A stretch of DNA of 64,000 nucleotides from Deltaproteobacteria bacterium. GTDB lineage: Bacteria; Desulfobacterota; Binatia; HRBIN30; JACQVA1. Position 1 is the stretch's first letter. Each line of letters opens with the position of its first letter. Where the stretch lies: positions 248,001 through 312,000 of the forward strand of contig JACOST010000011.1 in assembly GCA_016178705.1 (NCBI GenBank), written 5' to 3'. Made by a program: the position numbers and the translations under genes. Positions 1 through 64,000 of this stretch are shown one piece after another. The notes under the pieces were generated by a model, which ran no database searches, was not told the origin of the DNA, and was given only the letters and a program-made list of their open reading frames with translations.

Positions 1-305
1 ACCGCGGTGCGACCGACCGCGTGCTCGGGTCGTCCCTGTTCGGCGGCACGGGGTCGGTCGCCGGCGGCGTCAGCGCGGGGTTCAGCACTCGCCTCGACAT
101 CCTCGATCTCAGCCAACCCTTCGAAGCCACCGGCCCGGCTCCGACGCTGGAAGAACTCGCCACCGACCTCGTCCCATACAACAGCGCGCCCCCGTGTCAG
201 TCGGGTGCGGGCAGCCCGCCGTGTCTTGGACTCCTCGTCCAGATTTCTCCCGCCAACCCCAGTGACTCGGGACCGTATCACCTCACCTTCGACGCGCTGC
301 CGTAA
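1..305 (+). CDS. C-terminal end of an unidentified protein (5' truncated by window edge)
   Basis: The frame is open from the window edge (codons in phase with base 3) to a TAA at 303-305, giving about 100 residues. The visible part is Gly/Ser/Pro-rich near its start, has a pair of Cys residues (PPCQ and PPCL, about 10 residues apart) and ends in LTFDALP. I do not recognise a family. The composition, with paired Cys and beta-like segments, would suit the end of a secreted protein, but that is inference. Codon usage resembles the neighbouring genes. An overlapping frame from base 7 runs through the same DNA but is Arg/Ser-rich and unlikely to be real. Confidence 0.5.
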   Translation, partial: RGATDRVLGSSLFGGTGSVAGGVSAGFSTRLDILDLSQPFEATGPAPTLEELATDLVPYNSAPPCQSGAGSPPCLGLLVQISPANPSDSGPYHLTFDALP

Positions 306-526
306 CCTCGCGCCCATCGTCTTCGCCGGCCCCCGCAATCCAAAGAGGGCACGTAACCGTAGTCAGATTCGTTGCAGCCGTGCCCAAGGTCGATTAGAGT
401 CGCGGGGAACTTGGGACTACGAGAGTGGGTTCGGCATCAGTGAGCTGACCCGCGGCCGCCGCAGCAACGTGGCGCGCCGCCACTAACCCACCGGGTGCGA
501 GACCCGGATGTAAGGGAGGAGCAGTT
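306..526 (+). promoter_or_regulatory. Leader region of the bufferin-type operon
   Basis: This 221-base non-coding stretch precedes the Cys-rich precursor gene. A strong ribosome-binding site (GGGAGGAG) lies at 512-519, a few bases before the ATG at 527. A GGAAC at 406-410 resembles the -35 box of ECF-sigma promoters, but I see no convincing -10 box, so no promoter is claimed. Confidence 0.35.
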
Positions 527-787
527 ATGAAGACGTCCGTCAAAGGTGCCGTGATTGCCGCCGCGGTGGCGGGGATTTTTGCCGCCCGCTTGGCGCTGGC
601 CGATGAGGCTGGCAAGGGCGCGGCCGAAGCCAAAGTGCATTGTCAGGGCATCAACGCGTGTAAGGGCCACGGCGAGTGCGGCGGCGCCGGCCACGACTGT
701 GCCGGCAAGAACGAGTGCAAGGGGAAGGGCTGGGTGTCAGCCAGCGAAGCCGACTGCAAGGCCAAGGGCGGCACGATCGCGAAGTAA
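527..787 (+). CDS. bufA2: Bufferin-type precursor peptide (BufA2-like), six-Cys secreted RiPP
   Basis: This 86-residue protein starts with a signal peptide (Lys at 3, then an Ala/Val-rich core, predicted cleavage after LALA near residue 25). The mature part is Gly/Lys-rich with six Cys in short modules: HCQG, NACKG, GECGG, HDCAG, NECKGKGW and DCKAKGG. Such modules are typical of the bufferin 2 group of MNIO-modified precursors. In that family a DUF692 enzyme modifies Cys residues into copper-binding heterocycles and the peptide acts in the periplasm as a copper buffer. The next two genes encode exactly the expected maturation pair, which supports the call. Copper binding is family knowledge and is not shown here. 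The GGGAGGAG ribosome-binding site fixes the start. Confidence 0.82.
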   Translation: MKTSVKGAVIAAAVAGIFAARLALADEAGKGAAEAKVHCQGINACKGHGECGGAGHDCAGKNECKGKGWVSASEADCKAKGGTIAK

Positions 788-831
788 CTCGCTGCCGGGG
801 CGCGGCCGCGCCGCGCCCCGGAACGCTTCCC

Positions 832-1725
832 GTGTCCACCCCACCGTATAGCCGACCCGCCGCACTCGGCTGCGGCGTCGGGTTGCGTCCCACGCACTAT
901 CCGTACATCTTCGAGCATTGGCCCGCGGTTGATTGGTTCGAAGTCATCTCCGAGAACTTCATGGTGTGCGGCGGCCGTCCGCTGCATACGCTCACGCGCA
1001 TCCGCGAGCGCTACCCGATCGTGCTCCACGGCGTGTCGCTCTCCATCGGATCGGCCGATCCGCTCAACCTCGAGTATCTTGGCGAACTGCGCCGGTTGAT
1101 GCAGCGCTTCGAGCCGGCCTGGGTTTCCGATCATCTGTGTTGGACCGGTGTTGGCGGCCACAACCTGCACGATTTGCTCCCGCTGCCGTTCACCGCGGAA
1201 GCCCTCGCGCACGTCGTCGAACGCGTGCAGCGCGTGCAAGATGCACTGGGTCGCCGCATCGCGCTGGAGAACGTATCGAGCTATCTCACCTTCTGCCATT
1301 CGATGATGCCGGAATGGGAGTTTCTCGCTGCCGTTGCGGAACGCGCCGACTGCGGCATCCTGCTCGACGTGAACAACATCTATGTCAGCGCTGTTAATCA
1401 TCGCTTCGATCCGATCGAGTACATGCGAGCGATCCCCATCGACCGCGTGTGGCAGTTTCATCTGGCCGGCCACAGTGACCACGGTGATTACCTGCTCGAC
1501 ACCCATGACCACCCAGTGAAGGAGGCGGTGTGGGATCTCTACGTCGAGGCGCTCCACCGTTTCGGTGCGGTCTCCACGCTGATCGAATGGGACGACAAGA
1601 TTCCGGAATTCCCCGAAGTGCAAGCGCACGCCGATCGTGCGCGCAGCTTGCAGGAGCGCGTCCATGCGCACGCCAACGCTCGAACAAACCCAACGCCTGC
1701 TGTGGCGATTGATCACAGCGCCTAG
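832..1725 (+). CDS. bufB: DUF692 multinuclear iron-dependent oxidase (MNIO), bufferin maturase
   Basis: This is a TIM-barrel DUF692 protein of about 297 residues counted from a GTG at 832; the frame is open further upstream but overlaps the precursor gene. Family landmarks in order: GVGLRPTHY near residue 15, EVISENF near 37, HGVSLSIG near 66, SDHLCW, ALENVSSYL, LLDVNNIYVSA, QFHLAGH and TLIEWDD. The His, Glu, Asp and Asn residues in these motifs are those that bind the two or three iron ions in MNIOs. The enzyme is expected to oxidise Cys residues of the upstream peptide in the cytoplasm before export. It overlaps the next gene by 62 bases, which implies translational coupling. The start is uncertain because no good ribosome-binding site is visible. 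Confidence 0.9.
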   Translation: MSTPPYSRPAALGCGVGLRPTHYPYIFEHWPAVDWFEVISENFMVCGGRPLHTLTRIRERYPIVLHGVSLSIGSADPLNLEYLGELRRLMQRFEPAWVSDHLCWTGVGGHNLHDLLPLPFTAEALAHVVERVQRVQDALGRRIALENVSSYLTFCHSMMPEWEFLAAVAERADCGILLDVNNIYVSAVNHRFDPIEYMRAIPIDRVWQFHLAGHSDHGDYLLDTHDHPVKEAVWDLYVEALHRFGAVSTLIEWDDKIPEFPEVQAHADRARSLQERVHAHANARTNPTPAVAIDHSA

Positions 1726-2476
1726 CGGCGTCGCCGATGGCCTGCGCACGTTGGACGGCACCGACCGGCTGTCACGCGGCGGGTTGGAGGCGATCGTCAA
1801 CGGCGACGTCGTGCTGCCCGCGGTGCGGCGGCTCGACATCTACGCCAACATGTACTTCTTCCGCCTGCTCGATGCGCTCAAGGAAGATTACCGTGCCGTA
1901 CTCGCCATGGTCGGCGATGCGTCGTTTCACAACTTGATCACCGACTACCTGCTCCACCATCCGCCGTCGCATCCATCGCTGCGCGACGCGGGCAAACATC
2001 TGCCGCCGTTCTTGCGCAGTCACGCGCTGACGCAGGCGCAGCCGTTTTTGCCCAACCTCGCTGCATTTGAATGGGCATTGGTCGACGCCTTCGATGCGCC
2101 CGATGCCGATTGCATCACGCGCGACATGCTGGCCACCATTGCCCCTGATGCGTGGCCCGATTTGCGGCTGCAGCTCGCGCCCTCGCTGCAGCTTCTCGAA
2201 CTCGACTTCGCCGTCGGCGAATCGTGGCACCGCGTGCAAGCGGGCCAGCCCGGCGGCAAGCCGACGCGGCGCACCAATTGGGTGCGCATCTGGCGTCACG
2301 AATTGCGCGTGCTGCAGCGGGAGATTGCCGCCGACGAATTCGCCGGGCTGCAAGCGGCCGCCGGCGGCGAATCGTTCGCGACACTCTGCGAACGGGTCGC
2401 CCGCGGCGAGGAACGAATCGCCGCCTTGGTGCAGCAGTGGCTCGCCGACGGGTTGCTCACGGGATGCGACAGGTAG
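1664..2476 (+). CDS. bufC: DUF2063 (BufC-type) MNIO partner protein
   Basis: This 270-residue protein has the N-terminal DUF2063 signature: LEQTQRLLWRLIT, then a Leu/Asp-rich helix, RLDIYANMYFFRLLDALKED near residue 55, and FLPNLAAFEWAL near 130. In bufferin and related MNIO clusters this protein is the partner that binds the precursor and presents it to the DUF692 enzyme. The start at 1664 is chosen because an AGGAG lies seven bases upstream and it gives the normal N-terminus. The gene overlaps bufB. No DoxX-like fourth gene (often present in such operons) follows; the next gene is convergent dusB. Confidence 0.85.
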   Translation: MRTPTLEQTQRLLWRLITAPSGVADGLRTLDGTDRLSRGGLEAIVNGDVVLPAVRRLDIYANMYFFRLLDALKEDYRAVLAMVGDASFHNLITDYLLHHPPSHPSLRDAGKHLPPFLRSHALTQAQPFLPNLAAFEWALVDAFDAPDADCITRDMLATIAPDAWPDLRLQLAPSLQLLELDFAVGESWHRVQAGQPGGKPTRRTNWVRIWRHELRVLQREIAADEFAGLQAAAGGESFATLCERVARGEERIAALVQQWLADGLLTGCDR

Positions 2477-2492
2477 CAACCAGCGAGGACGA

Positions 2493-3503
2493 TCACGCGG
2501 CGTACGAGAGTATGGGCGCGCCCGGTGCTTCGGCGCAGCGCGCTCGCAACAGATCGAGCATCGCTTCGAGTGTCGGGGCGCGCGTCACCATCTCCCGTAG
2601 CGGCGCACTGTAGGGCAACCCGCGCGTCATCCGGCAGATGAGCCCACGACCGCGACCAAGGGCGGCGGCCGGGTGGATTTCGCTCGCGAGCCGCTCGATC
2701 AAGTTGGTGATCATTTGCCAGACCTCGCGTTCGCTCGGCGGGGTCAGCGGACGACCGGCCTGCAGCGCCGCGATCTGTCCAAACATCCACGGATTGGTCA
2801 GCGCGCCGCGGCCGATCATCACGCCATCGACACCGGTTTCGCGCAGCCGCTGCATGGCGGTCGCCGGTCCGTCGATGTCACCGCTACCGACGACCGGAAT
2901 CCGCACGGCGGCTTTGACTTGGGCGATAAACTCCCAGTCGCTCAAGCCGGTGTAGAGTTGTAGGCGCGTGCGGCCATGCACCGCCACCATCGCCGCGCCT
3001 TCGCTCTCGACGATGCGTGCAATCTCGACCGCGTTGCGCGAGTGCTGGTCCCATCCGGCCCGTAGTTTCACCGTCACCGGAATCGACACCGCACGGCGAA
3101 TCGCGCGGACCATTTGCGCCAACGTATCGCCTTGGCGCATGAGTTCGGCTCCGCCGCCACGCTTGACGACCTTGGGGACCGGGCATCCGCAATTGATGTC
3201 GACGACCGCCGCGCCGTGATCTTGCGCCAAGCGCGCCGCCTCGGCCATGCGTTCAGAGTCGGCACCAAACAGTTGAATCGAGAGCGGTTGCTCGCTGGCC
3301 GCCGCGCGCAGCATACGCAGCGACTTCTCGTCGTGGCGACTGAGTCCTTCAATACTGATCAACTCGGTCACCACCAAGCCGACCGCGCCGGGATTGGCTT
3401 CCTTGATGGCCCGGCGGAACACCGAGTCGGTGATCCCCGACATCGGCGCGAGAATCAGATTCGGCGTCACGCGCACCGCGCCGATGTGGAACTCCGTCGT
3501 CAT
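2493..3503 (-). CDS. dusB: tRNA-dihydrouridine synthase B
   Basis: This FMN-dependent enzyme reduces uridine to dihydrouridine in the tRNA D-loop. The 336-residue product shows the family order: LAPMSGITDSVFRR at the FMN pocket (about 18-31), TELIS, IQLFGADSERMAEAA, and DINCGCPVPKVVKRGGGAEL with the proton-donating Cys near 107. These are followed by VTVKLRAGWD, VAVHGRTRLQLYTG and GVMIGRGALTNPWMF. The start at 3503 gives the usual length; the frame extends 13 codons upstream without support. It converges on bufC with only 16 bases between the stops. Confidence 0.95.
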   Translation of the reverse strand: MTTEFHIGAVRVTPNLILAPMSGITDSVFRRAIKEANPGAVGLVVTELISIEGLSRHDEKSLRMLRAAASEQPLSIQLFGADSERMAEAARLAQDHGAAVVDINCGCPVPKVVKRGGGAELMRQGDTLAQMVRAIRRAVSIPVTVKLRAGWDQHSRNAVEIARIVESEGAAMVAVHGRTRLQLYTGLSDWEFIAQVKAAVRIPVVGSGDIDGPATAMQRLRETGVDGVMIGRGALTNPWMFGQIAALQAGRPLTPPSEREVWQMITNLIERLASEIHPAAALGRGRGLICRMTRGLPYSAPLREMVTRAPTLEAMLDLLRARCAEAPGAPILSYAA

Positions 3504-3586
3504 AGGAGTTCGGGCAGTAGCCGATCGCCGGAACACACGCAAGCCAAGAGTGACCAGTCAAGAGTGAACGGCAGCGGTCTTCTGCC

Positions 3587-3850
3587 TCACTGGATCGAGA
3601 CGCATAGATGCGGCGTACTGTCATGCAGCGCCTGCAGCTCGCGAGCGAGTCGATCGATCTCGGCTCGCCCGAGCACGACGTCAACGTGCGTGCGATCGCG
3701 ATCGATGGCGGCCAACTGGGCCGCGTGCGCTAGCAGTGTACGTAGCTCGTCGTCATTCTGCGGATCACCTGAGTATGCGAAGAGGACCGTCGACACCCCC
3801 GAGATGTCGCGTAAAACAGTAACCGAGAAAGTCGGCAGCGAGGGTTCCAT
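3587..3850 (-). CDS. Small hypothetical protein, 87 residues
   Basis: A good GGAGG lies nine bases before the ATG at 3850, which favours this start over an Arg-rich extension to 3904. The product has a predicted beta strand (FSVTVLRDISGVSTVLFAYSG) followed by an acidic helical half with LARELQAL. There is no signal peptide or membrane segment, and I do not recognise a family. It lies upstream of dusB on the same strand (84 bases apart) and could be co-transcribed with it. Confidence rests on the ribosome-binding site and plausible composition only. Confidence 0.5.
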   Translation of the reverse strand: MEPSLPTFSVTVLRDISGVSTVLFAYSGDPQNDDELRTLLAHAAQLAAIDRDRTHVDVVLGRAEIDRLARELQALHDSTPHLCVSIQ

Positions 3851-4089
3851 CGTTCGACGCCTCCGTCGCGCGCCCCGTGGCGCGCACACCGTTAGATAGT
3901 GCAACCCCGGTGCCAGGGCTCGTGCGGAGTCTGGCCGTCTCGCAGAGCAGTCTTTACGGTGGATCAGTGCGCCACCGTCATGGCGCTGCTATCGACTCGA
4001 CACTCGACCCCGCACGCGGAGGCGATCACGTGACGGATGACACACCAGTACCACCGTCACAACACGATGCGTCACGTACGGCGCTCGCC

Positions 4090-5721
4090 CTAGAACCCGA
4101 CGGCGCACCCGTCCTTGCGACGATCCGAGCCGCCCCAGTACGCGCCCGTCACCGGATCGATCATGATGCCTTGTCCGCCGCCGAAGCCGCCGCGCAGCAA
4201 CGTCGCATGCTCGTCTTCGACTTCGTGTCCACGTTGGCGTAGCTCATGCCGCACAGGCTCGTGATACTCCGGTTCGAGCGCCACCCGTGCGCCGTCGAGG
4301 TAGTGCAGGCGTGGGTAGTCGAGTGCTTCCTGGATGTTCAGGCCGTAGTCGACGACGTTCGAAACCACCTGTACGTGCGCTTGCGCTTGGACGTCACCAC
4401 CCATCACCCCGAAGGAGAGCACGGGTCGGCCGGCGCGCAACAGCATTGCCGGGATGATGGTGTGGAACGGGCGCTTGCGCGGCGCGATGCAATTCGGGTG
4501 CTGCGGATCGAGCGAAAATCCGTAGCCGCGATTCTGCAAGATGATGCCGGTATCGCCCGCGACCATGCCCGAACCAAACGCCAAATACAGACTGTTGATC
4601 AGCGACACGACGTTGCCGTCACGATCGGCCGCGGTGAGGTACACCGTGTCGTGCCCCGATTGGATCACGCCCGGTGGCACATCCGACAAGGCGTGGGTTG
4701 GATCGATCAACGCGGCACGCGTACGGGCGTAGGGTTTCGACACCAACGTGGTCGTTGGCACCTCGGCGTGTTCGGGATCGGCGATGTAGCGGTTGCGATC
4801 GGCGAATGCCAGCTTGATCGCTTCGATGCGCCAGTGCAGGCAATCGGCGCTCCCCAACGGCAGCGCCGACATGTCGCAGGTTTCTAAGATGTTCAACGCG
4901 ATCAACGCGGTGAGGCCTTGGCCGTTGGGCGGAAGCTCGCACAGCGCGTGACCGCGATAGTCGGTCTGAATCGGCTCGACCCAGGTCGAGGTGTGCTCGG
5001 CAAAGTCCGCCGCCGTATGCAGGCCACCGTTGGCGCGCGCGAAGGCAACGATCTGTTCCGCCAATTCGCCGCGATAAAACGCCTCGCGGCCCGCGGCCGC
5101 AAGCACTTGCAGGCTGCGGGCCAGCGACGGGAGACGAAACACTTCACCCAGTCGCGGCGCGCGTCCGTTGATCGTGAACGTGCGCAGCGCGTCGTGCTGG
5201 CGTAAGAGGCCAGCCTGCACGATCAGGTCCCACTGGTGCGCGATGATCTCGGACACCGGGAAGCCGGCGGTCGCGTAGTGAATCGCCGGCGCCAGCACCT
5301 CGGTCAACGAACGCGAGCCGAAGCGATCCAGCGCGCTGCACCAGGCATCGACGGCGCCGGGCACGGTCACCGGCAGCATCCCGTGCGCCGGCATGTGGTC
5401 ACCGACGCGGTCGCGCAGCGCGTCGACCGTCGCTGCAGCCGGCGCGCGCCCACTGCCATTGAGCCCAAACAGCCGCTGCTCCTTGGCGCTCCAGATCAGC
5501 ATGAAGCAATCGCCGCCGATGCCGGTCGAGAACGGCTCGACGACGCCGAGCACGGCGGCGGCGCACACCGCCGCATCGACGGCGTTGCCGCCGCGACGCA
5601 ACACGTCGGCACCCGCCGCTGAGGCGAGCGCCTGACTGGTACACACCATGCCGTCGCGCCCCAACACCATGGAACGCTGACTGCGAAATCCCTCCACTTC
5701 GTTGCGTCGCGTCGCAAACAT
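4090..5721 (-). CDS. Gamma-glutamyltransferase-family Ntn hydrolase (YwrD-like)
   Basis: This 543-residue protein of the GGT superfamily matures by self-cleavage before a Thr that then acts as nucleophile. Landmarks: ASAAGADVLRRGGNAVDA, PFSTGIGGDCFML, LNGSGRAPAAAT, PGAVDAW, ELPPNGQGL, and DTVYLTAADRDGNVVSLINS, where Thr 359 aligns with the processing/catalytic Thr. Near the C-terminus are FGVMGGDVQAQAHVQV and GYWGGSDRRKDG. There is no signal peptide, so a cytoplasmic YwrD-like amidohydrolase or transferase is more likely than the periplasmic glutathione enzyme. The GGGAGGG ahead of 5721 chooses the start over an upstream ATG at 5787. Confidence 0.9.
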   Translation of the reverse strand: MFATRRNEVEGFRSQRSMVLGRDGMVCTSQALASAAGADVLRRGGNAVDAAVCAAAVLGVVEPFSTGIGGDCFMLIWSAKEQRLFGLNGSGRAPAAATVDALRDRVGDHMPAHGMLPVTVPGAVDAWCSALDRFGSRSLTEVLAPAIHYATAGFPVSEIIAHQWDLIVQAGLLRQHDALRTFTINGRAPRLGEVFRLPSLARSLQVLAAAGREAFYRGELAEQIVAFARANGGLHTAADFAEHTSTWVEPIQTDYRGHALCELPPNGQGLTALIALNILETCDMSALPLGSADCLHWRIEAIKLAFADRNRYIADPEHAEVPTTTLVSKPYARTRAALIDPTHALSDVPPGVIQSGHDTVYLTAADRDGNVVSLINSLYLAFGSGMVAGDTGIILQNRGYGFSLDPQHPNCIAPRKRPFHTIIPAMLLRAGRPVLSFGVMGGDVQAQAHVQVVSNVVDYGLNIQEALDYPRLHYLDGARVALEPEYHEPVRHELRQRGHEVEDEHATLLRGGFGGGQGIMIDPVTGAYWGGSDRRKDGCAVGF

Positions 5722-5816
5722 CGCGGCCCTCCCGTACGCGCAGTTAGTCACCGCCTTTTCGCTGCTGTCAAGAACGCGCTTGACCAACAGGGCGCGCCCG
5801 CTTCTAATGCTGGCGA

Positions 5817-7592
5817 ATGATTCGTTGGGTATTGGTTCTCGCTGCCCTCTGGGGGTGGAGCGGTTTCAGGACGGCGACCGCTTCTGCCGCCCTGCTGGCC
5901 CCGGAGATCCGTCAGCGGCTCGCCGCGAGCGACCGCGTCGACATTGCCGTCGCGCTGCGACCACCGACGGAACGCGCGGCAACAGACGAACCGCAGCAAC
6001 GCGCGCGCATCGCCCGACGACGGTCCGCTGTTCTCGCCGAAGCCGGCGCCCAACTTGCGCCCGACGACATCGAGCTTCAGCACCAATTCACCACCGCGAA
6101 CGGATTCACTGCGTCGGTCTCGGTCGCAGGATTGGCGGCCTTGGCCGCACACCCAGACGTGGTGCGCATCGATGCGGCGCAGTACGGCGGCGCCGCGCTG
6201 GCCAACAGCGTGCCGCAGATCAACGGTGACCTCGTGCGCGTGCTCGGCATCGATGGCCGCGGTGTGACGGTCGCCGTGCTCGACACCGCCATCGATACCG
6301 CGCATCCGGATTTCACCGGACACATCGGCGAGGAGGGGTGCTTTTGCTTCGGCTGCTGCCCACACCACGCGAATCGTGCCTCCGGACCTGGCACAGCCAC
6401 CGGCACCGGCATCGCCGCGGGGCACGGCACGCACGTCACCGGGATCATCATTTCGCAAGGCACGCATCACATTGCGAGCATCGGCGTCGCGCCGGGCGCG
6501 CAGATCACGGCCCTCCGTGTTCTGAACGCGGACTGGCGGGGCGCCCTCGGCGATTGGGTGGCCGCACTCGATTGGATCGCGGCGAATCGTCCGGACATCC
6601 GCGCCGTGAACATGAGTTTGGTCAGCGACGAGTTGTATCCCCCGGGCTGCGATGATGGCAGCGTGTTCAACATGATGTTCCACGAAGTCGTCGACACCTT
6701 GCGCGCCCACGGCACGCTGGTGTTTGCGGCGGCGGGAAACCATTTCAGCTCGACGATGATGGGCGCACCCGCGTGCGTATCGAACGTGGTCGCGGTGGGC
6801 GCGGTCGATCGCCAGGACATGGTCGCAGACTTCAGCAACAGCGACAGCGGGCTGGCCGTCTTGGCACCGGGCGTCGACATCCGCTCGACCGCACCCAACG
6901 CCACGACAGCCGTGCTGAGCGGGACCTCGATGGCGACGCCGCATGCGGTCGGCGTTGCCGCGCTCTTGTGGAGCGCCGATCCAGGCGCACACCCTGATCA
7001 GATCGAAACCTATCTGCGCACAACCGGCGTCCCGGTGCATGATGACCGCAATGGCCTCACCTTTCCCCGCATCGATGCGCTGGCCGCCTATGAAGCGCTC
7101 CTCCGCGATACCGCCTATGCCCGCGGCGGCGGCAGTCGACTCACCGACTGCTTGGTCGAATGGGGTTTCGTACCGACTTCGACGATGCACTCACGCGTAC
7201 GTCCAACCGCGGTCTGCCACGACGGCGACCCCGCATGTGATCGCGACGATATCCCCGGTCAGTGTACCTTCGAGCTCTCGCTCTGTTTCAACGTGCCGGA
7301 CGGCCGCATTCCGTTCTGCCGCACCAACGATCCGATCACGCGCCTGACCCTGCGGGCGCCGCAGATCGGCGCCGCCGATCCGGTGGAAGCCGGCAATGCC
7401 GCGGCAACGGCCGAGGTGCTGCCGGCGACTCCGATCGAAGGCCAGCGGGTGTGCACCGAGCCGATTCATCTCAAGGTACCCATCGTCAACGGCCACGGCC
7501 TGCGTACGGTTCACTTGACCGCCGAGAGCGGCGAGCGCCGCGATGTCGATCGCGCGCATTTGGTCTGCCGACCGGCCAGTACAGAAAAATAG
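5817..7592 (+). CDS. Secreted S8 family (subtilisin-like) serine peptidase
   Basis: This 591-residue protein begins with a signal peptide (hydrophobic residues 4-14, Ala-rich cleavage region near 24). An inhibitor-I9-like propeptide region (about 30-125) precedes the subtilase domain. Catalytic residues are visible: Asp 156 (TVAVLDTAIDTAHPDF), His 203 (GHGTHVTGI), the oxyanion Asn near 308 (AAAGNHF) and Ser 371 (SGTSMATPHAVG). An odd insert between the Asp and His motifs carries four Cys (GCFCFGCC). About 150 C-terminal residues are Cys-containing beta-type sequence of unknown role. It is divergently transcribed from the GGT-like gene. The substrate is unknown. Confidence 0.9.
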   Translation: MIRWVLVLAALWGWSGFRTATASAALLAPEIRQRLAASDRVDIAVALRPPTERAATDEPQQRARIARRRSAVLAEAGAQLAPDDIELQHQFTTANGFTASVSVAGLAALAAHPDVVRIDAAQYGGAALANSVPQINGDLVRVLGIDGRGVTVAVLDTAIDTAHPDFTGHIGEEGCFCFGCCPHHANRASGPGTATGTGIAAGHGTHVTGIIISQGTHHIASIGVAPGAQITALRVLNADWRGALGDWVAALDWIAANRPDIRAVNMSLVSDELYPPGCDDGSVFNMMFHEVVDTLRAHGTLVFAAAGNHFSSTMMGAPACVSNVVAVGAVDRQDMVADFSNSDSGLAVLAPGVDIRSTAPNATTAVLSGTSMATPHAVGVAALLWSADPGAHPDQIETYLRTTGVPVHDDRNGLTFPRIDALAAYEALLRDTAYARGGGSRLTDCLVEWGFVPTSTMHSRVRPTAVCHDGDPACDRDDIPGQCTFELSLCFNVPDGRIPFCRTNDPITRLTLRAPQIGAADPVEAGNAAATAEVLPATPIEGQRVCTEPIHLKVPIVNGHGLRTVHLTAESGERRDVDRAHLVCRPASTEK

Positions 7593-7603
7593 GGCTGAAG
7601 CAG

Positions 7604-8500
7604 CTACGAGCTTTCGGTCAAGCGCTTGTACGCGAGCAGGTGGCGCATCGCTTGTCCGCGTTGACCAAGTTGATCGAGCAGTCGGCCAAGATTGAAATGG
7701 GCGTCGGCGAAGTCGGGATCCAACTCGAGGGCGCGATGGTAGTGCGCCGTCGCCGCGGCGCTGTCTTGTTGGTCTTCCAACGCGAGGGCGAGATCGTAGT
7801 GAGCGACCGGATCGTCGGGAACGCGCTTGAGGGCCTCTTGATACAAGCGCATCGCTTCCGCCGGATCACCGCCTTCGTGCACCAGGCGGCCAAGGTTGAT
7901 GTAAGCGTCGCCGAGGTCCGGATCGATCTCCAGTGCGCGGCGATACGATGTTGCGGCGGCCGCAACGTCGACTTGCTCGAGCGCCAGCGCGCGGTCAAAC
8001 CATCCGCTCGCGGCTTTGGTGTGATCCGGCACCGCCGCGTCGGTGGCGCGCCGGCGGGCCGGCACCTTCACGATCACACCGGTCTTGCGCGCCAGCTCGC
8101 CGACATCGAAGGTGAACACCGCTTGCCCGCTATCCGGCTGCCACGCGCTGCGACCCTCGCGCACCACCACGCTACGACCATCGGCGTAAATCCGCACGCC
8201 GGAGAGCGGCCGATCGGGCGGCAACTGCCGCGACAGCTCGCGCAACGCGCGCTTCACGCGCCGCAGCGGCACCTCCGCCCGCAACAAGCCCTGCGCCGCC
8301 CGCAGCAGCACCAAGTCTTGAAACGAGAAATCGAACGCGCGGCCGCGGCGTCCGGGCTGACACAACCCGGCCCGCACCAACGCGCGCACACGCACGGCGG
8401 GCACGCGCAGAATGCGCGCGACATCGGCGGTACGAAGACTTTGCGATGATGCCGGACGCCCCGGCACAAGTGACGGCGGTTGGCTCCTGCTCCCTACCAT
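7604..8500 (-). CDS. MerR-like helix-turn-helix protein fused to TPR repeats
   Basis: The 298-residue product has a MerR-type winged-helix N-terminus (TADVARILRVPAVRVRALVRAG, about residues 24-45, then a GRAFDFSFQDLVLL wing). A middle region with GVRIYADGRSVVVREG and a strand-rich FTFDVGEL follows. The C-terminal half is at least three TPR units: YRRALEIDPDLGDAYINLG, YQEALKRVPDDPVAHYDLA and YHRALELDPDFADAHFNLG. There is no signal peptide, so it is probably a cytoplasmic regulator or scaffold. This MerR-TPR arrangement is seen in acidobacterial and deltaproteobacterial genomes, but its role is not known to me. It converges on the subtilase gene. Confidence 0.8.
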   Translation of the reverse strand: MVGSRSQPPSLVPGRPASSQSLRTADVARILRVPAVRVRALVRAGLCQPGRRGRAFDFSFQDLVLLRAAQGLLRAEVPLRRVKRALRELSRQLPPDRPLSGVRIYADGRSVVVREGRSAWQPDSGQAVFTFDVGELARKTGVIVKVPARRRATDAAVPDHTKAASGWFDRALALEQVDVAAAATSYRRALEIDPDLGDAYINLGRLVHEGGDPAEAMRLYQEALKRVPDDPVAHYDLALALEDQQDSAAATAHYHRALELDPDFADAHFNLGRLLDQLGQRGQAMRHLLAYKRLTESS

Positions 8501-8502
8501 CC

Positions 8503-8546
8503 CTGCCTTGGACTGCCTTGGACTGCCGTGGACTGCCGTGGACTGA
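8503..8546. repeat. Short tandem repeat, about four copies of a 10-base unit
   Basis: The unit CTTGGACTGC or CGTGGACTGC is repeated about four times, the last copy degenerate (GACTGACAGG). It fills most of the 67-base gap between the MerR-TPR start and the ku stop. The function is unknown. Confidence 0.85.
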
Positions 8547-8567
8547 CAGGCACCCCGCCAGTGTAAC

Positions 8568-9443
8568 CTACTTGGCCTTCGCCGCAGTCTTGCGCGCGAC
8601 CGATACCAGACCCTTGGCGCGCGACGGCTTGCGGGTCTCTGCGCTCGCGGCCACGGGCGCCCGCGCGCGCTGCTTGAGATCGAGACTGGCCTTCAACGCT
8701 TCCATCAGATCGATGATCTGTGCGCGTGGTGCATGCGCCGGCGCCATCACGACTTCCTGGCCGGCGACCTTGCGCTCGATCACATCGAGCGCCTTCTTGC
8801 GATAGCTGTCCTCGTACTTCTCCGGCTGGAAGGACGGCGCGGCCAACCGTTCGATCAATTGGATCGCCAGATCGATCTCGCCGGGCTTGAGCGTGACCGC
8901 CTCGCCGCGATCGATCTCGACAAAGCTCGAGACCTCGTCAGCGTACGACAGCGCGTGCAACAGCAATCCGCCTTGGGCCTGACGCAGCAATACCAGTTGC
9001 TGCTTGCCGCGGGTCGAGAACTTGCCGATCGCCCCCTGCCCGGCCTTCGCCATCGCCTCGCACAGGAGGCGGTACGCCTTGTGGCCACCTTTGTCGGGTC
9101 CAAGCAGATACGCCTTCTCGAAGTAGATCGGGTCAACTTCGCTGATCGGCACGAACTCTTCGATCTCGATAGACTGATCACTCTGCTCGTCGAGGGCTTT
9201 GAGTTCCTCGTCGGTCAGAATCGCGTACTGGTCCTTGGCGTACTCGTAACCCTTGACCATGGCGCTGCGCTCGACCACCTCGCTACAGGTGGCGCATACG
9301 TACTGTTGCCGCAGGCGCGACTTGTCGGTGGCGTGCAACAGATTGAACGACAGGCTCTTCGACCGGGTCGCCGTGAAGAGCTTCACCGGCACCGAAACCA
9401 ACCCGAAGGTGATCGTTCCAGAGGCGATTGCGCGGGCAGCCAT
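8568..9443 (-). CDS. ku: Ku protein, non-homologous end joining
   Basis: Bacterial Ku forms a homodimeric ring that binds double-strand DNA ends and recruits LigD. The 291-residue product has the Ku core: IASGTITFGLVSVPVKLFTA at the N-terminus, YVCATCSEVVER, VKGYEYAKDQYAILTDEEL, FEKAYLLGPDKGGHKAYRLL, GKQQLVLLR and LLLHALSYADEV. A Lys/Arg/Ala-rich tail (about the last 30 residues) resembles the basic DNA-binding extensions of longer bacterial Ku proteins. AGGAGG upstream of 9443 fixes the start. It is divergent from ligD with 116 bases between the starts, so the two probably share a promoter region. Confidence 0.97.
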   Translation of the reverse strand: MAARAIASGTITFGLVSVPVKLFTATRSKSLSFNLLHATDKSRLRQQYVCATCSEVVERSAMVKGYEYAKDQYAILTDEELKALDEQSDQSIEIEEFVPISEVDPIYFEKAYLLGPDKGGHKAYRLLCEAMAKAGQGAIGKFSTRGKQQLVLLRQAQGGLLLHALSYADEVSSFVEIDRGEAVTLKPGEIDLAIQLIERLAAPSFQPEKYEDSYRKKALDVIERKVAGQEVVMAPAHAPRAQIIDLMEALKASLDLKQRARAPVAASAETRKPSRAKGLVSVARKTAAKAK

Positions 9444-9559
9444 GCTAGTCTCCTCCTTGCAACACTTTACAAACCCGAAGCCGGCGAACCATAACATTGA
9501 TCCTGTGCCAGTGCGAGTTCTTTCGACCGCGACGATTGCCTCAGCTGGGATGATGCCGC

Positions 9560-12094
9560 ATGGCTAGTCGTTCACTTGACCAGTATCGCCATAAGCGTGA
9601 CCCCGCCCGCACACCGGAGCCGTTCGGCGCTGTACGACCCACCCCATCGTCAAACGGTGCGCACCGCTTCGTGATCCAACAACACGCGGCCCGCCGCTTG
9701 CACTGGGACTTCCGCCTCGAGATCGCCGGCGTGCTGGTGAGCTGGGCTGTACCACGCGGACCCTCGGTCGATCCGCAACAGAAGCGGCTCGCCGTCCAAA
9801 CCGAAGACCATCCGCTCGAGTACGGCGACTTCGAGGGCCTGATTCCAGCCGGCAACTACGGCGCCGGCGCGGTGATCGTGTGGGACTGCGGCCCGTACCA
9901 ATCGTTCGACGGGGTCGCGCCCGCTGACGCGCTAGCACGCGGCAAGCTCGATCTGGAATTGTTCGGACACAAATTGCGCGGCCGCTGGGCGCTGGTGCGG
10001 ACCAAGGGCAGCGATGGCAAGCAATGGCTGTTGTTCAAGAAGGCCGACGCGGCGGCGCACGCGGTGGAACCGGTCGCCGCCCAGCCAGCGTCGGTATTCT
10101 CAGGGCTCACGGTCGATGAGCTGCAGCGCGGCGTATCGCGCACCGCGGAGTTGGCCGAGCAGGCGCAGTCGGCTGGTGGTGTGCGGCGTTCGCTGTCGAC
10201 AACCGCACTCTCGCCGATGCTCGGCGAAACCGCCGCGACGCCATTTGCGCGCGCGGGTTGGATCTTCGAACTGAAGCACGACGGCGTGCGTGTGCTCGCG
10301 GTGCGCGACGGTGCCAGCGTACGGCTGCTGTCGCGTACGCGGCGCGATACCAGCGGCAGCTTCCCCGAGATCGCGCACGCGATCGCCCGGCTACCGTGCG
10401 ACGCGTTCGTGCTCGACGGCGAGATCGTCACCCTTGACGAACGCGGCGTCAGTTCGTTCGAGCGCCTGCAACAGCGCCTCGGGCAGACCAACGTACGCGC
10501 GGTTGCCCGCGCGTCGATCGAGGTGCCCGTCGTCCTCTACAGCTTCGATCTGCTCAGCGTCGCCGGCTTCGACGTACGCAGCCTGCCGCTGTTAACGCGC
10601 AAAGCGCTGCTGCGCCGGCTCGTGCCGCAAGCCGGCGTGGTGCGCTTCTCCGATCACATCGAACGCGACGGCGTTGAGCTGTTCGGTGTCGCCAGCTCCC
10701 ACGCGGCCGAGGGCATCGTTGGCAAACGCGCCGACTCGCCCTACGCCAGTGGCCGTCGCTCGCGCGATTGGCTCAAGATCAAAGCGCTCAAGACCGCCGA
10801 CCTGGCCATCGTCGGCTATCTGCGCGGCAAGGGTTCGCGAAAGGATCTCGGCGCGCTGATGCTGGCGTGGTACGTCGATGGGCAGTTGCAGTACGCCGGC
10901 AACGTCGGCAGCGGGTTCGCTGCGCGCACGCTCGATGCGTTGCGCGAACAGCTCGACGCGGCAGTGCGGCCGACCGCGCCCTGTGCCGACGTCCCGCGTG
11001 AGTTCGCCAAGCTCGCGGTGTTCGTCGAGCCGGCGCTGGTTGCTGAAGTGCGATTCAGCGAAGTGACCGACCGCGGCTACTTGCGTCAGCCGGTGTTCCT
11101 GCGGATGCGCGACGACAAGCGCATCGCCGACTGTGACGCTCCGCCGCGGCGCCGGCCGACTGTGGAGCGCACGCCGGCAGCGCCGGCACCCGCTGCACCT
11201 GAACTGCGACTCAGCAATCTCAACAAGATTTTCTGGCCCGCCGACGGTTACACCAAAGGCGACCTACTCGCGTACTACGAAGCCATCTGGCCGCAGCTCG
11301 CGCCGTATCTACGAGATCGTCCGGTCGTGCTCACGCGCTATCCCGACGGCATCGACGGCAAGAGTTTCTTCCAAAAGAACGCGCCCGAGTTCACCCCCGA
11401 TTGGGTGACGACGTCGCGCATCGAAGACACCGACTACTTCATCTGCAACGACCGCGACACGCTGCTGTACGTGATCAACTCCGGCTGCATCCCGCTGCAC
11501 ATGTGGAGTGCGCGCACAACCTCGATCGATCGCCCCGACTGGACCATTCTCGATCTCGATCCCAAGGGTGCGCCGTTCGCGCACGTTGTCACCGTCGCCA
11601 AGCAGATCCATGCGTTGCTCGCGCCGCTCGAGGTGCCGCACTTCGTCAAGACTTCCGGACAAGACGGGCTGCACGTGCTGATCCCACTCGGCGCCGCGCT
11701 CACGCACAAAGACGCGACCACCTTCGCCGAGTTGATCGCGCGGATCATCGCGCACAAGCTGCCCGACATCGCCACCGTCGCCCGTCCCCTCGGCGAACGT
11801 GGCGGCAAAGTCTACGTCGATTTTCTCCAAAACGGTCTCGGAAAGACCATCGCCGGTCCGTTCTCGGTGCGTCCGCGTCCAGGGGCGCCGGTGTCAACAC
11901 CGATCGAATGGCGGGAGGTGACGACTCGTCTCGACCCGTTGCGGTTCACGATCAAGACCGTGCCGGCGCGCTTCGCGAAGCGTGCCGACCCGATGTCCGC
12001 TGTGCTGGATACGCGCGTCGATGTCGCTGCCGTGCTGGCCACACTCGCAGAAGTGATTGAACAGCCGGCCCGGAAGAAGCGTACAACGGATTGA
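9560..12094 (+). CDS. ligD: DNA ligase D, three-domain NHEJ enzyme
   Basis: The 844-residue protein carries all three LigD activities in the Pseudomonas order. The N-terminal 3'-phosphoesterase domain (about 1-165) has His 42, His 48, Asp 50, Arg 52, His 84 and Tyr 88, the known catalytic set. The ATP-dependent ligase domain (about 215-520) has the adenylated Lys in ELKHDGVR (239), VLDGEIV and EGIVGKR. The C-terminal primase-polymerase domain (about 555-840) has LDLDPKG near 663 and KTSGQDGLHVLIPL. It polymerises, trims and seals ends held by the neighbouring Ku. All key residues are present, so the gene appears functional. Confidence 0.97.
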   Translation: MASRSLDQYRHKRDPARTPEPFGAVRPTPSSNGAHRFVIQQHAARRLHWDFRLEIAGVLVSWAVPRGPSVDPQQKRLAVQTEDHPLEYGDFEGLIPAGNYGAGAVIVWDCGPYQSFDGVAPADALARGKLDLELFGHKLRGRWALVRTKGSDGKQWLLFKKADAAAHAVEPVAAQPASVFSGLTVDELQRGVSRTAELAEQAQSAGGVRRSLSTTALSPMLGETAATPFARAGWIFELKHDGVRVLAVRDGASVRLLSRTRRDTSGSFPEIAHAIARLPCDAFVLDGEIVTLDERGVSSFERLQQRLGQTNVRAVARASIEVPVVLYSFDLLSVAGFDVRSLPLLTRKALLRRLVPQAGVVRFSDHIERDGVELFGVASSHAAEGIVGKRADSPYASGRRSRDWLKIKALKTADLAIVGYLRGKGSRKDLGALMLAWYVDGQLQYAGNVGSGFAARTLDALREQLDAAVRPTAPCADVPREFAKLAVFVEPALVAEVRFSEVTDRGYLRQPVFLRMRDDKRIADCDAPPRRRPTVERTPAAPAPAAPELRLSNLNKIFWPADGYTKGDLLAYYEAIWPQLAPYLRDRPVVLTRYPDGIDGKSFFQKNAPEFTPDWVTTSRIEDTDYFICNDRDTLLYVINSGCIPLHMWSARTTSIDRPDWTILDLDPKGAPFAHVVTVAKQIHALLAPLEVPHFVKTSGQDGLHVLIPLGAALTHKDATTFAELIARIIAHKLPDIATVARPLGERGGKVYVDFLQNGLGKTIAGPFSVRPRPGAPVSTPIEWREVTTRLDPLRFTIKTVPARFAKRADPMSAVLDTRVDVAAVLATLAEVIEQPARKKRTTD

Positions 12095-12124
12095 ACGGAT
12101 TTCACGGATTGGAAACATGCACTG

Positions 12125-12156
12125 CGACAACGGAAGGATTCGACAACGGAAGGATT
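12125..12156. repeat. Tandem duplication of a 16-base unit
   Basis: CGACAACGGAAGGATT occurs twice in a row in the 182-base spacer between ligD and the Cys-rich gene. The bases just before it (AACGGATTGAACGGATTTCACGGATT) are also locally repetitive. Confidence 0.8.
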
Positions 12157-12276
12157 CGCGGCTTGACAGCGGTCGAGCGGATCTGAGACAGTCGCAGCTC
12201 AGTTCTCGGCCACGTGCTGAAGGGGCGCACGAATCGACACCCGCGGCAGGGAGCGGCACGATTCTTTGGAGGCTAT

Positions 12277-14424
12277 ATGCAACCACGAATCTGGGCGCTG
12301 AGCGTCGTCACATTGTTGCTCAGTAGCATTGCCGGAGCGCAAGTCCCGACCCCGACTCCGGTCAACAGCAACCAAGCGGTGACGAGTTTTGCGCAGAGTA
12401 CCGGGAATCCCTGCACGGGCGGCCGCGGCACCACCGGCTGCGGCGGGTGCTACCCGGGACCAATTCCTCCCGACTCGAGCGTTGATCCGATCGGGGCGGC
12501 ACTGGCTCAGCTACCGCTGATCAACCCGGAGTGGGCGCCACTTGGTCCCATGATTCCCGGCGTCGATGCCTCTCTACCTCCAGACGCTGTGCCGGTTCGA
12601 GTCACCGGCACAGTGATCGACGGCCATCCCTCCGGCCAAGATTTCCCGGCGACTCACGTGGCCGGCGATTTCGTTGCTGACATCGTACCCGACGCTGCCG
12701 ACAGTGGTCGGCTTGCCACCGGCAATCCATCGGTCATCGGAATGGAGTGGGAGCGTGGCGCGCTTCCGCAGTTTGCGTGGGCGGGCGAAGGCGATCGCAT
12801 CATCACGGTCGGGCGGTGGATCTTCGACTGCGGTCACGCGGACCCACAGCCGCTCGGAACCTGCAGCAATGACGGCGCTCGATTATGCATCGTCGACAGC
12901 GATTGCGTCAGCCCCGGCACCTGCACCAACCCGACGCCGAATTTCACCTACGAAGCCGAGATCCATCCGCCTCAGACAGTGGTGATGCTTCGCAACAAGA
13001 GCCTGCCGGCGCCGCATGCCGGCCGAACGGCACCGGCGATTCCCGCCACCCGTGCAGACGTCTACATCAGCGCCAACGGCGGCGGCGCGGGTGATCGATG
13101 CACCGTGACCCATTTGGAAAACCCGATCGACATCCTCTTCAGCAAGGATTGCTTCAAGAACCACTGCTCGGTAACCACCGGTCGGTCATGCAAAGTCGAT
13201 CGAGACTGTGCCGTCCATGAAACCTGCATCGTCCTCGACCCCGCCGCCCGTCTCGCGAACATCAATGCCGCAAACTTCGAGTTCGACCTGCCGCTCCCGC
13301 CACCGCCCGCCGGGTCGGCGACGCTGCAGATCAAGACCAAGGACTTCAAACCGCTGGGTGGTCTGATGCCCAAAGCCACCTTCCAACCGACTCCGGGACC
13401 GACGCCAAATCTCCACGTGATCGTGCCGATGGCGGCACCGCTGGCGAACGGCAAGCTACCGAACGTGTTCGCTCAGTCGATCAGTGCCGGATGGAAGGAA
13501 GACACAACCTCCCTGACTCACGTGCAGGTCAAGTTAGCCAACCTCATCATCAACAATCCACTCAAGGACAGCACGCCAGCGATCCCCAAGAAGTGCACCA
13601 ACCCTGCCGGTGGATTCTTCGATCAGAGCTGCGCCAAGGACACGGAGTGCCCTGGAGGCTTCTGCGGCACAACCGGCAACACCTGCTACACGGACAAGAG
13701 TTGCCCCAAGACCGACTTCTGCCAATCGGCGTCTCGCTGCGTCGGCAGCTTCGTGCCCGGCTGGGAGATGTGGGGAGAAGTCAACGGCGACTGGGTCCAA
13801 TTCAAGCGACTCGATACGATCGGTGCTAAGGCGCCGTTCCTAGCGCCGCCATATCGAAAACCGAGTCCTCTGCCGGCGAAGATTGTCCAAGCGTACAAGT
13901 TTGATGAATTCGTTCCGCCCGACGGCTCAATCCACATCAAGCTACACGGGCACAGTCTCAACTGCTTGGACAGCCAGTTCGGAAAGAACATCAAAGAAGG
14001 CCTCAATCAGTTCGGCCTGACCGTTGGTGGGACGTGTCTGCTGGCTGGGAGCAAGAGCCCAGGAGAGATTGATGTCACCCACAACGGACCTGGCTTCGGC
14101 GTCACGACGCCGGCGGGAAAGCCTCAGACGTTCAGCGTCACCTCGACTGGGGGCGACGCAGGTACGTGTGCACTCACTGCGACAAAACTCTGCATGACTG
14201 ACGCCGACTGTCCGGGAAGTTGCTCAGTGACCGGCGGCCCGTGCCGCACCGACACCGCCTGTCGCCACTGTTCGCTCGCGGCGTCGAAGTTCTGTGCCGC
14301 CGATAGTGACTGCGCGTCACCGCAGACCTGCGTCAGCGGCGCAGAGACGTGCACCGGGGTGGATAGCTGCAACGTTACCGGAGGCGCCTTTACATTGGAA
14401 TACACGCTCGCCATCATCCCGTAG
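12277..14424 (+). CDS. Large secreted Cys-rich protein with C-x3-DxDC repeats
   Basis: The 715-residue product starts with a signal peptide (MQPRIWALSVVTLLLSSIAGA) and TGGAGG before the ATG at 12277. A Pro/Thr-rich linker and GTTGCGGCYPG follow. At least five modules of the type C-x-x-x-x-x-x-LC-x3-DxDC-x(5-8)-C are visible near residues 200-215, 300-320, 440-475 and 630-700, for example RLCIVDSDC, RSCKVDRDC, KLCMTDADC and KFCAADSDC. The tail ends in a beta-like FTLEYTLAIIP with no exosortase signal. Such Cys-rich modules are common in secreted proteins of myxobacteria and related lineages, and the Asp residues suggest metal or disulfide stabilisation. I recognise no enzyme domain. Confidence 0.75.
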   Translation: MQPRIWALSVVTLLLSSIAGAQVPTPTPVNSNQAVTSFAQSTGNPCTGGRGTTGCGGCYPGPIPPDSSVDPIGAALAQLPLINPEWAPLGPMIPGVDASLPPDAVPVRVTGTVIDGHPSGQDFPATHVAGDFVADIVPDAADSGRLATGNPSVIGMEWERGALPQFAWAGEGDRIITVGRWIFDCGHADPQPLGTCSNDGARLCIVDSDCVSPGTCTNPTPNFTYEAEIHPPQTVVMLRNKSLPAPHAGRTAPAIPATRADVYISANGGGAGDRCTVTHLENPIDILFSKDCFKNHCSVTTGRSCKVDRDCAVHETCIVLDPAARLANINAANFEFDLPLPPPPAGSATLQIKTKDFKPLGGLMPKATFQPTPGPTPNLHVIVPMAAPLANGKLPNVFAQSISAGWKEDTTSLTHVQVKLANLIINNPLKDSTPAIPKKCTNPAGGFFDQSCAKDTECPGGFCGTTGNTCYTDKSCPKTDFCQSASRCVGSFVPGWEMWGEVNGDWVQFKRLDTIGAKAPFLAPPYRKPSPLPAKIVQAYKFDEFVPPDGSIHIKLHGHSLNCLDSQFGKNIKEGLNQFGLTVGGTCLLAGSKSPGEIDVTHNGPGFGVTTPAGKPQTFSVTSTGGDAGTCALTATKLCMTDADCPGSCSVTGGPCRTDTACRHCSLAASKFCAADSDCASPQTCVSGAETCTGVDSCNVTGGAFTLEYTLAIIP

Positions 14425-14461
14425 AGTGGAACGACAGCGCGAGCCGAGCGCGGACGTCCAA

Positions 14462-15058
14462 CTAGCGCAGCGCCAGCACTAGCCCGAGCTGTCCGAGATG
14501 ATAGGTCGCGATGATCGCGACGCGTGCCCACGACAGCTTCTGGACGAATCGATCCCACGCGATGATGCCGTCGGAGGCGAAGAACAGCAGCGCGCCGATG
14601 CCAGCCAGTAGCGAGCCCGAGGCGATCGCCGACGCCACCATAAGGCTGATGACCGCGGTGTACACGCCCACGGCGGGACGCAACGCCTCCGGACTCACTG
14701 CGCGCATGATCCGGCGGATGAGCGGCGACGCGGCCGCCACGACGACCAGCCACCAGAGCACACGCGGGGTGCTTGCTACGTTGAAGTCGGCGATGTACGC
14801 CACGTGCGCGAGCAGAAACGAGCCTAGGCCCGCGGCAAATAGATCCACCGGTAGCATCAGAAACACGTCGCCCAGCAGCGACAGCACGAGCGCCGTCAGC
14901 AACGCCACCGAACAGTGCGCGCCGGTCGCCGCATAAATCAGCAATGCCCCCAAAGCAGCCGGTTTGGTGACGTACTCGAGCATACGCGACTCTTGGCTGA
15001 CGGCAATCCAGTCTGCGATGGCGAGTCCAAGGAAGGCGAGCAGCGACAGTATTGCCAT
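14462..15058 (-). CDS. Lysoplasmalogenase / YhhN (TMEM86) family membrane protein
   Basis: The 198-residue protein is almost entirely membrane-spanning (about eight helices). It has the YhhN family landmarks: TKPAALGALL near residue 30, SLLGDVFLMLP near 60, GLGSFLLAHVAYI near 77, FFASDGIIAWDRF near 160 and YHLGQLGL at the end. The conserved Asp and His residues in GD, AH and SD are retained. The family hydrolyses the vinyl-ether bond of lysoplasmalogens in animals; the bacterial substrate is less certain. GAGGAG before 15058 fixes the start. It is the last of a run of minus-strand genes with HNH, peroxidase and MFS upstream. Confidence 0.88.
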   Translation of the reverse strand: MAILSLLAFLGLAIADWIAVSQESRMLEYVTKPAALGALLIYAATGAHCSVALLTALVLSLLGDVFLMLPVDLFAAGLGSFLLAHVAYIADFNVASTPRVLWWLVVVAAASPLIRRIMRAVSPEALRPAVGVYTAVISLMVASAIASGSLLAGIGALLFFASDGIIAWDRFVQKLSWARVAIIATYHLGQLGLVLALR

Positions 15059-15109
15059 AGGTTCTCCTCAATCCTTTCTCATCGGCATAAGTCGGCGCTC
15101 ATGACGGTT

Positions 15110-15403
15110 TCACTTCTCTTCCGGATCCGGCGGCTGCCACTCGAACGCCAAGCTGTGTTTCTTCGAGCTGTTGCATGCCTTGCATGCCGGTACAAGGTTG
15201 CCCTTGTTGGATCGACCGCCGCGGACCAGCGGCACCAGATGATCCATCGTCAGCTCGCGCGGCAGGAACTGCTTCTCGCAGTAGTGGCAGCGCCCGATTG
15301 CGATGCGCCGTTTCCACCATGGCGACTGGCGCACCTCGCGTGCCTTGGCGCGCTCGCGCCGGATCTGTTCTTCGCTGACGTCGCTGATAAACGGTTCGCT
15401 CAC
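15110..15403 (-). CDS. HNH endonuclease, small stand-alone
   Basis: This 97-residue protein, read from a GTG at 15403, has the complete beta-beta-alpha-metal fold: CHYCEKQF, LTMDHLVPLVRGG, then NLVPACKACNSSKK. The two Cys pairs bind a structural zinc; the His of DHLVP and the Asn/His of the later motif form the catalytic site. An N-terminal basic helix (EEQIRRERAKAREV) may bind DNA. Stand-alone HNH proteins of this size occur in phage, restriction and housekeeping contexts, and nothing nearby points to one of these. It is 13 bases from the peroxidase stop on the same strand. Confidence 0.9.
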   Translation of the reverse strand: MSEPFISDVSEEQIRRERAKAREVRQSPWWKRRIAIGRCHYCEKQFLPRELTMDHLVPLVRGGRSNKGNLVPACKACNSSKKHSLAFEWQPPDPEEK

Positions 15404-15416
15404 GTACGCTCAATCC

Positions 15417-16487
15417 TTACTTTGGTAAGCTCGCTGGCGGCTCGGCGTTACTCACGTCGCCGGTGAGCGCGTCGAGAAACGCGACGAGGTCGGTCACTTC
15501 GCTGGCCGTGAGGCCGAGCGGCTTGATCTCCTTAGACAGCCACGGGTTCTTCACGCCGCCGCGGTTGTAGAACTCGACCACTTGCGTGAGCGTGGCTTCC
15601 GATCCGTCGTGCATGTACGGCGCGGTCTGCGCGATGTTGCGCAGCGTCGGCGTCTTGAACGCACCCTTCTCGCTCTCAGCCTTCGAGATCTCGAAGCGCC
15701 CAAGATCCGGTTTCGGTGTCTCCATCCCGACTCCGAGGTTGTGGTAGCTCTCGTCGCTAAAATTGAAACCGGCGTGGCAGACCTTGCAGTTCGCTTTCCC
15801 GTTGAACAGTGACATCCCCCGCACCGCCGCCGCACTCAGTGCGTCCTTGTCGCCAGCGCCGTAGCGATCGAACGGGCTGTTACCCGTCACCACCGTCCGT
15901 TCGTACGACGCGATCGCCTGCGCGATACGTGGCATGGTGACTTCCTTCGAGCCGAACGCTTTCTCGAACAACGGCGCGTAACCCTTTACCGCTTGCACGC
16001 GCTTGACCACTTCCTGGTGATTCGGCATCGCCATTTCGACGGGATTGACGAGCGGACCGTGCGCCTGCTCTTCGAGATCGGCCGCGCGCCCGTCCCAAAA
16101 CTGTTCCTTCGAGAACACGCGATTCAGCACCGTCGGGCTGTTACGTCCGCCGAGTTTGCCCCCGAGGCCCTTCGATGTCGGCGCCGGATCGGTGAAGCCG
16201 TGGTACGGATTGTGGCACGACGCGCACGCAATCGTGTTGTCCTTCGACAGCCGCGGATCAAAGTACAGCAGCTGGCCGAGGGCAACCTTGTCGACGCTGA
16301 TCGGGTTGGCGTCGGGAATGTAGGCCGCGCTCGCTTGCAAACCCAGCGGCAGTGCGAGCGTGAAGCTGCCGCTGGTGAGCGTTTCGCGCGCCGGCTTGGC
16401 GGCGGACACTGGAGCCGCCATGTCGGCGGCGAAGGCCATGGTTGGCGTGAGTAGCATCACGAACAACAACAATCGCATCGAACGCAT
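15417..16487 (-). CDS. Di-haem cytochrome c peroxidase (CcpA/MauG family)
   Basis: This periplasmic enzyme of 356 residues reduces hydrogen peroxide or oxidises a protein partner. A signal peptide (LLLFVMLLTPTMAFA) precedes the first haem-binding site, CASCH at 88-92, and the second, CKVCH at 234-238. Between them are NSPTVLNRVFSKEQFWDGR and a bridging-type ASYERTVV. Near the C-terminus, KTPTLRNIAQTAPYMHDGS carries the distal Met/His region of this family. GAGGAG upstream of 16487 fixes the start; the frame upstream to 16673 overlaps the MFS gene. Whether it acts on peroxide or as a MauG-type modifier cannot be told from sequence. Confidence 0.93.
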   Translation of the reverse strand: MRSMRLLLFVMLLTPTMAFAADMAAPVSAAKPARETLTSGSFTLALPLGLQASAAYIPDANPISVDKVALGQLLYFDPRLSKDNTIACASCHNPYHGFTDPAPTSKGLGGKLGGRNSPTVLNRVFSKEQFWDGRAADLEEQAHGPLVNPVEMAMPNHQEVVKRVQAVKGYAPLFEKAFGSKEVTMPRIAQAIASYERTVVTGNSPFDRYGAGDKDALSAAAVRGMSLFNGKANCKVCHAGFNFSDESYHNLGVGMETPKPDLGRFEISKAESEKGAFKTPTLRNIAQTAPYMHDGSEATLTQVVEFYNRGGVKNPWLSKEIKPLGLTASEVTDLVAFLDALTGDVSNAEPPASLPK

Positions 16488-16533
16488 CGGTCTCCTCTGG
16501 AAGCCAGGTGTTACTGGAAGAACGGGTTGAGGG

Positions 16534-17685
16534 CTAGTGGTTGATAGCTGGTTCTCGCGTGCTCGCTCCAAAAAGATACAAGAGCATCCACGCGACGGCC
16601 GGCATCGCTGCCGCCAACATGAACGTTGGGCGGTGGCCGGCATGCTCGGCGACGCTGCCGAACAGGAAAGCACTGCCGGTCACGCCCAGATTGAAGGCGC
16701 CGTTGAACAGCGCCTGCACACGTCCGAGGTGCTCGTCGGCGGTGAGGTCGACGATGAAGGCGTGCAGCGTGGGATAGTTCACACCTTGCGCCGCGCCGAA
16801 GAGCAATCCGGTAGCGACCAGCGCCGGGATGCTGTGAACGAAGGCGAGTGCCAAGATGGAAGTCGCGAGCACAAGCAACGTCGGCAGGATCACCGCGCGC
16901 CGGCCGAGCGAGTCGGACAGACCGGCACCGATCAACCGCGTGAGAATCGCTGTGGTCGTATACGCACCATAGAAGAATCCGACCCGCCCAAAACCTTCGC
17001 CGCGAACGAAGGTCGGAATGAAGGTCATCACCGTTCCAAATCCCATCCCCGACAACGCAACGGTGCCCACCAACACCCACTGCAACGTGTCAACGCGCCA
17101 TGGGGCTGGTGTGGACGTCGCGTGCGTCGTGCGAATCGCCGGCAAGCGCGTCGCCAACGCCGCCGATACCGCGGAGCACGATGCCGCGATGATGAACAGG
17201 GTATGGAACCCGCCGCGTTGTACGATTTCTTCGCCGATCGCCGGCGCGATCGCGTGGGTGACGATCGTCGACAACCCGAACAGTCCCAACGCTTGCGCCC
17301 GTTGGGTGCGCGGTGCCAGCTCGGCCGCCATCGTGGTCGATGCCGTGAATGCCGCGGCGAAACTTACGCCCTGACACAGACGCAGGATGAACATCCACGG
17401 ACCGACCGAATCGACCCACACGAAGCTGAACGAGGCCGCGCTCATGCCGATGGCACCCGCAACGAGAAACGGCCGGCGACCAACGCGATCGACCGCGCTG
17501 CCGATCAACGGCAGCACCAGCAGCGACGCGAGTCCGTTGGTGCCCATAACAGCGCCCACCATCGCCTCGCTGCCGCCCAGCGCCTTGATGTGCAGCGGCA
17601 ACAGAAAGAACGACGCGAAGTTCAGAAAGAAACAAAAGTTCGCGAGCGTGACGAGCAGGAAGGGACCAGCGAGAAGTGCAGGCAT
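16534..17685 (-). CDS. Major facilitator superfamily transporter
   Basis: A 383-residue inner-membrane protein with about twelve hydrophobic helices. The loop 2-3 MFS signature is present (GSAVDRVGRRPFLVAG, near residue 62), as is its partial repeat in the second half (GAGLSDSLGRRAVILP). LRLCQGVSFAAAFTAS and PRTQRAQALGLFG are typical of drug/sugar-type MFS proteins related to YfcJ/YhhS. The substrate is unknown. It is transcribed just upstream of the peroxidase (46 bases), so co-expression is possible. The spacer of about 110 bases to the next minus-strand gene is unremarkable. Confidence 0.9.
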   Translation of the reverse strand: MPALLAGPFLLVTLANFCFFLNFASFFLLPLHIKALGGSEAMVGAVMGTNGLASLLVLPLIGSAVDRVGRRPFLVAGAIGMSAASFSFVWVDSVGPWMFILRLCQGVSFAAAFTASTTMAAELAPRTQRAQALGLFGLSTIVTHAIAPAIGEEIVQRGGFHTLFIIAASCSAVSAALATRLPAIRTTHATSTPAPWRVDTLQWVLVGTVALSGMGFGTVMTFIPTFVRGEGFGRVGFFYGAYTTTAILTRLIGAGLSDSLGRRAVILPTLLVLATSILALAFVHSIPALVATGLLFGAAQGVNYPTLHAFIVDLTADEHLGRVQALFNGAFNLGVTGSAFLFGSVAEHAGHRPTFMLAAAMPAVAWMLLYLFGASTREPAINH

Positions 17686-17801
17686 CAGGGGAAACCGCCC
17701 TCGGTTATACCGAGGGGCGGGGCTCGAACAAGCTGCACGAGCATCTCGCAGCGGCGCAGAGGCGAAGCTCCGCGAGAACCGCAGGCAAGAGGATCAGCGT
17801 C

Positions 17802-18734
17802 TCACGACTCAGCGCGCCGCTCCAACTCCACCGTCTCGCGCAATGCTTCGAGGTACGATCGATTACGCCAGCCGAGCTCGCTCGTGGCGCGGCTGTGATC
17901 GAACCCCTGCTTGACAGGCACCGGCAACGGAAGAGTGCACCACGGCGCCTTGCCACCCGCTTCCTTCCACGCCTGCAGGAAGTCCGAGATGGGGTGATCA
18001 TCGCCGGTCGTGTTGTACGCCTTACCGTTTGAGTCCGGGTGTTCGAGGGCGAGCGCAATCGCCTCGGCCACGTCGCCCGCATACACCAACGGCATGTGCA
18101 GCATCACCGGGAAGACCGAGACCGGCAGGGACAGCAACCATTTGATCGCGGCCATGAAATTGGGATCGAACGCACCGTAGATCGCGCACGGGCGGACCGT
18201 CGTGAGTTGCAGTCCAAGTTCGCCCGCGAGACGCCACGCGAGTTGCTCGGAGAGCGCCTTGGAGATCGCATAGGCGGTGATCGGATTCGGGCGATTCGCT
18301 TCCGAGAGCTGCGGGTGATCTTCGTCCATGCGCGCGCCCGAGCGCGACGCGTACACCGCGACCGACGACACGTGGACCACGCGCTTCACGTGCGAGTCGG
18401 CAACCGCTTCGAACACATTGCGCGTGCCCTGAATGTTGATGCGTTGATGGTCTTCCCAATTGCGGCGGCTCAAGCTCGCCAAGCGCCGCACTGAGAACAG
18501 CGCGGCATTCGAGACCACCGCATCAGCACCGGCAAAGCCCGTCGCGAGGTGGTCGCGCTCGGCCAAATCGGCCTTGCGCAATTCGACACCACGCCGCTTG
18601 AGTTCCGGTACCCGGTCCGGATTGCGCACCACTCCGATCACGTGCGCACCGCGTTTCAGCAACACATCGACAATGTAGCGCCCGAGAAAACCGGTCGCGC
18701 CGGTGACAGCGACGTTCTTGCCTTTGAGATCCAT
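17802..18734 (-). CDS. NAD(P)-dependent epimerase/dehydratase, 3-beta-HSD-like
   Basis: This 310-residue extended SDR has the NAD-binding motif [20 protein letters not shown] at residues 10-29 and the catalytic Tyr-x3-Lys in AYAISKALSE near 155. HVSSVAVYA holds the catalytic Ser/Thr region. The downstream part (TVRPCAIYGAFDPNFM and PLVYAGDVAEAIALAL) is typical of the 3-beta-hydroxysteroid dehydrogenase or dihydroflavonol reductase branch. It begins 11 bases after the stop of the acyl-CoA ligase and is almost certainly in one operon with it. That pairing suits oxidation of a hydroxyl on a CoA-activated lipid or sterol, but the substrate is inferred. Confidence 0.88.
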   Translation of the reverse strand: MDLKGKNVAVTGATGFLGRYIVDVLLKRGAHVIGVVRNPDRVPELKRRGVELRKADLAERDHLATGFAGADAVVSNAALFSVRRLASLSRRNWEDHQRINIQGTRNVFEAVADSHVKRVVHVSSVAVYASRSGARMDEDHPQLSEANRPNPITAYAISKALSEQLAWRLAGELGLQLTTVRPCAIYGAFDPNFMAAIKWLLSLPVSVFPVMLHMPLVYAGDVAEAIALALEHPDSNGKAYNTTGDDHPISDFLQAWKEAGGKAPWCTLPLPVPVKQGFDHSRATSELGWRNRSYLEALRETVELERRAES

Positions 18735-18745
18735 CTAAGCCCCGC

Positions 18746-20308
18746 TCACTTCAGTTCCCGCAATGCACGCTTGTCGACTTTGAACATAGGCGTCAGCGGC
18801 AACTCGGGCAACACCGTCAGGCGGTCAGGACGTTTGAAGCTCGCCAGTTCCTTGCCAACGAACTCGCGCAGCTCAGCGAGCGTTGGCGCCGCGTTCAGGT
18901 TGCGCGCCACCACAAACGCGCAGCCGATTTCACCAAAGACATCGTCGGGCACGCCGATCACCGCAGCGCGCGCGATCTTCGGATGCTTCGCGAGCAGGTT
19001 TTCGATCTCGGCGGGATACACGTTGTAGCCACCGCGAATGAACATCTCGCTCTGCCGGCCGCGCAGGCGGAGATAGCCCAGCTCATCGAGGACACCGATG
19101 TCGCCCGTATGTATCCATCCTTCGGCATCGATCACCTTCGCTGTTTGCTCGGGGTCGCGCCAGTAGCCGCGCATCGTAGCCGGCGAGCGCATCACGACTT
19201 CGCCGGGTTGGCTGGGCGGCAGCGGCTGGTTCTCGCCATCAACGATGCGCAATTCGACGCCGGCCGTCGCTTTGCCGACTGTGGTTGACAAAATTTCCGG
19301 CGGATCACCCGGCACCGATGCGGTCGCGATGCCAACCTCAGTGGACGAATAGCGAACGCTCACGGCGGCGTGCAGCGTGTCCTGCACGCGCCGGATCAAT
19401 TCGGGCGACGACGGCGCGCCGCCAATCAGGATCGAGTTGAGCGACGAGAGATCGCGCTTTGGCCGATCGGGATGATCGAGCAGCATGATGATTTGCGTCG
19501 GAATGCCGCCGAGGTGGGTCAGGCGCTCGCGCTCGATGATTTCCAGCACGGCGGCGGGATCGAAGGCGTCATGAACGATCGCAGTGCCGAGGTGGCCGAT
19601 CTGCAACGCGATGCGCGCCATCGTCCCGATGTGCGCGAACGAGAGCCCGGCCGCGAGATGTTTCTGAAACGGCGGCGTGCCGCTGGCGTAGCGGCGCGTG
19701 TCGATTTCAGCCAACGCAATCAAATTGCGATGCGTGTACCACGCGCCCTTGGGAACACCGGTCGTGCCGCTCGTAAACACAATCGCGACCGGATCATCAG
19801 GCTGAGCTTCCCTTCCCTCTCCCTCTGGGAGGGGGTCAGGCTGAGGGCAAAGATCGGTGACCACATTCTGAGTACTAGCGCGTAACTCGTTCGCGCCGAC
19901 CCAGACTATTTCCTTCAGTTCGGGCAACTCGCCTCGTTGGGATTCGACCGCCACGCGAAAGTCCGCGTCATGCCACGCGTCGACAGCGAGCAGCAGCTTC
20001 GCGCCGGAGCGCCGCAGAATGTGGCCGATCTCGCTGCGTCGATAGCGCGCGTTGATGCCGGTCGTCACCGCGCCGAGTCGCGCCGCGGCGAGATAGGCGA
20101 CCAGATACAGCGGCGTCGACGGCAACAGCAGGGCGACGACATCTCCATATCTGATCCCACGCGCCGCGAACGCGGCAGCGGTACGATCCGCAAGCGTCTC
20201 CCAGTCGCGATACGTCAGGCGTTCGCTGCGATAGCGAAACGCTTCCGCAGCCGGCGCCTCATGCGCCGCCGCGCGCAGCAACCCCGAGATCGTCGGCGCT
20301 GTCAGCAT
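18746..20308 (-). CDS. Acyl-CoA synthetase (AMP-forming), with in-frame repeat insertion
   Basis: A 520-residue ANL-superfamily ligase that activates a carboxylic acid to its CoA thioester. The P-loop IVFTSGTTGVPKGAW lies near residue 180. RYSSTEVGIA, GEVVMRSPATMRGYW, and WIHTGDIGVLDELGYLRLRGR are the adenylation core motifs, and GGYNVYPAEIENLL with the C-terminal Lys in MFKVDKRALRELK complete the set. Just before the P-loop lies a stretch PQPDPLPEGEGREAQ (DNA 19809-19851) that is a translated copy of the palindromic repeat found between genes elsewhere in the window. It is read in frame and probably forms a surface loop. The SDR downstream is likely in the same operon. Confidence 0.92.
   Translation of the reverse strand: MLTAPTISGLLRAAAHEAPAAEAFRYRSERLTYRDWETLADRTAAAFAARGIRYGDVVALLLPSTPLYLVAYLAAARLGAVTTGINARYRRSEIGHILRRSGAKLLLAVDAWHDADFRVAVESQRGELPELKEIVWVGANELRASTQNVVTDLCPQPDPLPEGEGREAQPDDPVAIVFTSGTTGVPKGAWYTHRNLIALAEIDTRRYASGTPPFQKHLAAGLSFAHIGTMARIALQIGHLGTAIVHDAFDPAAVLEIIERERLTHLGGIPTQIIMLLDHPDRPKRDLSSLNSILIGGAPSSPELIRRVQDTLHAAVSVRYSSTEVGIATASVPGDPPEILSTTVGKATAGVELRIVDGENQPLPPSQPGEVVMRSPATMRGYWRDPEQTAKVIDAEGWIHTGDIGVLDELGYLRLRGRQSEMFIRGGYNVYPAEIENLLAKHPKIARAAVIGVPDDVFGEIGCAFVVARNLNAAPTLAELREFVGKELASFKRPDRLTVLPELPLTPMFKVDKRALRELK
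19809..19851. repeat. Intragenic copy of the CCCTCTCCCTCTGGGAG palindromic element
   Basis: TTCCCTCTCCCTCTGGGAGG followed by GGGTCAGGCTGAGGGCAA is nearly identical to one arm of the inverted repeat at 23026-23122 (TTCCCTCTCCCTCTGGGAGA, then GGGTCAGGGTGAGGGGAG). Here it lies inside the acyl-CoA ligase gene without breaking the frame. Confidence 0.85.
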
Positions 20309-20466
20309 GGCGAGGGAGTAGCATGAGCAACGGCCGGCCCGCCAGTAAGGAAGCCGCGCAAGTTGGGCAGCCAGGGACCGTTGCCCCCAACCCGGAATGA
20401 GAATCGCTCAAGAACCATCATGGCGCGCTGGAGCTACGCCCGCGGGTGTCGTAATAGAAACCCGCT
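20309..20466. other. Divergent promoter region, acyl-CoA ligase / thiolase-like gene
   Basis: A 158-base non-coding stretch between two divergent gene sets. I see no clear operator or repeat. It presumably carries promoters for both directions. Confidence 0.4.
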
Positions 20467-21648
20467 ATGAGCGACGCCATCGACCACGACCTCTTCAAGC
20501 GCATCCAAGACAAGGTAGCCATTGTCGGCATCGGGCATCTGCCGTTTGCCAAAGACATCGGGCGGCCGATCGCCGACACTGCGGTCGAAGCGATTCAGCT
20601 CGCGCTCGCCGATGCGGGGCTGCAGAACGAAGACGTCGACGGCATGTGCATGTTGGAGATGGAGGCGACGCACGAAGTGTCGATCGCGCGGCGTCTGGGG
20701 GTCGACGGACTGAAATGGTGGTCGAAGATCTCCTACGGCGGTGGCGCATCGAGCGCGACGGTGATGCACGCGGCGGCAGCGGTCGCGTCGGGATTGGCTA
20801 CCACCGTCGTCTGCCATCGCGCCCGCAATCGCGGTGCCCGCACGTCGCGGCCGTGGTCGCAGGAGCGCGAGTTGGTCAAGGACGACAAGGCCCTCCACGT
20901 ACCGTGGGGCTTGATCCGCCCGGTCGACGTCATCGGCATGTGGGCGCATCGCCACATGTATGAGTTCGGCACCAAGCGCGAACACTTCGGCAACGTCGCC
21001 ATCGCCGCGCGCAAGCATGCGCACAACAATCCGTACGCGATGATGAAGGGCCGGCCGCTCGACATGGAGACGTACCTCAACGCGCGCGTGATCGGCTATC
21101 CGCTGCATCTCTACGATTGCTGCCTCGAAACCGACGGCGCGCTCGCCTGCATCGTCACGTCGATCGACCGCGCCCGCGGCCTCAAGCAGAAACCCGTGCT
21201 GGTCCACTCGGTGGCGCAAGCGTCTGGGCCGAACCCGGTGCACCTCGCGAACTACAACAACACGCCGACGATGGAGACGACGGGGAAATTCTGCGCCGAT
21301 CTGCTGTGGCAGCGGTCCCAGCTCAAGCCGAAGGATCTACAATGCGCGCAGATCTACGACGCCTTCACGCCGCTAGTGGTCGGCGGGTTGGAGGACTACG
21401 GCTTCTGCAAGCGCGGCGAAGGCGGACCGTTCACCGAAAACGGTCGCATCGAAATCGGCGGCGAGCTGCCGGTGCTCACCTCCGGCGGTGGCTTGTCGGA
21501 AGCGTACGTGCACGGGTTCAATCTCATTCTCGAAGGCGTGCGCCAGATTCGCGGCACGTCGACCAACCAAGTGCCGAACTGCAACGCGACGCTGGTCACC
21601 GGCGCGTCGGGCGTGGCGACCAGTGCGGTCGTCTTGCGCGGAGAGTGA
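20467..21648 (+). CDS. Lipid-transfer-protein-type thiolase (Ltp2-like), probable side-chain aldolase
   Basis: The 393-residue thiolase-fold protein has VAIVGIGHLPFAKDIGR at the N-terminus, ADAGLQNEDVDG, and a nucleophile-elbow region reading SYGGGASSATVMHAAAA. At the elbow the usual thiolase Cys is replaced by Gly/Ala. C-terminal motifs are QIYDAFTPLVVGGLEDYGFC and LTSGGGLSEAYVHGF. Loss of the Cys, plus a DUF35 gene three bases downstream, matches the Ltp2-DUF35 pairs that cleave C-C bonds in steroid side chains by retro-aldol reaction. A true thiolase is therefore unlikely. The substrate is not determined. It lies opposite the acyl-CoA ligase operon. Confidence 0.85.
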   Translation: MSDAIDHDLFKRIQDKVAIVGIGHLPFAKDIGRPIADTAVEAIQLALADAGLQNEDVDGMCMLEMEATHEVSIARRLGVDGLKWWSKISYGGGASSATVMHAAAAVASGLATTVVCHRARNRGARTSRPWSQERELVKDDKALHVPWGLIRPVDVIGMWAHRHMYEFGTKREHFGNVAIAARKHAHNNPYAMMKGRPLDMETYLNARVIGYPLHLYDCCLETDGALACIVTSIDRARGLKQKPVLVHSVAQASGPNPVHLANYNNTPTMETTGKFCADLLWQRSQLKPKDLQCAQIYDAFTPLVVGGLEDYGFCKRGEGGPFTENGRIEIGGELPVLTSGGGLSEAYVHGFNLILEGVRQIRGTSTNQVPNCNATLVTGASGVATSAVVLRGE

Positions 21649-21651
21649 ATC

Positions 21652-22089
21652 ATGCGCGCCAAGTTCATCACCGAGCGCCCGCAGCATCCCGACTATCCGT
21701 TGCCCGACGTCGACGACCCGATCATGCGCCCGTTTTGGGACGGCGCGCGTGACGGCAAGCTGATCATGCAACGTGATCGCGTCACTGGACAGGTGCACTG
21801 GCCGCTCAAGCCGGCGTATTGGAAGGGCGGCGAGCGACTCGAATACTTTGAAGCCAGTGGCCGCGGCGAGGTCTACACCTACGTCGTCGGCTACGAACCG
21901 TTTCTGCCCGCCTTCAAGCATCTCCTCCCGCTCGTCATGGTCGTGGTGCTGCTCGACGAAGGCCCGCGCATCGTCGGCTACATGGTGAACTGCACCCCTG
22001 AAGAAATGCGCTTCGGAATGCGCGTGCGAGTGGTGTTCAAGCGGCTTACCGATGGCGTCACCTTGCCGGTGTGGGAACCGGACCGATGA
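21652..22089 (+). CDS. OB-fold DUF35 protein, partner of the Ltp2-like enzyme, zinc ribbon lost
   Basis: This 145-residue protein has the DUF35 layout: an N-terminal helix (DDPIMRPFWDGARDGKLIMQR), the rubredoxin-like knuckle region, then an OB-fold (GRGEVYTYVVGYEP through FGMRVRVVFKRL). In most family members the knuckle has two Cys pairs binding zinc. Here the same region reads RDRVTGQVHWPLKPAYWKGG with no Cys; the only Cys in the protein is in the later VNCTPEE. In Ltp2-type complexes this subunit holds the CoA part of the substrate. The start lies three bases after the upstream stop, a tight operon. Confidence 0.85.
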   Translation: MRAKFITERPQHPDYPLPDVDDPIMRPFWDGARDGKLIMQRDRVTGQVHWPLKPAYWKGGERLEYFEASGRGEVYTYVVGYEPFLPAFKHLLPLVMVVVLLDEGPRIVGYMVNCTPEEMRFGMRVRVVFKRLTDGVTLPVWEPDR

Positions 22090-22116
22090 GCACCTTGCCG
22101 CGAACGGGATCGCTTT

Positions 22117-22218
22117 CCGTCTTCTTCGTAGGGACGACGCATGCGTCGCCCTCCGGTCGGATCTACCGCCGTTGCCTGTCGGAGGGCGACGCATGCGTCG
22201 CCCCTACAGAAAGACGAG
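22117..22218. repeat. Inverted-repeat element, family GTAGGGGCGACGCATGCGTCGCC (copy 1)
   Basis: Two arms, GTAGGGACGACGCATGCGTC and GGCGACGCATGCGTCGCCCC followed by TAC, face each other over about 40 bases, with CGTCTTCT and AGAAAGACG extending the outer ends. Each arm contains the 18-base palindrome GGCGACGCATGCGTCGCC or a one-base variant. Two similar elements lie at 40241-40340 and 52441-52533. Confidence 0.9.
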
Positions 22219-22231
22219 GTCAGATCACGGA

Positions 22232-23056
22232 ATGACCGCAACCTCCCGCGCGATCGCCTGCTTCACCTTCGACAACATGGCGGAGGCCGCCGATGTCGGC
22301 GCGGGAGTGTTGGACGGCGCGCGTCCGACCGGCGGCGATCCATCGCTCGCGATTGGCTATCCAAAACTGTTCGCGCTGCTCGAACGCCACGGCATCAGGG
22401 CCTCGTTCTTCATCGAAGGCTGGAACGGCGAGCATCATCCCGACGCGGTCGCCGAGATTGTCCGTCGCGGGCACGAACTCGGCATGCACGGCTGGACGCA
22501 CGAGTCATGGGCGCAACTCGAGCCGGCGCAAGAGCAACAACTCGCACTACGCGCGACCGCGGCGCTGGAACACGCGGCCGGGGTTCGTCCGATTGGTTTT
22601 CGCGCGCCCGGCGGCGCGCGCAGCGAACACACTGAATCGATCCTGCGCGATCTCGGCTACGGCTACGACGCGAGTCTCGGCGACGGCATGCGCGCAACGA
22701 TGTTGCCGTCAGGGTTGGCGCAGGTGCCGTTCGCGTGGACTGGTGTCGATGGTTTCTACTACCTGCGCCCGGAGCCGGTTGATCCGGTTCTCGTTCGTGA
22801 TCGTTGGCTGCACGCGTTGAATGACACAGCAGCACACGGCGGATTGTTTCTCACCATCTGCCACGCCTTCATCACGGGTGTAGCCGAAGCACGACTGGCG
22901 GCGCTCGGTGCGGTGATGAGTGCGGCACGGGCCGATGAACGCATCACGATTCTAACCGCGGGCGAGATCGCACAGCGCCTGCGAGAGGCGGCCAAAGCGA
23001 ATCATCGGAGCGCGCCCAATCAGGTTCCCTCTCCCTCTGGGAGAGGGTCAGGGTGA
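22232..23056 (+). CDS. Polysaccharide deacetylase family protein (NodB domain)
   Basis: The 274-residue product has the carbohydrate-esterase-4 fold: CFTFDNMAEAADVG near the N-terminus (TFDN holds the metal/catalytic Asp position), RASFFIEGWN, and ELGMHGWTHESWAQL, where MHGWTH is the metal-binding H-x3-H-like motif. GFRAPGGARSEHT and LGYGYDASLGDGM follow. It probably removes acyl groups from a sugar or acts on an N-acyl or imide substrate (PuuE-like). The start at 22232 excludes an upstream extension that is translated repeat. The last 11 residues (QVPSPSGRGSG) and the stop come from the palindromic repeat at 23026, so the original C-terminus has been replaced. Confidence 0.85.
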   Translation: MTATSRAIACFTFDNMAEAADVGAGVLDGARPTGGDPSLAIGYPKLFALLERHGIRASFFIEGWNGEHHPDAVAEIVRRGHELGMHGWTHESWAQLEPAQEQQLALRATAALEHAAGVRPIGFRAPGGARSEHTESILRDLGYGYDASLGDGMRATMLPSGLAQVPFAWTGVDGFYYLRPEPVDPVLVRDRWLHALNDTAAHGGLFLTICHAFITGVAEARLAALGAVMSAARADERITILTAGEIAQRLREAAKANHRSAPNQVPSPSGRGSG

Positions 23057-23122
23057 GGGGAGACATGCAACGCCCATGCTCAATTGCCCTCACCCTAGCC
23101 CTCTCCCAGAGGGAGAGGGGAA
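23026..23122. repeat. Inverted-repeat element, CCCTCTCCCTCTGGGAGAGGG family
   Basis: The left arm (TTCCCTCTCCCTCTGGGAGA, then GGGTCAGGGTGAGGGGAG) and the right arm (CTCACCCTAGCCCTCTCCCA then GAGGGAGAGGGG) form a long imperfect dyad with a 20-base spacer. The left arm supplies the end of the deacetylase gene. The right arm ends 11 bases before the dioxygenase ATG. Confidence 0.9.
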
Positions 23123-23132
23123 AGAAGTAAGT

Positions 23133-23957
23133 ATGCAGCTTGAGCGTCATCCGTGGAACCGCTCGTTCACCTGGCAATCGCGGCGCTCGACTTTGCGGCG
23201 GGTCACCGACCAGCAGGCGCGCGACTACGACGAGCACGGTTTCTTCGTGCTCGAAGACGCCTTCGATCCCGCCACGGTGCGCGACGTCCTCAACGCGATC
23301 GATCCGCTCGATCAGCAGACGCTCGAGTTCTTGCGCACGCAGGAGGGCGAGCGCTTTCTGATCTCCGACGCCAAGACGATCACGTTCACGCCACATTTGG
23401 TGCTGCGCTCGCCGCTGTTGCGAGCGTTCTGTGCGGGCCCGGTGTTCCAGGACCTCGTGCACGATCTCATCGGCGACGACGTGCGCCTCTATTGGGATCA
23501 GGCGGTGTACAAGCGGCCGGAGCAGCCCAAGCCGTTCCCCTGGCATCAAGACAACGGCTACACCTACATCGAGCCGCAGCAGTACCTCACCTGTTGGGTG
23601 GCGCTCACCGACACGACCGAGCGGCACGGTTGCCCGTGGGTCGTGCCGGGAGTGCATCGCATGGGCACGCTGAAGCATTGGTGGACGGATCTCGGCTTCC
23701 AATGTCTCGACGATCCCCCAGGCGCGGTGGCGGTGCCGGCGCGTGCCGGCAGCATCGTGGTGTTCTCGTCACTGACGCCACACCTCACCGGTCCGAATCT
23801 GACCAACGAGGTGCGCAAAACCTACATCGTGCAATTCGCCCCCGACGGCGCGCGCGCCTCCCGCGGCAATCCCGACGACGCCCCCGATCTCGAAGCGCAG
23901 AATCACCCCGAGCGTCAGTTCCTGATTCTGCGCGACGGCAAGGGTATCAGGTTGTGA
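23133..23957 (+). CDS. Phytanoyl-CoA dioxygenase family protein (PhyH)
   Basis: This 274-residue Fe(II)/2-oxoglutarate-dependent oxygenase has a double-stranded beta-helix fold. The iron ligands are visible as His and Asp in PWHQDNGYTY (near 140) and the distal His in TPHLTGPN (near 210). The Arg that binds 2-oxoglutarate is in EVRKTYIVQF. VTDQQARDYDEHGFFVLEDAF is the standard N-terminus. It presumably hydroxylates a lipid or acyl-CoA next to a carboxyl group, consistent with the CoA genes upstream. The start at 23133 excludes translated repeat DNA. The A/G-rich end of the repeat arm may serve as its ribosome-binding site. Confidence 0.92.
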   Translation: MQLERHPWNRSFTWQSRRSTLRRVTDQQARDYDEHGFFVLEDAFDPATVRDVLNAIDPLDQQTLEFLRTQEGERFLISDAKTITFTPHLVLRSPLLRAFCAGPVFQDLVHDLIGDDVRLYWDQAVYKRPEQPKPFPWHQDNGYTYIEPQQYLTCWVALTDTTERHGCPWVVPGVHRMGTLKHWWTDLGFQCLDDPPGAVAVPARAGSIVVFSSLTPHLTGPNLTNEVRKTYIVQFAPDGARASRGNPDDAPDLEAQNHPERQFLILRDGKGIRL

Positions 23958-24091
23958 GCCGGGGAGTTCGTTTGCCTTGCAGCAATCTTGTTGTAAAGGG
24001 AAGTCTGAGCACTTAAGGACGATATGCAGCGGAGACTCGCAATGTTTGGCAATTCGGTTCCGCAGCCCAATTGTGGTTGAGCAGATCGCCT

Positions 24092-24928
24092 ATGCGCATT
24101 TGTTTTTGGAACGTTGCCCGCAAGCCCGTAAGCGATCTGCTGGCCGGGCTCTGCGAAGAATACGACCTCGACATTCTCATTCTCGCCGAATCGACAATTC
24201 CGCTCGCTCGCTTGATTTTGGCTTTGAATCGCGGACATCGGCGACTGTACTACGCTGACGCATCTCCAGGGTTGTCAGATCGCCTGACTATCGTGTTTAG
24301 ACTTTCGAGACACTCGATGGAAACCATTGCCGACGACTTCGCTATCGCGGTTCGACACGTACGGCCTCCCCTCCGGCAGAGCTTTCTGCTCGTGGCGCTT
24401 CACCTGCCAAGCCAACTCTACAGGACGCCAGACGACTTGGCGCACGAGTGCCCGCGGATCGCTCGTCTAATCGCCGATCGCGAGCAACGTGTCGGCCATC
24501 GGCGCACCGTCGTGATCGGCGATTTCAACATGGACCCTTTCGATCATGGGATGGTCGGATCGGGAGGTCTGCACGCCGTTAGTGACCGGCGGGTTACACA
24601 GAGAGGCGAAAGAATTGTAAGCGGCGAAGTCGTACCTTTTTTCTACAATCCGATGTGGTCCAAGCTTGGTGACGCTGGCCCACACCCCCCCGGCACCTAC
24701 TATTACGATAGCAGCACGCCTATCAATTTGTATTGGCACGTATTCGATCAGGTACTCCTGCGACCAGCATTATGCGAGGAGTTCGATCCGCGCTCCGTCC
24801 AAGTAGTCACCCGAGTCGATGGCACCGATCTGCTGGCAGGCGCACGCCGTCGGCCCAATCAAGCAGTTTCAGATCACTTGCCTCTTGTAGTCGATATCCC
24901 GTTAGCTGAGGAGTTTACCGATGGCTGA
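24092..24928 (+). CDS. Endonuclease/exonuclease/phosphatase (EEP) family hydrolase
   Basis: The 278-residue protein has the EEP (DNase I-like) motifs: FWNVARKP (catalytic Asn near 7), ILAEST (metal-binding Glu near 33), VVIGDFNMDP near residue 145, and SDHLPLVVDI at the end (catalytic Asp/His). It may cut nucleic acid or phosphoesters; the sequence does not decide. Base composition is visibly less GC-rich than its neighbours, with codons such as TTT, AAT and TTG more common, which suggests transfer. It overlaps the next gene by eight bases, so the two form a unit. Confidence 0.85.
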   Translation: MRICFWNVARKPVSDLLAGLCEEYDLDILILAESTIPLARLILALNRGHRRLYYADASPGLSDRLTIVFRLSRHSMETIADDFAIAVRHVRPPLRQSFLLVALHLPSQLYRTPDDLAHECPRIARLIADREQRVGHRRTVVIGDFNMDPFDHGMVGSGGLHAVSDRRVTQRGERIVSGEVVPFFYNPMWSKLGDAGPHPPGTYYYDSSTPINLYWHVFDQVLLRPALCEEFDPRSVQVVTRVDGTDLLAGARRRPNQAVSDHLPLVVDIPLAEEFTDG

Positions 24929-25304
24929 TGACAGTTTGTGGGGAGATTTGAGCACCATCGAGCGACCCCGTACTCCAAAGTCGATCCTTCGTCAGCAGGC
25001 TGAGCTTCTTAACGCTGCGACCGGGGGCGTCATCCTCGCTGAGGTGGTAGACTCAAGCACTAGCTACCAGCTCGAATCAACGCTCGTAATTGTTGCTCCT
25101 GCCCTGAACGACTATCGCTACACGCTTGTGAGTGTTCGTCACAAGATCGATCTCTATCCATGTGAAGTGCGTATTCCTGATCCCTACCAGTTGATCGAAT
25201 GTGAAGACGAAGCACGGTTTGTAGCGGCACTCAAAAGCGTTCTCGGGGCGCCGCGAACCCGGCAGATCATTTCTGCACTCTTGGCACAAAGCGAGGCATC
25301 TTGA
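24921..25304 (+). CDS. Unknown small protein co-encoded with the EEP hydrolase
   Basis: This 127-residue soluble protein starts inside the end of the EEP gene (eight-base overlap). The visible architecture is an N-terminal helical part (SILRQQAELLNAATGG), a strand-rich centre (TLVIVAPALNDYRYTLVSVRH, then a YPCEVRIPDPY stretch) and a C-terminal helix (EARFVAALKSVLGAPRTRQI, ending in LLAQSEAS). I do not recognise the family. The overlap and shared lower GC suggest it works with the hydrolase, for example as an inhibitor, specificity subunit or immunity protein. That is inference. Confidence 0.7.
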   Translation: MADDSLWGDLSTIERPRTPKSILRQQAELLNAATGGVILAEVVDSSTSYQLESTLVIVAPALNDYRYTLVSVRHKIDLYPCEVRIPDPYQLIECEDEARFVAALKSVLGAPRTRQIISALLAQSEAS

Positions 25305-25448
25305 GAGCACATCGGCGCGGGAATTACCTAACTGGCGCGAGCGGACTCCCCTGAAGCGCAGCCGCTTGGCGCAAGGCCGTTGGCCACACATGATACGAAC
25401 AACCTCGTGTTGCCCTCGAACGGCGCCCGACAGTATACTGCGCCCGTC

Positions 25449-26042
25449 ATGAAGCTCGCGCAGACCGCATTCCGCTCCGAGGACGTTTTCACGCAACGCG
25501 AGTTTCGCCGCTGGCTCGGCGATCTGCCGCCGTCCAACATCAACCACTACGAGCTGCTCGACGGGAGGATCGTGATGACGCCTCCGGCCGGATGGACCCA
25601 TGGAAGCATAGGCAATCGCATCGGCGTTCGCATCGGTCAGCATGTCCAAGAGCAGAGGTTGGGCATCGTCTTCGATTCGAGCGCCGGATACGAACTGCCG
25701 TCGGGCGATACGCTGGAGCCGGACGTGTCGTTCGTGTCGACCAAGCGCTTTGCGACGCAACCGCCGCGGACGCCGAATCAGTTCTTGCGCATGGCTCCGA
25801 CGTTGGTCATCGAGATTCTCTCTCCGTCGACCGCCCGGCGCGACCAGACCGAAAAGAAGGATATCTACGCACGCAACGGCGTCGACGAGTACTGGATCGT
25901 CGATCCGGCCAAGAAGATCGTGACGGTCTTTCACCTGACACGACGTCGATACGGCGCGGGACGTTCGTTCAAGACCGGCCGAATTCGCTCGCGCGTGCTC
26001 CCACAGGTCGATCTCAGCGCCGAGGACGTATTCTCACTCTAA
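25449..26042 (+). CDS. Uma2 family endonuclease (PD-(D/E)xK)
   Basis: This 197-residue DUF820/Uma2 protein shows YELLDGRIVMTPPAGWTHG near residue 35, LEPDVSFVS (metal-binding Asp), PTLVIEILSPST (catalytic Glu) and a modified Lys region in TEKKDIYARNGVDEYWIVD. The family is a restriction-like nuclease fold, common as single genes in soil bacteria, with unclear biological role. The start at 25449 removes a poorly supported 23-codon extension. It lies 144 bases after the EEP pair and may be part of the same accessory patch. Confidence 0.9.
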   Translation: MKLAQTAFRSEDVFTQREFRRWLGDLPPSNINHYELLDGRIVMTPPAGWTHGSIGNRIGVRIGQHVQEQRLGIVFDSSAGYELPSGDTLEPDVSFVSTKRFATQPPRTPNQFLRMAPTLVIEILSPSTARRDQTEKKDIYARNGVDEYWIVDPAKKIVTVFHLTRRRYGAGRSFKTGRIRSRVLPQVDLSAEDVFSL

Positions 26043-26158
26043 CCTCTTGTAGTGCGGGTCTCGTGCGATGATGGTGGTGCCGGCGTCCACGCCTGCACGG
26101 CGGACGGGACGCCCACCGCTACCGAAGAGGGGCAGTGTTGCGGGAGGAGGTATTCGTG

Positions 26159-26635
26159 ATGACGCTCGAATCGCGCATCGATGCGCTCACGCAGCGTGTC
26201 CAAGCACTCGAAGACGAGCTGGCGATTCATCGCTTGATCGTCGGTTACGGGCTCGCGGTCGACATCGGCGACGCGGAGCGCAGCGCCGCCGTGTTCTCAC
26301 CCGATGGTATCTACGACGTCGATGTCGGACTGATGGAGGGGCGCGACGCGGTCAAAGCGATGATCCGCGGTGAGCGGCATCAATCGATGGTCGGGCACTG
26401 CGCGCATCAAATCGGTCCGGCCATTGTCGAGGTCAGCGGTGAGCGCGCGACGGCGACAGGTTACTCGCGTGTGTATCTCAACACCCGCGCCGGCACCCAC
26501 ATCTATCGCGTGAGCTTCAATCGTTGGGAGTTGAGCAAACAGAACGGGGCGTGGCTGATCACTCGCCGCGTCACGCGGCTGCTTGGCACCGATGACGCCA
26601 AACAGGTGTTCCGCGACGCGCTCGATCACGCTTGA
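26159..26635 (+). CDS. SnoaL/NTF2-like fold protein
   Basis: The 158-residue product has the alpha-plus-beta cone of the SnoaL-like family: a coiled start (LESRIDALTQRVQALEDELA), IHRLIVGYGLAVDIGDAE, FSPDGIYDVDVGLMEGRDAV near residue 65, GHCAHQIGPAIVEVSG and YRVSFNRWELSKQNGAWLI. Family members include small ketosteroid-isomerase-like enzymes and dehydratases. The Asp in YDVDVG and the His in GHCAHQ could form the pocket, but no reaction can be assigned. GGAGGAGG before 26159 fixes the start. It converges on the EamA gene with a ten-base overlap. Confidence 0.8.
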   Translation: MTLESRIDALTQRVQALEDELAIHRLIVGYGLAVDIGDAERSAAVFSPDGIYDVDVGLMEGRDAVKAMIRGERHQSMVGHCAHQIGPAIVEVSGERATATGYSRVYLNTRAGTHIYRVSFNRWELSKQNGAWLITRRVTRLLGTDDAKQVFRDALDHA

Positions 26636-27519
26636 TCGGTGCTGGCAACGCGAGCATCGACCCATCCCTTCACCATCGTTGCCAACAGAATCAGCGCGCC
26701 GCCGCCGAGCGACCACGCGCCCGGCCGCTCGCCTTGGATCAACCATGCCCACAGCGGATTGAGCAACGGTTCGAGCAACAACAGCAGCGACGCTTCGAGT
26801 GCCGGCACGTGACGGATCGCGCTGGCCATGAAGAGGTACGCGAGACCGATCTGGAACACGCCCAGGTAACCGACGACCATCCAATCGGCCGCCGTGCTGT
26901 GCACGATCGGCAGCGCCCACGGCAGGCAGGCGACGCACGCGATCGCGTTGCCGGCGACGATGGTGGGCATCTCCGACCCCGCATGCTCGGCGCGCGCGAG
27001 CCAGCGGAAACCGAGCACCGTGAACGCCCAGCTCACTCCACTCAATGTCGCGACGACGTTGCCCGCGAGCGGATGCGGCGCCGTGGCGGACGACGGCTCG
27101 ATGCCGATGAAAAACATGGCCAGCCCGAGCGCCACCGCGATCATGTAGAACACGTCGCGCGCGCGCATGTGCTCGCCCAGCAATCGCGGACCGAGCAGGA
27201 CGATGTAGAGCGGCGCGGCCGACTGCAGGAAGATCGAGTTCGCCGCCGTGGTGAGTTTGTTCGCGGTCACGAACAGAATCATCGTCGCTGCGTAGGCGGC
27301 GCCGACGGCGAGAATGCGCGGCGTCCAGCGCTGGCGCGCGCCGGGCAGAAAGATCAACACGGCCACCGCCGCCACTACCGAGCGAAACGCGGTGACCTGC
27401 CAGCTCGTCAGCGTACAAGCTTTGATCGCCGCGCCGCCGGTGGAGAACAACGCGGCCGCGGCGAGCAACTGCACGCGTGACCACGCGTGCGGGGCCGGTG
27501 CTGTGACGGCGCGGTTCAC
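26626..27519 (-). CDS. EamA/DMT family transporter
   Basis: A 297-residue inner-membrane protein with ten predicted helices in two EamA repeats. The first repeat has FSTGGAAIKACTLTSWQVTAF and LGEHMRARDVFYM; the second has SGVSWAFTVLGFRW and LLLEPLLNPLWAWLIQGE, the conserved end-of-repeat motif. These carriers usually export metabolites such as amino acids; the substrate here is unknown. Its ATG overlaps the stop of the upstream amidohydrolase by four bases (ATGA), so the two are translationally coupled. Confidence 0.92.
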   Translation of the reverse strand: MNRAVTAPAPHAWSRVQLLAAAALFSTGGAAIKACTLTSWQVTAFRSVVAAVAVLIFLPGARQRWTPRILAVGAAYAATMILFVTANKLTTAANSIFLQSAAPLYIVLLGPRLLGEHMRARDVFYMIAVALGLAMFFIGIEPSSATAPHPLAGNVVATLSGVSWAFTVLGFRWLARAEHAGSEMPTIVAGNAIACVACLPWALPIVHSTAADWMVVGYLGVFQIGLAYLFMASAIRHVPALEASLLLLLEPLLNPLWAWLIQGERPGAWSLGGGALILLATMVKGWVDARVASTDQA

Positions 27520-28640
27520 CGCGCCCGTTCACGCGCCGGCAGCGTGATTCCGTACACTCGCGCCGCGTTGGTGGCGAGGATCTTGTCGCGCGACGCCGGC
27601 GCGATGTTCGCCATCGATGCGAGCGTCTTGGTCACCGCGCCTGGGAAGTGCGCATCGGGGTGCGGATAGTCCGACGCCCACACCACGCACTCGTCACTGA
27701 CGTGGTGCACCACCGCATCGACGATCTCGTCCGACGGCTCGGTGGAAATCACGCACTGGCGCTTGAAGTACTCCGACGGTTTCAGGCGCAGCAGCGGGAA
27801 GAATTTTTCCCAGGTGTCGAAGTGCGAGTCGAGCCGTTCGAGCCAGTAGGGTAACCAGCCCGAGCCCGATTCGAGGAACGCGAAGCGCAAACTCGGATGG
27901 CGATCCATCACGCCGGTCATGATCAAGCCCGCGCAGGCGGCCATCTGTTCGAACGGATGCGACAGCACGTGCAGCAAGGCGGGATTCTCGAAGCGATCGC
28001 GCCCGAGCGTCGGCAACGAATCGGAGAGGCCTTCGTGCACCGCAATCGGCACGCCCAGCGACGCGGCGCATTCCCAGAAACGGTCGTACGCCGGGTGGTG
28101 GATCGGACGCCCCGCGTGCGGATTGGGGCGAAAGAAGGCGCCGCGGAATCCGAGTTGCTCGGTGGCGCGTGTCAGCTCGCGAATCGACTCGTCGATATCG
28201 TGCAAGGGCAGCAGCGCCACGCCAACCAGTCGATCCGGAGCAGCGCGACAGTAGTCGGCCAGCCAATTGTTGTACGCGCGGCAGAGCGCGGCCATCAGCG
28301 GCACGTCGTTCAGCTCGGGTATGTAGAATCCAATCGACGGATACAGCACGGCGATGTCGATGCCCTCGCTGTCCATGTCGCGCAGGCGTGCCTGCGGATC
28401 CCAGCCGCCGGCTTGAAACGTCTTGCCTTCCAGCTTGTACTCGGGTCCGAAGGTCAGGAGCATCGCGTGCCGCATGATGATGCGGTCGTCGATCACCTGG
28501 CAGGGATGGCCGCGCTCATCGAGGGCGGGACGCGGCGCGCGCGCTCGATAGGCCGGCTCGACGTACTCGGCCCACATCGAGGTGGGTTCGACGATGTGAC
28601 CGTCGGCGTCAATAACGAAGGGGCGGGGCGTATTACTCAT
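27516..28640 (-). CDS. Metal-dependent amidohydrolase 2 family protein
   Basis: This 374-residue TIM-barrel hydrolase has the N-terminal metal site VIDADGHIVEP, ALCRAYNNWLADYC, GVALLPL, a central VHEGLSDSLP and LSHPFEQ. It ends with the metal-binding Asp in VWASDYPHPDAHFPG and NAARVYGI. The family (PF04909) covers decarboxylases such as aminocarboxymuconate-semialdehyde decarboxylase and hydrolases of cyclic esters, so either is possible. GGGAGG precedes the ATG. It is coupled to the EamA transporter, suggesting processing and export or uptake of the same compound. Two paralogues lie at 30666 and 48432. Confidence 0.88.
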   Translation of the reverse strand: MSNTPRPFVIDADGHIVEPTSMWAEYVEPAYRARAPRPALDERGHPCQVIDDRIIMRHAMLLTFGPEYKLEGKTFQAGGWDPQARLRDMDSEGIDIAVLYPSIGFYIPELNDVPLMAALCRAYNNWLADYCRAAPDRLVGVALLPLHDIDESIRELTRATEQLGFRGAFFRPNPHAGRPIHHPAYDRFWECAASLGVPIAVHEGLSDSLPTLGRDRFENPALLHVLSHPFEQMAACAGLIMTGVMDRHPSLRFAFLESGSGWLPYWLERLDSHFDTWEKFFPLLRLKPSEYFKRQCVISTEPSDEIVDAVVHHVSDECVVWASDYPHPDAHFPGAVTKTLASMANIAPASRDKILATNAARVYGITLPARERAR

Positions 28641-28662
28641 TGGCGCCTCCCGGATTTTACGC

Positions 28663-28965
28663 TTCGCAAGAAGCTCTCTCTGTCTCGGGGAGAAGGTCGG
28701 GATCAGGATGAGGGTGTAGAAGCATCAGCGATGTCTTCATTGCCCTCACCCCATCCCTCTCCCAGAGAGAGTGTCGACAAACAGGGGGACGGCCCTTCGA
28801 GACGGCCCCGAAAAGATGGGGCCTCCTCAGGGCGAGCGGAAACGTTCTTTGAAGACAACAACAGAACCGTTCGTCCTGAGGAGCCGCCGTTCTTGTGGCG
28901 GCGTCTCGAAGGACGTGCCTTGAGAAAAGCGACAGTCTCCCAGAGGGGGAGGGGGCGGAATTTGG
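28663..28965. repeat. Nested intergenic repeat block (two element families)
   Basis: The 330-base gap between two minus-strand genes is built of repeats. Bases 28676-28770 are a degenerate copy of the CCCTCTCCC/GGGAGAGGG element. Bases 28792-28919 are a different inverted repeat, with outer arms CCTTCGAGACGGCC and GGCGTCTCGAAGGACG and inner arms CCTCAGGGCGAGCGG and CCGTTCGTCCTGAGGAG. Bases 28933-28957 (GTCTCCCAGAGGGGGAGGGG) look like the other end of the first family. The second element may have inserted into the first. Confidence 0.75.
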
Positions 28966-28970
28966 AAAGG

Positions 28971-29747
28971 TCATTCGCCACTCATCAAGCCGATGTTGTG
29001 TGTCGCCATCGCACCGCCGTCGACGATGAACGTTTGGCCGGTGATGAACGATGCCTCGTCCGAGGCGAGGAACACCACCATGTTCGCGACTTCCTCAGGC
29101 TGGCCGAGTCGACGCAATGGGTTGGCGTTGATCATCCGGTCGCGCGCACCCTCGACGGCGTTCGCAAACATGAGGGTGGGCGGCGTAGCGATGGCGCCCG
29201 GCAGAATGCAATTCGCGCGGATGTTGTGCTTCGCGTACTCGACGGCAACGGACCGCGTCAAGCTGATGATACCGGCCTTGGCGGCCGCGTACGCGCCGAG
29301 GCCGTGCTCGACCGACACCGCCACTCCCGACGACATGTTCACGAACACGCCTCCGCCCTGCTCGATCATCAGCGGCAGCGCAAACTTGCTGGTGAGGAAG
29401 TAGCCAGTCAAGTTGATGGCGATGGTGCGGTTCCACGCCTCGACGCTGAGATCGGCAATGAAGCCCATGTCGCCGCTGGTGGCGTTGTTGTGCACGACGT
29501 CGAGCCGTCCGAAGGTTTTGATGGTGTGCTGAATCAGCTCCTCGACTTCTTTCGGTTGGGCGATGTCCGTATGCGCGACCAAGACTTCGCCGTCAATCTC
29601 GCGCGAGACCCGTTGCGCGCCCTCGTCGTTGATGTCAGCGATCACCACGCGCGCGCCTTCAGCCGCGCACCGCTTCGCCGTCGCCTCGCCGATGCCCGAG
29701 CCGCCGCCGGTGATGAGGACTGTCTTACCGGCCAATCGCGCTGTCAT
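28971..29747 (-). CDS. SDR family oxidoreductase
   Basis: This 258-residue classical short-chain dehydrogenase has the cofactor motif VLITGGGSGIGEATAKRCA at residues 9-27 and VIADIND, where the Asp suggests NAD rather than NADP. The NNATS stretch replaces the usual NNAG, and the catalytic Ser and Tyr-x3-Lys are in MSSGVAVS and YAAAKAGII. The C-terminus reads FLASDEASFITGQTFIVDGG. Alcohol or hydroxyacyl oxidation is the likely reaction; the substrate is unknown. GGAGG precedes the ATG. Confidence 0.93.
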   Translation of the reverse strand: MTARLAGKTVLITGGGSGIGEATAKRCAAEGARVVIADINDEGAQRVSREIDGEVLVAHTDIAQPKEVEELIQHTIKTFGRLDVVHNNATSGDMGFIADLSVEAWNRTIAINLTGYFLTSKFALPLMIEQGGGVFVNMSSGVAVSVEHGLGAYAAAKAGIISLTRSVAVEYAKHNIRANCILPGAIATPPTLMFANAVEGARDRMINANPLRRLGQPEEVANMVVFLASDEASFITGQTFIVDGGAMATHNIGLMSGE

Positions 29748-29871
29748 TTTGTGCCTCCGTGTGTCGTGTTGTTACACCACTATGTGCCAACCGCTGATGG
29801 CCGGTGGCTGATGGCAAGGAATCCGGATCTGGCCATTCGCCATCTGCCATTCGCCATCAGCCACCTGCCAC

Positions 29872-30582
29872 TCAGCCATCCGCCATCAGCCGCTCCAACC
29901 GCTTCACGTCGAGCACGGTGATCGCCTGCCGCGCGTAGGAGATGAGCCCGTCCGCCATCAGCGCCGCCATGCCTTTGCTCACGCGCTCGCGCGACGCGCC
30001 TACCATCTCGGCGAGGTTGACGTGCGTGATCGGGAGCTGCACGCGGACGCCGTTGGGTTCAGGCACGCCGAAACTGGCGGCGAGATCGAGGATCGTCAGC
30101 GCCAAGCGGCCACGCAGGTCGAGCGCCACGCAGTGCACCAAGCGCATCGCGAAACGCGCTTGCCGTTCGAGCACGCGGTTGAAGAAGCGCAGCACCAGCG
30201 GCGGCGCCAGGCCGCCGATCAGTCGCTCGAACTCGCGCCGCGGCACGACGGCGAGCGTCGCTGTGGTAAAGGCGTTGGCGGCGCTCAGGCGTGGCCGCTC
30301 GGTCTCGACGATCGGGAAACCGAACATCGCACCGGGTTGATAGAAGGCGCACAGAATTCGCGTGCCGCGCGGCAGGCCGATCGACACGCTCACCGCGCCG
30401 CTCAGCACGACGAAGATGCTGCCGCGATGCGTGCCTTGTGGGTAGACCGAGGTGCCGCGCGCGAAGTAGCGGATGGTGGCGGCGCTCAGCAGCGCGTCGA
30501 CCGTGGCGCGATCGAGGCCGGATTCGATGGCGATGCGGGCGCGGACCTTCGGATCCCCCGCGGTTCCCAGTGGGTGTGACAT
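29872..30582 (-). CDS. Crp/Fnr family transcriptional regulator
   Basis: The 236-residue protein has a cyclic-nucleotide-binding-type beta roll (YFARGTSVYPQGTHRGSIFV, with FVVLSGAVSVS near 60) and a C-terminal winged helix with the recognition region HVNLAEMVGASRERVSKGMA near 195. There are no Fnr-type N-terminal Cys for an iron-sulfur cluster and the cAMP-binding residues are not obviously kept, so the ligand is unknown. A near-perfect Crp-type box overlaps its own start codon, suggesting autoregulation. It is divergent from the amidohydrolase at 30666. The 124 bases downstream are rich in GCCATC/GATGGC short repeats. Confidence 0.9.
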   Translation of the reverse strand: MSHPLGTAGDPKVRARIAIESGLDRATVDALLSAATIRYFARGTSVYPQGTHRGSIFVVLSGAVSVSIGLPRGTRILCAFYQPGAMFGFPIVETERPRLSAANAFTTATLAVVPRREFERLIGGLAPPLVLRFFNRVLERQARFAMRLVHCVALDLRGRLALTILDLAASFGVPEPNGVRVQLPITHVNLAEMVGASRERVSKGMAALMADGLISYARQAITVLDVKRLERLMADG

Positions 30583-30590
30583 CCGTCACC
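30575..30590. promoter_or_regulatory. Crp/Fnr-type operator between the regulator and amidohydrolase genes
   Basis: TGTGA-N6-TCACC matches the Crp consensus TGTGA-N6-TCACA at nine of ten positions. It spans the regulator's start codon and lies 76 bases before the divergent amidohydrolase ATG. It fits autoregulation and control of the neighbour. Chance occurrence cannot be excluded. Confidence 0.5.
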
Positions 30591-30665
30591 GACGACAGCT
30601 TGCCGTTCCCGTACTCGAAGCGCATAAACATCGCAACCCGATTCGCAACCAAGGAGGTTCCGCCC

Positions 30666-31829
30666 ATGAGCTCGTATCAATTGATCTCCGCCGATTCCCA
30701 TATCGTTGAAGCCCCCAATCTGTGGGAGAAGTGGCTCAGCAAAGAATTCATGCCGCGCGCGCCCAAGCTGGTGAAGGACGCCGAAGGCGGCGACGCGTGG
30801 CAGTACCGCCCCGGCACGCCGCCAGTGCCGCTCGGTCTCGTCACCACTTATCCCGGCCGCACTTACGACGCCTTCAAGTGGACCGGCGCGAAGTACGACA
30901 AGATCAACCAAGGTGCCTTCAACGGCGCCGTGCGCCTCAAGGAGCAGGACACCGACGGCGTGAACGCGGAAGTGCTCTACCCGTCGCAGCGCACCATGCG
31001 CCACTTCATGCTCGATGACGACAATGAATTCCACAAGGCCGGCATCCAGGCCTACAACAATTGGATGGCGAAGGACTACATGGCGCCAGATCCGAAGCGG
31101 CTGATCGGCTTGGCGCAGATGCCCAACGTCGGCGTCGAAGCGATGATCGCCGAGATGCGGCGCGCCAAGCAAATGGGCATGCGCGGCGTCATCTTGTCGA
31201 GTTGGCCGAGCGGCGCGACCTCGCTGTCGGTCGAGGACAACGCCTTCTGGGAAGAATGCCAGCAGCTCGATATGCCGGTGAGCATCCATCTCGGCGTGGC
31301 GTCGAAGCAGGCTGCCAATGCCGCGCAGCAGAAGATCACCACCGGCATCTCGGAAGCGACCGGCCTGCTCACTAGCGGGCAGAAGACCGTCGTCGGCTAC
31401 TCCTGCGCTGGGTTGGACAACATGCCGATCATCATCGCCGAAACGATTCTCTCCGGGCTGTTCGACAAGTTCCCCAAGCTGAAGTTCATCTCGGTCGAGG
31501 CTGGCGCCGGCTGGGTACCCTACTTCCTCGAACAGATGGACGACCGCTACTGGCGCAACCGCGGCTGGGCGCAGGTCGATCTGGCGATGCTGCCGAGCGA
31601 GTACTTCCATCGCAACTGGTCGCTGACCTTCGTGCGCGACTTCTACGGCGTGCGCAATCGCCACGCGGTCGGCATCAACAGCATGATGTGGTCGACCGAC
31701 TACCCGCATCACATCTGCGACTGGCCGTACTCGAAGCGCGTCGCCAACGAGATGTTCGACGGCGTGCCCGCTGACGAGCGCTACCAAATCTGCGCCGGCA
31801 ACGCGGCGAAGCTGTACAAGCTGGCGTAA
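30666..31829 (+). CDS. Amidohydrolase 2 family protein, SADSHIVE type
   Basis: The 387-residue metal-dependent TIM-barrel enzyme begins MSSYQLISADSHIVEAPNLW (metal-binding D-x-H). It has LKEQDTDGVNAEVLYPSQRT, AYNNWMAKDYMAPDPKRLIG, GVILSSWPSG, VSIHLGVAS (central His), ISVEAGAGWVPYFLEQMDDR and MWSTDYPHHICDWP (Asp ligand). A substrate of the amide, lactone or carboxylated-ring type is expected from the family. AAGGAGG before 30666 fixes the start and discards a 125-codon Arg-rich extension. It is closely similar in motif order to the gene at 48432. Confidence 0.9.
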   Translation: MSSYQLISADSHIVEAPNLWEKWLSKEFMPRAPKLVKDAEGGDAWQYRPGTPPVPLGLVTTYPGRTYDAFKWTGAKYDKINQGAFNGAVRLKEQDTDGVNAEVLYPSQRTMRHFMLDDDNEFHKAGIQAYNNWMAKDYMAPDPKRLIGLAQMPNVGVEAMIAEMRRAKQMGMRGVILSSWPSGATSLSVEDNAFWEECQQLDMPVSIHLGVASKQAANAAQQKITTGISEATGLLTSGQKTVVGYSCAGLDNMPIIIAETILSGLFDKFPKLKFISVEAGAGWVPYFLEQMDDRYWRNRGWAQVDLAMLPSEYFHRNWSLTFVRDFYGVRNRHAVGINSMMWSTDYPHHICDWPYSKRVANEMFDGVPADERYQICAGNAAKLYKLA

Positions 31830-31879
31830 CCCAATCGAGCACGCCATAGTCTGCAACCGCGGGTGGCTTTGTACACGAA

Positions 31880-32018
31880 GGCCCTCGATACGATCGCTTC
31901 GCGATCTACTCGGGCAAACGGGTTTTAAGAGCCCGTTGAAAGGAACAACCGTTTTCCCGAGTAGCAACCCCGAGTAGAAGCCGAAGGCTTCGTATCGAGG
32001 GACCGCGTATCGAGGGGG
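31880..32018 (+). repeat. MITE-like element, CCCTCGATACGATCGC family (copy A)
   Basis: The element begins GGCCCTCGATACGATCGCTT and continues CGCGATCTACTCGGGCAAACGG. After a variable centre it has CCCGAGTAGCAACCCCGAGT and the terminal arm GGCTTCGTATCGAGGGACCG then CGTATCGAGGGG. Three other copies lie at 44064, 55870 and 63010. It occupies most of the 262-base gap between an amidohydrolase and an enoyl-CoA hydratase. Confidence 0.9.
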
Positions 32019-32091
32019 TGTACGGCGGCGCGCCCTTCTTCTTTTTTTCCACGCGGGCTCAGGCTAGGGTGAACCGCACTGAGGAGTCATC

Positions 32092-32895
32092 ATGGCGGAG
32101 TTTGAAACCATCCTCTTCGACGTCAGCGACCGCATCGCCACCATCACGCTCAACCGGCCGGAGCGGAAGAACGCGATGAACCAGCAACTCAAAGACGAGC
32201 TGCGCGAGTGCTGGCGGCGGGTGAAGACCGATCCGGACATTTGGGTCGCGATCATCACCGGCGCGGGCGATGCGTTCTCCAGCGGCGCCGATGTCGAGTC
32301 GCTCGCCAGCGGCGGCTTTACGAAAACCGATCGCTGGCGCGAGTTGGCGATGATCGAAGGTATCGTCGAGTTGCCGACGCCGCGCCGCCAGCGCGTCCAC
32401 AAACCGGTGATCGCCGCGGTCAACGGCGTGGTCGCCGGCTTCTCACTCGATCTGGTCAGCGAATCCGATATTCCGATCGCGTCCGAGAAGGCCTCGTTCG
32501 TCGATCCACACGTGTCGATCGGCTACGTGTCGTCGCACGAGATGGTGAACATGGCGCGGCGAGTTCCGGTGGCTGTGGCGCTGCGGATGGCGCTGCTCGG
32601 CAGCCGCGAGCGTATGAGCGCGCAGCGCGCCTACGAAGTCGGCTTGGTGACCGAGGTGGTGCCGCACGACAAGCTGATGGCGCGGGCGCGCGAACTAGCC
32701 GGCATGATCCTCACTAACTCGCCGCTGGCGGTGTGGGGCACGAAGATGGCGATTCTGCAGGGGCTCGGGTTGCCGATCCCGCAAGCCGAGGAGATCGCGG
32801 CGGGCTACCTCGAGATCGTCGAGCAGTCCGAAGATCACGGCGAGGGTCCGCGCTCGTTCGTCGAGAAGCGCAAGCCGCGTTGGCAAGCGCGCTGA
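32092..32895 (+). CDS. Enoyl-CoA hydratase/isomerase family protein
   Basis: This 267-residue crotonase-fold protein has RIATITLNRPERKNAMNQQL near residue 12. The oxyanion-hole loop is AIITGAGDAFSSGADVESLA near residue 60. The second half reads KPVIAAVNGVVAGFSLDLVSESDIPIAS, with FVDPHVSIGYVSSHE in place of the usual Glu-containing PEVxLG segment. The altered catalytic loop means the reaction (hydration, isomerisation or hydrolysis) is uncertain. GAGGAG before 32092 fixes the start. Eight bases separate it from the next gene, so they form an operon. Confidence 0.9.
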   Translation: MAEFETILFDVSDRIATITLNRPERKNAMNQQLKDELRECWRRVKTDPDIWVAIITGAGDAFSSGADVESLASGGFTKTDRWRELAMIEGIVELPTPRRQRVHKPVIAAVNGVVAGFSLDLVSESDIPIASEKASFVDPHVSIGYVSSHEMVNMARRVPVAVALRMALLGSRERMSAQRAYEVGLVTEVVPHDKLMARARELAGMILTNSPLAVWGTKMAILQGLGLPIPQAEEIAAGYLEIVEQSEDHGEGPRSFVEKRKPRWQAR

Positions 32896-32903
32896 GGGCT
32901 GCC

Positions 32904-33209
32904 ATGGTCGTCGTACTCTTTCGTTCACTGCTCACCGCCGAAGCCGGTGCCGACTACGGCGCGATGGCCGACGAGATGCTCGCGCGCGCCAGTACAATGG
33001 CGGGATTCATCGACTTCAAATCCTTCACCGCCGCCGATGGCGAGCACGTCGCGATCATTCATTGGGAATCGCAAGACACGCTGCGCGCGTGGAGCGATGA
33101 CCTGCGTCATGTAGTCGCCCAACGGCTCGGACGCGACAAGTGGTACGAGTACTTCCAAGTCGAGGTCGCCGACATCGCTCGCTCCTACCGATTCGACCGG
33201 CCGAAGTAG
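32904..33209 (+). CDS. Antibiotic biosynthesis monooxygenase (ABM) domain protein
   Basis: The 101-residue protein has the dimeric alpha/beta ABM barrel: VVVLFRSLLTAEAGADY, ASTMAGFIDFKSFTAADGEH near residue 35, VAIIHWESQDTLRAWSDDLR and WYEYFQVEVADIARSYRF. These small proteins are cofactor-free monooxygenases, haem-degrading enzymes or stress proteins. No haem-binding residue is obvious. It is encoded eight bases after the enoyl-CoA hydratase stop. Confidence 0.85.
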   Translation: MVVVLFRSLLTAEAGADYGAMADEMLARASTMAGFIDFKSFTAADGEHVAIIHWESQDTLRAWSDDLRHVVAQRLGRDKWYEYFQVEVADIARSYRFDRPK

Positions 33210-33387
33210 TCGAGGCGCGTGCCGGCGCTGACCTGGATGCCAACGCATGGACGCAACGACAGCGGTGCGCCGACGCGCAGCCTGAAGACTGCGGCGGGCA
33301 CTCTTCGATCACACCAATGTAGGCGCGGGCATCAGCCCCGCCGTCGGTACGCCGGTTGCTGAGTTCGTAAAGAGCGAGAGATCCGCC

Positions 33388-34302
33388 ATGCGAACGCCCA
33401 AGTCCGGTTTAGTAGCTGACAGTTCGGATGCCCCCAACGAACTCAACGAGACGCTCGAAGTCGATGCCGGGGGGACGCTCTACATCGAACTCGATCGTGG
33501 CGCGGTTGAAGTCACGTCGCACGATGCCCGCGAGGTGCGCATCGAGGCTCGCGCCTTCGGCTGGGCGGCATGGAACTTCGAATTCGATCTGTTGCGTAGT
33601 GGCAACGACGTCCGGCTGACCGGTGAAGGGGCGACTTGGACGATGTGGCCTTTCGGTCCGCGCGTGCTGGTGCGCGCCTGGGTGCCGCGCGCCTACTCGG
33701 TCGACATTCGCACCCGCGGCGGGCGCATCGATCTCGGCAATCTCTCCGGTCGCATCATTGGCGAAACCAGCGGCGGCGCCATTCAACTCGAAGGAGCGGA
33801 AGGCACGGTCGCGCTGCACACCTCCGGCGGGTCGATCCGCGTCGCACAAGTCGAGGGCGACCTACGCGTCGACACCTCGGGCGGCAAGATCGACGTCGCC
33901 GATGTCATCGGTGACGTACAAGCCAACACCAGCGGCGGTTCGATCGCTATCAGCCGAGTCACCGGGCAAATCAGCGCCCGCACCAGCGGTGGCGGTATTC
34001 AAGTGCGCGAAGCGGGCGAAAGCGTCGACGCCACCACCAGCGGTGGAAGCGTGTTCGCCAGTTTCGTCGGTCCGCCGGCGGGCAGCCTCGAAACCTCTGG
34101 CGGCAGCATCGAGGTGCAATTTCCGGCCGGCGCTGGTGCCAACCTCGACGCTCAGACCCGCGGCGGGCACGTCGAAGTCGCCCCGCCGCTGCAACCAGTC
34201 GGCGACGTTGGCTCGCGCCACGTCGTCACCGCCATCAACGGCGGCGGCGCTGCCCTGCGCCTGCGCACCAGCGGCGGCAGCATCCGCGTGCGCGCCGCCT
34301 AA
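33388..34302 (+). CDS. DUF4097 beta-strand repeat protein (putative adhesin-like)
   Basis: The 304-residue product is a right-handed beta-solenoid. About nine turns carry the T-S/R-G-G signature every 17-20 residues, such as RGGRIDLGNLSG, TSGGAIQLEGAEG, TSGGSIRVAQVEG, TSGGKIDVADVIG and TSGGSIAISRVTG. No signal peptide or membrane helix is visible in the predicted N-terminus, which is unusual for a proposed surface protein. The family function is unknown; a bactofilin-like or adhesin role has been suggested for related folds. The 178-base leader holds two short GC hairpins of the type common in this genome. Confidence 0.88.
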   Translation: MRTPKSGLVADSSDAPNELNETLEVDAGGTLYIELDRGAVEVTSHDAREVRIEARAFGWAAWNFEFDLLRSGNDVRLTGEGATWTMWPFGPRVLVRAWVPRAYSVDIRTRGGRIDLGNLSGRIIGETSGGAIQLEGAEGTVALHTSGGSIRVAQVEGDLRVDTSGGKIDVADVIGDVQANTSGGSIAISRVTGQISARTSGGGIQVREAGESVDATTSGGSVFASFVGPPAGSLETSGGSIEVQFPAGAGANLDAQTRGGHVEVAPPLQPVGDVGSRHVVTAINGGGAALRLRTSGGSIRVRAA

Positions 34303-34419
34303 CGCGGCGCAGCAACGGTCTTCGATACGATTTTCATTGACAGGCGAATCCCGCTCGGCGTACAGCCTGAGTGTCTGAAACACCGCACGGGCGGGGCGCC
34401 GCCCTGAAGGAGGTACGCT

Positions 34420-35760
34420 ATGAATCGTGTCGTGCAAGCGTGCGTGCTCGTCGTCGTTCTCAGTGTCGCCGGCATCACCTGGGCGGATAGCTCGTCCGCC
34501 GGGCTCAAGGCGGGCGATGTTCTCACCCAAGCCAACGCGAATCTTGCCGACGGCTTGCTGCCGCCGGAGATCCTCAGGCACTATCAAACCGGCGAGTACC
34601 TCAACACCACGATAGCGGACTGGCCGAACGGTCTGTTCAAGTTCGATCCCGAGTTCCTCGCCGCCACCGAAACCAACGCGGGCAAATACAAGATCGACAC
34701 CAACGGCACCGTCGTCGATGCCGCGACCGGCCAGCAGCCGCCAATGATCCTCGGCTTTCCGTTTCCCAAGATCGATCCCGCCGATCCTACCGCGGGGACG
34801 CAGGTCTTGTGGAACTACGTGTATGGCGGCTGGTATATCCTCGGCAGCATCCATTCGACCGTCGAGTTGAATTGGGTGAAGCCCAACGGTCTCGATCGCA
34901 AGACCACGCAGGACATCAGCTTCCTCTTCTACGACGGCCAGGGGGACCGCTATCGCAAACCCAATCCGCAGAACTTCAGCATGCAGTTCCTCGCCACGGC
35001 GATGACGCCGACCGACTTGAACGGCACCACCGCGCTCACCTGGCGTTACCGCGATCCGGCCAAGCGCGACTCGAACTGGGTCTACGTCCCCGCGCTGCGG
35101 CGAGTGCGCGCCGTCAGCCCCGCGAATCGCTCTGATGGCTTCTTGGGCTCCGACATGAGTCAGGACGACGGACCGTTCTTCGATGGCAAGCCGGAAGATT
35201 TCAACTTCAAGTTGGTCGGCGAGAAGGATCAGTATCGCTTCGTCGATCCGCTCAGCCTCGCCGGCAAGTCGAACATCATCTGGCTACCCAACGGCGGCTG
35301 GCGCGCCAAGTGGCCGAAGGATGTGCTGACCTTCGGCTACGAAGATCCGAACTTCAAGGGCATCGGCTGGGCGCCGGTGGCCCCCGTGCTCGCCAAGCGA
35401 GCGTTCTGGGTGATCGAGGCGACGCCGAAGGACAAGTATTACCTCTACGGCCGCATCGAACTCTTCATCGACAAGGAGACCTACGAAGGCGCGTGGAATC
35501 GCAAGTTCAGTTGGAGCGGTGATCTGCTCAACACGCTGCAGGTGATGACGTTCCTCCGCCACAAGTACACGCGCCCCGACGGCGGCGTGGAATACTTGAT
35601 TGGGTCCAACATGGGCTACCGCGTTGCCGAAAATGTGAAGATGAACCGCGCCACCACCGCGGGAACCCTCGCGCCGCTCAAGGAGCCGGCCAGCGACACG
35701 CGCGTCCCGATCGACCCGACGTTCTTCGATATGTCGACGCTGTCGCGCTTCGGGAAGTAG
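34420..35760 (+). CDS. DUF1329 outer-membrane-associated protein (LolA-like fold)
   Basis: This 446-residue secreted protein has a signal peptide (RVVQACVLVVVLSVAGITWA) and the DUF1329 hallmarks: GLKAGDVLTQANA, GFPFPKIDPADPTAGTQVLW, RYRDPAKRDSNWVYVPALRR, and RAVSPANRSDGFLGSDMSQD. These are followed by GYEDPNFKGIGWAPV and FIDKETYEGAWNRKFSW. The family is distantly related to LolA/LppX and is found in pseudomonads and deltaproteobacteria beside RND-like exporters and lipid degradation genes; it is thought to bind lipids. No RND gene is in this window. GAAGGAGG before 34420 fixes the start. Confidence 0.92.
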   Translation: MNRVVQACVLVVVLSVAGITWADSSSAGLKAGDVLTQANANLADGLLPPEILRHYQTGEYLNTTIADWPNGLFKFDPEFLAATETNAGKYKIDTNGTVVDAATGQQPPMILGFPFPKIDPADPTAGTQVLWNYVYGGWYILGSIHSTVELNWVKPNGLDRKTTQDISFLFYDGQGDRYRKPNPQNFSMQFLATAMTPTDLNGTTALTWRYRDPAKRDSNWVYVPALRRVRAVSPANRSDGFLGSDMSQDDGPFFDGKPEDFNFKLVGEKDQYRFVDPLSLAGKSNIIWLPNGGWRAKWPKDVLTFGYEDPNFKGIGWAPVAPVLAKRAFWVIEATPKDKYYLYGRIELFIDKETYEGAWNRKFSWSGDLLNTLQVMTFLRHKYTRPDGGVEYLIGSNMGYRVAENVKMNRATTAGTLAPLKEPASDTRVPIDPTFFDMSTLSRFGK

Positions 35761-35798
35761 AGGCGCTCGTTCTCGCCGTCTTTTCCCTGCAGTTGTTG

Positions 35799-35831
35799 TG
35801 CGGTAGGGGCGCCGATGGCGCTCCTACCGCA
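35799..35831. terminator. GC-rich hairpin between convergent genes
   Basis: TGCGGTAGGGGCGCC and GGCGCTCCTACCGCA form a 15-base stem with one mismatch over a three-base loop, between the DUF1329 and isochorismatase-like genes. There is no T-tract, so it could be a bidirectional terminator or a short relative of the GTAGGGGCG repeat family. It supplies the last codons and the stop of the minus-strand gene. Confidence 0.55.
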
Positions 35832-36501
35832 TCTGACTAGCGAGTGCCGCAATCACCGCTTCTGATGTCGTCACCGTCGCCAGCAGCGGCATGATGTTCT
35901 CGATCGAGAAGCGGTGCCACTCGTCGGGATAACTGGCACAGCAATCTTCGACCACCACCATATCGAAGCCGCGATTCACCGAGGCACGCACGATGCCTTC
36001 GACCGCGAGATTGGTCGACACGCCCGTCATCATCATCGTTGTGCGTTTCAGCATCCGCAGGACGGGATAGAGCTGCGTGCCGTACGAGCCATCGACGCCG
36101 ACGGTCCGTTCGAGCACGAAGTCTTCCGGCTGCGCGGACAGGGCTTCATGTATTCGCACGCCCCACGTGCCTTCGATCAGCGTCGGCTGGCGTCCCGTGC
36201 GGCGGTGCAGCGCGGTGTTGGGCCGCGGGAATCCCGGCTTGCCGCAAAAGTTGATGTAGATGATGGGCACACCGCGTGTGCGCGCGGCCGCCATCAGCGC
36301 CTGCAGTTTGGGAATCACACCGCGCCTTTGCACCTGCGCAGCCAACACGCCACCGACACCGCGCTTCTCGAGGTTCGACTCGTGCACGATGTCGTTCTGC
36401 ATCTCGACGATGCACAGCGCGGCGCGATCGGGGTCGATGGTCAGTGGTGAGTCGTGAGTGGTGAGTCGTGAGTCGCGAGTGGTGACTGGTGTGTCGTCCA
36501 T
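35824..36501 (-). CDS. Isochorismatase-fold protein lacking the cysteine-hydrolase Cys and Lys
   Basis: The 225-residue cysteine-hydrolase-superfamily fold is recognisable from ALCIVEMQNDIV (catalytic Asp 37 kept), GVPIIYINF, EGTWGVRIHEAL and a MMMTGVSTNLAVEGIVRASV core. At the nucleophile position the usual Cys is Ala 166, and at the catalytic Lys position there is Arg 132 (FVLERTVGVDGSYGTQL). It cannot work as a Cys hydrolase. True isochorismatases also lack the Cys but keep the Lys, so another activity or a non-catalytic role is possible. The first 20 residues are encoded by simple GTGAGTC-type repeats. Confidence 0.85.
   Translation of the reverse strand: MDDTPVTTRDSRLTTHDSPLTIDPDRAALCIVEMQNDIVHESNLEKRGVGGVLAAQVQRRGVIPKLQALMAAARTRGVPIIYINFCGKPGFPRPNTALHRRTGRQPTLIEGTWGVRIHEALSAQPEDFVLERTVGVDGSYGTQLYPVLRMLKRTTMMMTGVSTNLAVEGIVRASVNRGFDMVVVEDCCASYPDEWHRFSIENIMPLLATVTTSEAVIAALASQMR
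36439..36495. repeat. Simple-sequence repeat of GTGAGTC/GTGAGTG units
   Basis: Imperfect tandem repeats such as GTGAGTCGTGAGTGGTGAGT run through the N-terminal codons of the isochorismatase-fold gene, encoding a low-complexity TTRDSRLTTHDSPLT stretch. The true start could lie downstream of the repeat. Confidence 0.75.
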
Positions 36502-36505
36502 CTCT

Positions 36506-37729
36506 TTACTCGAACACGCCGTCGGCTCTGAGCGCGTCGTACTCTGTTGCCGACATGCCGAGCAACTCACGATAGACGTACTCGCTATGCTCGCCGAGGC
36601 AGGGTGCCGGCATGCGGATCTCTTCGGGGGTGCGCGAGAAGCGCAGGCCGTTGGTCTCGGCGAGGTGTTTGCCGATCACGCGGTGCTCGACCTCGCGGAA
36701 ATGGCGCCGATGCGCCAACTGCGGATCGTTGACGAGATCCTCGAAGTTCGCCACCACACCAGCTTCCACGCCTGCCGCTTGCAGCGTCGTCATCACGTCC
36801 TCGGCGGAACGCGTGCGGGTCCACGTCGTCAGCTTTTCCTCCAGCTCGTCGACATGCGCGATCCGGCCAGATCCCGTCTCAAACCGCGCATCGGCCGCCC
36901 ACGACGGATCACCGAGCGCGTGGCGGAACTTCTGCCAATCGTCGTCGCTGTGGACCGCAATCGCCACCCAGCGATCGTCGTCATCGCCTTTCGGCGCGCA
37001 GCGAAACGCACCGTGCGGCGCAGCATGCCGCGAGCGATTGCCGATCCGCTCCAACGTTTCACCGGTCGCGGTGTAGGTGACGATGTTCTCGCTCAAGCAC
37101 ACCACGCCACCTTCGACTTGCGCGAGGTCGATGTACTGCCCTTGCCCCGTGCGCTTGCGGTGCACCAGCGCCGACGCCACCAGCAACGCCACGAAGCGCG
37201 GCGACAGCGAGTCGGTGATGGTTCCGTACGGACCGAGCGGCTCGAGGTCAGGCCAACCGGTGAGATGGTTGAAACCCGAGATCGCCGAGCCTTGACCGCC
37301 GAAGCCAGGATAATTGCGGTCGGGGCCGGTCTGCCCGTTCAGACACGTGCTGATCATGACAAGGTCGGGCTTGAGCTGGCGCAGCGACTCGTAGTCGAGT
37401 CCCCACTTCGCCATCGCCTTCGGCGCAAAATTCTCCGCCACAACATCCGCCCACTGCACCAGCCGGCGCGCGATCTCCGGACCCTTGGCGTGACTCATGT
37501 TGAGCGCGATGCCGTACTTGTTGACGTTCACCATCGCGAACATGTGACTGCCGTCGAACCCAGCGGGATCACCCGGCACGTAGCGCAGCAGGCGGACGAA
37601 ATCCGGGCGCTGGCGCGACTCGACGCGCACGACCGTCGCCCCGTGATCGGCGAAGTAGCGCGTGCCGAATGGCCCGGCCGCGCCGCCGCCGAACTCCAAG
37701 ACCTTCAGGCCTTCGAACAATTGCCGCAT
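36506..37729 (-). CDS. CaiB/BaiF class III CoA-transferase, catalytic Asp present
   Basis: The 407-residue protein shows the family N-terminus (FEGLKVLEFGGGAAGPFGTRYF, then GATVVRVE) and NKYGIALNMSHAKGPE near residue 70. It also has DLVMISTCLNGQTGP, and TITDSLSPRFVALL with Asp 173 at the place of the catalytic Asp of formyl-CoA transferase. GQGQYIDLAQVEG follows. It moves CoA between carboxylic acids through an aspartyl-CoA intermediate. Its ATG shares one base with the stop of the upstream CoA-transferase (TGATG), so the pair are translationally coupled and may form a heteromer. Confidence 0.92.
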   Translation of the reverse strand: MRQLFEGLKVLEFGGGAAGPFGTRYFADHGATVVRVESRQRPDFVRLLRYVPGDPAGFDGSHMFAMVNVNKYGIALNMSHAKGPEIARRLVQWADVVAENFAPKAMAKWGLDYESLRQLKPDLVMISTCLNGQTGPDRNYPGFGGQGSAISGFNHLTGWPDLEPLGPYGTITDSLSPRFVALLVASALVHRKRTGQGQYIDLAQVEGGVVCLSENIVTYTATGETLERIGNRSRHAAPHGAFRCAPKGDDDDRWVAIAVHSDDDWQKFRHALGDPSWAADARFETGSGRIAHVDELEEKLTTWTRTRSAEDVMTTLQAAGVEAGVVANFEDLVNDPQLAHRRHFREVEHRVIGKHLAETNGLRFSRTPEEIRMPAPCLGEHSEYVYRELLGMSATEYDALRADGVFE

Positions 37730-38973
37730 CAAATCACTCGCTCGGCGGCCAACGCGTCGGCATCCAGGCCGAGTGCGCGGTAGACCTCGGCGTTGTGCTC
37801 GCCCAAACGCGGCGCGCGGCGGCGAATGCCGACCGGCGTCAGATTCGATTTCGCAAATGCCCCCGGAAACTTGATCGTCGCGCCAAGTTCCGGGTGGTCG
37901 AGGTCGACGAAGAATTCGCGCGCCGCCAGCTGGCGCGACGCTGCGATCTCGCGTGCAGTGTACGCGGGCGCGAGCATGAGGTTGCGTTCGCACGCGGCCT
38001 CGAAGAGCGCCCGCATCGTCTTGGAGCGGAAGAACGCGCCCAACGCCGCTTCAATTGCGTCGACTTCTGGTTGCGTGATGAGGTTGTGGTTGTACTTCGC
38101 CCAATCGCGATCCGTGAGCGCCGCCGTCGCCATGCCGCATTCATCCATGTACTTCACCAGCGCGATGATGCCCGGAATGCGAGCCGGGCCGCCGCGCAGT
38201 GCGAACGACACGTAGCCGTCCTGACACGGCCACAGTTCGTGGAAGAACGCTTTGTTGCCGCGAAAGCCGCCGCCGACGCGGCCGCCCTTGAAGCCGGTGA
38301 GCGGGAACTGCGTCGGGCTGGTCATGTTCGGGATCAACATCACCTCTTGCAGCGACACGTCGACGAATTGCCCCTCGCCGCTCAACTCGCGTTCGTAGAG
38401 CGCGAACGCAACGCCGACCGCGGCTTCGATACCGCCGTGGTAGTGCGACACCGGCAGCGAGCAGCGCACCGGCGCACGCTCGGGATTGCCGGTGGGATAC
38501 ATGTTGCCGCCGGTGGCCACCGCGATCAAATCAGAGCCGCGATACGCGCTGTAGGGACCACTCTGCCCGAATGGACTGATACTGCACACGACCAGCCGTG
38601 GATTCCGCGCGCGCAGCGTCTCATGGCTGAGGCCACGCGCGGCGAGCGAGGTTGGATCGGCAGGACCGGCCGACTCGATCACCGCGTCGGCCTGCTCGCA
38701 GAGTACGAGAAAAATCTCGCGGCCGCGCGCACAATCGAGGTCGAGCGTGATCCCGCGCTTGCTGGTGTTGAGCGCGAGCCACAGCACCGAACGCTCGCCA
38801 TCGTCGCGACCCCCGACGAACGGCCCGCGTCGCCGCGCGGCGTCACCGCCCGGCGCTTCGATCTTGATCACGTCTGCGCCCAGCTCGCCGAGCAGCTTAC
38901 CGGCGAGGAATCCCGCTTCGCTGGTGAGGTCGAGAATCCGAAAGCCGTCGAGATTGCCGCCGGTGATGTGCAT
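37729..38973 (-). CDS. CaiB/BaiF class III CoA-transferase homologue, catalytic Asp replaced
   Basis: The 414-residue paralogue has FRILDLTSEAGFLAGKLLGE then LGADVIKIEAPGGD, LNTSKRGITLDLDCARGREI, VVCSISPFGQSGPYSAYRG and SGEGQFVDVSLQE. Alignment to the position of the catalytic Asp gives PVSHYHGGIEAA, with His in place of Asp. It may be an inactive partner subunit or use a different chemistry. It precedes its sister gene in a coupled two-gene operon. No clear ribosome-binding site is seen. Confidence 0.88.
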   Translation of the reverse strand: MHITGGNLDGFRILDLTSEAGFLAGKLLGELGADVIKIEAPGGDAARRRGPFVGGRDDGERSVLWLALNTSKRGITLDLDCARGREIFLVLCEQADAVIESAGPADPTSLAARGLSHETLRARNPRLVVCSISPFGQSGPYSAYRGSDLIAVATGGNMYPTGNPERAPVRCSLPVSHYHGGIEAAVGVAFALYERELSGEGQFVDVSLQEVMLIPNMTSPTQFPLTGFKGGRVGGGFRGNKAFFHELWPCQDGYVSFALRGGPARIPGIIALVKYMDECGMATAALTDRDWAKYNHNLITQPEVDAIEAALGAFFRSKTMRALFEAACERNLMLAPAYTAREIAASRQLAAREFFVDLDHPELGATIKFPGAFAKSNLTPVGIRRRAPRLGEHNAEVYRALGLDADALAAERVI

Positions 38974-39271
38974 TGGTGCGCTTGACTCGATCGAGGCGCG
39001 GACGTTAACAAGCGTTCGCTTTGTGAGTCAACCCTGATGAGACAAAAGACTCACCGCCGAGAGCGCGGAGATCGCAGAGAGAGGGTCGCCCCGAGAGTAT
39101 TCGAGCACTTTTGTTCACCTCATTGGCAAGGGACTTTCGTTGGGCTCATTCGTGGTTTCCCGCTCTATGGCTCGGCGCTCTCCGCGTGCTCTGCGGTGAA
39201 TCCCTCGATGTCACATCAGGGTAGCGAACCAGCACCTACGCCGGCGAGTCAATCGAACTAAGGAGGTTGTC
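38974..39271. repeat. Intergenic region with TCACCGC...GAGAGCGC inverted repeat
   Basis: The 298-base gap is non-coding. Bases 39049-39082 (TCACCGCCGAGAGCGCGGAG, then ATCGCAGAGAGAGG) and 39172-39200 (CTCGGCGCTCTCCGCGTGCT, then CTGCGGTGA) are inverted relatives, a type of repeat common in environmental bacterial genomes. A strong AAGGAGG for the next gene lies at 39260-39266. Confidence 0.75.
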
Positions 39272-40156
39272 GTGACAATCCCGTTTGGTCTCGGGCTACC
39301 GATCGTGCAGCAAGTGCCGATGCGGGCGCAGCCGTGGGAAGCATCGGCGAGCAGCGCTGATCTGGTGCGCATCGCGGAAGGGGCCGACCGCCTCGGCTTC
39401 GCGCACATCTCGTGCTCGGATCACGTCCTGGTTCCGCGCTCGCGCGTCGATGCGATGGGCGCACCGTGGTACGACGCGGCCGTCACGCTCGCCTTCCTTG
39501 CTGGCGTCACCACGCGCGTGCGCCTGTTGTCACACGTCGTCGTGCTGCCGTATCGGCATCCACTGATCGTCGCGAAAGCATTCGGCACGCTCGATCATCT
39601 ATCGAACGGCCGCGTGATCCTCGGTGTCGGCAGCGGCCACCTGAAACCGGAGTTCAAGATTCTCGGCGCGCCGTACGAGCAACGCGGCAAGATCTCCGAC
39701 GAGTATCTGCAAGCGATCGGGGCGGCGTGGGAGCAGGACGTGGCGCACTTCAACGGCGCGACGTTGAGCTTTGCGGATGTAATGATCGCGCCCCGCCCAA
39801 CGCAACGCCCGCGGCCACCGATCTGGGTCGGCGGCAACGCACCGGCCGTGGTCCGCCGCGCGGCGCGCTATGCCGATGGCTGGATTCCATGGCAACTCGG
39901 CCCCGACGAATTTGCCAAGTCGGTGGCGTATGCGCGCGACGTTGCCGCCAAGGCGGGGCGCACCACCGCGATCGAGTTCGTGGCGCCACTAACGATCGCG
40001 GTGACGGAAACAGTCGACAGCGCTTGCGGCGTGATCGAGGCGTGGCGCGAAGCCGGCGCAACGTCGTTCCACATCGGCCTCGCCAATCGCAGCCTCGAAG
40101 AGCTGCTCGAACGCATGCAATGGTTCGCGAGTAACGTGATACCGCGGTACGCGTAG
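39272..40156 (+). CDS. LLM class F420-dependent oxidoreductase
   Basis: A 294-residue luciferase-like TIM barrel read from a GTG. Markers: FGLGLPIVQQVP at the start, ADRLGFAHISCSDHVLVP near residue 38, LAFLAGVTTRVRLLSHVVVL, PYRHPLIVAKAFGTLDHLSN, GRVILGVGSGHLKPEFKILG, and PPIWVGGNAPAVVRRAARYA. The pattern (SDH, then the strand with VVVLPYRHP) is that of F420-using reductases or dehydrogenases rather than FMN monooxygenases, but the cofactor is inferred. AAGGAGG six bases before the GTG fixes the start. Confidence 0.92.
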   Translation: MTIPFGLGLPIVQQVPMRAQPWEASASSADLVRIAEGADRLGFAHISCSDHVLVPRSRVDAMGAPWYDAAVTLAFLAGVTTRVRLLSHVVVLPYRHPLIVAKAFGTLDHLSNGRVILGVGSGHLKPEFKILGAPYEQRGKISDEYLQAIGAAWEQDVAHFNGATLSFADVMIAPRPTQRPRPPIWVGGNAPAVVRRAARYADGWIPWQLGPDEFAKSVAYARDVAAKAGRTTAIEFVAPLTIAVTETVDSACGVIEAWREAGATSFHIGLANRSLEELLERMQWFASNVIPRYA

Positions 40157-40240
40157 GCTCCCCGGGTTGTGTCTCACAAGTCGCTACGACATGGCCCGAG
40201 TTCGCGATTGGCAGCGGATTCCGAGGGGTCAACAGATTCC

Positions 40241-40340
40241 CTGTTCCTTGTAGGGGCGACGCATGCGTCGCCCGCGAATTAGCCGGTCCACCGCGGCTTG
40301 AACGGAGGGCGATGCGTGCATCGCCCCTACACACACAGAA
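40241..40340. repeat. Inverted-repeat element, family GTAGGGGCGACGCATGCGTCGCC (copy 2)
   Basis: TTGTAGGGGCGACGCATGCG (continuing TCGCCC) and GGAGGGCGATGCGTGCATCG (continuing CCCCTAC) face each other over a 41-base centre. It lies between the stops of two convergent LLM oxidoreductase genes, so it could act as a bidirectional terminator. Confidence 0.9.
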
Positions 40341-40400
40341 GATCGGATGTTGCGGACATTTGCGAGACACGACACTCGCGTCTCGGCCCCAAAAATCTGC

Positions 40401-41324
40401 TCAGTCGCGCATGGCGCGTGCAACTTCCGCCAGTGCGCTTGAGACTTCGTCGGCCGACTTCGCCTGGCGCATGCCCGCGATGAGATAGTCTAGTCCGGCC
40501 GCGCGATATGCCGCCAGATCGCGCTGAATTGCGGCGCGATCGCCGTAGAGTGGGCGCGGCGCGGCGGGTGGCGCATCGCGCACCAGCACGCCTTTGCGCA
40601 AACTGACAGTGACGGCGCCGGGCTTACGTCCGTGTGCGGCAACGCGCGCGCGCAGGAGCGCGACCAGTGGCGCAAGTTCTTCGGGGCTGAGATCGATCGC
40701 GTGCCAGCCATCGCCGAGGCGCGCGGCGCGTTCGATCGCCGCGTGCGAGTTGCCGGCGATCCACAGCGGCGGATGCGGGCGCTGCGCCGGCCGCGGCCCG
40801 CTGCGCACTGGGCGGAGTTGGTAGTGCCGGCCGTCGAACTGCGCTTCGTCGCCGCTCCAGATCGCTTTGCACACCGCGATGTACTCGTCAGTGCGCTGCC
40901 CTCGCTGCTCGAACGGCACCGCCAACGCGTCGAACTCCTCGCGCAGCCAGCCGGTACCGATGCCGAGAATCAGCCGCCCACCCGACAAAGCGTCGAGTGT
41001 GGCAACGTGCTTTGCCGTTAGCACCGGATTGCGGATCGGCATCACGTAGGCGCTGATGCCCAGCCGCACGCGCGTCGTGTGCCCGGCGAGATAGGCGAGC
41101 GTGATCATCGGCTCGTAAAACTTCTCGATCACGCCCATGTCGCCGGGCTTCGCGTCGGCCCGGCGATCGAACGGATAGATCGACGACACCCCGACCGGCG
41201 CCACGAGGTGATCGCTAAGCCATACCGAATCGACGCTCAACTCTTCCGCGAGCCGCGCCAGCCGCACCAACGTCTCGGGCTGTGCGAGTGGGCCGTAGTT
41301 CGGAAGCGCGATGCCGAAGCGCAT
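40401..41324 (-). CDS. LLM class F420-dependent oxidoreductase
   Basis: The 307-residue protein has RFGIALPNYGPLA at the N-terminus, LSVDSVWLSDHLVAP, MITLAYLAGHTTRVRLGISA, NPVLTAKHVATLDALSGGRL, ILGIGTGWLREEFDAL and HPPLWIAGNSHAAIERAARL. The order and the GIGTGW motif are typical of F420-dependent LLM proteins. The start at 41324 gives the normal N-terminus; the frame extends 35 codons upstream into Arg/Ser-rich sequence that is unlikely to be translated. It converges on another LLM gene. Confidence 0.92.
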   Translation of the reverse strand: MRFGIALPNYGPLAQPETLVRLARLAEELSVDSVWLSDHLVAPVGVSSIYPFDRRADAKPGDMGVIEKFYEPMITLAYLAGHTTRVRLGISAYVMPIRNPVLTAKHVATLDALSGGRLILGIGTGWLREEFDALAVPFEQRGQRTDEYIAVCKAIWSGDEAQFDGRHYQLRPVRSGPRPAQRPHPPLWIAGNSHAAIERAARLGDGWHAIDLSPEELAPLVALLRARVAAHGRKPGAVTVSLRKGVLVRDAPPAAPRPLYGDRAAIQRDLAAYRAAGLDYLIAGMRQAKSADEVSSALAEVARAMRD

Positions 41325-41675
41325 GCCGCTCACGTGACACACCGCTGCTCGCCGAGCAAGTGAGCGCGATCGGGCACTGCGTGATAGGCTGCAACCCTCG
41401 GTGCTCGGAACACGGTGATAGGCTGCCAAAGCCTTGCAAGGGTTGCACAGTCGGTGATACCCGTACCCGCAGTTGTAACCGGCGAAACGAACACGGGAAG
41501 ATCCACGATGGGCGTGGCAAAGGCGATGCGTGATAGGCTGACAGCAGCCTGCAGTCTATCACGCGTTGAAGCGGAGAGGCCGAAGTAGGTGAGCGGATAG
41601 TTAGACCGCACGAAGCCCGACACAGGTCGCACTCCGCAGTCTCTTACCCACGTAGCCAACGAAGGAGGAAATAGC
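41325..41675. repeat. Non-coding region with repeated GTGATAGGCTGC motifs and a GTTAGAC box
   Basis: GCGTGATAGGCTGC occurs at 41379-41392, CGGTGATAGGCTGC at 41413-41426, and GCGTGATAGGCTG at 41528-41540. The last is paired with an inverted GTCTATCACGC at 41554-41564, making a dyad. GCAACCCT and AGGGTTGC form another inverted pair. GTTAGAC at 41600-41606 fits the integron core-site consensus GTTRRRY. No gene is evident. Confidence 0.6.
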
Positions 41676-42257
41676 ATGCCCCGCATCCGTCCTAAGAAAT
41701 TCGTTCATGTCGTCTATCGGACCCGCCGCTTCGAAGAAATGCTTCGTTGGTACGGAACTGTCTTCGACGCCAAAGTCCAGCATCAAGACCCCGCCCTGGC
41801 GTTTCTAACCTACGACGACGAGCATCATCGCTTCGCATTCGCTAATCTTTCAGTGCTCCAACCGGACGGAGCAGAGACAGAAAAGAAGGGGCTGATTGGC
41901 GTCGACCACGTTGCTTACACCTACTCGTCCATTGATGACTTGCTCGACAACTACGAACAACTCAAGGCGCAGGGGATCACCCCCTATTGGTGTGTTCATC
42001 ACGGCGTGACGGTCTCAATGTACTACTCGGATCCTGATGGGAACCAGATGGAGTTTCAGGTCGACAGCTTTGAGTCGAACGACGAAGCCAATGCGTTCAT
42101 GTCAGGACCAGGACTTGCCGCAAATCCGATCGGTGTTGAATACGACCCTGAAATCTGGCTGGCTCAGAAGAAAGCGGGCGTATCCATGTCGGACCATCTT
42201 CAACGCAAAGTGCACGAGCCAGTGTCTCCAATTCGGGGTGCGTTCAGCAGAGCGTGA
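41676..42257 (+). CDS. VOC-family (extradiol-dioxygenase-like) protein, probable integron cassette gene
   Basis: The 193-residue product has vicinal-oxygen-chelate modules: PKKFVHVVYRTRRFEEMLRW at 7-26, VDHVAYTYSSIDDLLDNYEQ, and YYSDPDGNQMEFQVDSFE. Likely metal ligands are His 11, His 78 and Glu 126. It resembles dihydroxybiphenyl dioxygenase-type proteins but with only one module pair, so ring cleavage is not assured. Its GC is visibly lower than its neighbours. GAAGGAGG precedes the ATG. An attC-like site begins nine bases after the stop, the usual cassette arrangement. Confidence 0.88.
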   Translation: MPRIRPKKFVHVVYRTRRFEEMLRWYGTVFDAKVQHQDPALAFLTYDDEHHRFAFANLSVLQPDGAETEKKGLIGVDHVAYTYSSIDDLLDNYEQLKAQGITPYWCVHHGVTVSMYYSDPDGNQMEFQVDSFESNDEANAFMSGPGLAANPIGVEYDPEIWLAQKKAGVSMSDHLQRKVHEPVSPIRGAFSRA

Positions 42258-42265
42258 AGAGTGCC

Positions 42266-42337
42266 GTCTAACCCTTCGCTCCAGCCGACGTGCTACGGCC
42301 TGCGGCCTCCGCACGCGGCTGAGCTCAAACGTTCAGT
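42266..42337 (+). other. attC-like integron recombination site
   Basis: The left core GTCTAAC fits RYYYAAC. The right end is AAACGTTCAG, one base off GTTRRRY. Between them, CCTTCGCTCCAGCCGACGTGC pairs with GCACGCGGCTGAGCTCAAACG; an unpaired A in one arm is like the extrahelical bases of attC hairpins. The site follows the stop of a lower-GC gene directly. No integrase is present in this window. Confidence 0.7.
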
Positions 42338-42447
42338 AGCAACGACTAATTTACGCGCAGCGTCGTGCGCACTCCTCGCCGCGCTCGGGTCGGCAGCGAG
42401 CGCTGTGCCTCATCGCACTATGCGCATCAAGGCATTGGACGAGCACA

Positions 42448-43953
42448 TCACAGCAGGTCATTCCAGAGCGCACGCGTGGCGCCGTAAGGATCGACGTGCA
42501 TTCCAATGCGGTCCCCGAGTTCCATCACGGCGCGGTGCTTGGGTGTGTACGCCGGCCAGTCGCCGACGGCCTCGCAAGCCGGATCGCCGGTGCGGATGAA
42601 CGCGATCCACGCCGCGTGCATGGCGTCCGCCAACGGTTGCGGTGTCGGGCCAGGGCCGAGGAAAATGTCGGCGCCGGCGCGGGCGAGGTTGTTGAAGACG
42701 AACGGAATCTCGAGCGCGTGGGTGGACTTCAATCGGCCGCCGAACGCGCGCGACTCCCAGGTAAACAGATACTGATACGCGGTGCCGCCGTTCTGTGCCT
42801 GCGCTTCGGCCACGCGCACGGCGGGAATGCGGAAGACACGGTCCGTCATCATCGCGTTCAGCATCTCTTCGGGTGAAGCACCCGGCCATTCGCTGCGATA
42901 CGCCGCGATCGCTGCGGCCCCGTCGGAGAACACGCGCGCGGCGATGCGCTGCAGGCGAGCCTCATCGGTTGCACCGAGCGGGAAGAGCGTCATCTCATCA
43001 CGGTTCGTCCCGACCAAAACCCGCACGCCCGACGACAATCCCGCACGCAGCGCGGCGATTGGCGGCTGCGGGAGTACGTGCCCATCTACCACGGGCTGAA
43101 ACGGCATTCCGCCCAGACCGGTGCCGGTTGGCGGTCGAAGATCGCCGCTGCGCGACTGCTGTTCGACTTCCATCTGCGCGGCGAGAATGCGGTCGACGGG
43201 AGCCGCGATGAGATCGTCGATCGAGCTCGCCCCGGCCGCTGCAGCGAAGCGCCGCGCGAGAGCGACGCCCTGCTCTCGACTGCTCATGGTGTGCGCCGCA
43301 CCGCTCTGCGGGATGGCGCCGCGGAAGAGTCCGGCAGCGGCCGGACAGCCGAGCAGCGTGCCGACACTCATCCCACCCGCCGATTCTCCGGCGATGGTCA
43401 CGCGTTCCGGATCACCACCGAACGCCGCGATGTTGTCGCGCACCCACTGCAGCGCGGCGATCTGATCGCGAATGCCGTTGAGGCCTGAGCTGGCGTAGTC
43501 GGCGCCACCAATCTCTTCGAGATGCGCGAAGCCGAGCGCACCCAGCCGGTAGTTGATGCTGACCGTAACGATGTCGCCGCGCTGCGCGAAGGAGGTCCCG
43601 TTGTACCAGGGGATGGCGCCCTGACCGGTGCGGAAGCCGCCACCGTGAATCCACACCAAGACCGGGCGGCGCGCCTCGTCGCACGCCGGCGTGCACACGT
43701 TGAGGGTCAGGCAGTCCTCATCCCAGCGCACTTGCGGACTCGACGTGAGTCCTTCCTCGCGCGGCTGCGGCGCGGCCGGCCCGAAGTGCTGCGCATCGCG
43801 CACGCCGTTCCAGCGATCGTGCGCCTGCGGCGCGCGGAACCGGCGCGCACCCGTCGGTGGTGCTGCATACGGAATCCCGGCAAACAGCAGAACGCCCTCT
43901 TTCTCGCGTCCCTGCACTTCGCCCTGTTTGGTCTTGGTGGTCGTGTTGGCCAT
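42448..43953 (-). CDS. Carboxylesterase type B family hydrolase
   Basis: The 501-residue alpha/beta hydrolase has FAGIPYAAPPTGARRFRAPQ, EDCLTLNVCTP, PVLVWIHGGGFRTGQG (oxyanion region), the nucleophile in TIAGESAGGMSVGTLL, Glu in LVGTNRDEMTLFP, and the His in KSTHALEIPFVFNN. All three catalytic residues are present. It cleaves carboxylic esters, probably in the cytoplasm since no signal peptide is visible. The start at 43953 is supported by GGAG. Its 3' end lies about 110 bases from the attC-like site and converges with the VOC gene. Confidence 0.93.
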   Translation of the reverse strand: MANTTTKTKQGEVQGREKEGVLLFAGIPYAAPPTGARRFRAPQAHDRWNGVRDAQHFGPAAPQPREEGLTSSPQVRWDEDCLTLNVCTPACDEARRPVLVWIHGGGFRTGQGAIPWYNGTSFAQRGDIVTVSINYRLGALGFAHLEEIGGADYASSGLNGIRDQIAALQWVRDNIAAFGGDPERVTIAGESAGGMSVGTLLGCPAAAGLFRGAIPQSGAAHTMSSREQGVALARRFAAAAGASSIDDLIAAPVDRILAAQMEVEQQSRSGDLRPPTGTGLGGMPFQPVVDGHVLPQPPIAALRAGLSSGVRVLVGTNRDEMTLFPLGATDEARLQRIAARVFSDGAAAIAAYRSEWPGASPEEMLNAMMTDRVFRIPAVRVAEAQAQNGGTAYQYLFTWESRAFGGRLKSTHALEIPFVFNNLARAGADIFLGPGPTPQPLADAMHAAWIAFIRTGDPACEAVGDWPAYTPKHRAVMELGDRIGMHVDPYGATRALWNDLL

Positions 43954-44063
43954 GTTCTCCGCCCTTGTCCTTTCGAGTGAACCGCAATGAAGGCGCATTC
44001 TCCTCATCCGGTCGTGATGAAGTCAACCGATGCAATGGCCCCGTGCCCTTTTCACAAGAAGTG
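43954..44063. other. Spacer before repeats, no gene seen
   Basis: This is the first part of a 472-base gene-free gap between divergent genes. It probably carries the esterase promoter. The rest of the gap is repeats (44064-44348) and the short leader of the PaaK-like gene. Confidence 0.35.
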
Positions 44064-44201
44064 GCCCCTCGATACGCAGCCCTTCGATACGAAGCCTTCG
44101 GCTTCTGCTCTGGGCTGCTACTCGGGGAAGCGGTTGTTTCTTCACGGACTCCCAAAATCCGTTTGCCCGAGTAGTGAGCGAAGCGAACGAATCGAGGGCC
44201 T
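44064..44201 (-). repeat. MITE-like element, CCCTCGATACGATCGC family (copy B, inverted)
   Basis: The element is in opposite orientation to the other copies. It starts CCCCTCGATACGCAGCCCTT and GATACGAAGCCTTCGGCTTC, and ends CAAAATCCGTTTGCCCGAGT with a degenerate GAATCGAGGGCC terminus. The flank CACAAGAAG just before it matches the outer flank of copy D. Confidence 0.85.
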
Positions 44202-44229
44202 GCTTGCGCAAAGTCGCTGCGACCTCTTG

Positions 44230-44348
44230 CTTCGTCATTGCCCCGCGAGGGGCGAAGCAATCTCGATGCTCTGGGTATCGCGCTCTGCCATACGCTGTAG
44301 TCCCCGCGCGGCGAGATTGCTTCGTCACTCTGTTCCTCGCAATGACGA
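44230..44348. repeat. Inverted-repeat element, GTCATTGCGAGG...GAAGCAATCTCG family
   Basis: Arms of about 33 bases (GTCATTGCCCCGCGAGGGGC then GAAGCAATCTCG, and CGAGATTGCTTCGTCACTCT then GTTCCTCGCAATGAC) face each other over a 50-base centre. Repeats of this type are widespread in environmental bacteria. It is a single copy in this window. Confidence 0.9.
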
Positions 44349-44425
44349 CTCCGGTTGCGTGCAGCTGAGACACTGCGCTGCGGCGCGTGCCACTTGACCA
44401 CACCGATTAACAACTGTTAACCACG

Positions 44426-45697
44426 ATGACGATGCACTGGCCGCCGGCTGCTGAAGACTTCGCCCCGCTGCGCGAGACGCTCGCGTGGGTGTACGACAAC
44501 TCGCCGTACTATCGCCGCGCCTTCGATTGCGCAGGCGTGCGCCCGGCTACGCTGTCGAGCTACGACGACTTCCGTCGCCGCGTGCCGCGCACCGCCAAGA
44601 CCGATCTCGTCGCCAATCAGCGCGAGCACCCGCCGCTCGGCGAGTTCCTCGCCGTGCCGCGCGAGCGCTTCGGCTCGTTGCACACATCGCCGGGACCGAT
44701 TTTCATTCCGCGCTTGCCCGAAGAGCGCGGCGGCACGCCGGTGTTGAAGGAAGCCATCACTGCGATGGGCGTGCGGCCGGGCGACGTCGCGCACGTCACA
44801 CTGTCGTACCACATCATGCCGGGCGGTCTGCGTTTGCATCGCGCCTTCGAAGAATCCGGCTGCTTGGTGATCAACGGCGGCACCGGCTCGAGCCAGTTGC
44901 AGGTCGAAGTCGCGCGCGCGTGGCGCGCCACCGTGTACGCCGGCACGCCGAGCTTCCTTGGCAATCTTGGCGACACGGCGCGCCAGATGGGGCTCGATCC
45001 GCGGCGCGATCTGCACTACCGCGTCGGCTTCTCCACTGCGGAAGCACTCACGCCGCAACTGCGGCGCGAGTTGGGCGACACGTTTGGCATCGAGCTGTTC
45101 GATCACTGCGGCGAGGCGCAGATCGGTCCGTTGGCCGGCGAGTGTCGTGAGCACGAGGGCATGCATCTGCACGCGCGCGATCTGTTCTGCGAGTTCCTTG
45201 ATCCCGAAACCGGCGAGCCGGTCGAGCCAGGCAGCGTCGGCGAGATCGTCGCGACACAACTCGGTCCGCGCGCGTTGCCGCTGGTGCGCTACGCGCCGGG
45301 CGACGCGTTCCGGCTGCTGCCGGGGGCGTGTCCGTGCGGCGACCCGTCGCTGCGCATCGTGTTCGTCGGGCAAGTCGGGGCGATTAAGAAGATCAAGGGC
45401 GTGCTGATCCATCCCGCGCAGGTGCACAAGGTGACGAGCACGTTTCCCGAGATCGGTCGCTTCCAGATCGTCGTCGAGCATCCCGAGGGTACGCGCTACG
45501 ATCGCGCGGTGCTGCGCGCCGGCATCGCCAAGCCGCCTGCCGATGCGGATGCGTTCAAGCGTGCGCTCGCGGAGAAGTTGAAGGCGAACGTGTTGATCCA
45601 GATGGAGATCGAGCTGGTGCCCGAGGCGGAGATCCCCGACACCGCCGGTCCGCCGCGGTTTGCCGAGGCGATGATCGATCGGCGTCATCGGTCGTGA
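44426..45697 (+). CDS. PaaK-like (phenylacetate-CoA ligase family) protein with altered P-loop
   Basis: The 423-residue protein has the PaaK layout: LAWVYDNSPYYRRAFDCAGV at the N-terminus, LVANQREHPPLGEFLAVP, YRVGFSTAEALTPQLRREL, GIELFDHCGEAQIGPLAGEC, LVRYAPGDAFRLLPGACPCG and GAIKKIKGVLIHPAQV. The phosphate-binding loop, usually SSGTTGKPT, instead reads SLHTSPGPIFIPRLPEE, so ATP use is doubtful or modified. The second PaaK-like gene at 46252 has a normal loop. A TTAACAACTGTTAA dyad 10-25 bases upstream may be an operator. Confidence 0.85.
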   Translation: MTMHWPPAAEDFAPLRETLAWVYDNSPYYRRAFDCAGVRPATLSSYDDFRRRVPRTAKTDLVANQREHPPLGEFLAVPRERFGSLHTSPGPIFIPRLPEERGGTPVLKEAITAMGVRPGDVAHVTLSYHIMPGGLRLHRAFEESGCLVINGGTGSSQLQVEVARAWRATVYAGTPSFLGNLGDTARQMGLDPRRDLHYRVGFSTAEALTPQLRRELGDTFGIELFDHCGEAQIGPLAGECREHEGMHLHARDLFCEFLDPETGEPVEPGSVGEIVATQLGPRALPLVRYAPGDAFRLLPGACPCGDPSLRIVFVGQVGAIKKIKGVLIHPAQVHKVTSTFPEIGRFQIVVEHPEGTRYDRAVLRAGIAKPPADADAFKRALAEKLKANVLIQMEIELVPEAEIPDTAGPPRFAEAMIDRRHRS

Positions 45698-46251
45698 GCC
45701 CTGCCGTCGTGATATTTCTCTCAATGCGAAGTACGCACTCTCGCCATCGTTCGTTGCGGGGCTTCGCCCCTGCGCCCATGCGAGGAAAGAACCAGCGGCC
45801 TGGTTCTCTCCTCGCGCTCCTCTCTCCGGCCTCGGAGCCGGGCAATGCGGCACTCACTGTGAGTCGGCCACGCGCGTTGGCGCTGCGCGCCCTCGGCGTC
45901 ACGTCACCGCGCGTGACGCGCTGCTGCGCGCAATCGGCGCCCTCTGCTCGGGGAAAAGACGGTTACGGCGCTGGTTCAGCGTTGGAGCCGGATGCCCGGC
46001 AAGAGAAGAAGACAGTCGCGCCGCGCAGTGCATCCAAGGAGCGCAGAGGCCGCCGTGTGCGTTTGGCAGCGCGTCATTGGTGGCGTAGCTCGACTGGATA
46101 CCGACGAAACTCGCGCGAGGCCGACTCACAGTGACGCAACCTATAGCCGAGCGCAGCGGGCGCGAAAAAGAGCGCGAGAGAAAACCGCGCCGTCGGTTTT
46201 CTCTCGCTCCGCGTGGAGCGCAGCCGGCGTCGAATCAAGGAGCAACGTCGG
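45698..46251. repeat. Structured gene-free region with nested inverted repeats and strong hairpins
   Basis: This 554-base gap holds three layered structures. A 23-base terminal inverted repeat with one mismatch (TCACTGTGAGTCGGCC, then ACGCGCG) lies at 45854-45876 and 46112-46134, bounding a 281-base segment. A hairpin at 45780-45815 pairs GCGAGGAAAGAACCAG with CTGGTTCTCTCCTCGC. A perfect 14-base-stem hairpin at 46174-46207 pairs GCGAGAGAAAACCG with its complement. No convincing open frame exists. It looks like a small mobile element or structured RNA region. Confidence 0.65.
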
Positions 46252-47559
46252 ATGACGGTTGATCAACAGCACGCAGCAACGGACAAAGCCCGCCGCTACT
46301 ACGACCCCACTATCCAGACGATGCCGATGGAACAGGTGCAGCACCTGCAAGCGCAGCGGCTCGCGCGGCAGCTCGAACGCGTGTGGTCGACGCCGGTGCC
46401 GTTCTTTCAGCGCAAGCTCGAAGCCGCCGGCGTGCGCCGCGCGGCGGATGTTCGCGGACTCGATGATCTCCACCGCATTCCCACCACGCTCAAAGCCGAG
46501 CTGCGCCAGAGCGAGGAAGCGCATCCACCGTTCGGCGACTATCGCGGCGCGCCGGTGAGCGCCGCCGTGCGCCTGGGCGCGTCGACCGGCACCAGCGGCA
46601 AGCCCACGCTGATCTTGTGGACGCGCAAAGACCTCGAAGTCGACTACACCGCGTCGTCGCGCGGCCGCTGGCGTTGGGGACTACGGCCGGGGATGAGCCT
46701 GGCCAACGCTCACCCGTTCGGCATGAACGCCGGCGGCTGGCATTTCAGCCACGGCATCGAAGGGCTCGGCGCGCTCAACATCCCATCGGGTCCGCCGGTG
46801 GGCGAGCAGCACATCAAGGATGTCATCGAAGTGTGGCGTCGCTTGCGACCCGACATGTACCGGCTGTTCGGCAACGTCGCGACCACCTACGCCGACGCTG
46901 CGCGCAAACAGGGGCTCGATCCGGTGCGCGATCTCAACCTCACCATCGCCGGTGATCATCCGTCGGAGCAGTATCTGATGGCGAGCTCGGGGCTCGAAGC
47001 GCTGCCCCTACTCGGCAGCGCCTGCGACAAACGCGATGGCGCGCATCTCGCCGAAGACCTCGCGATTGTCGAAGTCATCGATCGCCACAGCGGCCGCCCG
47101 TGCGGTGACGGCGAGCGCGGCAACCTGGTCGTCACCGTGTTGGAGAAGGACAACTTCCTGCTGCGCTACGATCTCGAAGACGTCGTGCGATGGAACATGA
47201 AGCCGTGTCCGTGCGGCGAGACGCATCGCCGTTTGTTCTACGAAGGCCGCGTGCGCGATGTTGTCACCGTCGGGGCACGCGAGATTCTGCCGATCGATGT
47301 CGCGCTCATGCTCTACGAGTTCCCCGAGATCTCGACGCCATCGGCCGAATACCAAGTCGTCCGGCACAAGCAAGCCGCGAACGCGCTGCACGTACGCCTC
47401 GAATACGATCCGGCGCAACTCAGTGACACCAGCGGCATCAGCCAGCGACTTGGCGATCGCTTTCGAGACAAGCTCGGCGTCACTTTGCGGCTTGAACTCG
47501 TCACCAAGGGTTCCGTCCCGCGCTTCGCGTACAAGGCCGCGCGCGTGGTTGACGAGTAG
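46252..47559 (+). CDS. PaaK-like AMP-dependent ligase
   Basis: The 435-residue phenylacetate-CoA-ligase-family protein has a normal P-loop (RLGASTGTSGKPTLILWT, near residue 115). RIPTTLKAELRQSEEAHPPF lies near 85. Further motifs are AHPFGMNAGGWHFSHGIEGL, MYRLFGNVATTYADAARKQ, FLLRYDLEDVVRWNMKPCPC and RVRDVVTVGAREILPIDVAL. It activates a carboxylate, likely aromatic or cyclic, as the CoA thioester. AAGGAG nine bases before 46252 fixes the start. It follows the structured region and a second PaaK-like gene with an abnormal loop. Confidence 0.9.
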   Translation: MTVDQQHAATDKARRYYDPTIQTMPMEQVQHLQAQRLARQLERVWSTPVPFFQRKLEAAGVRRAADVRGLDDLHRIPTTLKAELRQSEEAHPPFGDYRGAPVSAAVRLGASTGTSGKPTLILWTRKDLEVDYTASSRGRWRWGLRPGMSLANAHPFGMNAGGWHFSHGIEGLGALNIPSGPPVGEQHIKDVIEVWRRLRPDMYRLFGNVATTYADAARKQGLDPVRDLNLTIAGDHPSEQYLMASSGLEALPLLGSACDKRDGAHLAEDLAIVEVIDRHSGRPCGDGERGNLVVTVLEKDNFLLRYDLEDVVRWNMKPCPCGETHRRLFYEGRVRDVVTVGAREILPIDVALMLYEFPEISTPSAEYQVVRHKQAANALHVRLEYDPAQLSDTSGISQRLGDRFRDKLGVTLRLELVTKGSVPRFAYKAARVVDE

Positions 47560-47639
47560 GCCAGGTTCGGCTGACGGACCGCGACGGCGTCCGCTGCGTA
47601 TTGCTTGCGGGCATGCTCTGACCGAGATGGTGCCAGCAG

Positions 47640-48407
47640 CTAGTACGTGTCCGGTCGAAACATCGCGTCGGTACCGCCGTCGACGAACAGCACGCTGCCG
47701 CAGCAGAACGACGCGTCGTCGCTGAGCAGGAACGCAATCGCCGCCGCAACGTCGGTGGGCTTGCCGAAGGTGCCGGTCGGGATCGGAAAGTTGCGAATCG
47801 CGGGACCGAACACCGGGTGTTCGAGTCCGGCTTGCAGCATCGGCGTCGTGACCGCTCCCGGTGCGACGGCGTTCAACCGGATACCGGCGCCGGCCCACGC
47901 AGTCGTCGGTGCTTGCCGGCGGACCCAGCGTGCGAGGGCCAGCTTCGAGCCGCCGTAGACCCGTTGCCCATCCATGGTGTCCGCCAGTCGGCGGGCTTCG
48001 ACTTCGTTGCCGTCCAAACACGCCGCCACCAGCGCGGTATCCATCCCCGGAAGTGTCGACGAGTTGGAGGACACGGCGACGGCTGCCGCGGGCTTCGCCG
48101 CCGCGAGCGCGTTACGCAAGCCAGCCAACAAAACCTGCGCGCCGAAATAGTTCAGTGACGCGATCCTCGAGAACGGTTCGGTTTGCGGACCCACTCCCGC
48201 GCACACAACGAGTCCGTCGAGGCAGCCACGGCTCGCTCGATCAACGGCGGCGATCGCCTCGGCGCGGCCGGTCGGCGTGGCAAGATTCGCGATGACCTCG
48301 GCGTTGACGAGATCGACGCCGATGACTTGATTGCCAACTGCCTCCAATCGCGCCCTAGTCGCGGCGCCGATGCCGGAAGCAGACCCGGTGACAGCAATGA
48401 CTCCCAC
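47640..48407 (-). CDS. SDR family oxidoreductase, 3-alpha-hydroxysteroid dehydrogenase-like
   Basis: This 255-residue SDR read from a GTG has IAVTGSASGIGAATRARLEA (cofactor motif), IGVDLVNAEVIANLATPTGR, DGLVVCAGVG in place of NNAG, VAVSSNSSTLPGM (catalytic Ser), YGGSKLALARWVRR (Tyr-x3-Lys) and LNAVAPGAVTTPM. The gap between the Ser and Tyr motifs is longer than usual, as in the 3-alpha-HSD/carbonyl reductase of Comamonas. This supports a steroid- or cyclic-alcohol-type substrate, by inference. Its ATG-equivalent lies 24 bases from the amidohydrolase stop on the same strand. Confidence 0.9.
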   Translation of the reverse strand: MGVIAVTGSASGIGAATRARLEAVGNQVIGVDLVNAEVIANLATPTGRAEAIAAVDRASRGCLDGLVVCAGVGPQTEPFSRIASLNYFGAQVLLAGLRNALAAAKPAAAVAVSSNSSTLPGMDTALVAACLDGNEVEARRLADTMDGQRVYGGSKLALARWVRRQAPTTAWAGAGIRLNAVAPGAVTTPMLQAGLEHPVFGPAIRNFPIPTGTFGKPTDVAAAIAFLLSDDASFCCGSVLFVDGGTDAMFRPDTY

Positions 48408-48431
48408 TGCCCCCAGCCTACTGCCCTCTGC

Positions 48432-49553
48432 CTACTGCAATCGATACAGCTTCGCCGCGTTGCCGGCGCAGATCTTGTGGCGCTCGTCGGCGACGACTTC
48501 GCGGAACATCTCGTCGACCACGCGCCTGCTCTCCGGCCAATCGCAACCGTGGTGCGGGTAGTCGGTCGACCACATCAGGTTGTCGACGCCGATGATGTGG
48601 CGGTTCTTGACCGCGTAGTGATCGATCATGATCGACGAGCGCCAGTTGCGCCGATAATAGAAGCTCGGCTCGTGCTTGAGCTTCACCGGCAGCCACGAAC
48701 GGTTGCGCCACCAGCGATCGTCGAGTTGTTCTAGTACGTAGGGGATCCAGCCCGATCCGGTTTCCACGGCAACCCAAGTCAAATCAGGGAAGCGGTCGTG
48801 GACGCCCGACGTGATGATCTCGGACATGTCGATGATGAAGTCGGCGGCGCCGACGGTAGCGAGACCAGTTAGGTCGTCGCCTCGCTTACCCTTCGGCTTG
48901 GGCTTCGTCACCTGGCGCATCATGCGCACGTGAAAGTGCACCGGCACGCCGAGCGCCTGTGCGGCTTCCCAAAATTTATCGTCGTCGGGACGAATCGTCG
49001 AACCGACGCTGGGCATCGTGTTGAGCCACACCCCGCGCATGCCGAGCTTGAGGCAGCGCTCCATTTCTTTGATCGCCGCCTCGACGCTCAAGGCCGGCAT
49101 GGCGCCGAGACCGATGAGACGATCGGGAGCGGCTTTGACGAATTCTTCGGCGAGCCAGTTGTTGTAGGCCTGCACGCCGGCGAGCTGAAATTCCGGATCG
49201 GGATCGGAGAAGAAGTGACTCATCATGCGCGCGGAACCGAACAGCACTTCGGCGTCGACGCCGTCTTGGTCTTGCTCCTGAAGGCGCGGCTCGGCCCGGA
49301 AGTTCCCTTGGTTCGCAGCGGCGAAGGTCACGCCGGTCCAGCGCACGTCTTCGTGCTTGCGTCCGGCCGATGCGTAGATGCCGATCGGCGCCGGCGGGAT
49401 GTTGGGCGCAAACTGCCAGGCTTCGCCGCCTTCGCCGTCGGGCACGACGCGCGGTACCTTGTCGTGGAACTTCTTCGGCATGTACGTCGTCCACAGATGC
49501 GGCGGCTCGAGAATATGGGAATCCGCGGAAATGAGATGATACTGGCGCGCCAT
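48432..49553 (-). CDS. Amidohydrolase 2 family protein, SADSHILE type
   Basis: The 373-residue metal-dependent TIM-barrel enzyme begins MARQYHLISADSHILEPPHLW and has LQEQDQDGVDAEVLFGSARM, AYNNWLAEEFVKAAPDRLIG, GMRGVWLNTMPS, VHFHVRMMRQVT, VAVETGSGWIPYVLEQLDDR and MWSTDYPHHGCDWPESRRVV. Metal ligands of the D-x-H and Asp types are kept. A basic insertion (TKPKPKGKRGDD) lies after the central His. GAGGAG fixes the start at 49553. A perfect ACTAACAATTGTTAGT palindrome 19-34 bases upstream marks it as a probable target of the TetR gene at 50533. Confidence 0.9.
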   Translation of the reverse strand: MARQYHLISADSHILEPPHLWTTYMPKKFHDKVPRVVPDGEGGEAWQFAPNIPPAPIGIYASAGRKHEDVRWTGVTFAAANQGNFRAEPRLQEQDQDGVDAEVLFGSARMMSHFFSDPDPEFQLAGVQAYNNWLAEEFVKAAPDRLIGLGAMPALSVEAAIKEMERCLKLGMRGVWLNTMPSVGSTIRPDDDKFWEAAQALGVPVHFHVRMMRQVTKPKPKGKRGDDLTGLATVGAADFIIDMSEIITSGVHDRFPDLTWVAVETGSGWIPYVLEQLDDRWWRNRSWLPVKLKHEPSFYYRRNWRSSIMIDHYAVKNRHIIGVDNLMWSTDYPHHGCDWPESRRVVDEMFREVVADERHKICAGNAAKLYRLQ

Positions 49554-49572
49554 GGGGGTCTCCTCGCTGTAG

Positions 49573-49588
49573 ACTAACAATTGTTAGT
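49573..49588. promoter_or_regulatory. TetR-type operator, perfect palindrome ACTAACAATTGTTAGT
   Basis: A perfect 16-base palindrome lies between the divergent amidohydrolase (minus) and enoyl-CoA hydratase (plus) genes. The same outer half-sites (ACTAAC-N4-GTTAGT) recur directly before the TetR gene at 50501-50516, which suggests both are bound by that repressor. Confidence 0.75.
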
Positions 49589-49722
49589 ACACGAGGACAG
49601 GTGGCTGGTTCAAGCCCCAACGGTGACCGAGGTCACACATCGATCGGACCGATCGGGCCGATCGGTCGGATCGGTTACTTCCGCGAGCCCGTTCTGCTAC
49701 AGCGCGCGCTGCGAGGTGACGC

Positions 49723-50505
49723 ATGAAGCCCCACACTGTTGATCTCGGTTCGCAGTACTTGCACGCCACCAAAGCGAGCGGTGTGTTGCGGGTAGTGATC
49801 GATCGGCCCGAGCGCCGCAACGCGCTGACGATCGAGATGTATCACGGCCTCAAGAAAGCCGCGGTGCTGGCCGAGAAGGACGCCGACGTCGACTTGCTCG
49901 TCGTCACCGCGACCGGCGAGTATTTCTGCGTCGGCGGCGAGATGGCCGGACAACACGAAGGCGGGGCGCCGATCGATCGCGAAACCGATCGCTACGATCT
50001 GCTGCCGTTCGTGCAATTCGAGCGCTGCCCCAAAATCGTTCTGCTGGCGATCAACGGGATGTGTCAGGGCGGCGGCCTCAACATGGCGCTGACCAGCGAC
50101 ATCACCGTGGTCTCCGACCAAGCGCAGTTTCGCGTGCCCGAACTGCTGCGCGGCGTGGCCGATTGCTATCTCGGCGCACGCCTGGCCAGCCGGATCGGGG
50201 TTGCGCGCGCCAAGTACCTGTTGTTCACCGCGCAGTACTTCTCCGCTGCCGAGGCGTTGGCGATGGGGCTGATCTCGCGCGTGGTGCCGCACGTGCAGCT
50301 CGACGGCGCGGTAGCCGAGACCATCGAGTGGGTGCGACAAACCGGTCCGCGCGCGCGCACCGCGCTCAAGCGCGACATCAACCGACAGTTGCCGCCGATC
50401 GATTTCCCGATGTTCGCCGAGTCGCTCGACTCCGACGAAGTGCGCGAAGGCTTCACCGCGTTTGCCCAAAAGCGCCCGCCGAAATGGACGCGAGCGCTTG
50501 ACTAA
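49723..50505 (+). CDS. Enoyl-CoA hydratase/isomerase family protein
   Basis: The 260-residue crotonase-fold protein has GVLRVVIDRPERRNALTIEM near residue 18, LLVVTATGEYFCVGGEMAGQ (oxyanion loop near 55), KIVLLAINGMCQGGGLNMAL, and FRVPELLRGVADCYLGARLA, with Glu in the usual catalytic PEL position. C-terminal ARAKYLLFTAQYFSAAEALA is typical. It hydrates or isomerises an enoyl-CoA in the degradation pathway. GAGGTGA before the ATG fixes the start. The stop codon lies inside the operator of the next gene. Confidence 0.93.
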   Translation: MKPHTVDLGSQYLHATKASGVLRVVIDRPERRNALTIEMYHGLKKAAVLAEKDADVDLLVVTATGEYFCVGGEMAGQHEGGAPIDRETDRYDLLPFVQFERCPKIVLLAINGMCQGGGLNMALTSDITVVSDQAQFRVPELLRGVADCYLGARLASRIGVARAKYLLFTAQYFSAAEALAMGLISRVVPHVQLDGAVAETIEWVRQTGPRARTALKRDINRQLPPIDFPMFAESLDSDEVREGFTAFAQKRPPKWTRALD

Positions 50506-50516
50506 CGCTTGTTAGT
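50501..50516. promoter_or_regulatory. TetR-type operator ACTAACGCTTGTTAGT before its regulator gene
   Basis: An imperfect 16-base palindrome with the same half-sites as 49573-49588 overlaps the enoyl-CoA hydratase stop and ends 16 bases before the TetR GTG. A further CTAACGCG half-site follows at 50524-50531. This suits autorepression. Confidence 0.75.
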
Positions 50517-50532
50517 TTTCTAGCTAACGCGG

Positions 50533-51237
50533 GTGACCAATCGCGCCGCGACCACCAAACCGCGCGCCGCCAAACGCAGTGGCCGGCGCGAGTCGGCCCA
50601 GCCGACGCGCGAAGTGATCCTCGACACCGCCGAGCGGCTGTTCGCCGTCCACGGCGTGGATGGCGTGGCGTTGCGTGATCTCGCCCGCGACATGAACCTC
50701 ACCGCGCCGAGCCTCTACAATCACTTCCCGAGCAAGCAGGCGCTCTACGATGCGGTGCTCGAACGCGGGCTGCGGCCGATCATGCAAACCCTCGCCGAAG
50801 CCTGGCACCCGGGCGCGCTGCAACCCGATCACACTCATGCCACGGTCGAGAAGATGACCGCCCATCTCGCTACCCATCCGCACCTCGCGCGTCTGCTGCA
50901 ACGCGCGCTGCTGGACGAAAGCAGCAGCGTGCAGAAACTGATCGGGCGCTGGCTGACGCCGCTGTATCTGCAAGGACTCGCCGTCATCCGCGAAACCGCC
51001 GACGGCGCCGGTTGGGATCCCGATGAGGTGCCACACCTCGCGCTCGGTCTGTTCGGAATGGTGTTCGCGTACTTCACCAACGCCGCCGCACTCAACGCGT
51101 TCATGGGCCGGAACAACGACGCGCTCTCCGCCCGTGCGCTGGCGGTGCAACGCCGCTTTCAAGAGAAAGCCATTTCCCGCCTGCTCGGCACCTCTACGAA
51201 CAGCGGGCGCAAACGCCCCGCCCGTACGACTCAGTAA
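50533..51237 (+). CDS. TetR family transcriptional regulator
   Basis: The 234-residue repressor, read from a GTG, has a basic start, then the DNA-binding domain TREVILDTAERLFAVHGVDG and VALRDLARDMNLTAPSLYNH, with FPSKQALYDAVLERGL at residues about 40-75. The remaining helical domain is the ligand pocket. Two ACTAAC-N4-GTTAGT sites, one before this gene and one before the amidohydrolase at 49553, are its likely operators. An acyl-CoA-type inducer would suit the regulated enzymes, but that is inference. Downstream is the MaoC-type dehydratase, possibly in the same unit. Confidence 0.93.
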   Translation: MTNRAATTKPRAAKRSGRRESAQPTREVILDTAERLFAVHGVDGVALRDLARDMNLTAPSLYNHFPSKQALYDAVLERGLRPIMQTLAEAWHPGALQPDHTHATVEKMTAHLATHPHLARLLQRALLDESSSVQKLIGRWLTPLYLQGLAVIRETADGAGWDPDEVPHLALGLFGMVFAYFTNAAALNAFMGRNNDALSARALAVQRRFQEKAISRLLGTSTNSGRKRPARTTQ

Positions 51238-51285
51238 CGAACTCTCGCAGCATCACTTCATCTCATCGCAACAGGAGATACCCGC

Positions 51286-52407
51286 ATGGCCAGCACCGAA
51301 GCCGGACAGATCACTGACGAAGGCATAGCCAAAATCCGCGAACGCGTCGGACAAGGATTTCCCGGCCGCCGCCCGTGGCGCACCGAGGCGAGCCGCGACG
51401 CCATCTATCACCTCGCCTACGCAATCGGCGACCTCAACCCGCTCTATCTTGACGACGACTACGCCAAGAAATCGCGTTGGGGGACCATCATCGCGCCGCC
51501 GATCATCGTGCAGAGCATGGACACCCTGCGTGCTGTCGGCCACAGCGGCTTGCCCGAAGGCCTGCCCGGGGTGCACTCGATTTGGACCGGCTCGCTCTAC
51601 GAGTGGACGCGTCCGGTGAAACTCGGCGATAAGATTCGCGCCGAGTCGTATCTGAAAGAGGTGGTCGAGAAGCCGAGCAACTTTGGCGACGGCCGCTCGC
51701 TCTACCAAACCTACGAAGCCAAGTACTACGATCAGAACAACGCCTACCTTGGCGTGCGCAACGACACCTGGATTCGCATTGAGCGCGCCAAGACCCGCGA
51801 GAAGAAAAAATACGGCGACATCCAACTCGCGCACTGGACGCCGGCTGACATCGAGCGCTTCATGGAGGAGTATCGCACGCAGCAGCGCACGGTCGAGCGC
51901 TACTGGGACGACGTCAAAGTCGGCGACAAACTCAATCGCATCATCAAAGGTCCGCTGACGCCGACGGCCGAGATCGCCTTCGAGTCGTACTTCGGCGTCT
52001 ACCTGGTCGGCAACAAAGTCGCCGCCAATCTTTATGCGAAACATCCGGCGCTGATGATTCCGAACGAGCAAGGCGTGCCCGAGCCGCCGCAGCGCGTGCA
52101 CTGGGACAACGCCTTCACACAGCGCCTGCTCGGTTTACCCGGTGCCTACGACCTCGGCCCCGAGCGCTGCTCGTGGCTGATCCAAGGCATGACCGACTGG
52201 ATCGGCGACAACGGTCTGCTCACGCGCATCGAAGCCCAATACCGCAAGTTCAACTACATGGGCGACGTGACCTGGGTGCAAGGTCGCGTCACCGAGAAAT
52301 TCGAGCGCGACGGCAAAGCCTACGTGCGCTGCCACGTCGAGTGCGTCAACCACCGCGACGAAGTGACGGCCAAGGCCATCTGCGAAGCCGAGTTGCCGCG
52401 ACGATAG
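51286..52407 (+). CDS. FAS1-type/MaoC-like acyl dehydratase, two hot-dog domains
   Basis: This 373-residue protein has a MaoC N-terminal domain (RDAIYHLAYAIGDLNPLYLD near 38, then SRWGTIIAPPIIVQSMD, which carries the Asp/His-type hydratase pocket) and a second hot-dog region (WDDVKVGDKLNRIIKGPLTP through TKFNYMGDV-type GDVTWVQGRVTEKF at the C-terminus). Such proteins hydrate or dehydrate enoyl-CoA substrates with bulky acyl groups, including steroid side chains. AGGAGA before 51286 fixes the start. Its location after the TetR gene links it to the same regulon by position. Confidence 0.88.
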   Translation: MASTEAGQITDEGIAKIRERVGQGFPGRRPWRTEASRDAIYHLAYAIGDLNPLYLDDDYAKKSRWGTIIAPPIIVQSMDTLRAVGHSGLPEGLPGVHSIWTGSLYEWTRPVKLGDKIRAESYLKEVVEKPSNFGDGRSLYQTYEAKYYDQNNAYLGVRNDTWIRIERAKTREKKKYGDIQLAHWTPADIERFMEEYRTQQRTVERYWDDVKVGDKLNRIIKGPLTPTAEIAFESYFGVYLVGNKVAANLYAKHPALMIPNEQGVPEPPQRVHWDNAFTQRLLGLPGAYDLGPERCSWLIQGMTDWIGDNGLLTRIEAQYRKFNYMGDVTWVQGRVTEKFERDGKAYVRCHVECVNHRDEVTAKAICEAELPRR

Positions 52408-52440
52408 TGAGTTCCTGGGTCGCTCTGCCTATCCTCGTCC

Positions 52441-52533
52441 GTAGCGTAGGGCGATGCATGCATCGCCCTGTCTTCCTCCAGACCGCGGTGCCAGTTCGCG
52501 GGCGACGCATGCGTCGCCCCTACCCGAACACGA
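52441..52533. repeat. Inverted-repeat element, family GTAGGGGCGACGCATGCGTCGCC (copy 3)
   Basis: GTAGGGCGATGCATGCATCG (continuing CCCT) and GGGCGACGCATGCGTCGCCC (continuing CTAC) face each other over a 35-base centre, between convergent genes (MaoC-like plus, XrtH-associated minus). Confidence 0.9.
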
Positions 52534-52548
52534 GAAGTCGTGCGCAGA

Positions 52549-53097
52549 TCATGTCGCCCGCGGTTGATTGAGCGCGAACACCGCCAATGCGCCGACGAAC
52601 GCCGGCGCGGCAAACATACCGGCGGCGCCGGTGGCGTGGTAGACGCTCAGCACAGCAAGGACTTCGTAGGCGCGGTTGAATCCCACACTGTCAGAGAGAT
52701 TCAGCCAGGCTTCGGCAGCCACGATGGCCCCGTCGAGCACGATCAGTCCGAGCGATCCGATCACCGCCACCATCACCAAGCGGCGGTCGCGTACCTTGGC
52801 AGCCGCCAACACGACGGCCAAGAACAGCGCGAGGTTGCGAATGTGTTCGAGCGTTCCGATCTCCGTCTCGGCCGCTTCGGCGTCGTCGTACTCGGGCACC
52901 GTCAGGACCATCGTGCCAGCGCCGAGAGACGACTCAATCGGCCGCCCCAGACTCAGTTGCAAAATTTCCGCGGCAACCGACGCCACTGCCCGACCGATCA
53001 CCGGCTGCACCGGGGGGTTCCCACAGACGCCCAGCAACAGCGTGTAGAGCGCGAGGAATCGAAAGCTAACCCACCAGACGCTCGCCACCGGCGACAC
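52549..53097 (-). CDS. Membrane protein encoded with exosortase H
   Basis: The 182-residue protein, read from a GTG at 53097, has about four membrane helices: FRFLALYTLLLGV, NLALFLAVVLAAAKV, RLVMVAVIGSLGLIVLDGAI and GMFAAPAFVGALAVFAL. A soluble segment (MVLTVPEYDDAEAAETEIGT) lies between the first two helices. The gene overlaps the exosortase end by 32 bases and fits the 'exosortase H-associated membrane protein' described in XrtH loci, from memory of that family. The start is uncertain; a GAGGA lies directly before the GTG. It is probably a partner or accessory of the transpeptidase. Confidence 0.65.
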   Translation of the reverse strand: MSPVASVWWVSFRFLALYTLLLGVCGNPPVQPVIGRAVASVAAEILQLSLGRPIESSLGAGTMVLTVPEYDDAEAAETEIGTLEHIRNLALFLAVVLAAAKVRDRRLVMVAVIGSLGLIVLDGAIVAAEAWLNLSDSVGFNRAYEVLAVLSVYHATGAAGMFAAPAFVGALAVFALNQPRAT

Positions 53098-53656
53098 TCC
53101 TCGCCCACGCCAGCCACATACCCAGCGCGGCGGCCAGCAACAGCATCGGCCACACGTACAGATGCCCGTAGTCGAGCGCCCGCGCGAAATGCGCACCGAT
53201 GTAGATCAGACTCATCATCCGAATGAGATTCAGCCCGATCAGCGCGGGCACGCCGATCGCGAGTCCCTTGAACCGATCACGCCAGCGGCTGGGGAACGCC
53301 AGGGTCGCGGCCACAAACAAGCCGACGATTTCAATGCCCGTGCAGTTGGCGACGATCTCGAACCGGGAAGCATCCAACGTGATCTGATTGCCGAGATCGA
53401 CCGCGGGCAATCCCAGCGACCGCAGCGCCGCCGCCACCGCAGCGGCCGCGTGATTCGTCAGCCACCCAGTGGCGACCCCATCGAGCAGGCCGATGTCAAC
53501 CCGCACCAAAGCTGAGAAGAGCAAGACGAGCCCGAAGAACGCCAGCGCGAAGCGCAGCACCAACATGTTCGGCGATGCCGCGCCTCGCACGGGCTGCACA
53601 ACACGCTCGCGCAGCCTACGCGTGCGCTCGTTCACAACGCCCGAACGACGCGACAC
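53066..53656 (-). CDS. xrtH: Exosortase/archaeosortase, XrtH type
   Basis: The 196-residue multi-pass membrane transpeptidase has the exosortase catalytic triad: Cys 105 in IVANCTGIEIVGLF, Arg 146 in GLNLIRMMSLIYIG and His 165 in LDYGHLYVWPML. Size (about 200) and motif context suit XrtH rather than the larger EpsH-type exosortases. These enzymes process C-terminal sorting signals of the IPTLxxWG type and transfer proteins to a surface anchor. The next gene upstream encodes a protein with such a tail. The exact start is uncertain, with GTG and ATG options downstream of 53656. Confidence 0.88.
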   Translation of the reverse strand: MSRRSGVVNERTRRLRERVVQPVRGAASPNMLVLRFALAFFGLVLLFSALVRVDIGLLDGVATGWLTNHAAAAVAAALRSLGLPAVDLGNQITLDASRFEIVANCTGIEIVGLFVAATLAFPSRWRDRFKGLAIGVPALIGLNLIRMMSLIYIGAHFARALDYGHLYVWPMLLLAAALGMWLAWARSVAGGERLVG

Positions 53657-53731
53657 CGCTTACGAGCAGGAGGATTCCAAGGCCGCCCGGCGCAATCACC
53701 GGCGCGCCTGAAACCTCGGGCGGAAGCACCG

Positions 53732-54586
53732 TCAGCTACTCCGCGCCCGACGCACCAGTACGGACCCACAAAGTAGAACTAGGCCGACAAACCCGACCAA
53801 TCCCCAGATCGGGGTGGCCGGCACCTTGAGCGCGCCGACCCCGGCAACCGTGCAGTTGCACGATACGCACAGCCCCGGACACGCAAAGGCGTCGGTGCCA
53901 TCGCACACCTCGCCCACTTCCTTCACGTTGTTGCCGCACACTGGACACGGGGTTCCATCCGTGTAGGACCCGCTGCTCCCCGCGTTGTTCTTCGGCATCG
54001 CGGTGTTCGCACAGTCGAAGTCAGCTGCGCTGTTGTTGGTGTCGTCAGATGCCTCAAGCAGAGTGGGGAAAGTGCCCCCGCTAATGTCCCGACGGATGGC
54101 GTGGCCGAGGATCAGGCCGTAGTCGGACTCATACGGGGTACCCGCGGTGTTCAGCAGTGACCCATCACCGGTGAAGTTGCCCCATGAGACGCAATCGGCG
54201 GGGATGGCGTCAAAGCAGACCGCACCACCGGCCAATGGCAACACCGCCGTCATCGTAAGGTCCTTCGAGATGCCGAATAGTGTCGCCGCCTCCGCGGTGG
54301 CGATGAGAATCGTTGATTGAGTCGCACCGTTCCCGACATTGGCACCGAAAGTAAACGTGGCCACGGTTCCCCCGGTCGCGTTGTACACGCGAAGAAAGTG
54401 GCCGGAGACGAGATTCTGGCCGGCCGAGTACATCTGCAGCATGACGTACTGCGCATTGGGACTGCCCGATGTTCCCGGAAACACCTCGACGATCTTCATC
54501 AGGTGGAACGAACCGAATGCCGGCGGCGCAAGCGCCGGAACACACAACGTCGCGAAAATAGCCGACCAAAAAAGACGACGTGCCAT
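53732..54586 (-). CDS. Secreted protein with XrtH-type sorting tail and lamin-tail-like domain
   Basis: The 284-residue product has a signal peptide (LFWSAIFATLCVPALAPPAF). The beta-rich domain begins HLMKIVEVFPGTSGSPNAQY and runs to about 190, resembling LTD-type domains. Then come a Cys-rich module (CPVCGNNVKEVGEVCDGTDA, with later CPGLCVSCNC) and the tail KVPATPIWGLVGFVGLVLLC plus GSVLVRRARSS. The tail has the sorting layout: a VPxxxxWG motif, one hydrophobic helix and a basic end. It is immediately upstream of xrtH, so it is the likely dedicated substrate. Confidence 0.85.
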   Translation of the reverse strand: MARRLFWSAIFATLCVPALAPPAFGSFHLMKIVEVFPGTSGSPNAQYVMLQMYSAGQNLVSGHFLRVYNATGGTVATFTFGANVGNGATQSTILIATAEAATLFGISKDLTMTAVLPLAGGAVCFDAIPADCVSWGNFTGDGSLLNTAGTPYESDYGLILGHAIRRDISGGTFPTLLEASDDTNNSAADFDCANTAMPKNNAGSSGSYTDGTPCPVCGNNVKEVGEVCDGTDAFACPGLCVSCNCTVAGVGALKVPATPIWGLVGFVGLVLLCGSVLVRRARSS

Positions 54587-54674
54587 ACGAGCCCTCCCCG
54601 TAAAAGGTGTTCGACTGTAACCTCAGAGGGAGAGTCGCGTCAACAATAAATCGCCAAGCGAGCCGACGGGCGCT

Positions 54675-55790
54675 TCAATGCCGATCGTAGCGCACGACGC
54701 TGCGGATGCTCTCGCCATGATGCATCAGGTCGAAGGCGCGATTGATGTCCGCTAGCGGCATCCTGTGGGTGACAAACTCGTCGAGCTTGATGCGGCCGTC
54801 CATGTACCAGTCGACGTATTGCGGTAGTTGCGTGCGGCCGCGCGTGCCGCCGAACGCGGTGCCGCGCCAACTGCGACCGGTGACCAGCAGGAACGGCCTC
54901 GCGTGAATCTCTTCGCCCGCGCCGGCCACGCCGATGACGATCGCTTGCCCCCAGCCTTTGTGCGTACACGCCAATGCCTGCCCCATCACCTCGACGTTGC
55001 CGATGCACTCAAACGAGAAGTCGACACCGCCAGCGGTCATCTCGACTACCGCTTCGGCGATGCTCGGCACATCGCGCGGATTGACGCAGTCGGTGGCGCC
55101 CAACTGTTTCGCCAGGGTGAACTTGCTCGGGTTGGTATCGACGCCGATGATGCGCATGGCGCCCGCCATCACCGCACCTTGTACGACCGAAAGGCCGATG
55201 CCGCCGAGTCCGAACACCGCGACCGATGCGCCCGCGTGCACCTTCGCGGTGTTCAACACCGCGCCGATGCCGGTGGTCACGCCACATCCGAGCAAGCAGA
55301 CTTTTTCCAGCGGCGCATCGGCACGAATCTTCGCCAATGCGATTTCCGGAACGACGCAGTATTCGGCAAACGTCGATGTGCCCATGTAGTGATGCAGCAG
55401 CTTACCTTTGTACGAGAGGCGGCTGGTGCTGTCCGGCATCAGCCCCTTGCCCTGCGTCGGCAGCAGCGCGCCGCACAGATTGGTCTTGCCGCTGAGGCAG
55501 AACTTGCAGTTGCGGCACTCGGGAATGTAGAGCGGGATGACATGGTCGCCGGGCTTCAGCGACGTCACGCCGGCGCCGATCTCTTCGACAACGCCGCCGC
55601 CCTCGTGACCGAGCACGGCCGGGAATAGTCCCGACGGATCGCGGCCGCTCATCGTGTACGCATCGGTGTGGCATACACCGGTCGCGACCAATCGCACCAA
55701 GCATTCGCCGGCCTGCGGTCCGGCAAGTTCAATCTCGTCGATGGCCAGCGGTGTCTTGGGCTCCCAGCAAATTGCGGCCTGGACCTTCAT
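54675..55790 (-). CDS. Class III alcohol dehydrogenase / S-(hydroxymethyl)glutathione dehydrogenase
   Basis: The 371-residue zinc-dependent MDR enzyme has [40 protein letters not shown] (catalytic zinc Cys), [33 protein letters not shown] (four structural-zinc Cys), [19 protein letters not shown] and [19 protein letters not shown] (NAD site). The length and sequence fit FrmA-type class III enzymes for formaldehyde detoxification, although some relatives act on other alcohols. GGGAGGA before 55790 fixes the start; the open frame upstream is a translated repeat element. No frmR or frmB homologue is adjacent. Confidence 0.92.
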
Positions 55791-55869
55791 CACTTCCTCC
55801 CGTCGCGCGGCGTTTCTTACAACCGTCCGCAGCGCGACGCCACTGTGCGTACCGGCCTGGCACAAGCCG

Positions 55870-56005
55870 ACCCTCGATGCGATCGCTTCGCGATCTACTT
55901 GGGCAAACGGGTATTCGACCCGCCGAGAGAAAGAGACCGCTTCCCGAGTAGCGGCCCCGAGTAGAAGTCGCACGCTTCGTATCGAGGGGCCGCGTATCGA
56001 GGGGC
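55870..56005 (+). repeat. MITE-like element, CCCTCGATACGATCGC family (copy C)
   Basis: The element begins CCCTCGATGCGATCGCTTCG and continues CGATCTACTTGGGCAAACGGG. It ends with CCCGAGTAGCGGCCCCGAGT, AGAAGTCGCACGCTTCGTAT and CGAGGGGCCGCGTATCGAGG. It lies between the divergent adh and epimerase genes, in the same orientation as copies A and D. Confidence 0.9.
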
Positions 56006-56041
56006 CGCCTTTGCGCAACGCCTCTGTGATAGAGAGTTGCG

Positions 56042-57025
56042 ATGATTCTGGTGACCGGCGCGACCGGATTCCTCGGCAGCCACCTTGCCGAAGCGTTGCT
56101 GGCGCGCGGCGAGCGCGTGCGGCTGCTGGTGCGGCGACCTGACGCAGCGCGCTGGCTCGTCGAGCGCGGGGCGGAGTGCGTTACCGGCGATCTCAGCGCG
56201 CGCACCCGGCTCAGCGACGCCGTACACGGCTGTCGCGCCGTGATTCATTGCGCCGCGCTCGCCTCCGATTGGGGAGCGTGGGAAGACTTTCGCGAGGCCA
56301 ACGACCGCGGCGGCGCGCGACTGCTCGACGCCTGTCGCGGCGCGAGACTCGACCGCTTCGTTCACATCAGCACCGTCGATGTCTACGGCTATCCCGATCG
56401 CGACGGACTCGATGAGACGACGCCGTATCACGACCGCGGCTTTGCCTACAACTCGACGAAGATCGCCGGCGAGCGGCATGTGTGGGCCGCGCGACAAGCC
56501 GGCTTGCCGGTCAGCGTGATCCGGCCGGGCAGCATCTACGGCCCGCGCTCGCAGACCTTCGGTGTCGAAATCGTCGTCGCAATTCGCAGCGGCGCGCCGC
56601 TGATCCGCGGCGGCCACGTCAACGCCGGCCTCGTCTACGTCGACAACGTCGTCGCGTTGATTCTGCTCGCTCTCGAGCATCCCGCCGCGGTCGGTACGGT
56701 GTTCCACAGCCTCGACGACGACGGCCACACCTGGCGCGACTACTTCGCGGCGCTGTGCCGCGGCCTCGATTTGCCGATGCCGAAGTACTCGCTGCCGCGC
56801 GGCGTCGCCTACACCATCGGCGCAGCGATGGAATGGCTGGCCCACGCCCGGCGGCAATCACGGCGACCGCTGCTGACACGCACCGCGGTCGAGCTGCTCG
56901 GCACCCGCCAAGGATTCTCGATGCAGCGCGCCAAGGATGTGCTGGCATTCACGCCGCTGGTCTCATTCGACGACGGGGTTGCGCGCACGGTCGCGTGGTT
57001 GCAAACGTTATCCGTTAGTGGATGA
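56042..57025 (+). CDS. NAD-dependent epimerase/dehydratase (3-beta-HSD-like extended SDR)
   Basis: The 327-residue protein has [20 protein letters not shown] (cofactor motif), [73 protein letters not shown] (Tyr-x3-Lys near 140), [20 protein letters not shown] and [19 protein letters not shown]. It belongs with hydroxysteroid dehydrogenase/isomerase and epimerase enzymes; the substrate is unknown. Its 3' end overlaps the opposing LLM pseudogene by about ten bases. It is divergent from adh across repeat copy C. Confidence 0.9.
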
Positions 57026-57831
57026 GATTGGCCGAGTTGGCGAGAGCGTCGGCGGCGCGCGCGAACGCCGCCGCGTCTGCGTACCGCCACCCGTGGATGA
57101 TGCGCGTGACGCCGATGTCGGCGAGGGCGCGAACCTGATCAGCGACGTGCCCGGGGTCGTCGAGTGGCAGCGTGGTGATCACGGCGACTTCCGGAGTGGC
57201 CTTGCCGGCGGCATCCGCAGCGGCGTGGAGCTTGCGGATCGCGGGGGCGAGTTGCTTCGGATCGCCGCCCATCGGCATCCAGCCGTCGCCGTACCGCACC
57301 GTGCGCCGCAGCGCGTGCGGTGGCGCACCACCGACGAAGATAGGCGGACGCGCCGGACGCGGCAGAAACAGAAAGCGCTGGCCGTTCAGTTCGACCTCAT
57401 CGTTGGCAAAGCACTGATTGAGGAAGGCAAGCGTCGCGTCCGTGATCGCACCGCGTTGCGACTTCGGCACACCGACGGCGCGGAACTCCGCGTCCATCCA
57501 GGCCCGCGCCCACACCCAGCAGCAGGCGACCACCCGACAGTTCTTGAATCGTCGCGAGCCATTTTGCCGTCGCCAGCGCCGGTCGGTACGGCAGCACGAG
57601 CACGCCGGTGCCGAGTCCGATGCGAGTGGTCGCGCCGGCGAGATACGCCAGCGTCGCCAGTGGATCGAGATAGCGCCCGCCCGAACCTTCGGCGTCGTCG
57701 GGAGGGATGGCGATGTGATCCGCCACCCACAGGTCGTCGATCCCCGCCGCCTCCGCCGCGTGCGCGCACTCCAGCAGCGTCGCACGAGTCGACTGCGGAC
57801 CCATGTTACGAAGATAGAGGCCAAGCTTCAT
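57015..57831 (-). pseudogene. LLM class F420-dependent oxidoreductase with a single-base frameshift
   Basis: The N-terminal frame (from ATG 57831) reads KLGLYLRNMGPQST, ADHIAIPPDDAEGSGGRYLD, GTGVLVLPYRPALATAKWLA and LSGGRLLLGVGAG, then goes out of frame. The C-terminal frame resumes at WMDAEFRAVGVPKSQRG and runs through RPARPPIFVGGAPPHALRRT to the stop at 57015. One extra C in the minus strand (within GGGCCTGG, plus-strand 57500-57502) explains the switch. Restoring it gives about 271 residues, slightly short for the family but otherwise normal. It may be a true pseudogene or an assembly error. Confidence 0.85.
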
Positions 57832-57924
57832 TGCAGTTGCGGTCGCAGAATGGGAACAAGGGGCGACCAGCGCGCGCAGCAGCCCCGCGGCCACTGCGCG
57901 CGCGACGGGAGGACAAGCCGATGC

Positions 57925-58398
57925 TTACGGGGCCGGGGGCGGCGGTGGGCAGAGCCCCAGGCACGCACGGAACACCTTGCGGCAACCCTTCAAGCCATCA
58001 CGAACAGCCTGATTTTCGCGGCAAGTGTCGCGACATTGGAAAGCCGCGGCCTGCGCCGTATCGATGCACGCGTCGCGAGCCGGATCTCCCGGCGGTGGAC
58101 ACAGGGCCTTGTCAGCGACCAACTTGGTGTGACAATCGTCGAGGCATCCATCGAGCACCGCGATGAACGGGGCCACGCAGACGGCACGGTCGTCGCGACA
58201 CTTCGCGGCGCAGGCCGGATCGACATTGCGGCAGACGGCCGCGTCTTCGCCGCGTTGATCGATGCAGTCATGAATGCAGCTCGTGCGTTTGTCGTTCGCC
58301 GCTTTGATGCACACGGGGTCGTTGGTTGCATACGCGCTGACGCTGCCCGCCGCGAGGCAGGCCGCAATCAAGAACAATCCAAATCTCTTCTTGCTCAT
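57925..58398 (-). CDS. Small secreted protein with repeated Cys motifs
   Basis: The 157-residue product has a signal peptide (FGLFLIAACLAAGSVSAYA). It then carries about 15 Cys in three similar units: VCIKAANDKRTSCIHDCIDQ, CRDDRAVCVAPFIAVLDGCL followed by DDC, and CIDTAQAAAFQCRDTCRENQ. The C-terminus is CRKVFRACLGLC followed by a Pro tail. The units resemble alpha-helical hairpins held by disulfides. I do not recognise a named domain. GGGAGGA before 58398 fixes the start. A periplasmic or surface role is inferred from the signal peptide. Confidence 0.8.
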   Translation of the reverse strand: MSKKRFGLFLIAACLAAGSVSAYATNDPVCIKAANDKRTSCIHDCIDQRGEDAAVCRNVDPACAAKCRDDRAVCVAPFIAVLDGCLDDCHTKLVADKALCPPPGDPARDACIDTAQAAAFQCRDTCRENQAVRDGLKGCRKVFRACLGLCPPPPPAP

Positions 58399-58498
58399 CG
58401 TGTCCTCCCAATCGGCTAGTGATCGCAATGTGCACTCAGCATAGAAGCCCGCATCCGGACATGTCAAGAAAGGAATTGCCAGAAACGAACTGAGGGAC

Positions 58499-58527
58499 GA
58501 AGCGCAGGCTGAAGCCTGCGGCTACCG
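58499..58527. repeat. Hairpin repeat GCGCAGGCTGAAGCCTGCGG
   Basis: GCGCAGGCT-GA-AGCCTGCGG forms a near-perfect stem between two minus-strand genes. A related GCGCAGCCTGAAGACTGCGG lies at 33279-33298. It could be a terminator or a short palindromic repeat. Confidence 0.6.
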
Positions 58528-58537
58528 AAGGTCTCTC

Positions 58538-58954
58538 TCAATTCTCGACTTCGGTGTAGCCGACAATCTCCACCGAAGTGTCGAAGTGCCCGTCGGACCG
58601 GCTCGGCAGCGGCGGCTCGGGGTTGTAGGTGAACTGCACCGAAATCTCCGGCGGCACTTCCTCGTGGACCGTGTAGTACGCGACCCGGCCCGGGTTGTCG
58701 TCGCCCGGCTTGCGCTCGTTCGCCCACACCCACTGATAGCGAATGAGCAAGCGGACATCGCGCAACGGCTTGGCCAACCGGTTCACCAGCAGCCCCGAGA
58801 CGACACCCTGACGCACGCGCACGTCGCGCACCACGACTTTCGCGGCGACTTGCTCATCGGTCATCACCTCGTCGGAGCGTGCGGCAACCGGCGCACTGCG
58901 CAGCAGCAGGCTGGCCGCGACAACCAACAGCACTTCCAGATGTATCACTCTCAT
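58538..58954 (-). CDS. Secreted beta-type protein, FxLYD-like
   Basis: The 138-residue protein has a signal peptide (IHLEVLLVVAASLLLRSAPV). A single beta-sandwich-like domain follows, with VVVRDVRVRQGVVSGLLVNR, LAKPLRDVRLLIRYQWVWAN and VPPEISVQFTYNPEPPLPSR. The layout, a strand, the phrase 'sGLLVN' and a hydrophobic pair before YQWVW, resembles FxLYD domains, which occur in membrane-associated or periplasmic proteins. The match is weak. An AAGGGA-type ribosome-binding site lies before 58954. Confidence 0.65.
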   Translation of the reverse strand: MRVIHLEVLLVVAASLLLRSAPVAARSDEVMTDEQVAAKVVVRDVRVRQGVVSGLLVNRLAKPLRDVRLLIRYQWVWANERKPGDDNPGRVAYYTVHEEVPPEISVQFTYNPEPPLPSRSDGHFDTSVEIVGYTEVEN

Positions 58955-59057
58955 GCGGTCCCTTCTCGACAAGGCCCTTCGCGTGCGCTCTCTTTACCCG
59001 CCCGGCCGCGACTCGGCAAACAATCGGTGGGATACCTTCGACTGTCGACGCCGACCC

Positions 59058-61055
59058 TCAGCCGTCAATCTGCGCGCGCAACTCGGCGATGCCTTCGTTG
59101 TGCGGATCCGCTTGCTCGGCGCGATGCAATTGCTCGCGCGCCGCGTCGAGATTGCCCTGGTTGGCTTGATCGGATGCCAGAATCAACCGGATTTGGGCCT
59201 CGGTGTGGCCGGGCAAACCCAGCGTCAGGGCTTGCGTGTACAGCGTGACGGCGGCATCGGGGTTACCGATGACGACAAGCGCGCCGGCCAACGTCTGCAG
59301 CGCAATGGCGCGTGACATCGGCCACTGCCATGACGACGCCGGCTGCATCAACCGAGTAACCGTCGCGTCATTCAATTCGCTGAAGCGCTCGACGGCCGCC
59401 TCGAGGAGCGCCTCGTGGCCAGCCCGGCGCACGAACACGATGGCCGTCTCGTCAATGTAGACCAGCGCCCAGCGTTCGTCGTCGTTCAGGTGGCGGATAA
59501 GCACATGCCGACTCGGCCAGCGATGGAACAGCACGACCGTCTGGATGCCAACGTGATCGGCTTCGGTCTCCCACGCCTCCGGGTCCGCAAGCATTTGCAG
59601 GTACGATCCGAAGACTTGCGGATCCTCGAGACCGAGACGCCCGTCGATGTACACGCCGCCCGCAATTGGCGCGGCCCACGCGAGGTAGTTGCCGGCGGCC
59701 ACATCGTTGAACAGTCGCCCCGGCAACTGCAGCTCTTTGACGAATTCTGCCGCTTGAATCGGAAAGTTGACCTCCATGAGACCCATACCGAACTCATGCG
59801 TATCGCCATTCCAGCGGTAGTACCCGTTGGAAGCGACAAACCACGCCCCCCAGAGCATCGCCGGCGCCATCAACATCGCCGCGGCAACGTTGAGCCGTAC
59901 TTCTTGCAACCGCAGCGGCAAGCGCGCAATCACAATCGCCGTGCACTGCGCAACGAACGGCGCGGTTGCCAGCGCGAACAACCCGACATTGCGGCGCGCG
60001 AGCAGCGAGACATAGGCCATCAGCACAAACACCAGCAACCCAGCCATGTCGAAGGATGGCTGGTGCCCATCCTGAGTGCTGACTGACTCAGGGGCGGGCG
60101 TCGCCACACGGCGTCGCGCCGCGCGCCCACCCGGTACCGGCCGCGACCCGCGCCCAGCGCTGAGTACCGCGGCAAGGAGTACCACGCCGATACTGTAGAG
60201 GAAGAACACCTGGTAGCTGCGGACCGAGATCGTCGGCTCGTACCCGGAGAACGGTGGATGCAGTTCGCCGATCTGCTGATAGAAAGGATTGGCTCCGCTG
60301 AAGAAGGAGAACAACTTCAACGGAAAGAGCGCGCCGGCGAGGCCGTACGGATTCACCAGCGGCGTCAGCAACGCCAGCGTTCCGCTGATCCACAGACGCT
60401 TGGCGTTCGGCGGCGACCATACCGACGCGGTGCGCCACAGCAAAGGCAACCGCCGCCAATGCGCCGCAACCGCGGCCGCCAGATGGCACCCGATGATCAG
60501 ACTCCCGATCACCGCCAGCGAGTGCAGATTGAACCACACCACCATCAGCACCGGCAGCCCCCACAAGTATCGGCCATCGCAGCGACGCGCGGCGGTCAAC
60601 ACCCACAGCAGCAGTTCGATCAACGCGAAGGTGACCATCTCGGGCCGAACCGCAAAGCGCTCCTGGCAGATGAAGAGCACCCACAGCGCGAGCACGGTCG
60701 CCAGGATCGGCGCTAACGTGGCACGCAGCATCCGCCAGAGGAGGACGATGGCGAGGATGTAGAATACCGCCGCGATAACGACCAAAGCAGGTGGGCCGCC
60801 CAGTTGGTGCAGCCCGTACAACAGCAGATCGAACAACCAGCTGAGGTTGATGAAGCGATGATCGGCGGTGGGAAACGCCAGCGGGTCGGTGACCGGGATG
60901 GCACGGTGCTGCGCCATCCAGCGCCCCGCCGCCAAGTGCCACCAAGTGTCGAAGTCGTCGAGTCGCCGCAGCGCGAAGCTGGCGGTGAGCACCAGTCCCG
61001 CCAGCGGGACCGCACCGCGCGTCAGCGCGCTCGTGACGGTGACATGTCGAGGCAA
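59058..61055 (-). CDS. Large membrane protein, GT-C-like with C-terminal TPRs
   Basis: The 665-residue protein, read from a TTG at 61055, has about ten to twelve membrane helices over residues 15-400. A luminal acidic motif (LDDFDTWWHLAAGRWMAQH) after the first helix resembles the GT-C glycosyltransferase loop. The soluble part then has FVKELQLPGRLFNDVAAGNY, DGRLGLEDPQVFGSYLQMLA and two or three TPR-like units near the end (NPDAAVTLYTQALTLGLPGH, GNLDAAREQLHRAEQADPHN). It may transfer sugars to lipid or protein. It is 18 bases from the ferritin-like gene and probably in one operon. Confidence 0.75.
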   Translation of the reverse strand: MPRHVTVTSALTRGAVPLAGLVLTASFALRRLDDFDTWWHLAAGRWMAQHRAIPVTDPLAFPTADHRFINLSWLFDLLLYGLHQLGGPPALVVIAAVFYILAIVLLWRMLRATLAPILATVLALWVLFICQERFAVRPEMVTFALIELLLWVLTAARRCDGRYLWGLPVLMVVWFNLHSLAVIGSLIIGCHLAAAVAAHWRRLPLLWRTASVWSPPNAKRLWISGTLALLTPLVNPYGLAGALFPLKLFSFFSGANPFYQQIGELHPPFSGYEPTISVRSYQVFFLYSIGVVLLAAVLSAGRGSRPVPGGRAARRRVATPAPESVSTQDGHQPSFDMAGLLVFVLMAYVSLLARRNVGLFALATAPFVAQCTAIVIARLPLRLQEVRLNVAAAMLMAPAMLWGAWFVASNGYYRWNGDTHEFGMGLMEVNFPIQAAEFVKELQLPGRLFNDVAAGNYLAWAAPIAGGVYIDGRLGLEDPQVFGSYLQMLADPEAWETEADHVGIQTVVLFHRWPSRHVLIRHLNDDERWALVYIDETAIVFVRRAGHEALLEAAVERFSELNDATVTRLMQPASSWQWPMSRAIALQTLAGALVVIGNPDAAVTLYTQALTLGLPGHTEAQIRLILASDQANQGNLDAAREQLHRAEQADPHNEGIAELRAQIDG

Positions 61056-61073
61056 CGGACCGGCAGTCCAGCG

Positions 61074-62120
61074 TCAGTGCGCCCGCCGCGCGTCGAACTC
61101 TTCGGCGATGCGTTCGTCGTCGCGTTCCAAGGCGGCGGTGTCGGTATCCGCGTAGCCGATGATGCCCATGTTGGCATACGCTCGCCGGATCTTCGGTCCC
61201 CACAGACCGATGTCCTTGATCGTCGGCACGATGCGAGTGAACAGTCGCGAACGGAACTCGCGCATGTCGGTCGACGCATCGACGTACGACACGCATTCCT
61301 CGACCGGCAGCCCAAGCGTCTCCCAGACCTCCTCGGCGAGAAAGCGGTCGCGCATCAGATAGCAGGCCTCGACCGCGAACTCTTCGCGTTCGTCGCGCTC
61401 GGCTTGCGTCAGCTGCGGGTAGTAGTCGCGCAGCGCTAGGCGTCCGAACGCGACGTGGCGCGCCTCGTCTTGCATCACGTAGGCGTTCACCGCCGCCGCC
61501 AGCGAGTTCTTGGCCATATCGCGGATCGACGCGAACGCCGCCAGCGCCAGCCCTTCGATCAGGATCTGCATGCCGAGGTACGTCATGTCCCAGCGCGAAT
61601 CGGTGAGGACATCGTTGAGCAAGCGCTTCAACGTCGGTGTAATGGGATAGGCTAGCTCGAATTTTTCGTGCAGCAGCCGCGAGTACGTCTCGACATGGCG
61701 CGCCTCATCGATCACTTGCGTGGCGGCGTAATACTTGGCGTCCACACTCGGCACTTGTTGCACGATCTTCGCGGTACAGATCAGCGCGCCTTGCTCGCCG
61801 TGGAGGAACTGCGACAACTGCCACGCCTGCGAGTGGCGCCGCACGTTCGCCTTCTCCTTGCGCGTCAGCCGCTCCCAGACGGCGGAGCCGAAGATCGAGA
61901 TCGATTCGTCGGGCAGCTCTTGCGGGTTCTCCGGATCGAGATCTTGTGACCAGTCGATGCGGGTGGTCGTGTTCCACTGCAGGTTCTTGCCCTTCTCGTA
62001 CAGATTCAGCAGCGGCTGGCGGCCGTTCTCGTATTCCCATTCGAACACGGTGTCGAACGCCCCAGGGACCTTCCATTCGACTTCAGTAGGCGGGCACGCG
62101 TAACGACGTTCAGTTGTCAT
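61074..62120 (-). CDS. Ferritin-like di-iron oxygenase/reductase family protein
   Basis: The 348-residue protein has two di-iron motifs on helices: GEQGALICTAKIVQQVPSVD (first Glu) with TQVIDEARHVETYSRLLHE (E-x2-H), and GLALAAFASIRDMA with YVMQDEARHVAFGRLAL (second E-x2-H). This is the layout of ferritin-like oxygenases such as AurF, CmlA/CmlI and related hydroxylases. Which substrate is oxidised is not shown. AGGAGG before 62120 fixes the start; the upstream 65-codon extension overlaps the alpha/beta hydrolase end. It is in an operon with that hydrolase and the membrane protein. Confidence 0.88.
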   Translation of the reverse strand: MTTERRYACPPTEVEWKVPGAFDTVFEWEYENGRQPLLNLYEKGKNLQWNTTTRIDWSQDLDPENPQELPDESISIFGSAVWERLTRKEKANVRRHSQAWQLSQFLHGEQGALICTAKIVQQVPSVDAKYYAATQVIDEARHVETYSRLLHEKFELAYPITPTLKRLLNDVLTDSRWDMTYLGMQILIEGLALAAFASIRDMAKNSLAAAVNAYVMQDEARHVAFGRLALRDYYPQLTQAERDEREEFAVEACYLMRDRFLAEEVWETLGLPVEECVSYVDASTDMREFRSRLFTRIVPTIKDIGLWGPKIRRAYANMGIIGYADTDTAALERDDERIAEEFDARRAH

Positions 62121-62140
62121 ACTGACCTCCTGTGGAGATT

Positions 62141-62917
62141 TTACTGCGGCAGTGCGACCGCCAGGAAGCGGGCGAGCATTGCATTGACCTGCTCGGGGAC
62201 TTCGAGTTGATGGAAGTGGCCGGCACCGACCGTTTGGCCGGTCACAACCTGCGGACACAGTTCGCGCATGCGCGCCAGATCGCTCGTCACCTGCGCGGCA
62301 TACAACGCCAACCACGGCACTCGGCAGGCCGCCACGGCGGCGGCGTGATCGAACCCGAGAATGCCCTCGAAGGCCGAGGCCATGACATGTTGCGGCGCCC
62401 GCCCCATCGCGTCGATGATGCGCGCCTTGCGGGCGGCGTCGTCACTCGGCATGAAGAGCATGTCGCTGGTGAACTGTTGTTGCGCCGCGCGGAAGTTCGG
62501 CCCACGCAACGCCTGGAGAAACGGCTGCAGGGTCGGCGGCAACGACGGCGGAAACAGAATCGGCGAGTCGACACTGACGATCGCCGCCGGCACGCCCGGA
62601 AACTCCGCCGCCAGCACGAGCGCGATGACGCCGCCCATGCTGTGGCCAATGATCACCGGCTTCTCGATCCGCAACTGCGCGCACAACCACACCACATCGT
62701 CGGCGAACGCGCCCATCGTGTACGCCTGCTGCGGCTGGTCGCTCTGGCCGTGGCCGCGCAGATCCACTGCGACGACGCGGTGCGTGCGCCGGAAGTACTC
62801 CACCTGCGGCGCGAAGTAAGTGTGATCGCAACACCAGCCGTGCACGAACACCAGCGGCGGCCCGCCGCTTCCCGAGTCTTCGAAGAACAGTGACACGCCG
62901 TCGCGAATGAGCTGCAC
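62141..62917 (-). CDS. Alpha/beta-fold hydrolase
   Basis: The 258-residue protein has GPPLVFVHGWCCDHTYFAPQ (oxyanion region), VVAVDLRGHGQSDQP, the nucleophile elbow VIIGHSMGGVIALVLA (Ser near 93) and the late His in VGAGHFHQLEVPEQV. The catalytic Asp is likely near WLALYAAQVT, less clear. Esterase, lactonase or C-C hydrolase activity is possible (the last in ring-cleavage pathways). It starts the operon that continues with the di-iron protein 20 bases downstream. Confidence 0.9.
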   Translation of the reverse strand: MQLIRDGVSLFFEDSGSGGPPLVFVHGWCCDHTYFAPQVEYFRRTHRVVAVDLRGHGQSDQPQQAYTMGAFADDVVWLCAQLRIEKPVIIGHSMGGVIALVLAAEFPGVPAAIVSVDSPILFPPSLPPTLQPFLQALRGPNFRAAQQQFTSDMLFMPSDDAARKARIIDAMGRAPQHVMASAFEGILGFDHAAAVAACRVPWLALYAAQVTSDLARMRELCPQVVTGQTVGAGHFHQLEVPEQVNAMLARFLAVALPQ

Positions 62918-63009
62918 GCTTGAACCTTCGTCGAAACGGACGGAGCGTAGAACGGAATCCGAGAAACGTAAAGGACCGATGGCGCCGACCGTTCCCTTGG
63001 CGTCGATGG

Positions 63010-63170
63010 GCCCTGCACAAGAAGGCCCTCGATACGATCGCTCCGCGATCTACTCGGGCAAACGGATGTCGGGTTCCTGAGAAGAAAACCGCTTCCCCGA
63101 GTAGCCGGCCCGAGTAGAAGCCGCAGGCTTCGTATCGAGGGCCGGCGTATCGAGGGGCTCCTTCTCGTGC
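63010..63170 (+). repeat. MITE-like element, CCCTCGATACGATCGC family (copy D)
   Basis: This is the best-preserved copy. Outer arms GCACAAGAAGGCCCTCGATA and CGTATCGAGGGGCTCCTTCT (then CGTGC) are complementary over about 20 bases. The inside carries CTCCGCGATCTACTCGGGCA, a variable centre, CCCGAGTAGCCGGCCCGAGT and GAAGCCGCAGGCTTCGTATC. It fills the 308-base gap between divergent genes with 63171-63225, in which I see nothing else. Confidence 0.9.
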
Positions 63171-63225
63171 AAAGCCGCGTGGTGCGCTCGTTGCCCTCGC
63201 CGTCGGACTTCGCTACAGCGCCGCC

Positions 63226-64000
63226 ATGGCTCGCACGCGAAACCCGCTGCCCCAAGTGATCCCGCAGCGCGTGAATCAAACCAAGGCGCAAGTCGATGCC
63301 TTGATTTGGCAACGCGTGCAGCCGCTCGATGTGCGTGGCGGACCGCTCAACGCCGAGCCAATCCCAATCAATGGAGCGCGCCAGCAGCGACTCCAGCCAG
63401 TGAAGCCCGGCGAACTGTTCGGACCACCGGGCGGCGGATGGCATCAACGCTGGTTTACCGTGCGCGTGCCCGCGCCGCGCGCCAACGAACAGGGGCAGCG
63501 TTTCTTGCAATGGGATTGTCAGGGCGAGACGACGGCGTACATCGGCGGCGAACCGTGGGCCGGGCTCGATCTCGCGCATCGCACCTGCCCGCTGCCCGAT
63601 CGCGCAATCACAGTATGGCTCGATTGCTCGACCTGGCAGACGGGGATCTGGCCGCCAGGGGTTGGCATGAACGCCGTCATGATCGGCCGCTACGGATTGC
63701 GCTTCGACGCGTGCAGTGTACGCGTGCGCAACCCGCTCGCGTGGAGTGTGAGCTGGGATCTCGACGCGTTCATCCAACTGATCACGGTGCTGCTCAAACA
63801 AGATGGCGTGAAAGGCACCGGCGGATTTGGACACTTGCCACCGCTCGACTCGTGTTCACTGCTGTTGCGTCTGCTGCTGCGTGGCTTGGACGATGCGTGC
63901 GATGCCTTCGTCAGCGGCGGGGTCGCCGCGCTCAGCACCGCGCTGCACGCACTAACGAAACGCCTGCCCGCGGAGAGTTGGCAGCCGCTAGCGGCATTGT
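63226..64000 (+). CDS. Alpha-mannosidase (GH38-like), N-terminal part, cut by window edge
   Basis: The frame opens at ATG 63226 and runs without a stop to the window edge (258 residues). It has the N-terminal beta domain of GH38 mannosidases: GWHQRWFTVRVPAP, FLQWDCQGETTAYIGGEPWA, GLDLAHRTCPLPD and VWLDCSTWQTGIWPPG. The catalytic domain would follow beyond the window. No signal peptide is seen, so a cytoplasmic enzyme hydrolysing alpha-mannosyl oligosaccharides is expected. The identification rests on this domain only. Confidence 0.8.
   Translation, partial: MARTRNPLPQVIPQRVNQTKAQVDALIWQRVQPLDVRGGPLNAEPIPINGARQQRLQPVKPGELFGPPGGGWHQRWFTVRVPAPRANEQGQRFLQWDCQGETTAYIGGEPWAGLDLAHRTCPLPDRAITVWLDCSTWQTGIWPPGVGMNAVMIGRYGLRFDACSVRVRNPLAWSVSWDLDAFIQLITVLLKQDGVKGTGGFGHLPPLDSCSLLLRLLLRGLDDACDAFVSGGVAALSTALHALTKRLPAESWQPLAAL

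Follow-up and report, generated by a model that had tools for sequence, protein, structure and literature searches.

A type 2 bufferin operon and the hairpin between its precursor and maturase genes in an uncultured deltaproteobacterial genome

Three overlapping or adjacent genes at positions 527–2476 of the window, the whole 64,000-nucleotide stretch of DNA analysed here, are arranged as bufA-bufB-bufC and encode a Sec-type precursor with six Cys, an enzyme of the MNIO (DUF692) family, and a partner protein of the DUF2063 family. This locus raises the question of which family of modified peptides the operon belongs to, and how a single operon might provide its peptide and its enzymes in suitable amounts. 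The features to which we refer are as follows.

513–521, plus strand: Shine-Dalgarno-like AGGGAGGAG upstream of bufA2 (direct reading of the sequence)
527–787, plus strand: bufA2, 86-aa bufferin precursor (ATG ORF; NF050166 Cu_RiPP_BufA2)
795–821, plus strand: intercistronic hairpin, bufA2–bufB (fold z, shuffles, and enrichment among relatives)
832–1725, plus strand: bufB, MNIO (PF05114) bufferin maturase (GTG start; NF050167, PF05114, and PDB 3bww)
1664–2476, plus strand (GTG start at 1637 possible): bufC, DUF2063 partner, PME type 1 (PF09836)

Assignment of the operon to the type 2 bufferins

The first-pass annotation had proposed a bufferin-type operon with an MNIO-modified six-Cys precursor and had suggested a search of the precursor against bufferin HMMs. 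Both curated models were passed: BufA2 scored 77.6 bits against NF050166 Cu_RiPP_BufA2 (cut-off 60), and BufB scored 387.4 bits against NF050167 MNIO_BufB (cut-off 310). The reading of a DUF692 (MNIO) gene and then a DUF2063 gene, overlapping, after the precursor was borne out by Pfam matches to the products of bufB and of bufC, which runs to 2476. The precursor was also as described, with a Sec-like signal peptide at approximately residues 1–25, cleaved probably after Ala25 as judged by eye, and exactly six Cys (C39, C45, C51, C58, C64, and C77). Lys directly follows three of these Cys (45, 64, and 77), and two CxGxNxCKG modules are present. We aligned 101 BufA2 sequences longer than 60 aa with E < 1e-6, in which L021 and L039 stand for one and the same locus. 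The six Cys of the window sit in columns with Cys in 94–101 of the 101 sequences, 89 sequences contain six Cys, and CxGxNxCKG modules occur twice in 70 and at least once in 94. Six Cys in 90% of Buf2 precursors and the gene order bufABC in bufferins are given in the available portion of PMC12452194. A PDB sequence search with bufA2 gave no meaningful match. By eye, a purine-rich box stands before bufA2 in many relatives, at a position roughly matching that of the Shine-Dalgarno-like sequence of the window.

BufB showed similarity with PF05114 (375.6 bits) and with PDB 3bww (E 9e-48). Its solved relatives by sequence were 3bww, a DUF692 protein (8hci, 8hi7, 8hi8; TglH/TglI entries), and MbnB. 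All other MNIO models remained below their cut-offs (HvfB-type, 269/360; ApyH, 105/400; MbnB, 63.5 bits/325; ChrH, 49/600). An HvfABC/EGKCG oxazolin system was rejected on the HvfB-type score, an HvfC score of 45.1 bits (cut-off 142) for BufC, and the lack of EGKCG in the precursor, and a methanobactin system was rejected on the MbnB score. Glu252 and Asp254 were invariant in 102 MNIO sequences from the retrieved loci. By motif, rather than by an alignment of FonB, Asp254 was equated with the catalytic base FonB-Asp249 of PMC13097082. In the portion of that paper available to us, the catalytic-base Asp is followed by Phe in enzymes of the Lys-Cys type and by a second Asp in those of the Cys-Lys type. 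The window BufB has Asp at this position, forming an Asp-Asp pair at the active-site motif, and the 102 MNIOs have D in 79, A in 14, E in 5, and G in 4. The MNIO of a second operon in the host genome has Ala at this position, though its precursor has CKG steps too, which suggests that Asp after Asp254 is not required for a CKG-type substrate.

BufC scored 67.3 bits against PF09836 DUF2063 (cut-off 27.2), and a PDB sequence search with bufC found no DUF2063 structure. Because AGGAG is located at 1652–1656, ATG 1664 is more likely to be the start of bufC than GTG 1637.

A profile scan of genome contigs yielded more than 580 loci, the best 80 of which were kept. Among these best 80, a BufA2-like frame was found upstream of the MNIO in 70, a DUF2063 frame downstream in 77, and both in 68, some of the misses lying at contig ends. 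This matching gene order and the HMM scores indicate that the operon is not due to chance. We also counted DoxX genes behind bufC in 70 loci (69 of these 80 and that of the window) with at least 600 bases of sequence there; of the remaining loci, 8 fell short of this length and 3 lacked a bufC frame. DoxX matches were obtained for 3 of 49 ORFs directly behind bufC, a count that covers ORFs of 90–300 aa starting from 150 bases before to 300 bases after the bufC end and thus omits longer or farther DoxX genes. According to the same portion of PMC12452194, sigma and NrsF genes are present in Buf1 and absent from Buf2 clusters. Since published Buf2 clusters have no sigma genes and DoxX seldom follows bufC, an operon of three genes is the usual form here, and the earlier suggestion of a "minimal version" without sigma/anti-sigma and DoxX-like genes did not hold. 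We conclude that the window operon is a type 2 bufferin (Buf2) operon, an already known kind, and an ordinary family member whose protein part has no visible difference from published Buf2.

The left-hand neighbour of the operon is a 1024-aa protein with dockerin-like and PPC domains ending at approximately 305, and the right-hand neighbour of bufC is dusB on the opposite strand. We regard a 398-aa minus-strand ORF at 643–1839 as a shadow of bufB. Neither a sigma nor an anti-sigma gene was seen beside the operon, no tRNA was found within the 64-kb window, and a scan of 280–2700 found no sigma-70-like promoter. When upstream regions of relatives were compared by eye, no motif in common with the window operon was found. 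A scan of 10 proteins that flank the two operons of the host revealed no copper gene; 4 of these proteins had no Pfam match.

Other neighbours were noted at some of the retrieved loci. The gene behind bufC resembles, by eye, a cysteine synthase or cystathionine beta-synthase in the Steroidobacteraceae-like L054, L058, L069, and L107, from a motif that we take to be that of these enzymes, and a CTP synthase in the Rickettsiella group (L046, L067, and L105). L052 has a further MNIO at 6248–7039, which is highly divergent, is followed by a DUF2063 frame of its own, and forms the longest branch of the MNIO tree.

Host lineage and the second operon

Because the assembly yielded no SSU rRNA, we compared RpoB of the host with that of 14 genomes behind the loci. 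Identity was 85% to L036 and 85–87% to L039 (both Deltaproteobacteria), 78% to L042, 76% to Candidatus Binataceae L059 (residues 1–1085 only), 74% to L040, 68% to L064 and L094 (344 residues in L094), 65–67% to L044, L045, and L050, 61% to L098, and 59% to L063; L038 (59–72%) and L109 (42–68%) matched only in pieces. Judging from these identities, a position of the host in or near Candidatus Binatota fits. The first-pass annotation had argued that a Binatota-like host would extend the range of bufferins. The placement of the host agrees with the first part of this statement, but an extension of the range does not follow, for L059 already has bufA-B-C and a BufA2 match was found in 39 of 58 sampled genomes of the host class, that of the host included (37 over the cut-off). 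Binatota may also appear in the taxonomic figures of PMC12452194, of which we refer to the text. The only paper with the word Binatota among the matches listed was PMC8692599, whose DUF692 clusters are, in the portion available, gammaproteobacterial. These counts show that type 2 bufferins occur frequently beyond the well-studied Pseudomonadota, in a lineage close to Candidatus Binatota that is uncultured.

In 9 of 29 same-class loci (L007–L035), no MNIO frame was found within 1.5 kb on either side of BufA2 (L007, L008, L009, L019, L025, L028, L029, L030, and L031). L007, L008, and L009 have a common pattern upstream of bufA2, seen by eye (TGGCAA, 14 bases, and TGCTAGAGCG), a possible promoter recognised by an alternative sigma factor.

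The host genome has two BufA2 matches and two MNIO-family matches, which are paired. Taken as longest ORFs, the genes of the second operon (C14) encode proteins of 92, 337, and 286 aa. In the MNIO tree (102 rows), whose uncertain midpoint root falls on a very long branch, the window BufB stood outside a supported 66-row clade of mostly Pseudomonadota, and the C14 enzyme grouped with two own-class relatives in a separate supported lineage (99/89). These positions suggest that the two operons belong to lineages that separated long ago and that neither is a recent copy of the other. At L006 10950–11819 (plus strand), about 3 kb away from the second operon, there was a weak cytochrome P460 match below the Pfam cut-off.

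The hairpin between bufA2 and bufB

The window hairpin (795–821) begins 7 bases after the bufA2 stop and has a perfect 12-bp pure GC stem and a 3-base loop. Similar hairpins between precursor and enzyme genes are known in other peptide operons. The fold of 778–845 had an energy of -36.5 kcal/mol (z -3.30), with 0 of 200 shuffles as good, and none of 5000 dinucleotide shuffles of the 77-nt gap of the window contained a perfect 12-bp stem. The energy z of this whole gap was only -1.09, because the shuffles are GC-rich as well.

We then measured bufA2–bufB gaps of 40–300 nt in 82 loci, one pair each, with shorter and longer gaps left out. Same-length segments and other same-strand gaps (40–200 nt, rough ORF calls, taken from the two own loci and the named loci among the 82) served as controls. 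The counts with an energy z < -2 and with a perfect stem length at p ≤ 0.05, respectively, were as follows.

bufA2–bufB gaps: 47/82; 45/82
Upstream of bufA: 14/81; 6/81
Inside bufA: 5/82; 4/82
Inside bufB: 5/82; 3/82
Behind bufC: 6/60; 5/60
Other same-strand gaps: 7/77; 4/77

The junction gaps, 24 of which reached z < -3, came from loci across phyla and differ in sequence; their difference from the other same-strand gaps gave a Mann-Whitney p of 3e-12 with kinship ignored. When MNIOs were clustered at 75% identity, a strong gap was present in 30 of 51 clusters, compared with 9 upstream and 4 inside bufB. A first pass over 92 BufA2-MNIO pairs, some loci being counted twice, had given 51 with z < -2. 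Among own-class loci, the own two included, z < -2 was obtained in 5 of 17 and a significant stem length in 6 of 17; in the near kin L011, L013, and L016, the gap is short and the hairpin is missing. Buf1 junctions from an HMM-based sample (28 gaps from 39 loci, 11 left out; 23 of the 28 from the class of a Bradyrhizobium record) showed z < -2 in 6 of 28 and a significant stem length in 4 of 28. Since the Buf2 gaps taken as alphaproteobacterial from titles and tree reached only 5 of 13, a difference between Buf1 and Buf2 in junction hairpins is not proven.

In the 47 strong gaps, the longest stem had a median of 14 pairs and began at a median gap position of 13, and at least four T were present in the eight bases after the stem in 14. 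Some junction hairpins look like intrinsic terminators, but that of the window does not. We aligned ten groups of near relatives and scored the pairs of the predicted common fold as compensatory or broken.

Methylophilus (3 gaps): 7/23 compensatory, 6 broken
Steroidobacteraceae-like (6 gaps): 3/14 compensatory, 6 broken
Bradyrhizobium-like (3 gaps): 10/51 compensatory, 20 broken
f11 of own class (3 gaps): 4/14 compensatory, 7 broken
Beijerinckiaceae (3 gaps): 5/12 compensatory, 6 broken
Sulfuricaulis-like (2 gaps): 1/10 compensatory, none broken
Betaproteobacteria (2 gaps): 0/21 compensatory, none broken
Legionella A (5 gaps): 0/27 compensatory, 8 broken
Legionella B (3 gaps): 0/10 compensatory, none broken
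Hyphomicrobiaceae-like (4 gaps): 0/5 compensatory, 3 broken

We read these counts as compensatory support in Methylophilus and Steroidobacteraceae, none in groups with nearly invariant stems, and little in poorly aligned groups.

It is quite possible, though less likely than a function, that the junction hairpin merely reflects the GC-richness of intergenic DNA or is a mobile palindromic repeat and serves no function; the operon itself is unaffected by this alternative. The pure GC stem and the weak z of the 77-nt gap in the window agree with this, as do the close kin without a hairpin and the groups of near relatives, 4 of 10 having no compensatory pair and 2 of 10 no good common stem. However, generic gaps rarely fold so strongly (7/77), and stems of different sequence stand at one position and, in some groups of close relatives, show compensatory pairs. 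A repeat is also opposed by the single occurrence of a 79-base piece of the C14 hairpin in its genome, which indicates that this hairpin is not a repeat family, and by the presence of the window hairpin at one place only within the 64-kb window. On balance we lean, with modest confidence, towards a functional element of the Buf2 class: a structured RNA between bufA2 and bufB, fixed in place and free in sequence, would uncouple the peptide from the enzymes, the window carrying a 12-bp version. Judging from its anatomy, the window hairpin is probably a partial terminator or a transcript stabiliser favouring peptide over enzyme. If functional, the recurrent hairpin offers a simple testable answer to how one operon yields bulk peptide and trace enzymes. 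Among the matches listed for hairpins in MNIO and other peptide operons, we found no report of one in bufferin operons, and the words hairpin, stem-loop, and terminator are absent from the main texts of PMC12452194 and PMC13097082. Internal terminators set subunit ratios in clostridial ABC importers, according to the part of PMC9045158 available.

Proposed function, alternatives, and known systems

We consider it very likely that the window carries a Buf2 operon making a thiooxazole Cu(I)-buffer peptide, with the hairpin probably raising the peptide over the enzymes. For the thiooxazole chemistry, export, and copper role of this operon, we infer from characterised relatives; the family route in print, as far as the portions of PMC12452194 and PMC13097082 at hand describe it, comprises maturation of Cys to thiooxazole by BufB and BufC, Sec export, and copper sequestration. 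In the window operon, expression of bufA2 would give the six-Cys precursor, which BufC, with its DUF2063 and RRE-like parts, would present to BufB in the cytoplasm. BufB, a putative multi-iron MNIO oxidase, would convert some Cys to 5-thiooxazoles, probably those in the Cys-Lys-Gly steps, and the Sec signal would then export the modified peptide to the periplasm, where its thiol heterocycles and remaining Cys would bind Cu(I) and blunt copper stress. The hairpin behind bufA would end most transcripts or protect the bufA 3' end after processing. Since a stoichiometric metal buffer requires that the peptide exceed the enzyme, a hairpin behind bufA would be a plain way to that end. We counted against this explanation the BufC score below the HvfC cut-off together with the lack of a DUF2063 structure in the PDB search, and the Ala in the MNIO of the second operon.

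With no copper gene among the scanned flanks and no promoter found, nothing local ties the window operon to copper. The lack of a copper gene there would also suit an operon of the Buf2 type that deals with a different metal or with oxidative stress, and in partial views of the literature, MerC-Buf2 fusions occur, MerC fusions being tied to mercury detoxification clusters (PMC12452194), and a related DUF2282-type GIG operon of Legionella is responsive to gold and copper (PMC5413113). We nevertheless regard such a product as unlikely, for the published bufferins bind copper in the portions of PMC12452194 and PMC13097082 available. That the operon is decayed or silent and gives no product is very improbable: the scan of 280–2700 found no promoter-like site and, in the part of PMC12538549 available, a Microbulbifer mmr cluster was not seen expressed even with added copper, but none of the three frames is broken, bufA and bufB match their HMMs over nearly the whole length, and the host genome keeps a second complete operon. 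We therefore retain the copper-buffer explanation as the preferred one.

The known systems resemble the window operon to different degrees; literature statements here are those of the paper portions available to us. Buf1 (DUF2282) bufferins share the MNIO with its DUF2063 partner and the thiooxazole chemistry, but differ in a four-Cys DUF2282 precursor and, in some clusters, sigma/NrsF genes (PMC12452194). The six-Cys-DUF692-DUF2063 clusters of Antarctic soil Gammaproteobacteria, for which metal chelation was proposed in 2021, share the three genes and the Cys count, but belong to another phylum and have a putative cation antiporter upstream (PMC8692599). Cys-Lys captophorins (PMC13097082) share multiple Cys-Lys steps in the precursor and the Asp after the catalytic-base Asp in the MNIO, whereas 23 of our 102 MNIOs have A, E, or G in place of this Asp. 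The Buf2 bufferins (PMC12452194; NF050166 and NF050167) share the six-Cys Sec precursor, the MNIO, the DUF2063 protein, the bufABC order, and the lack of sigma/anti-sigma genes.
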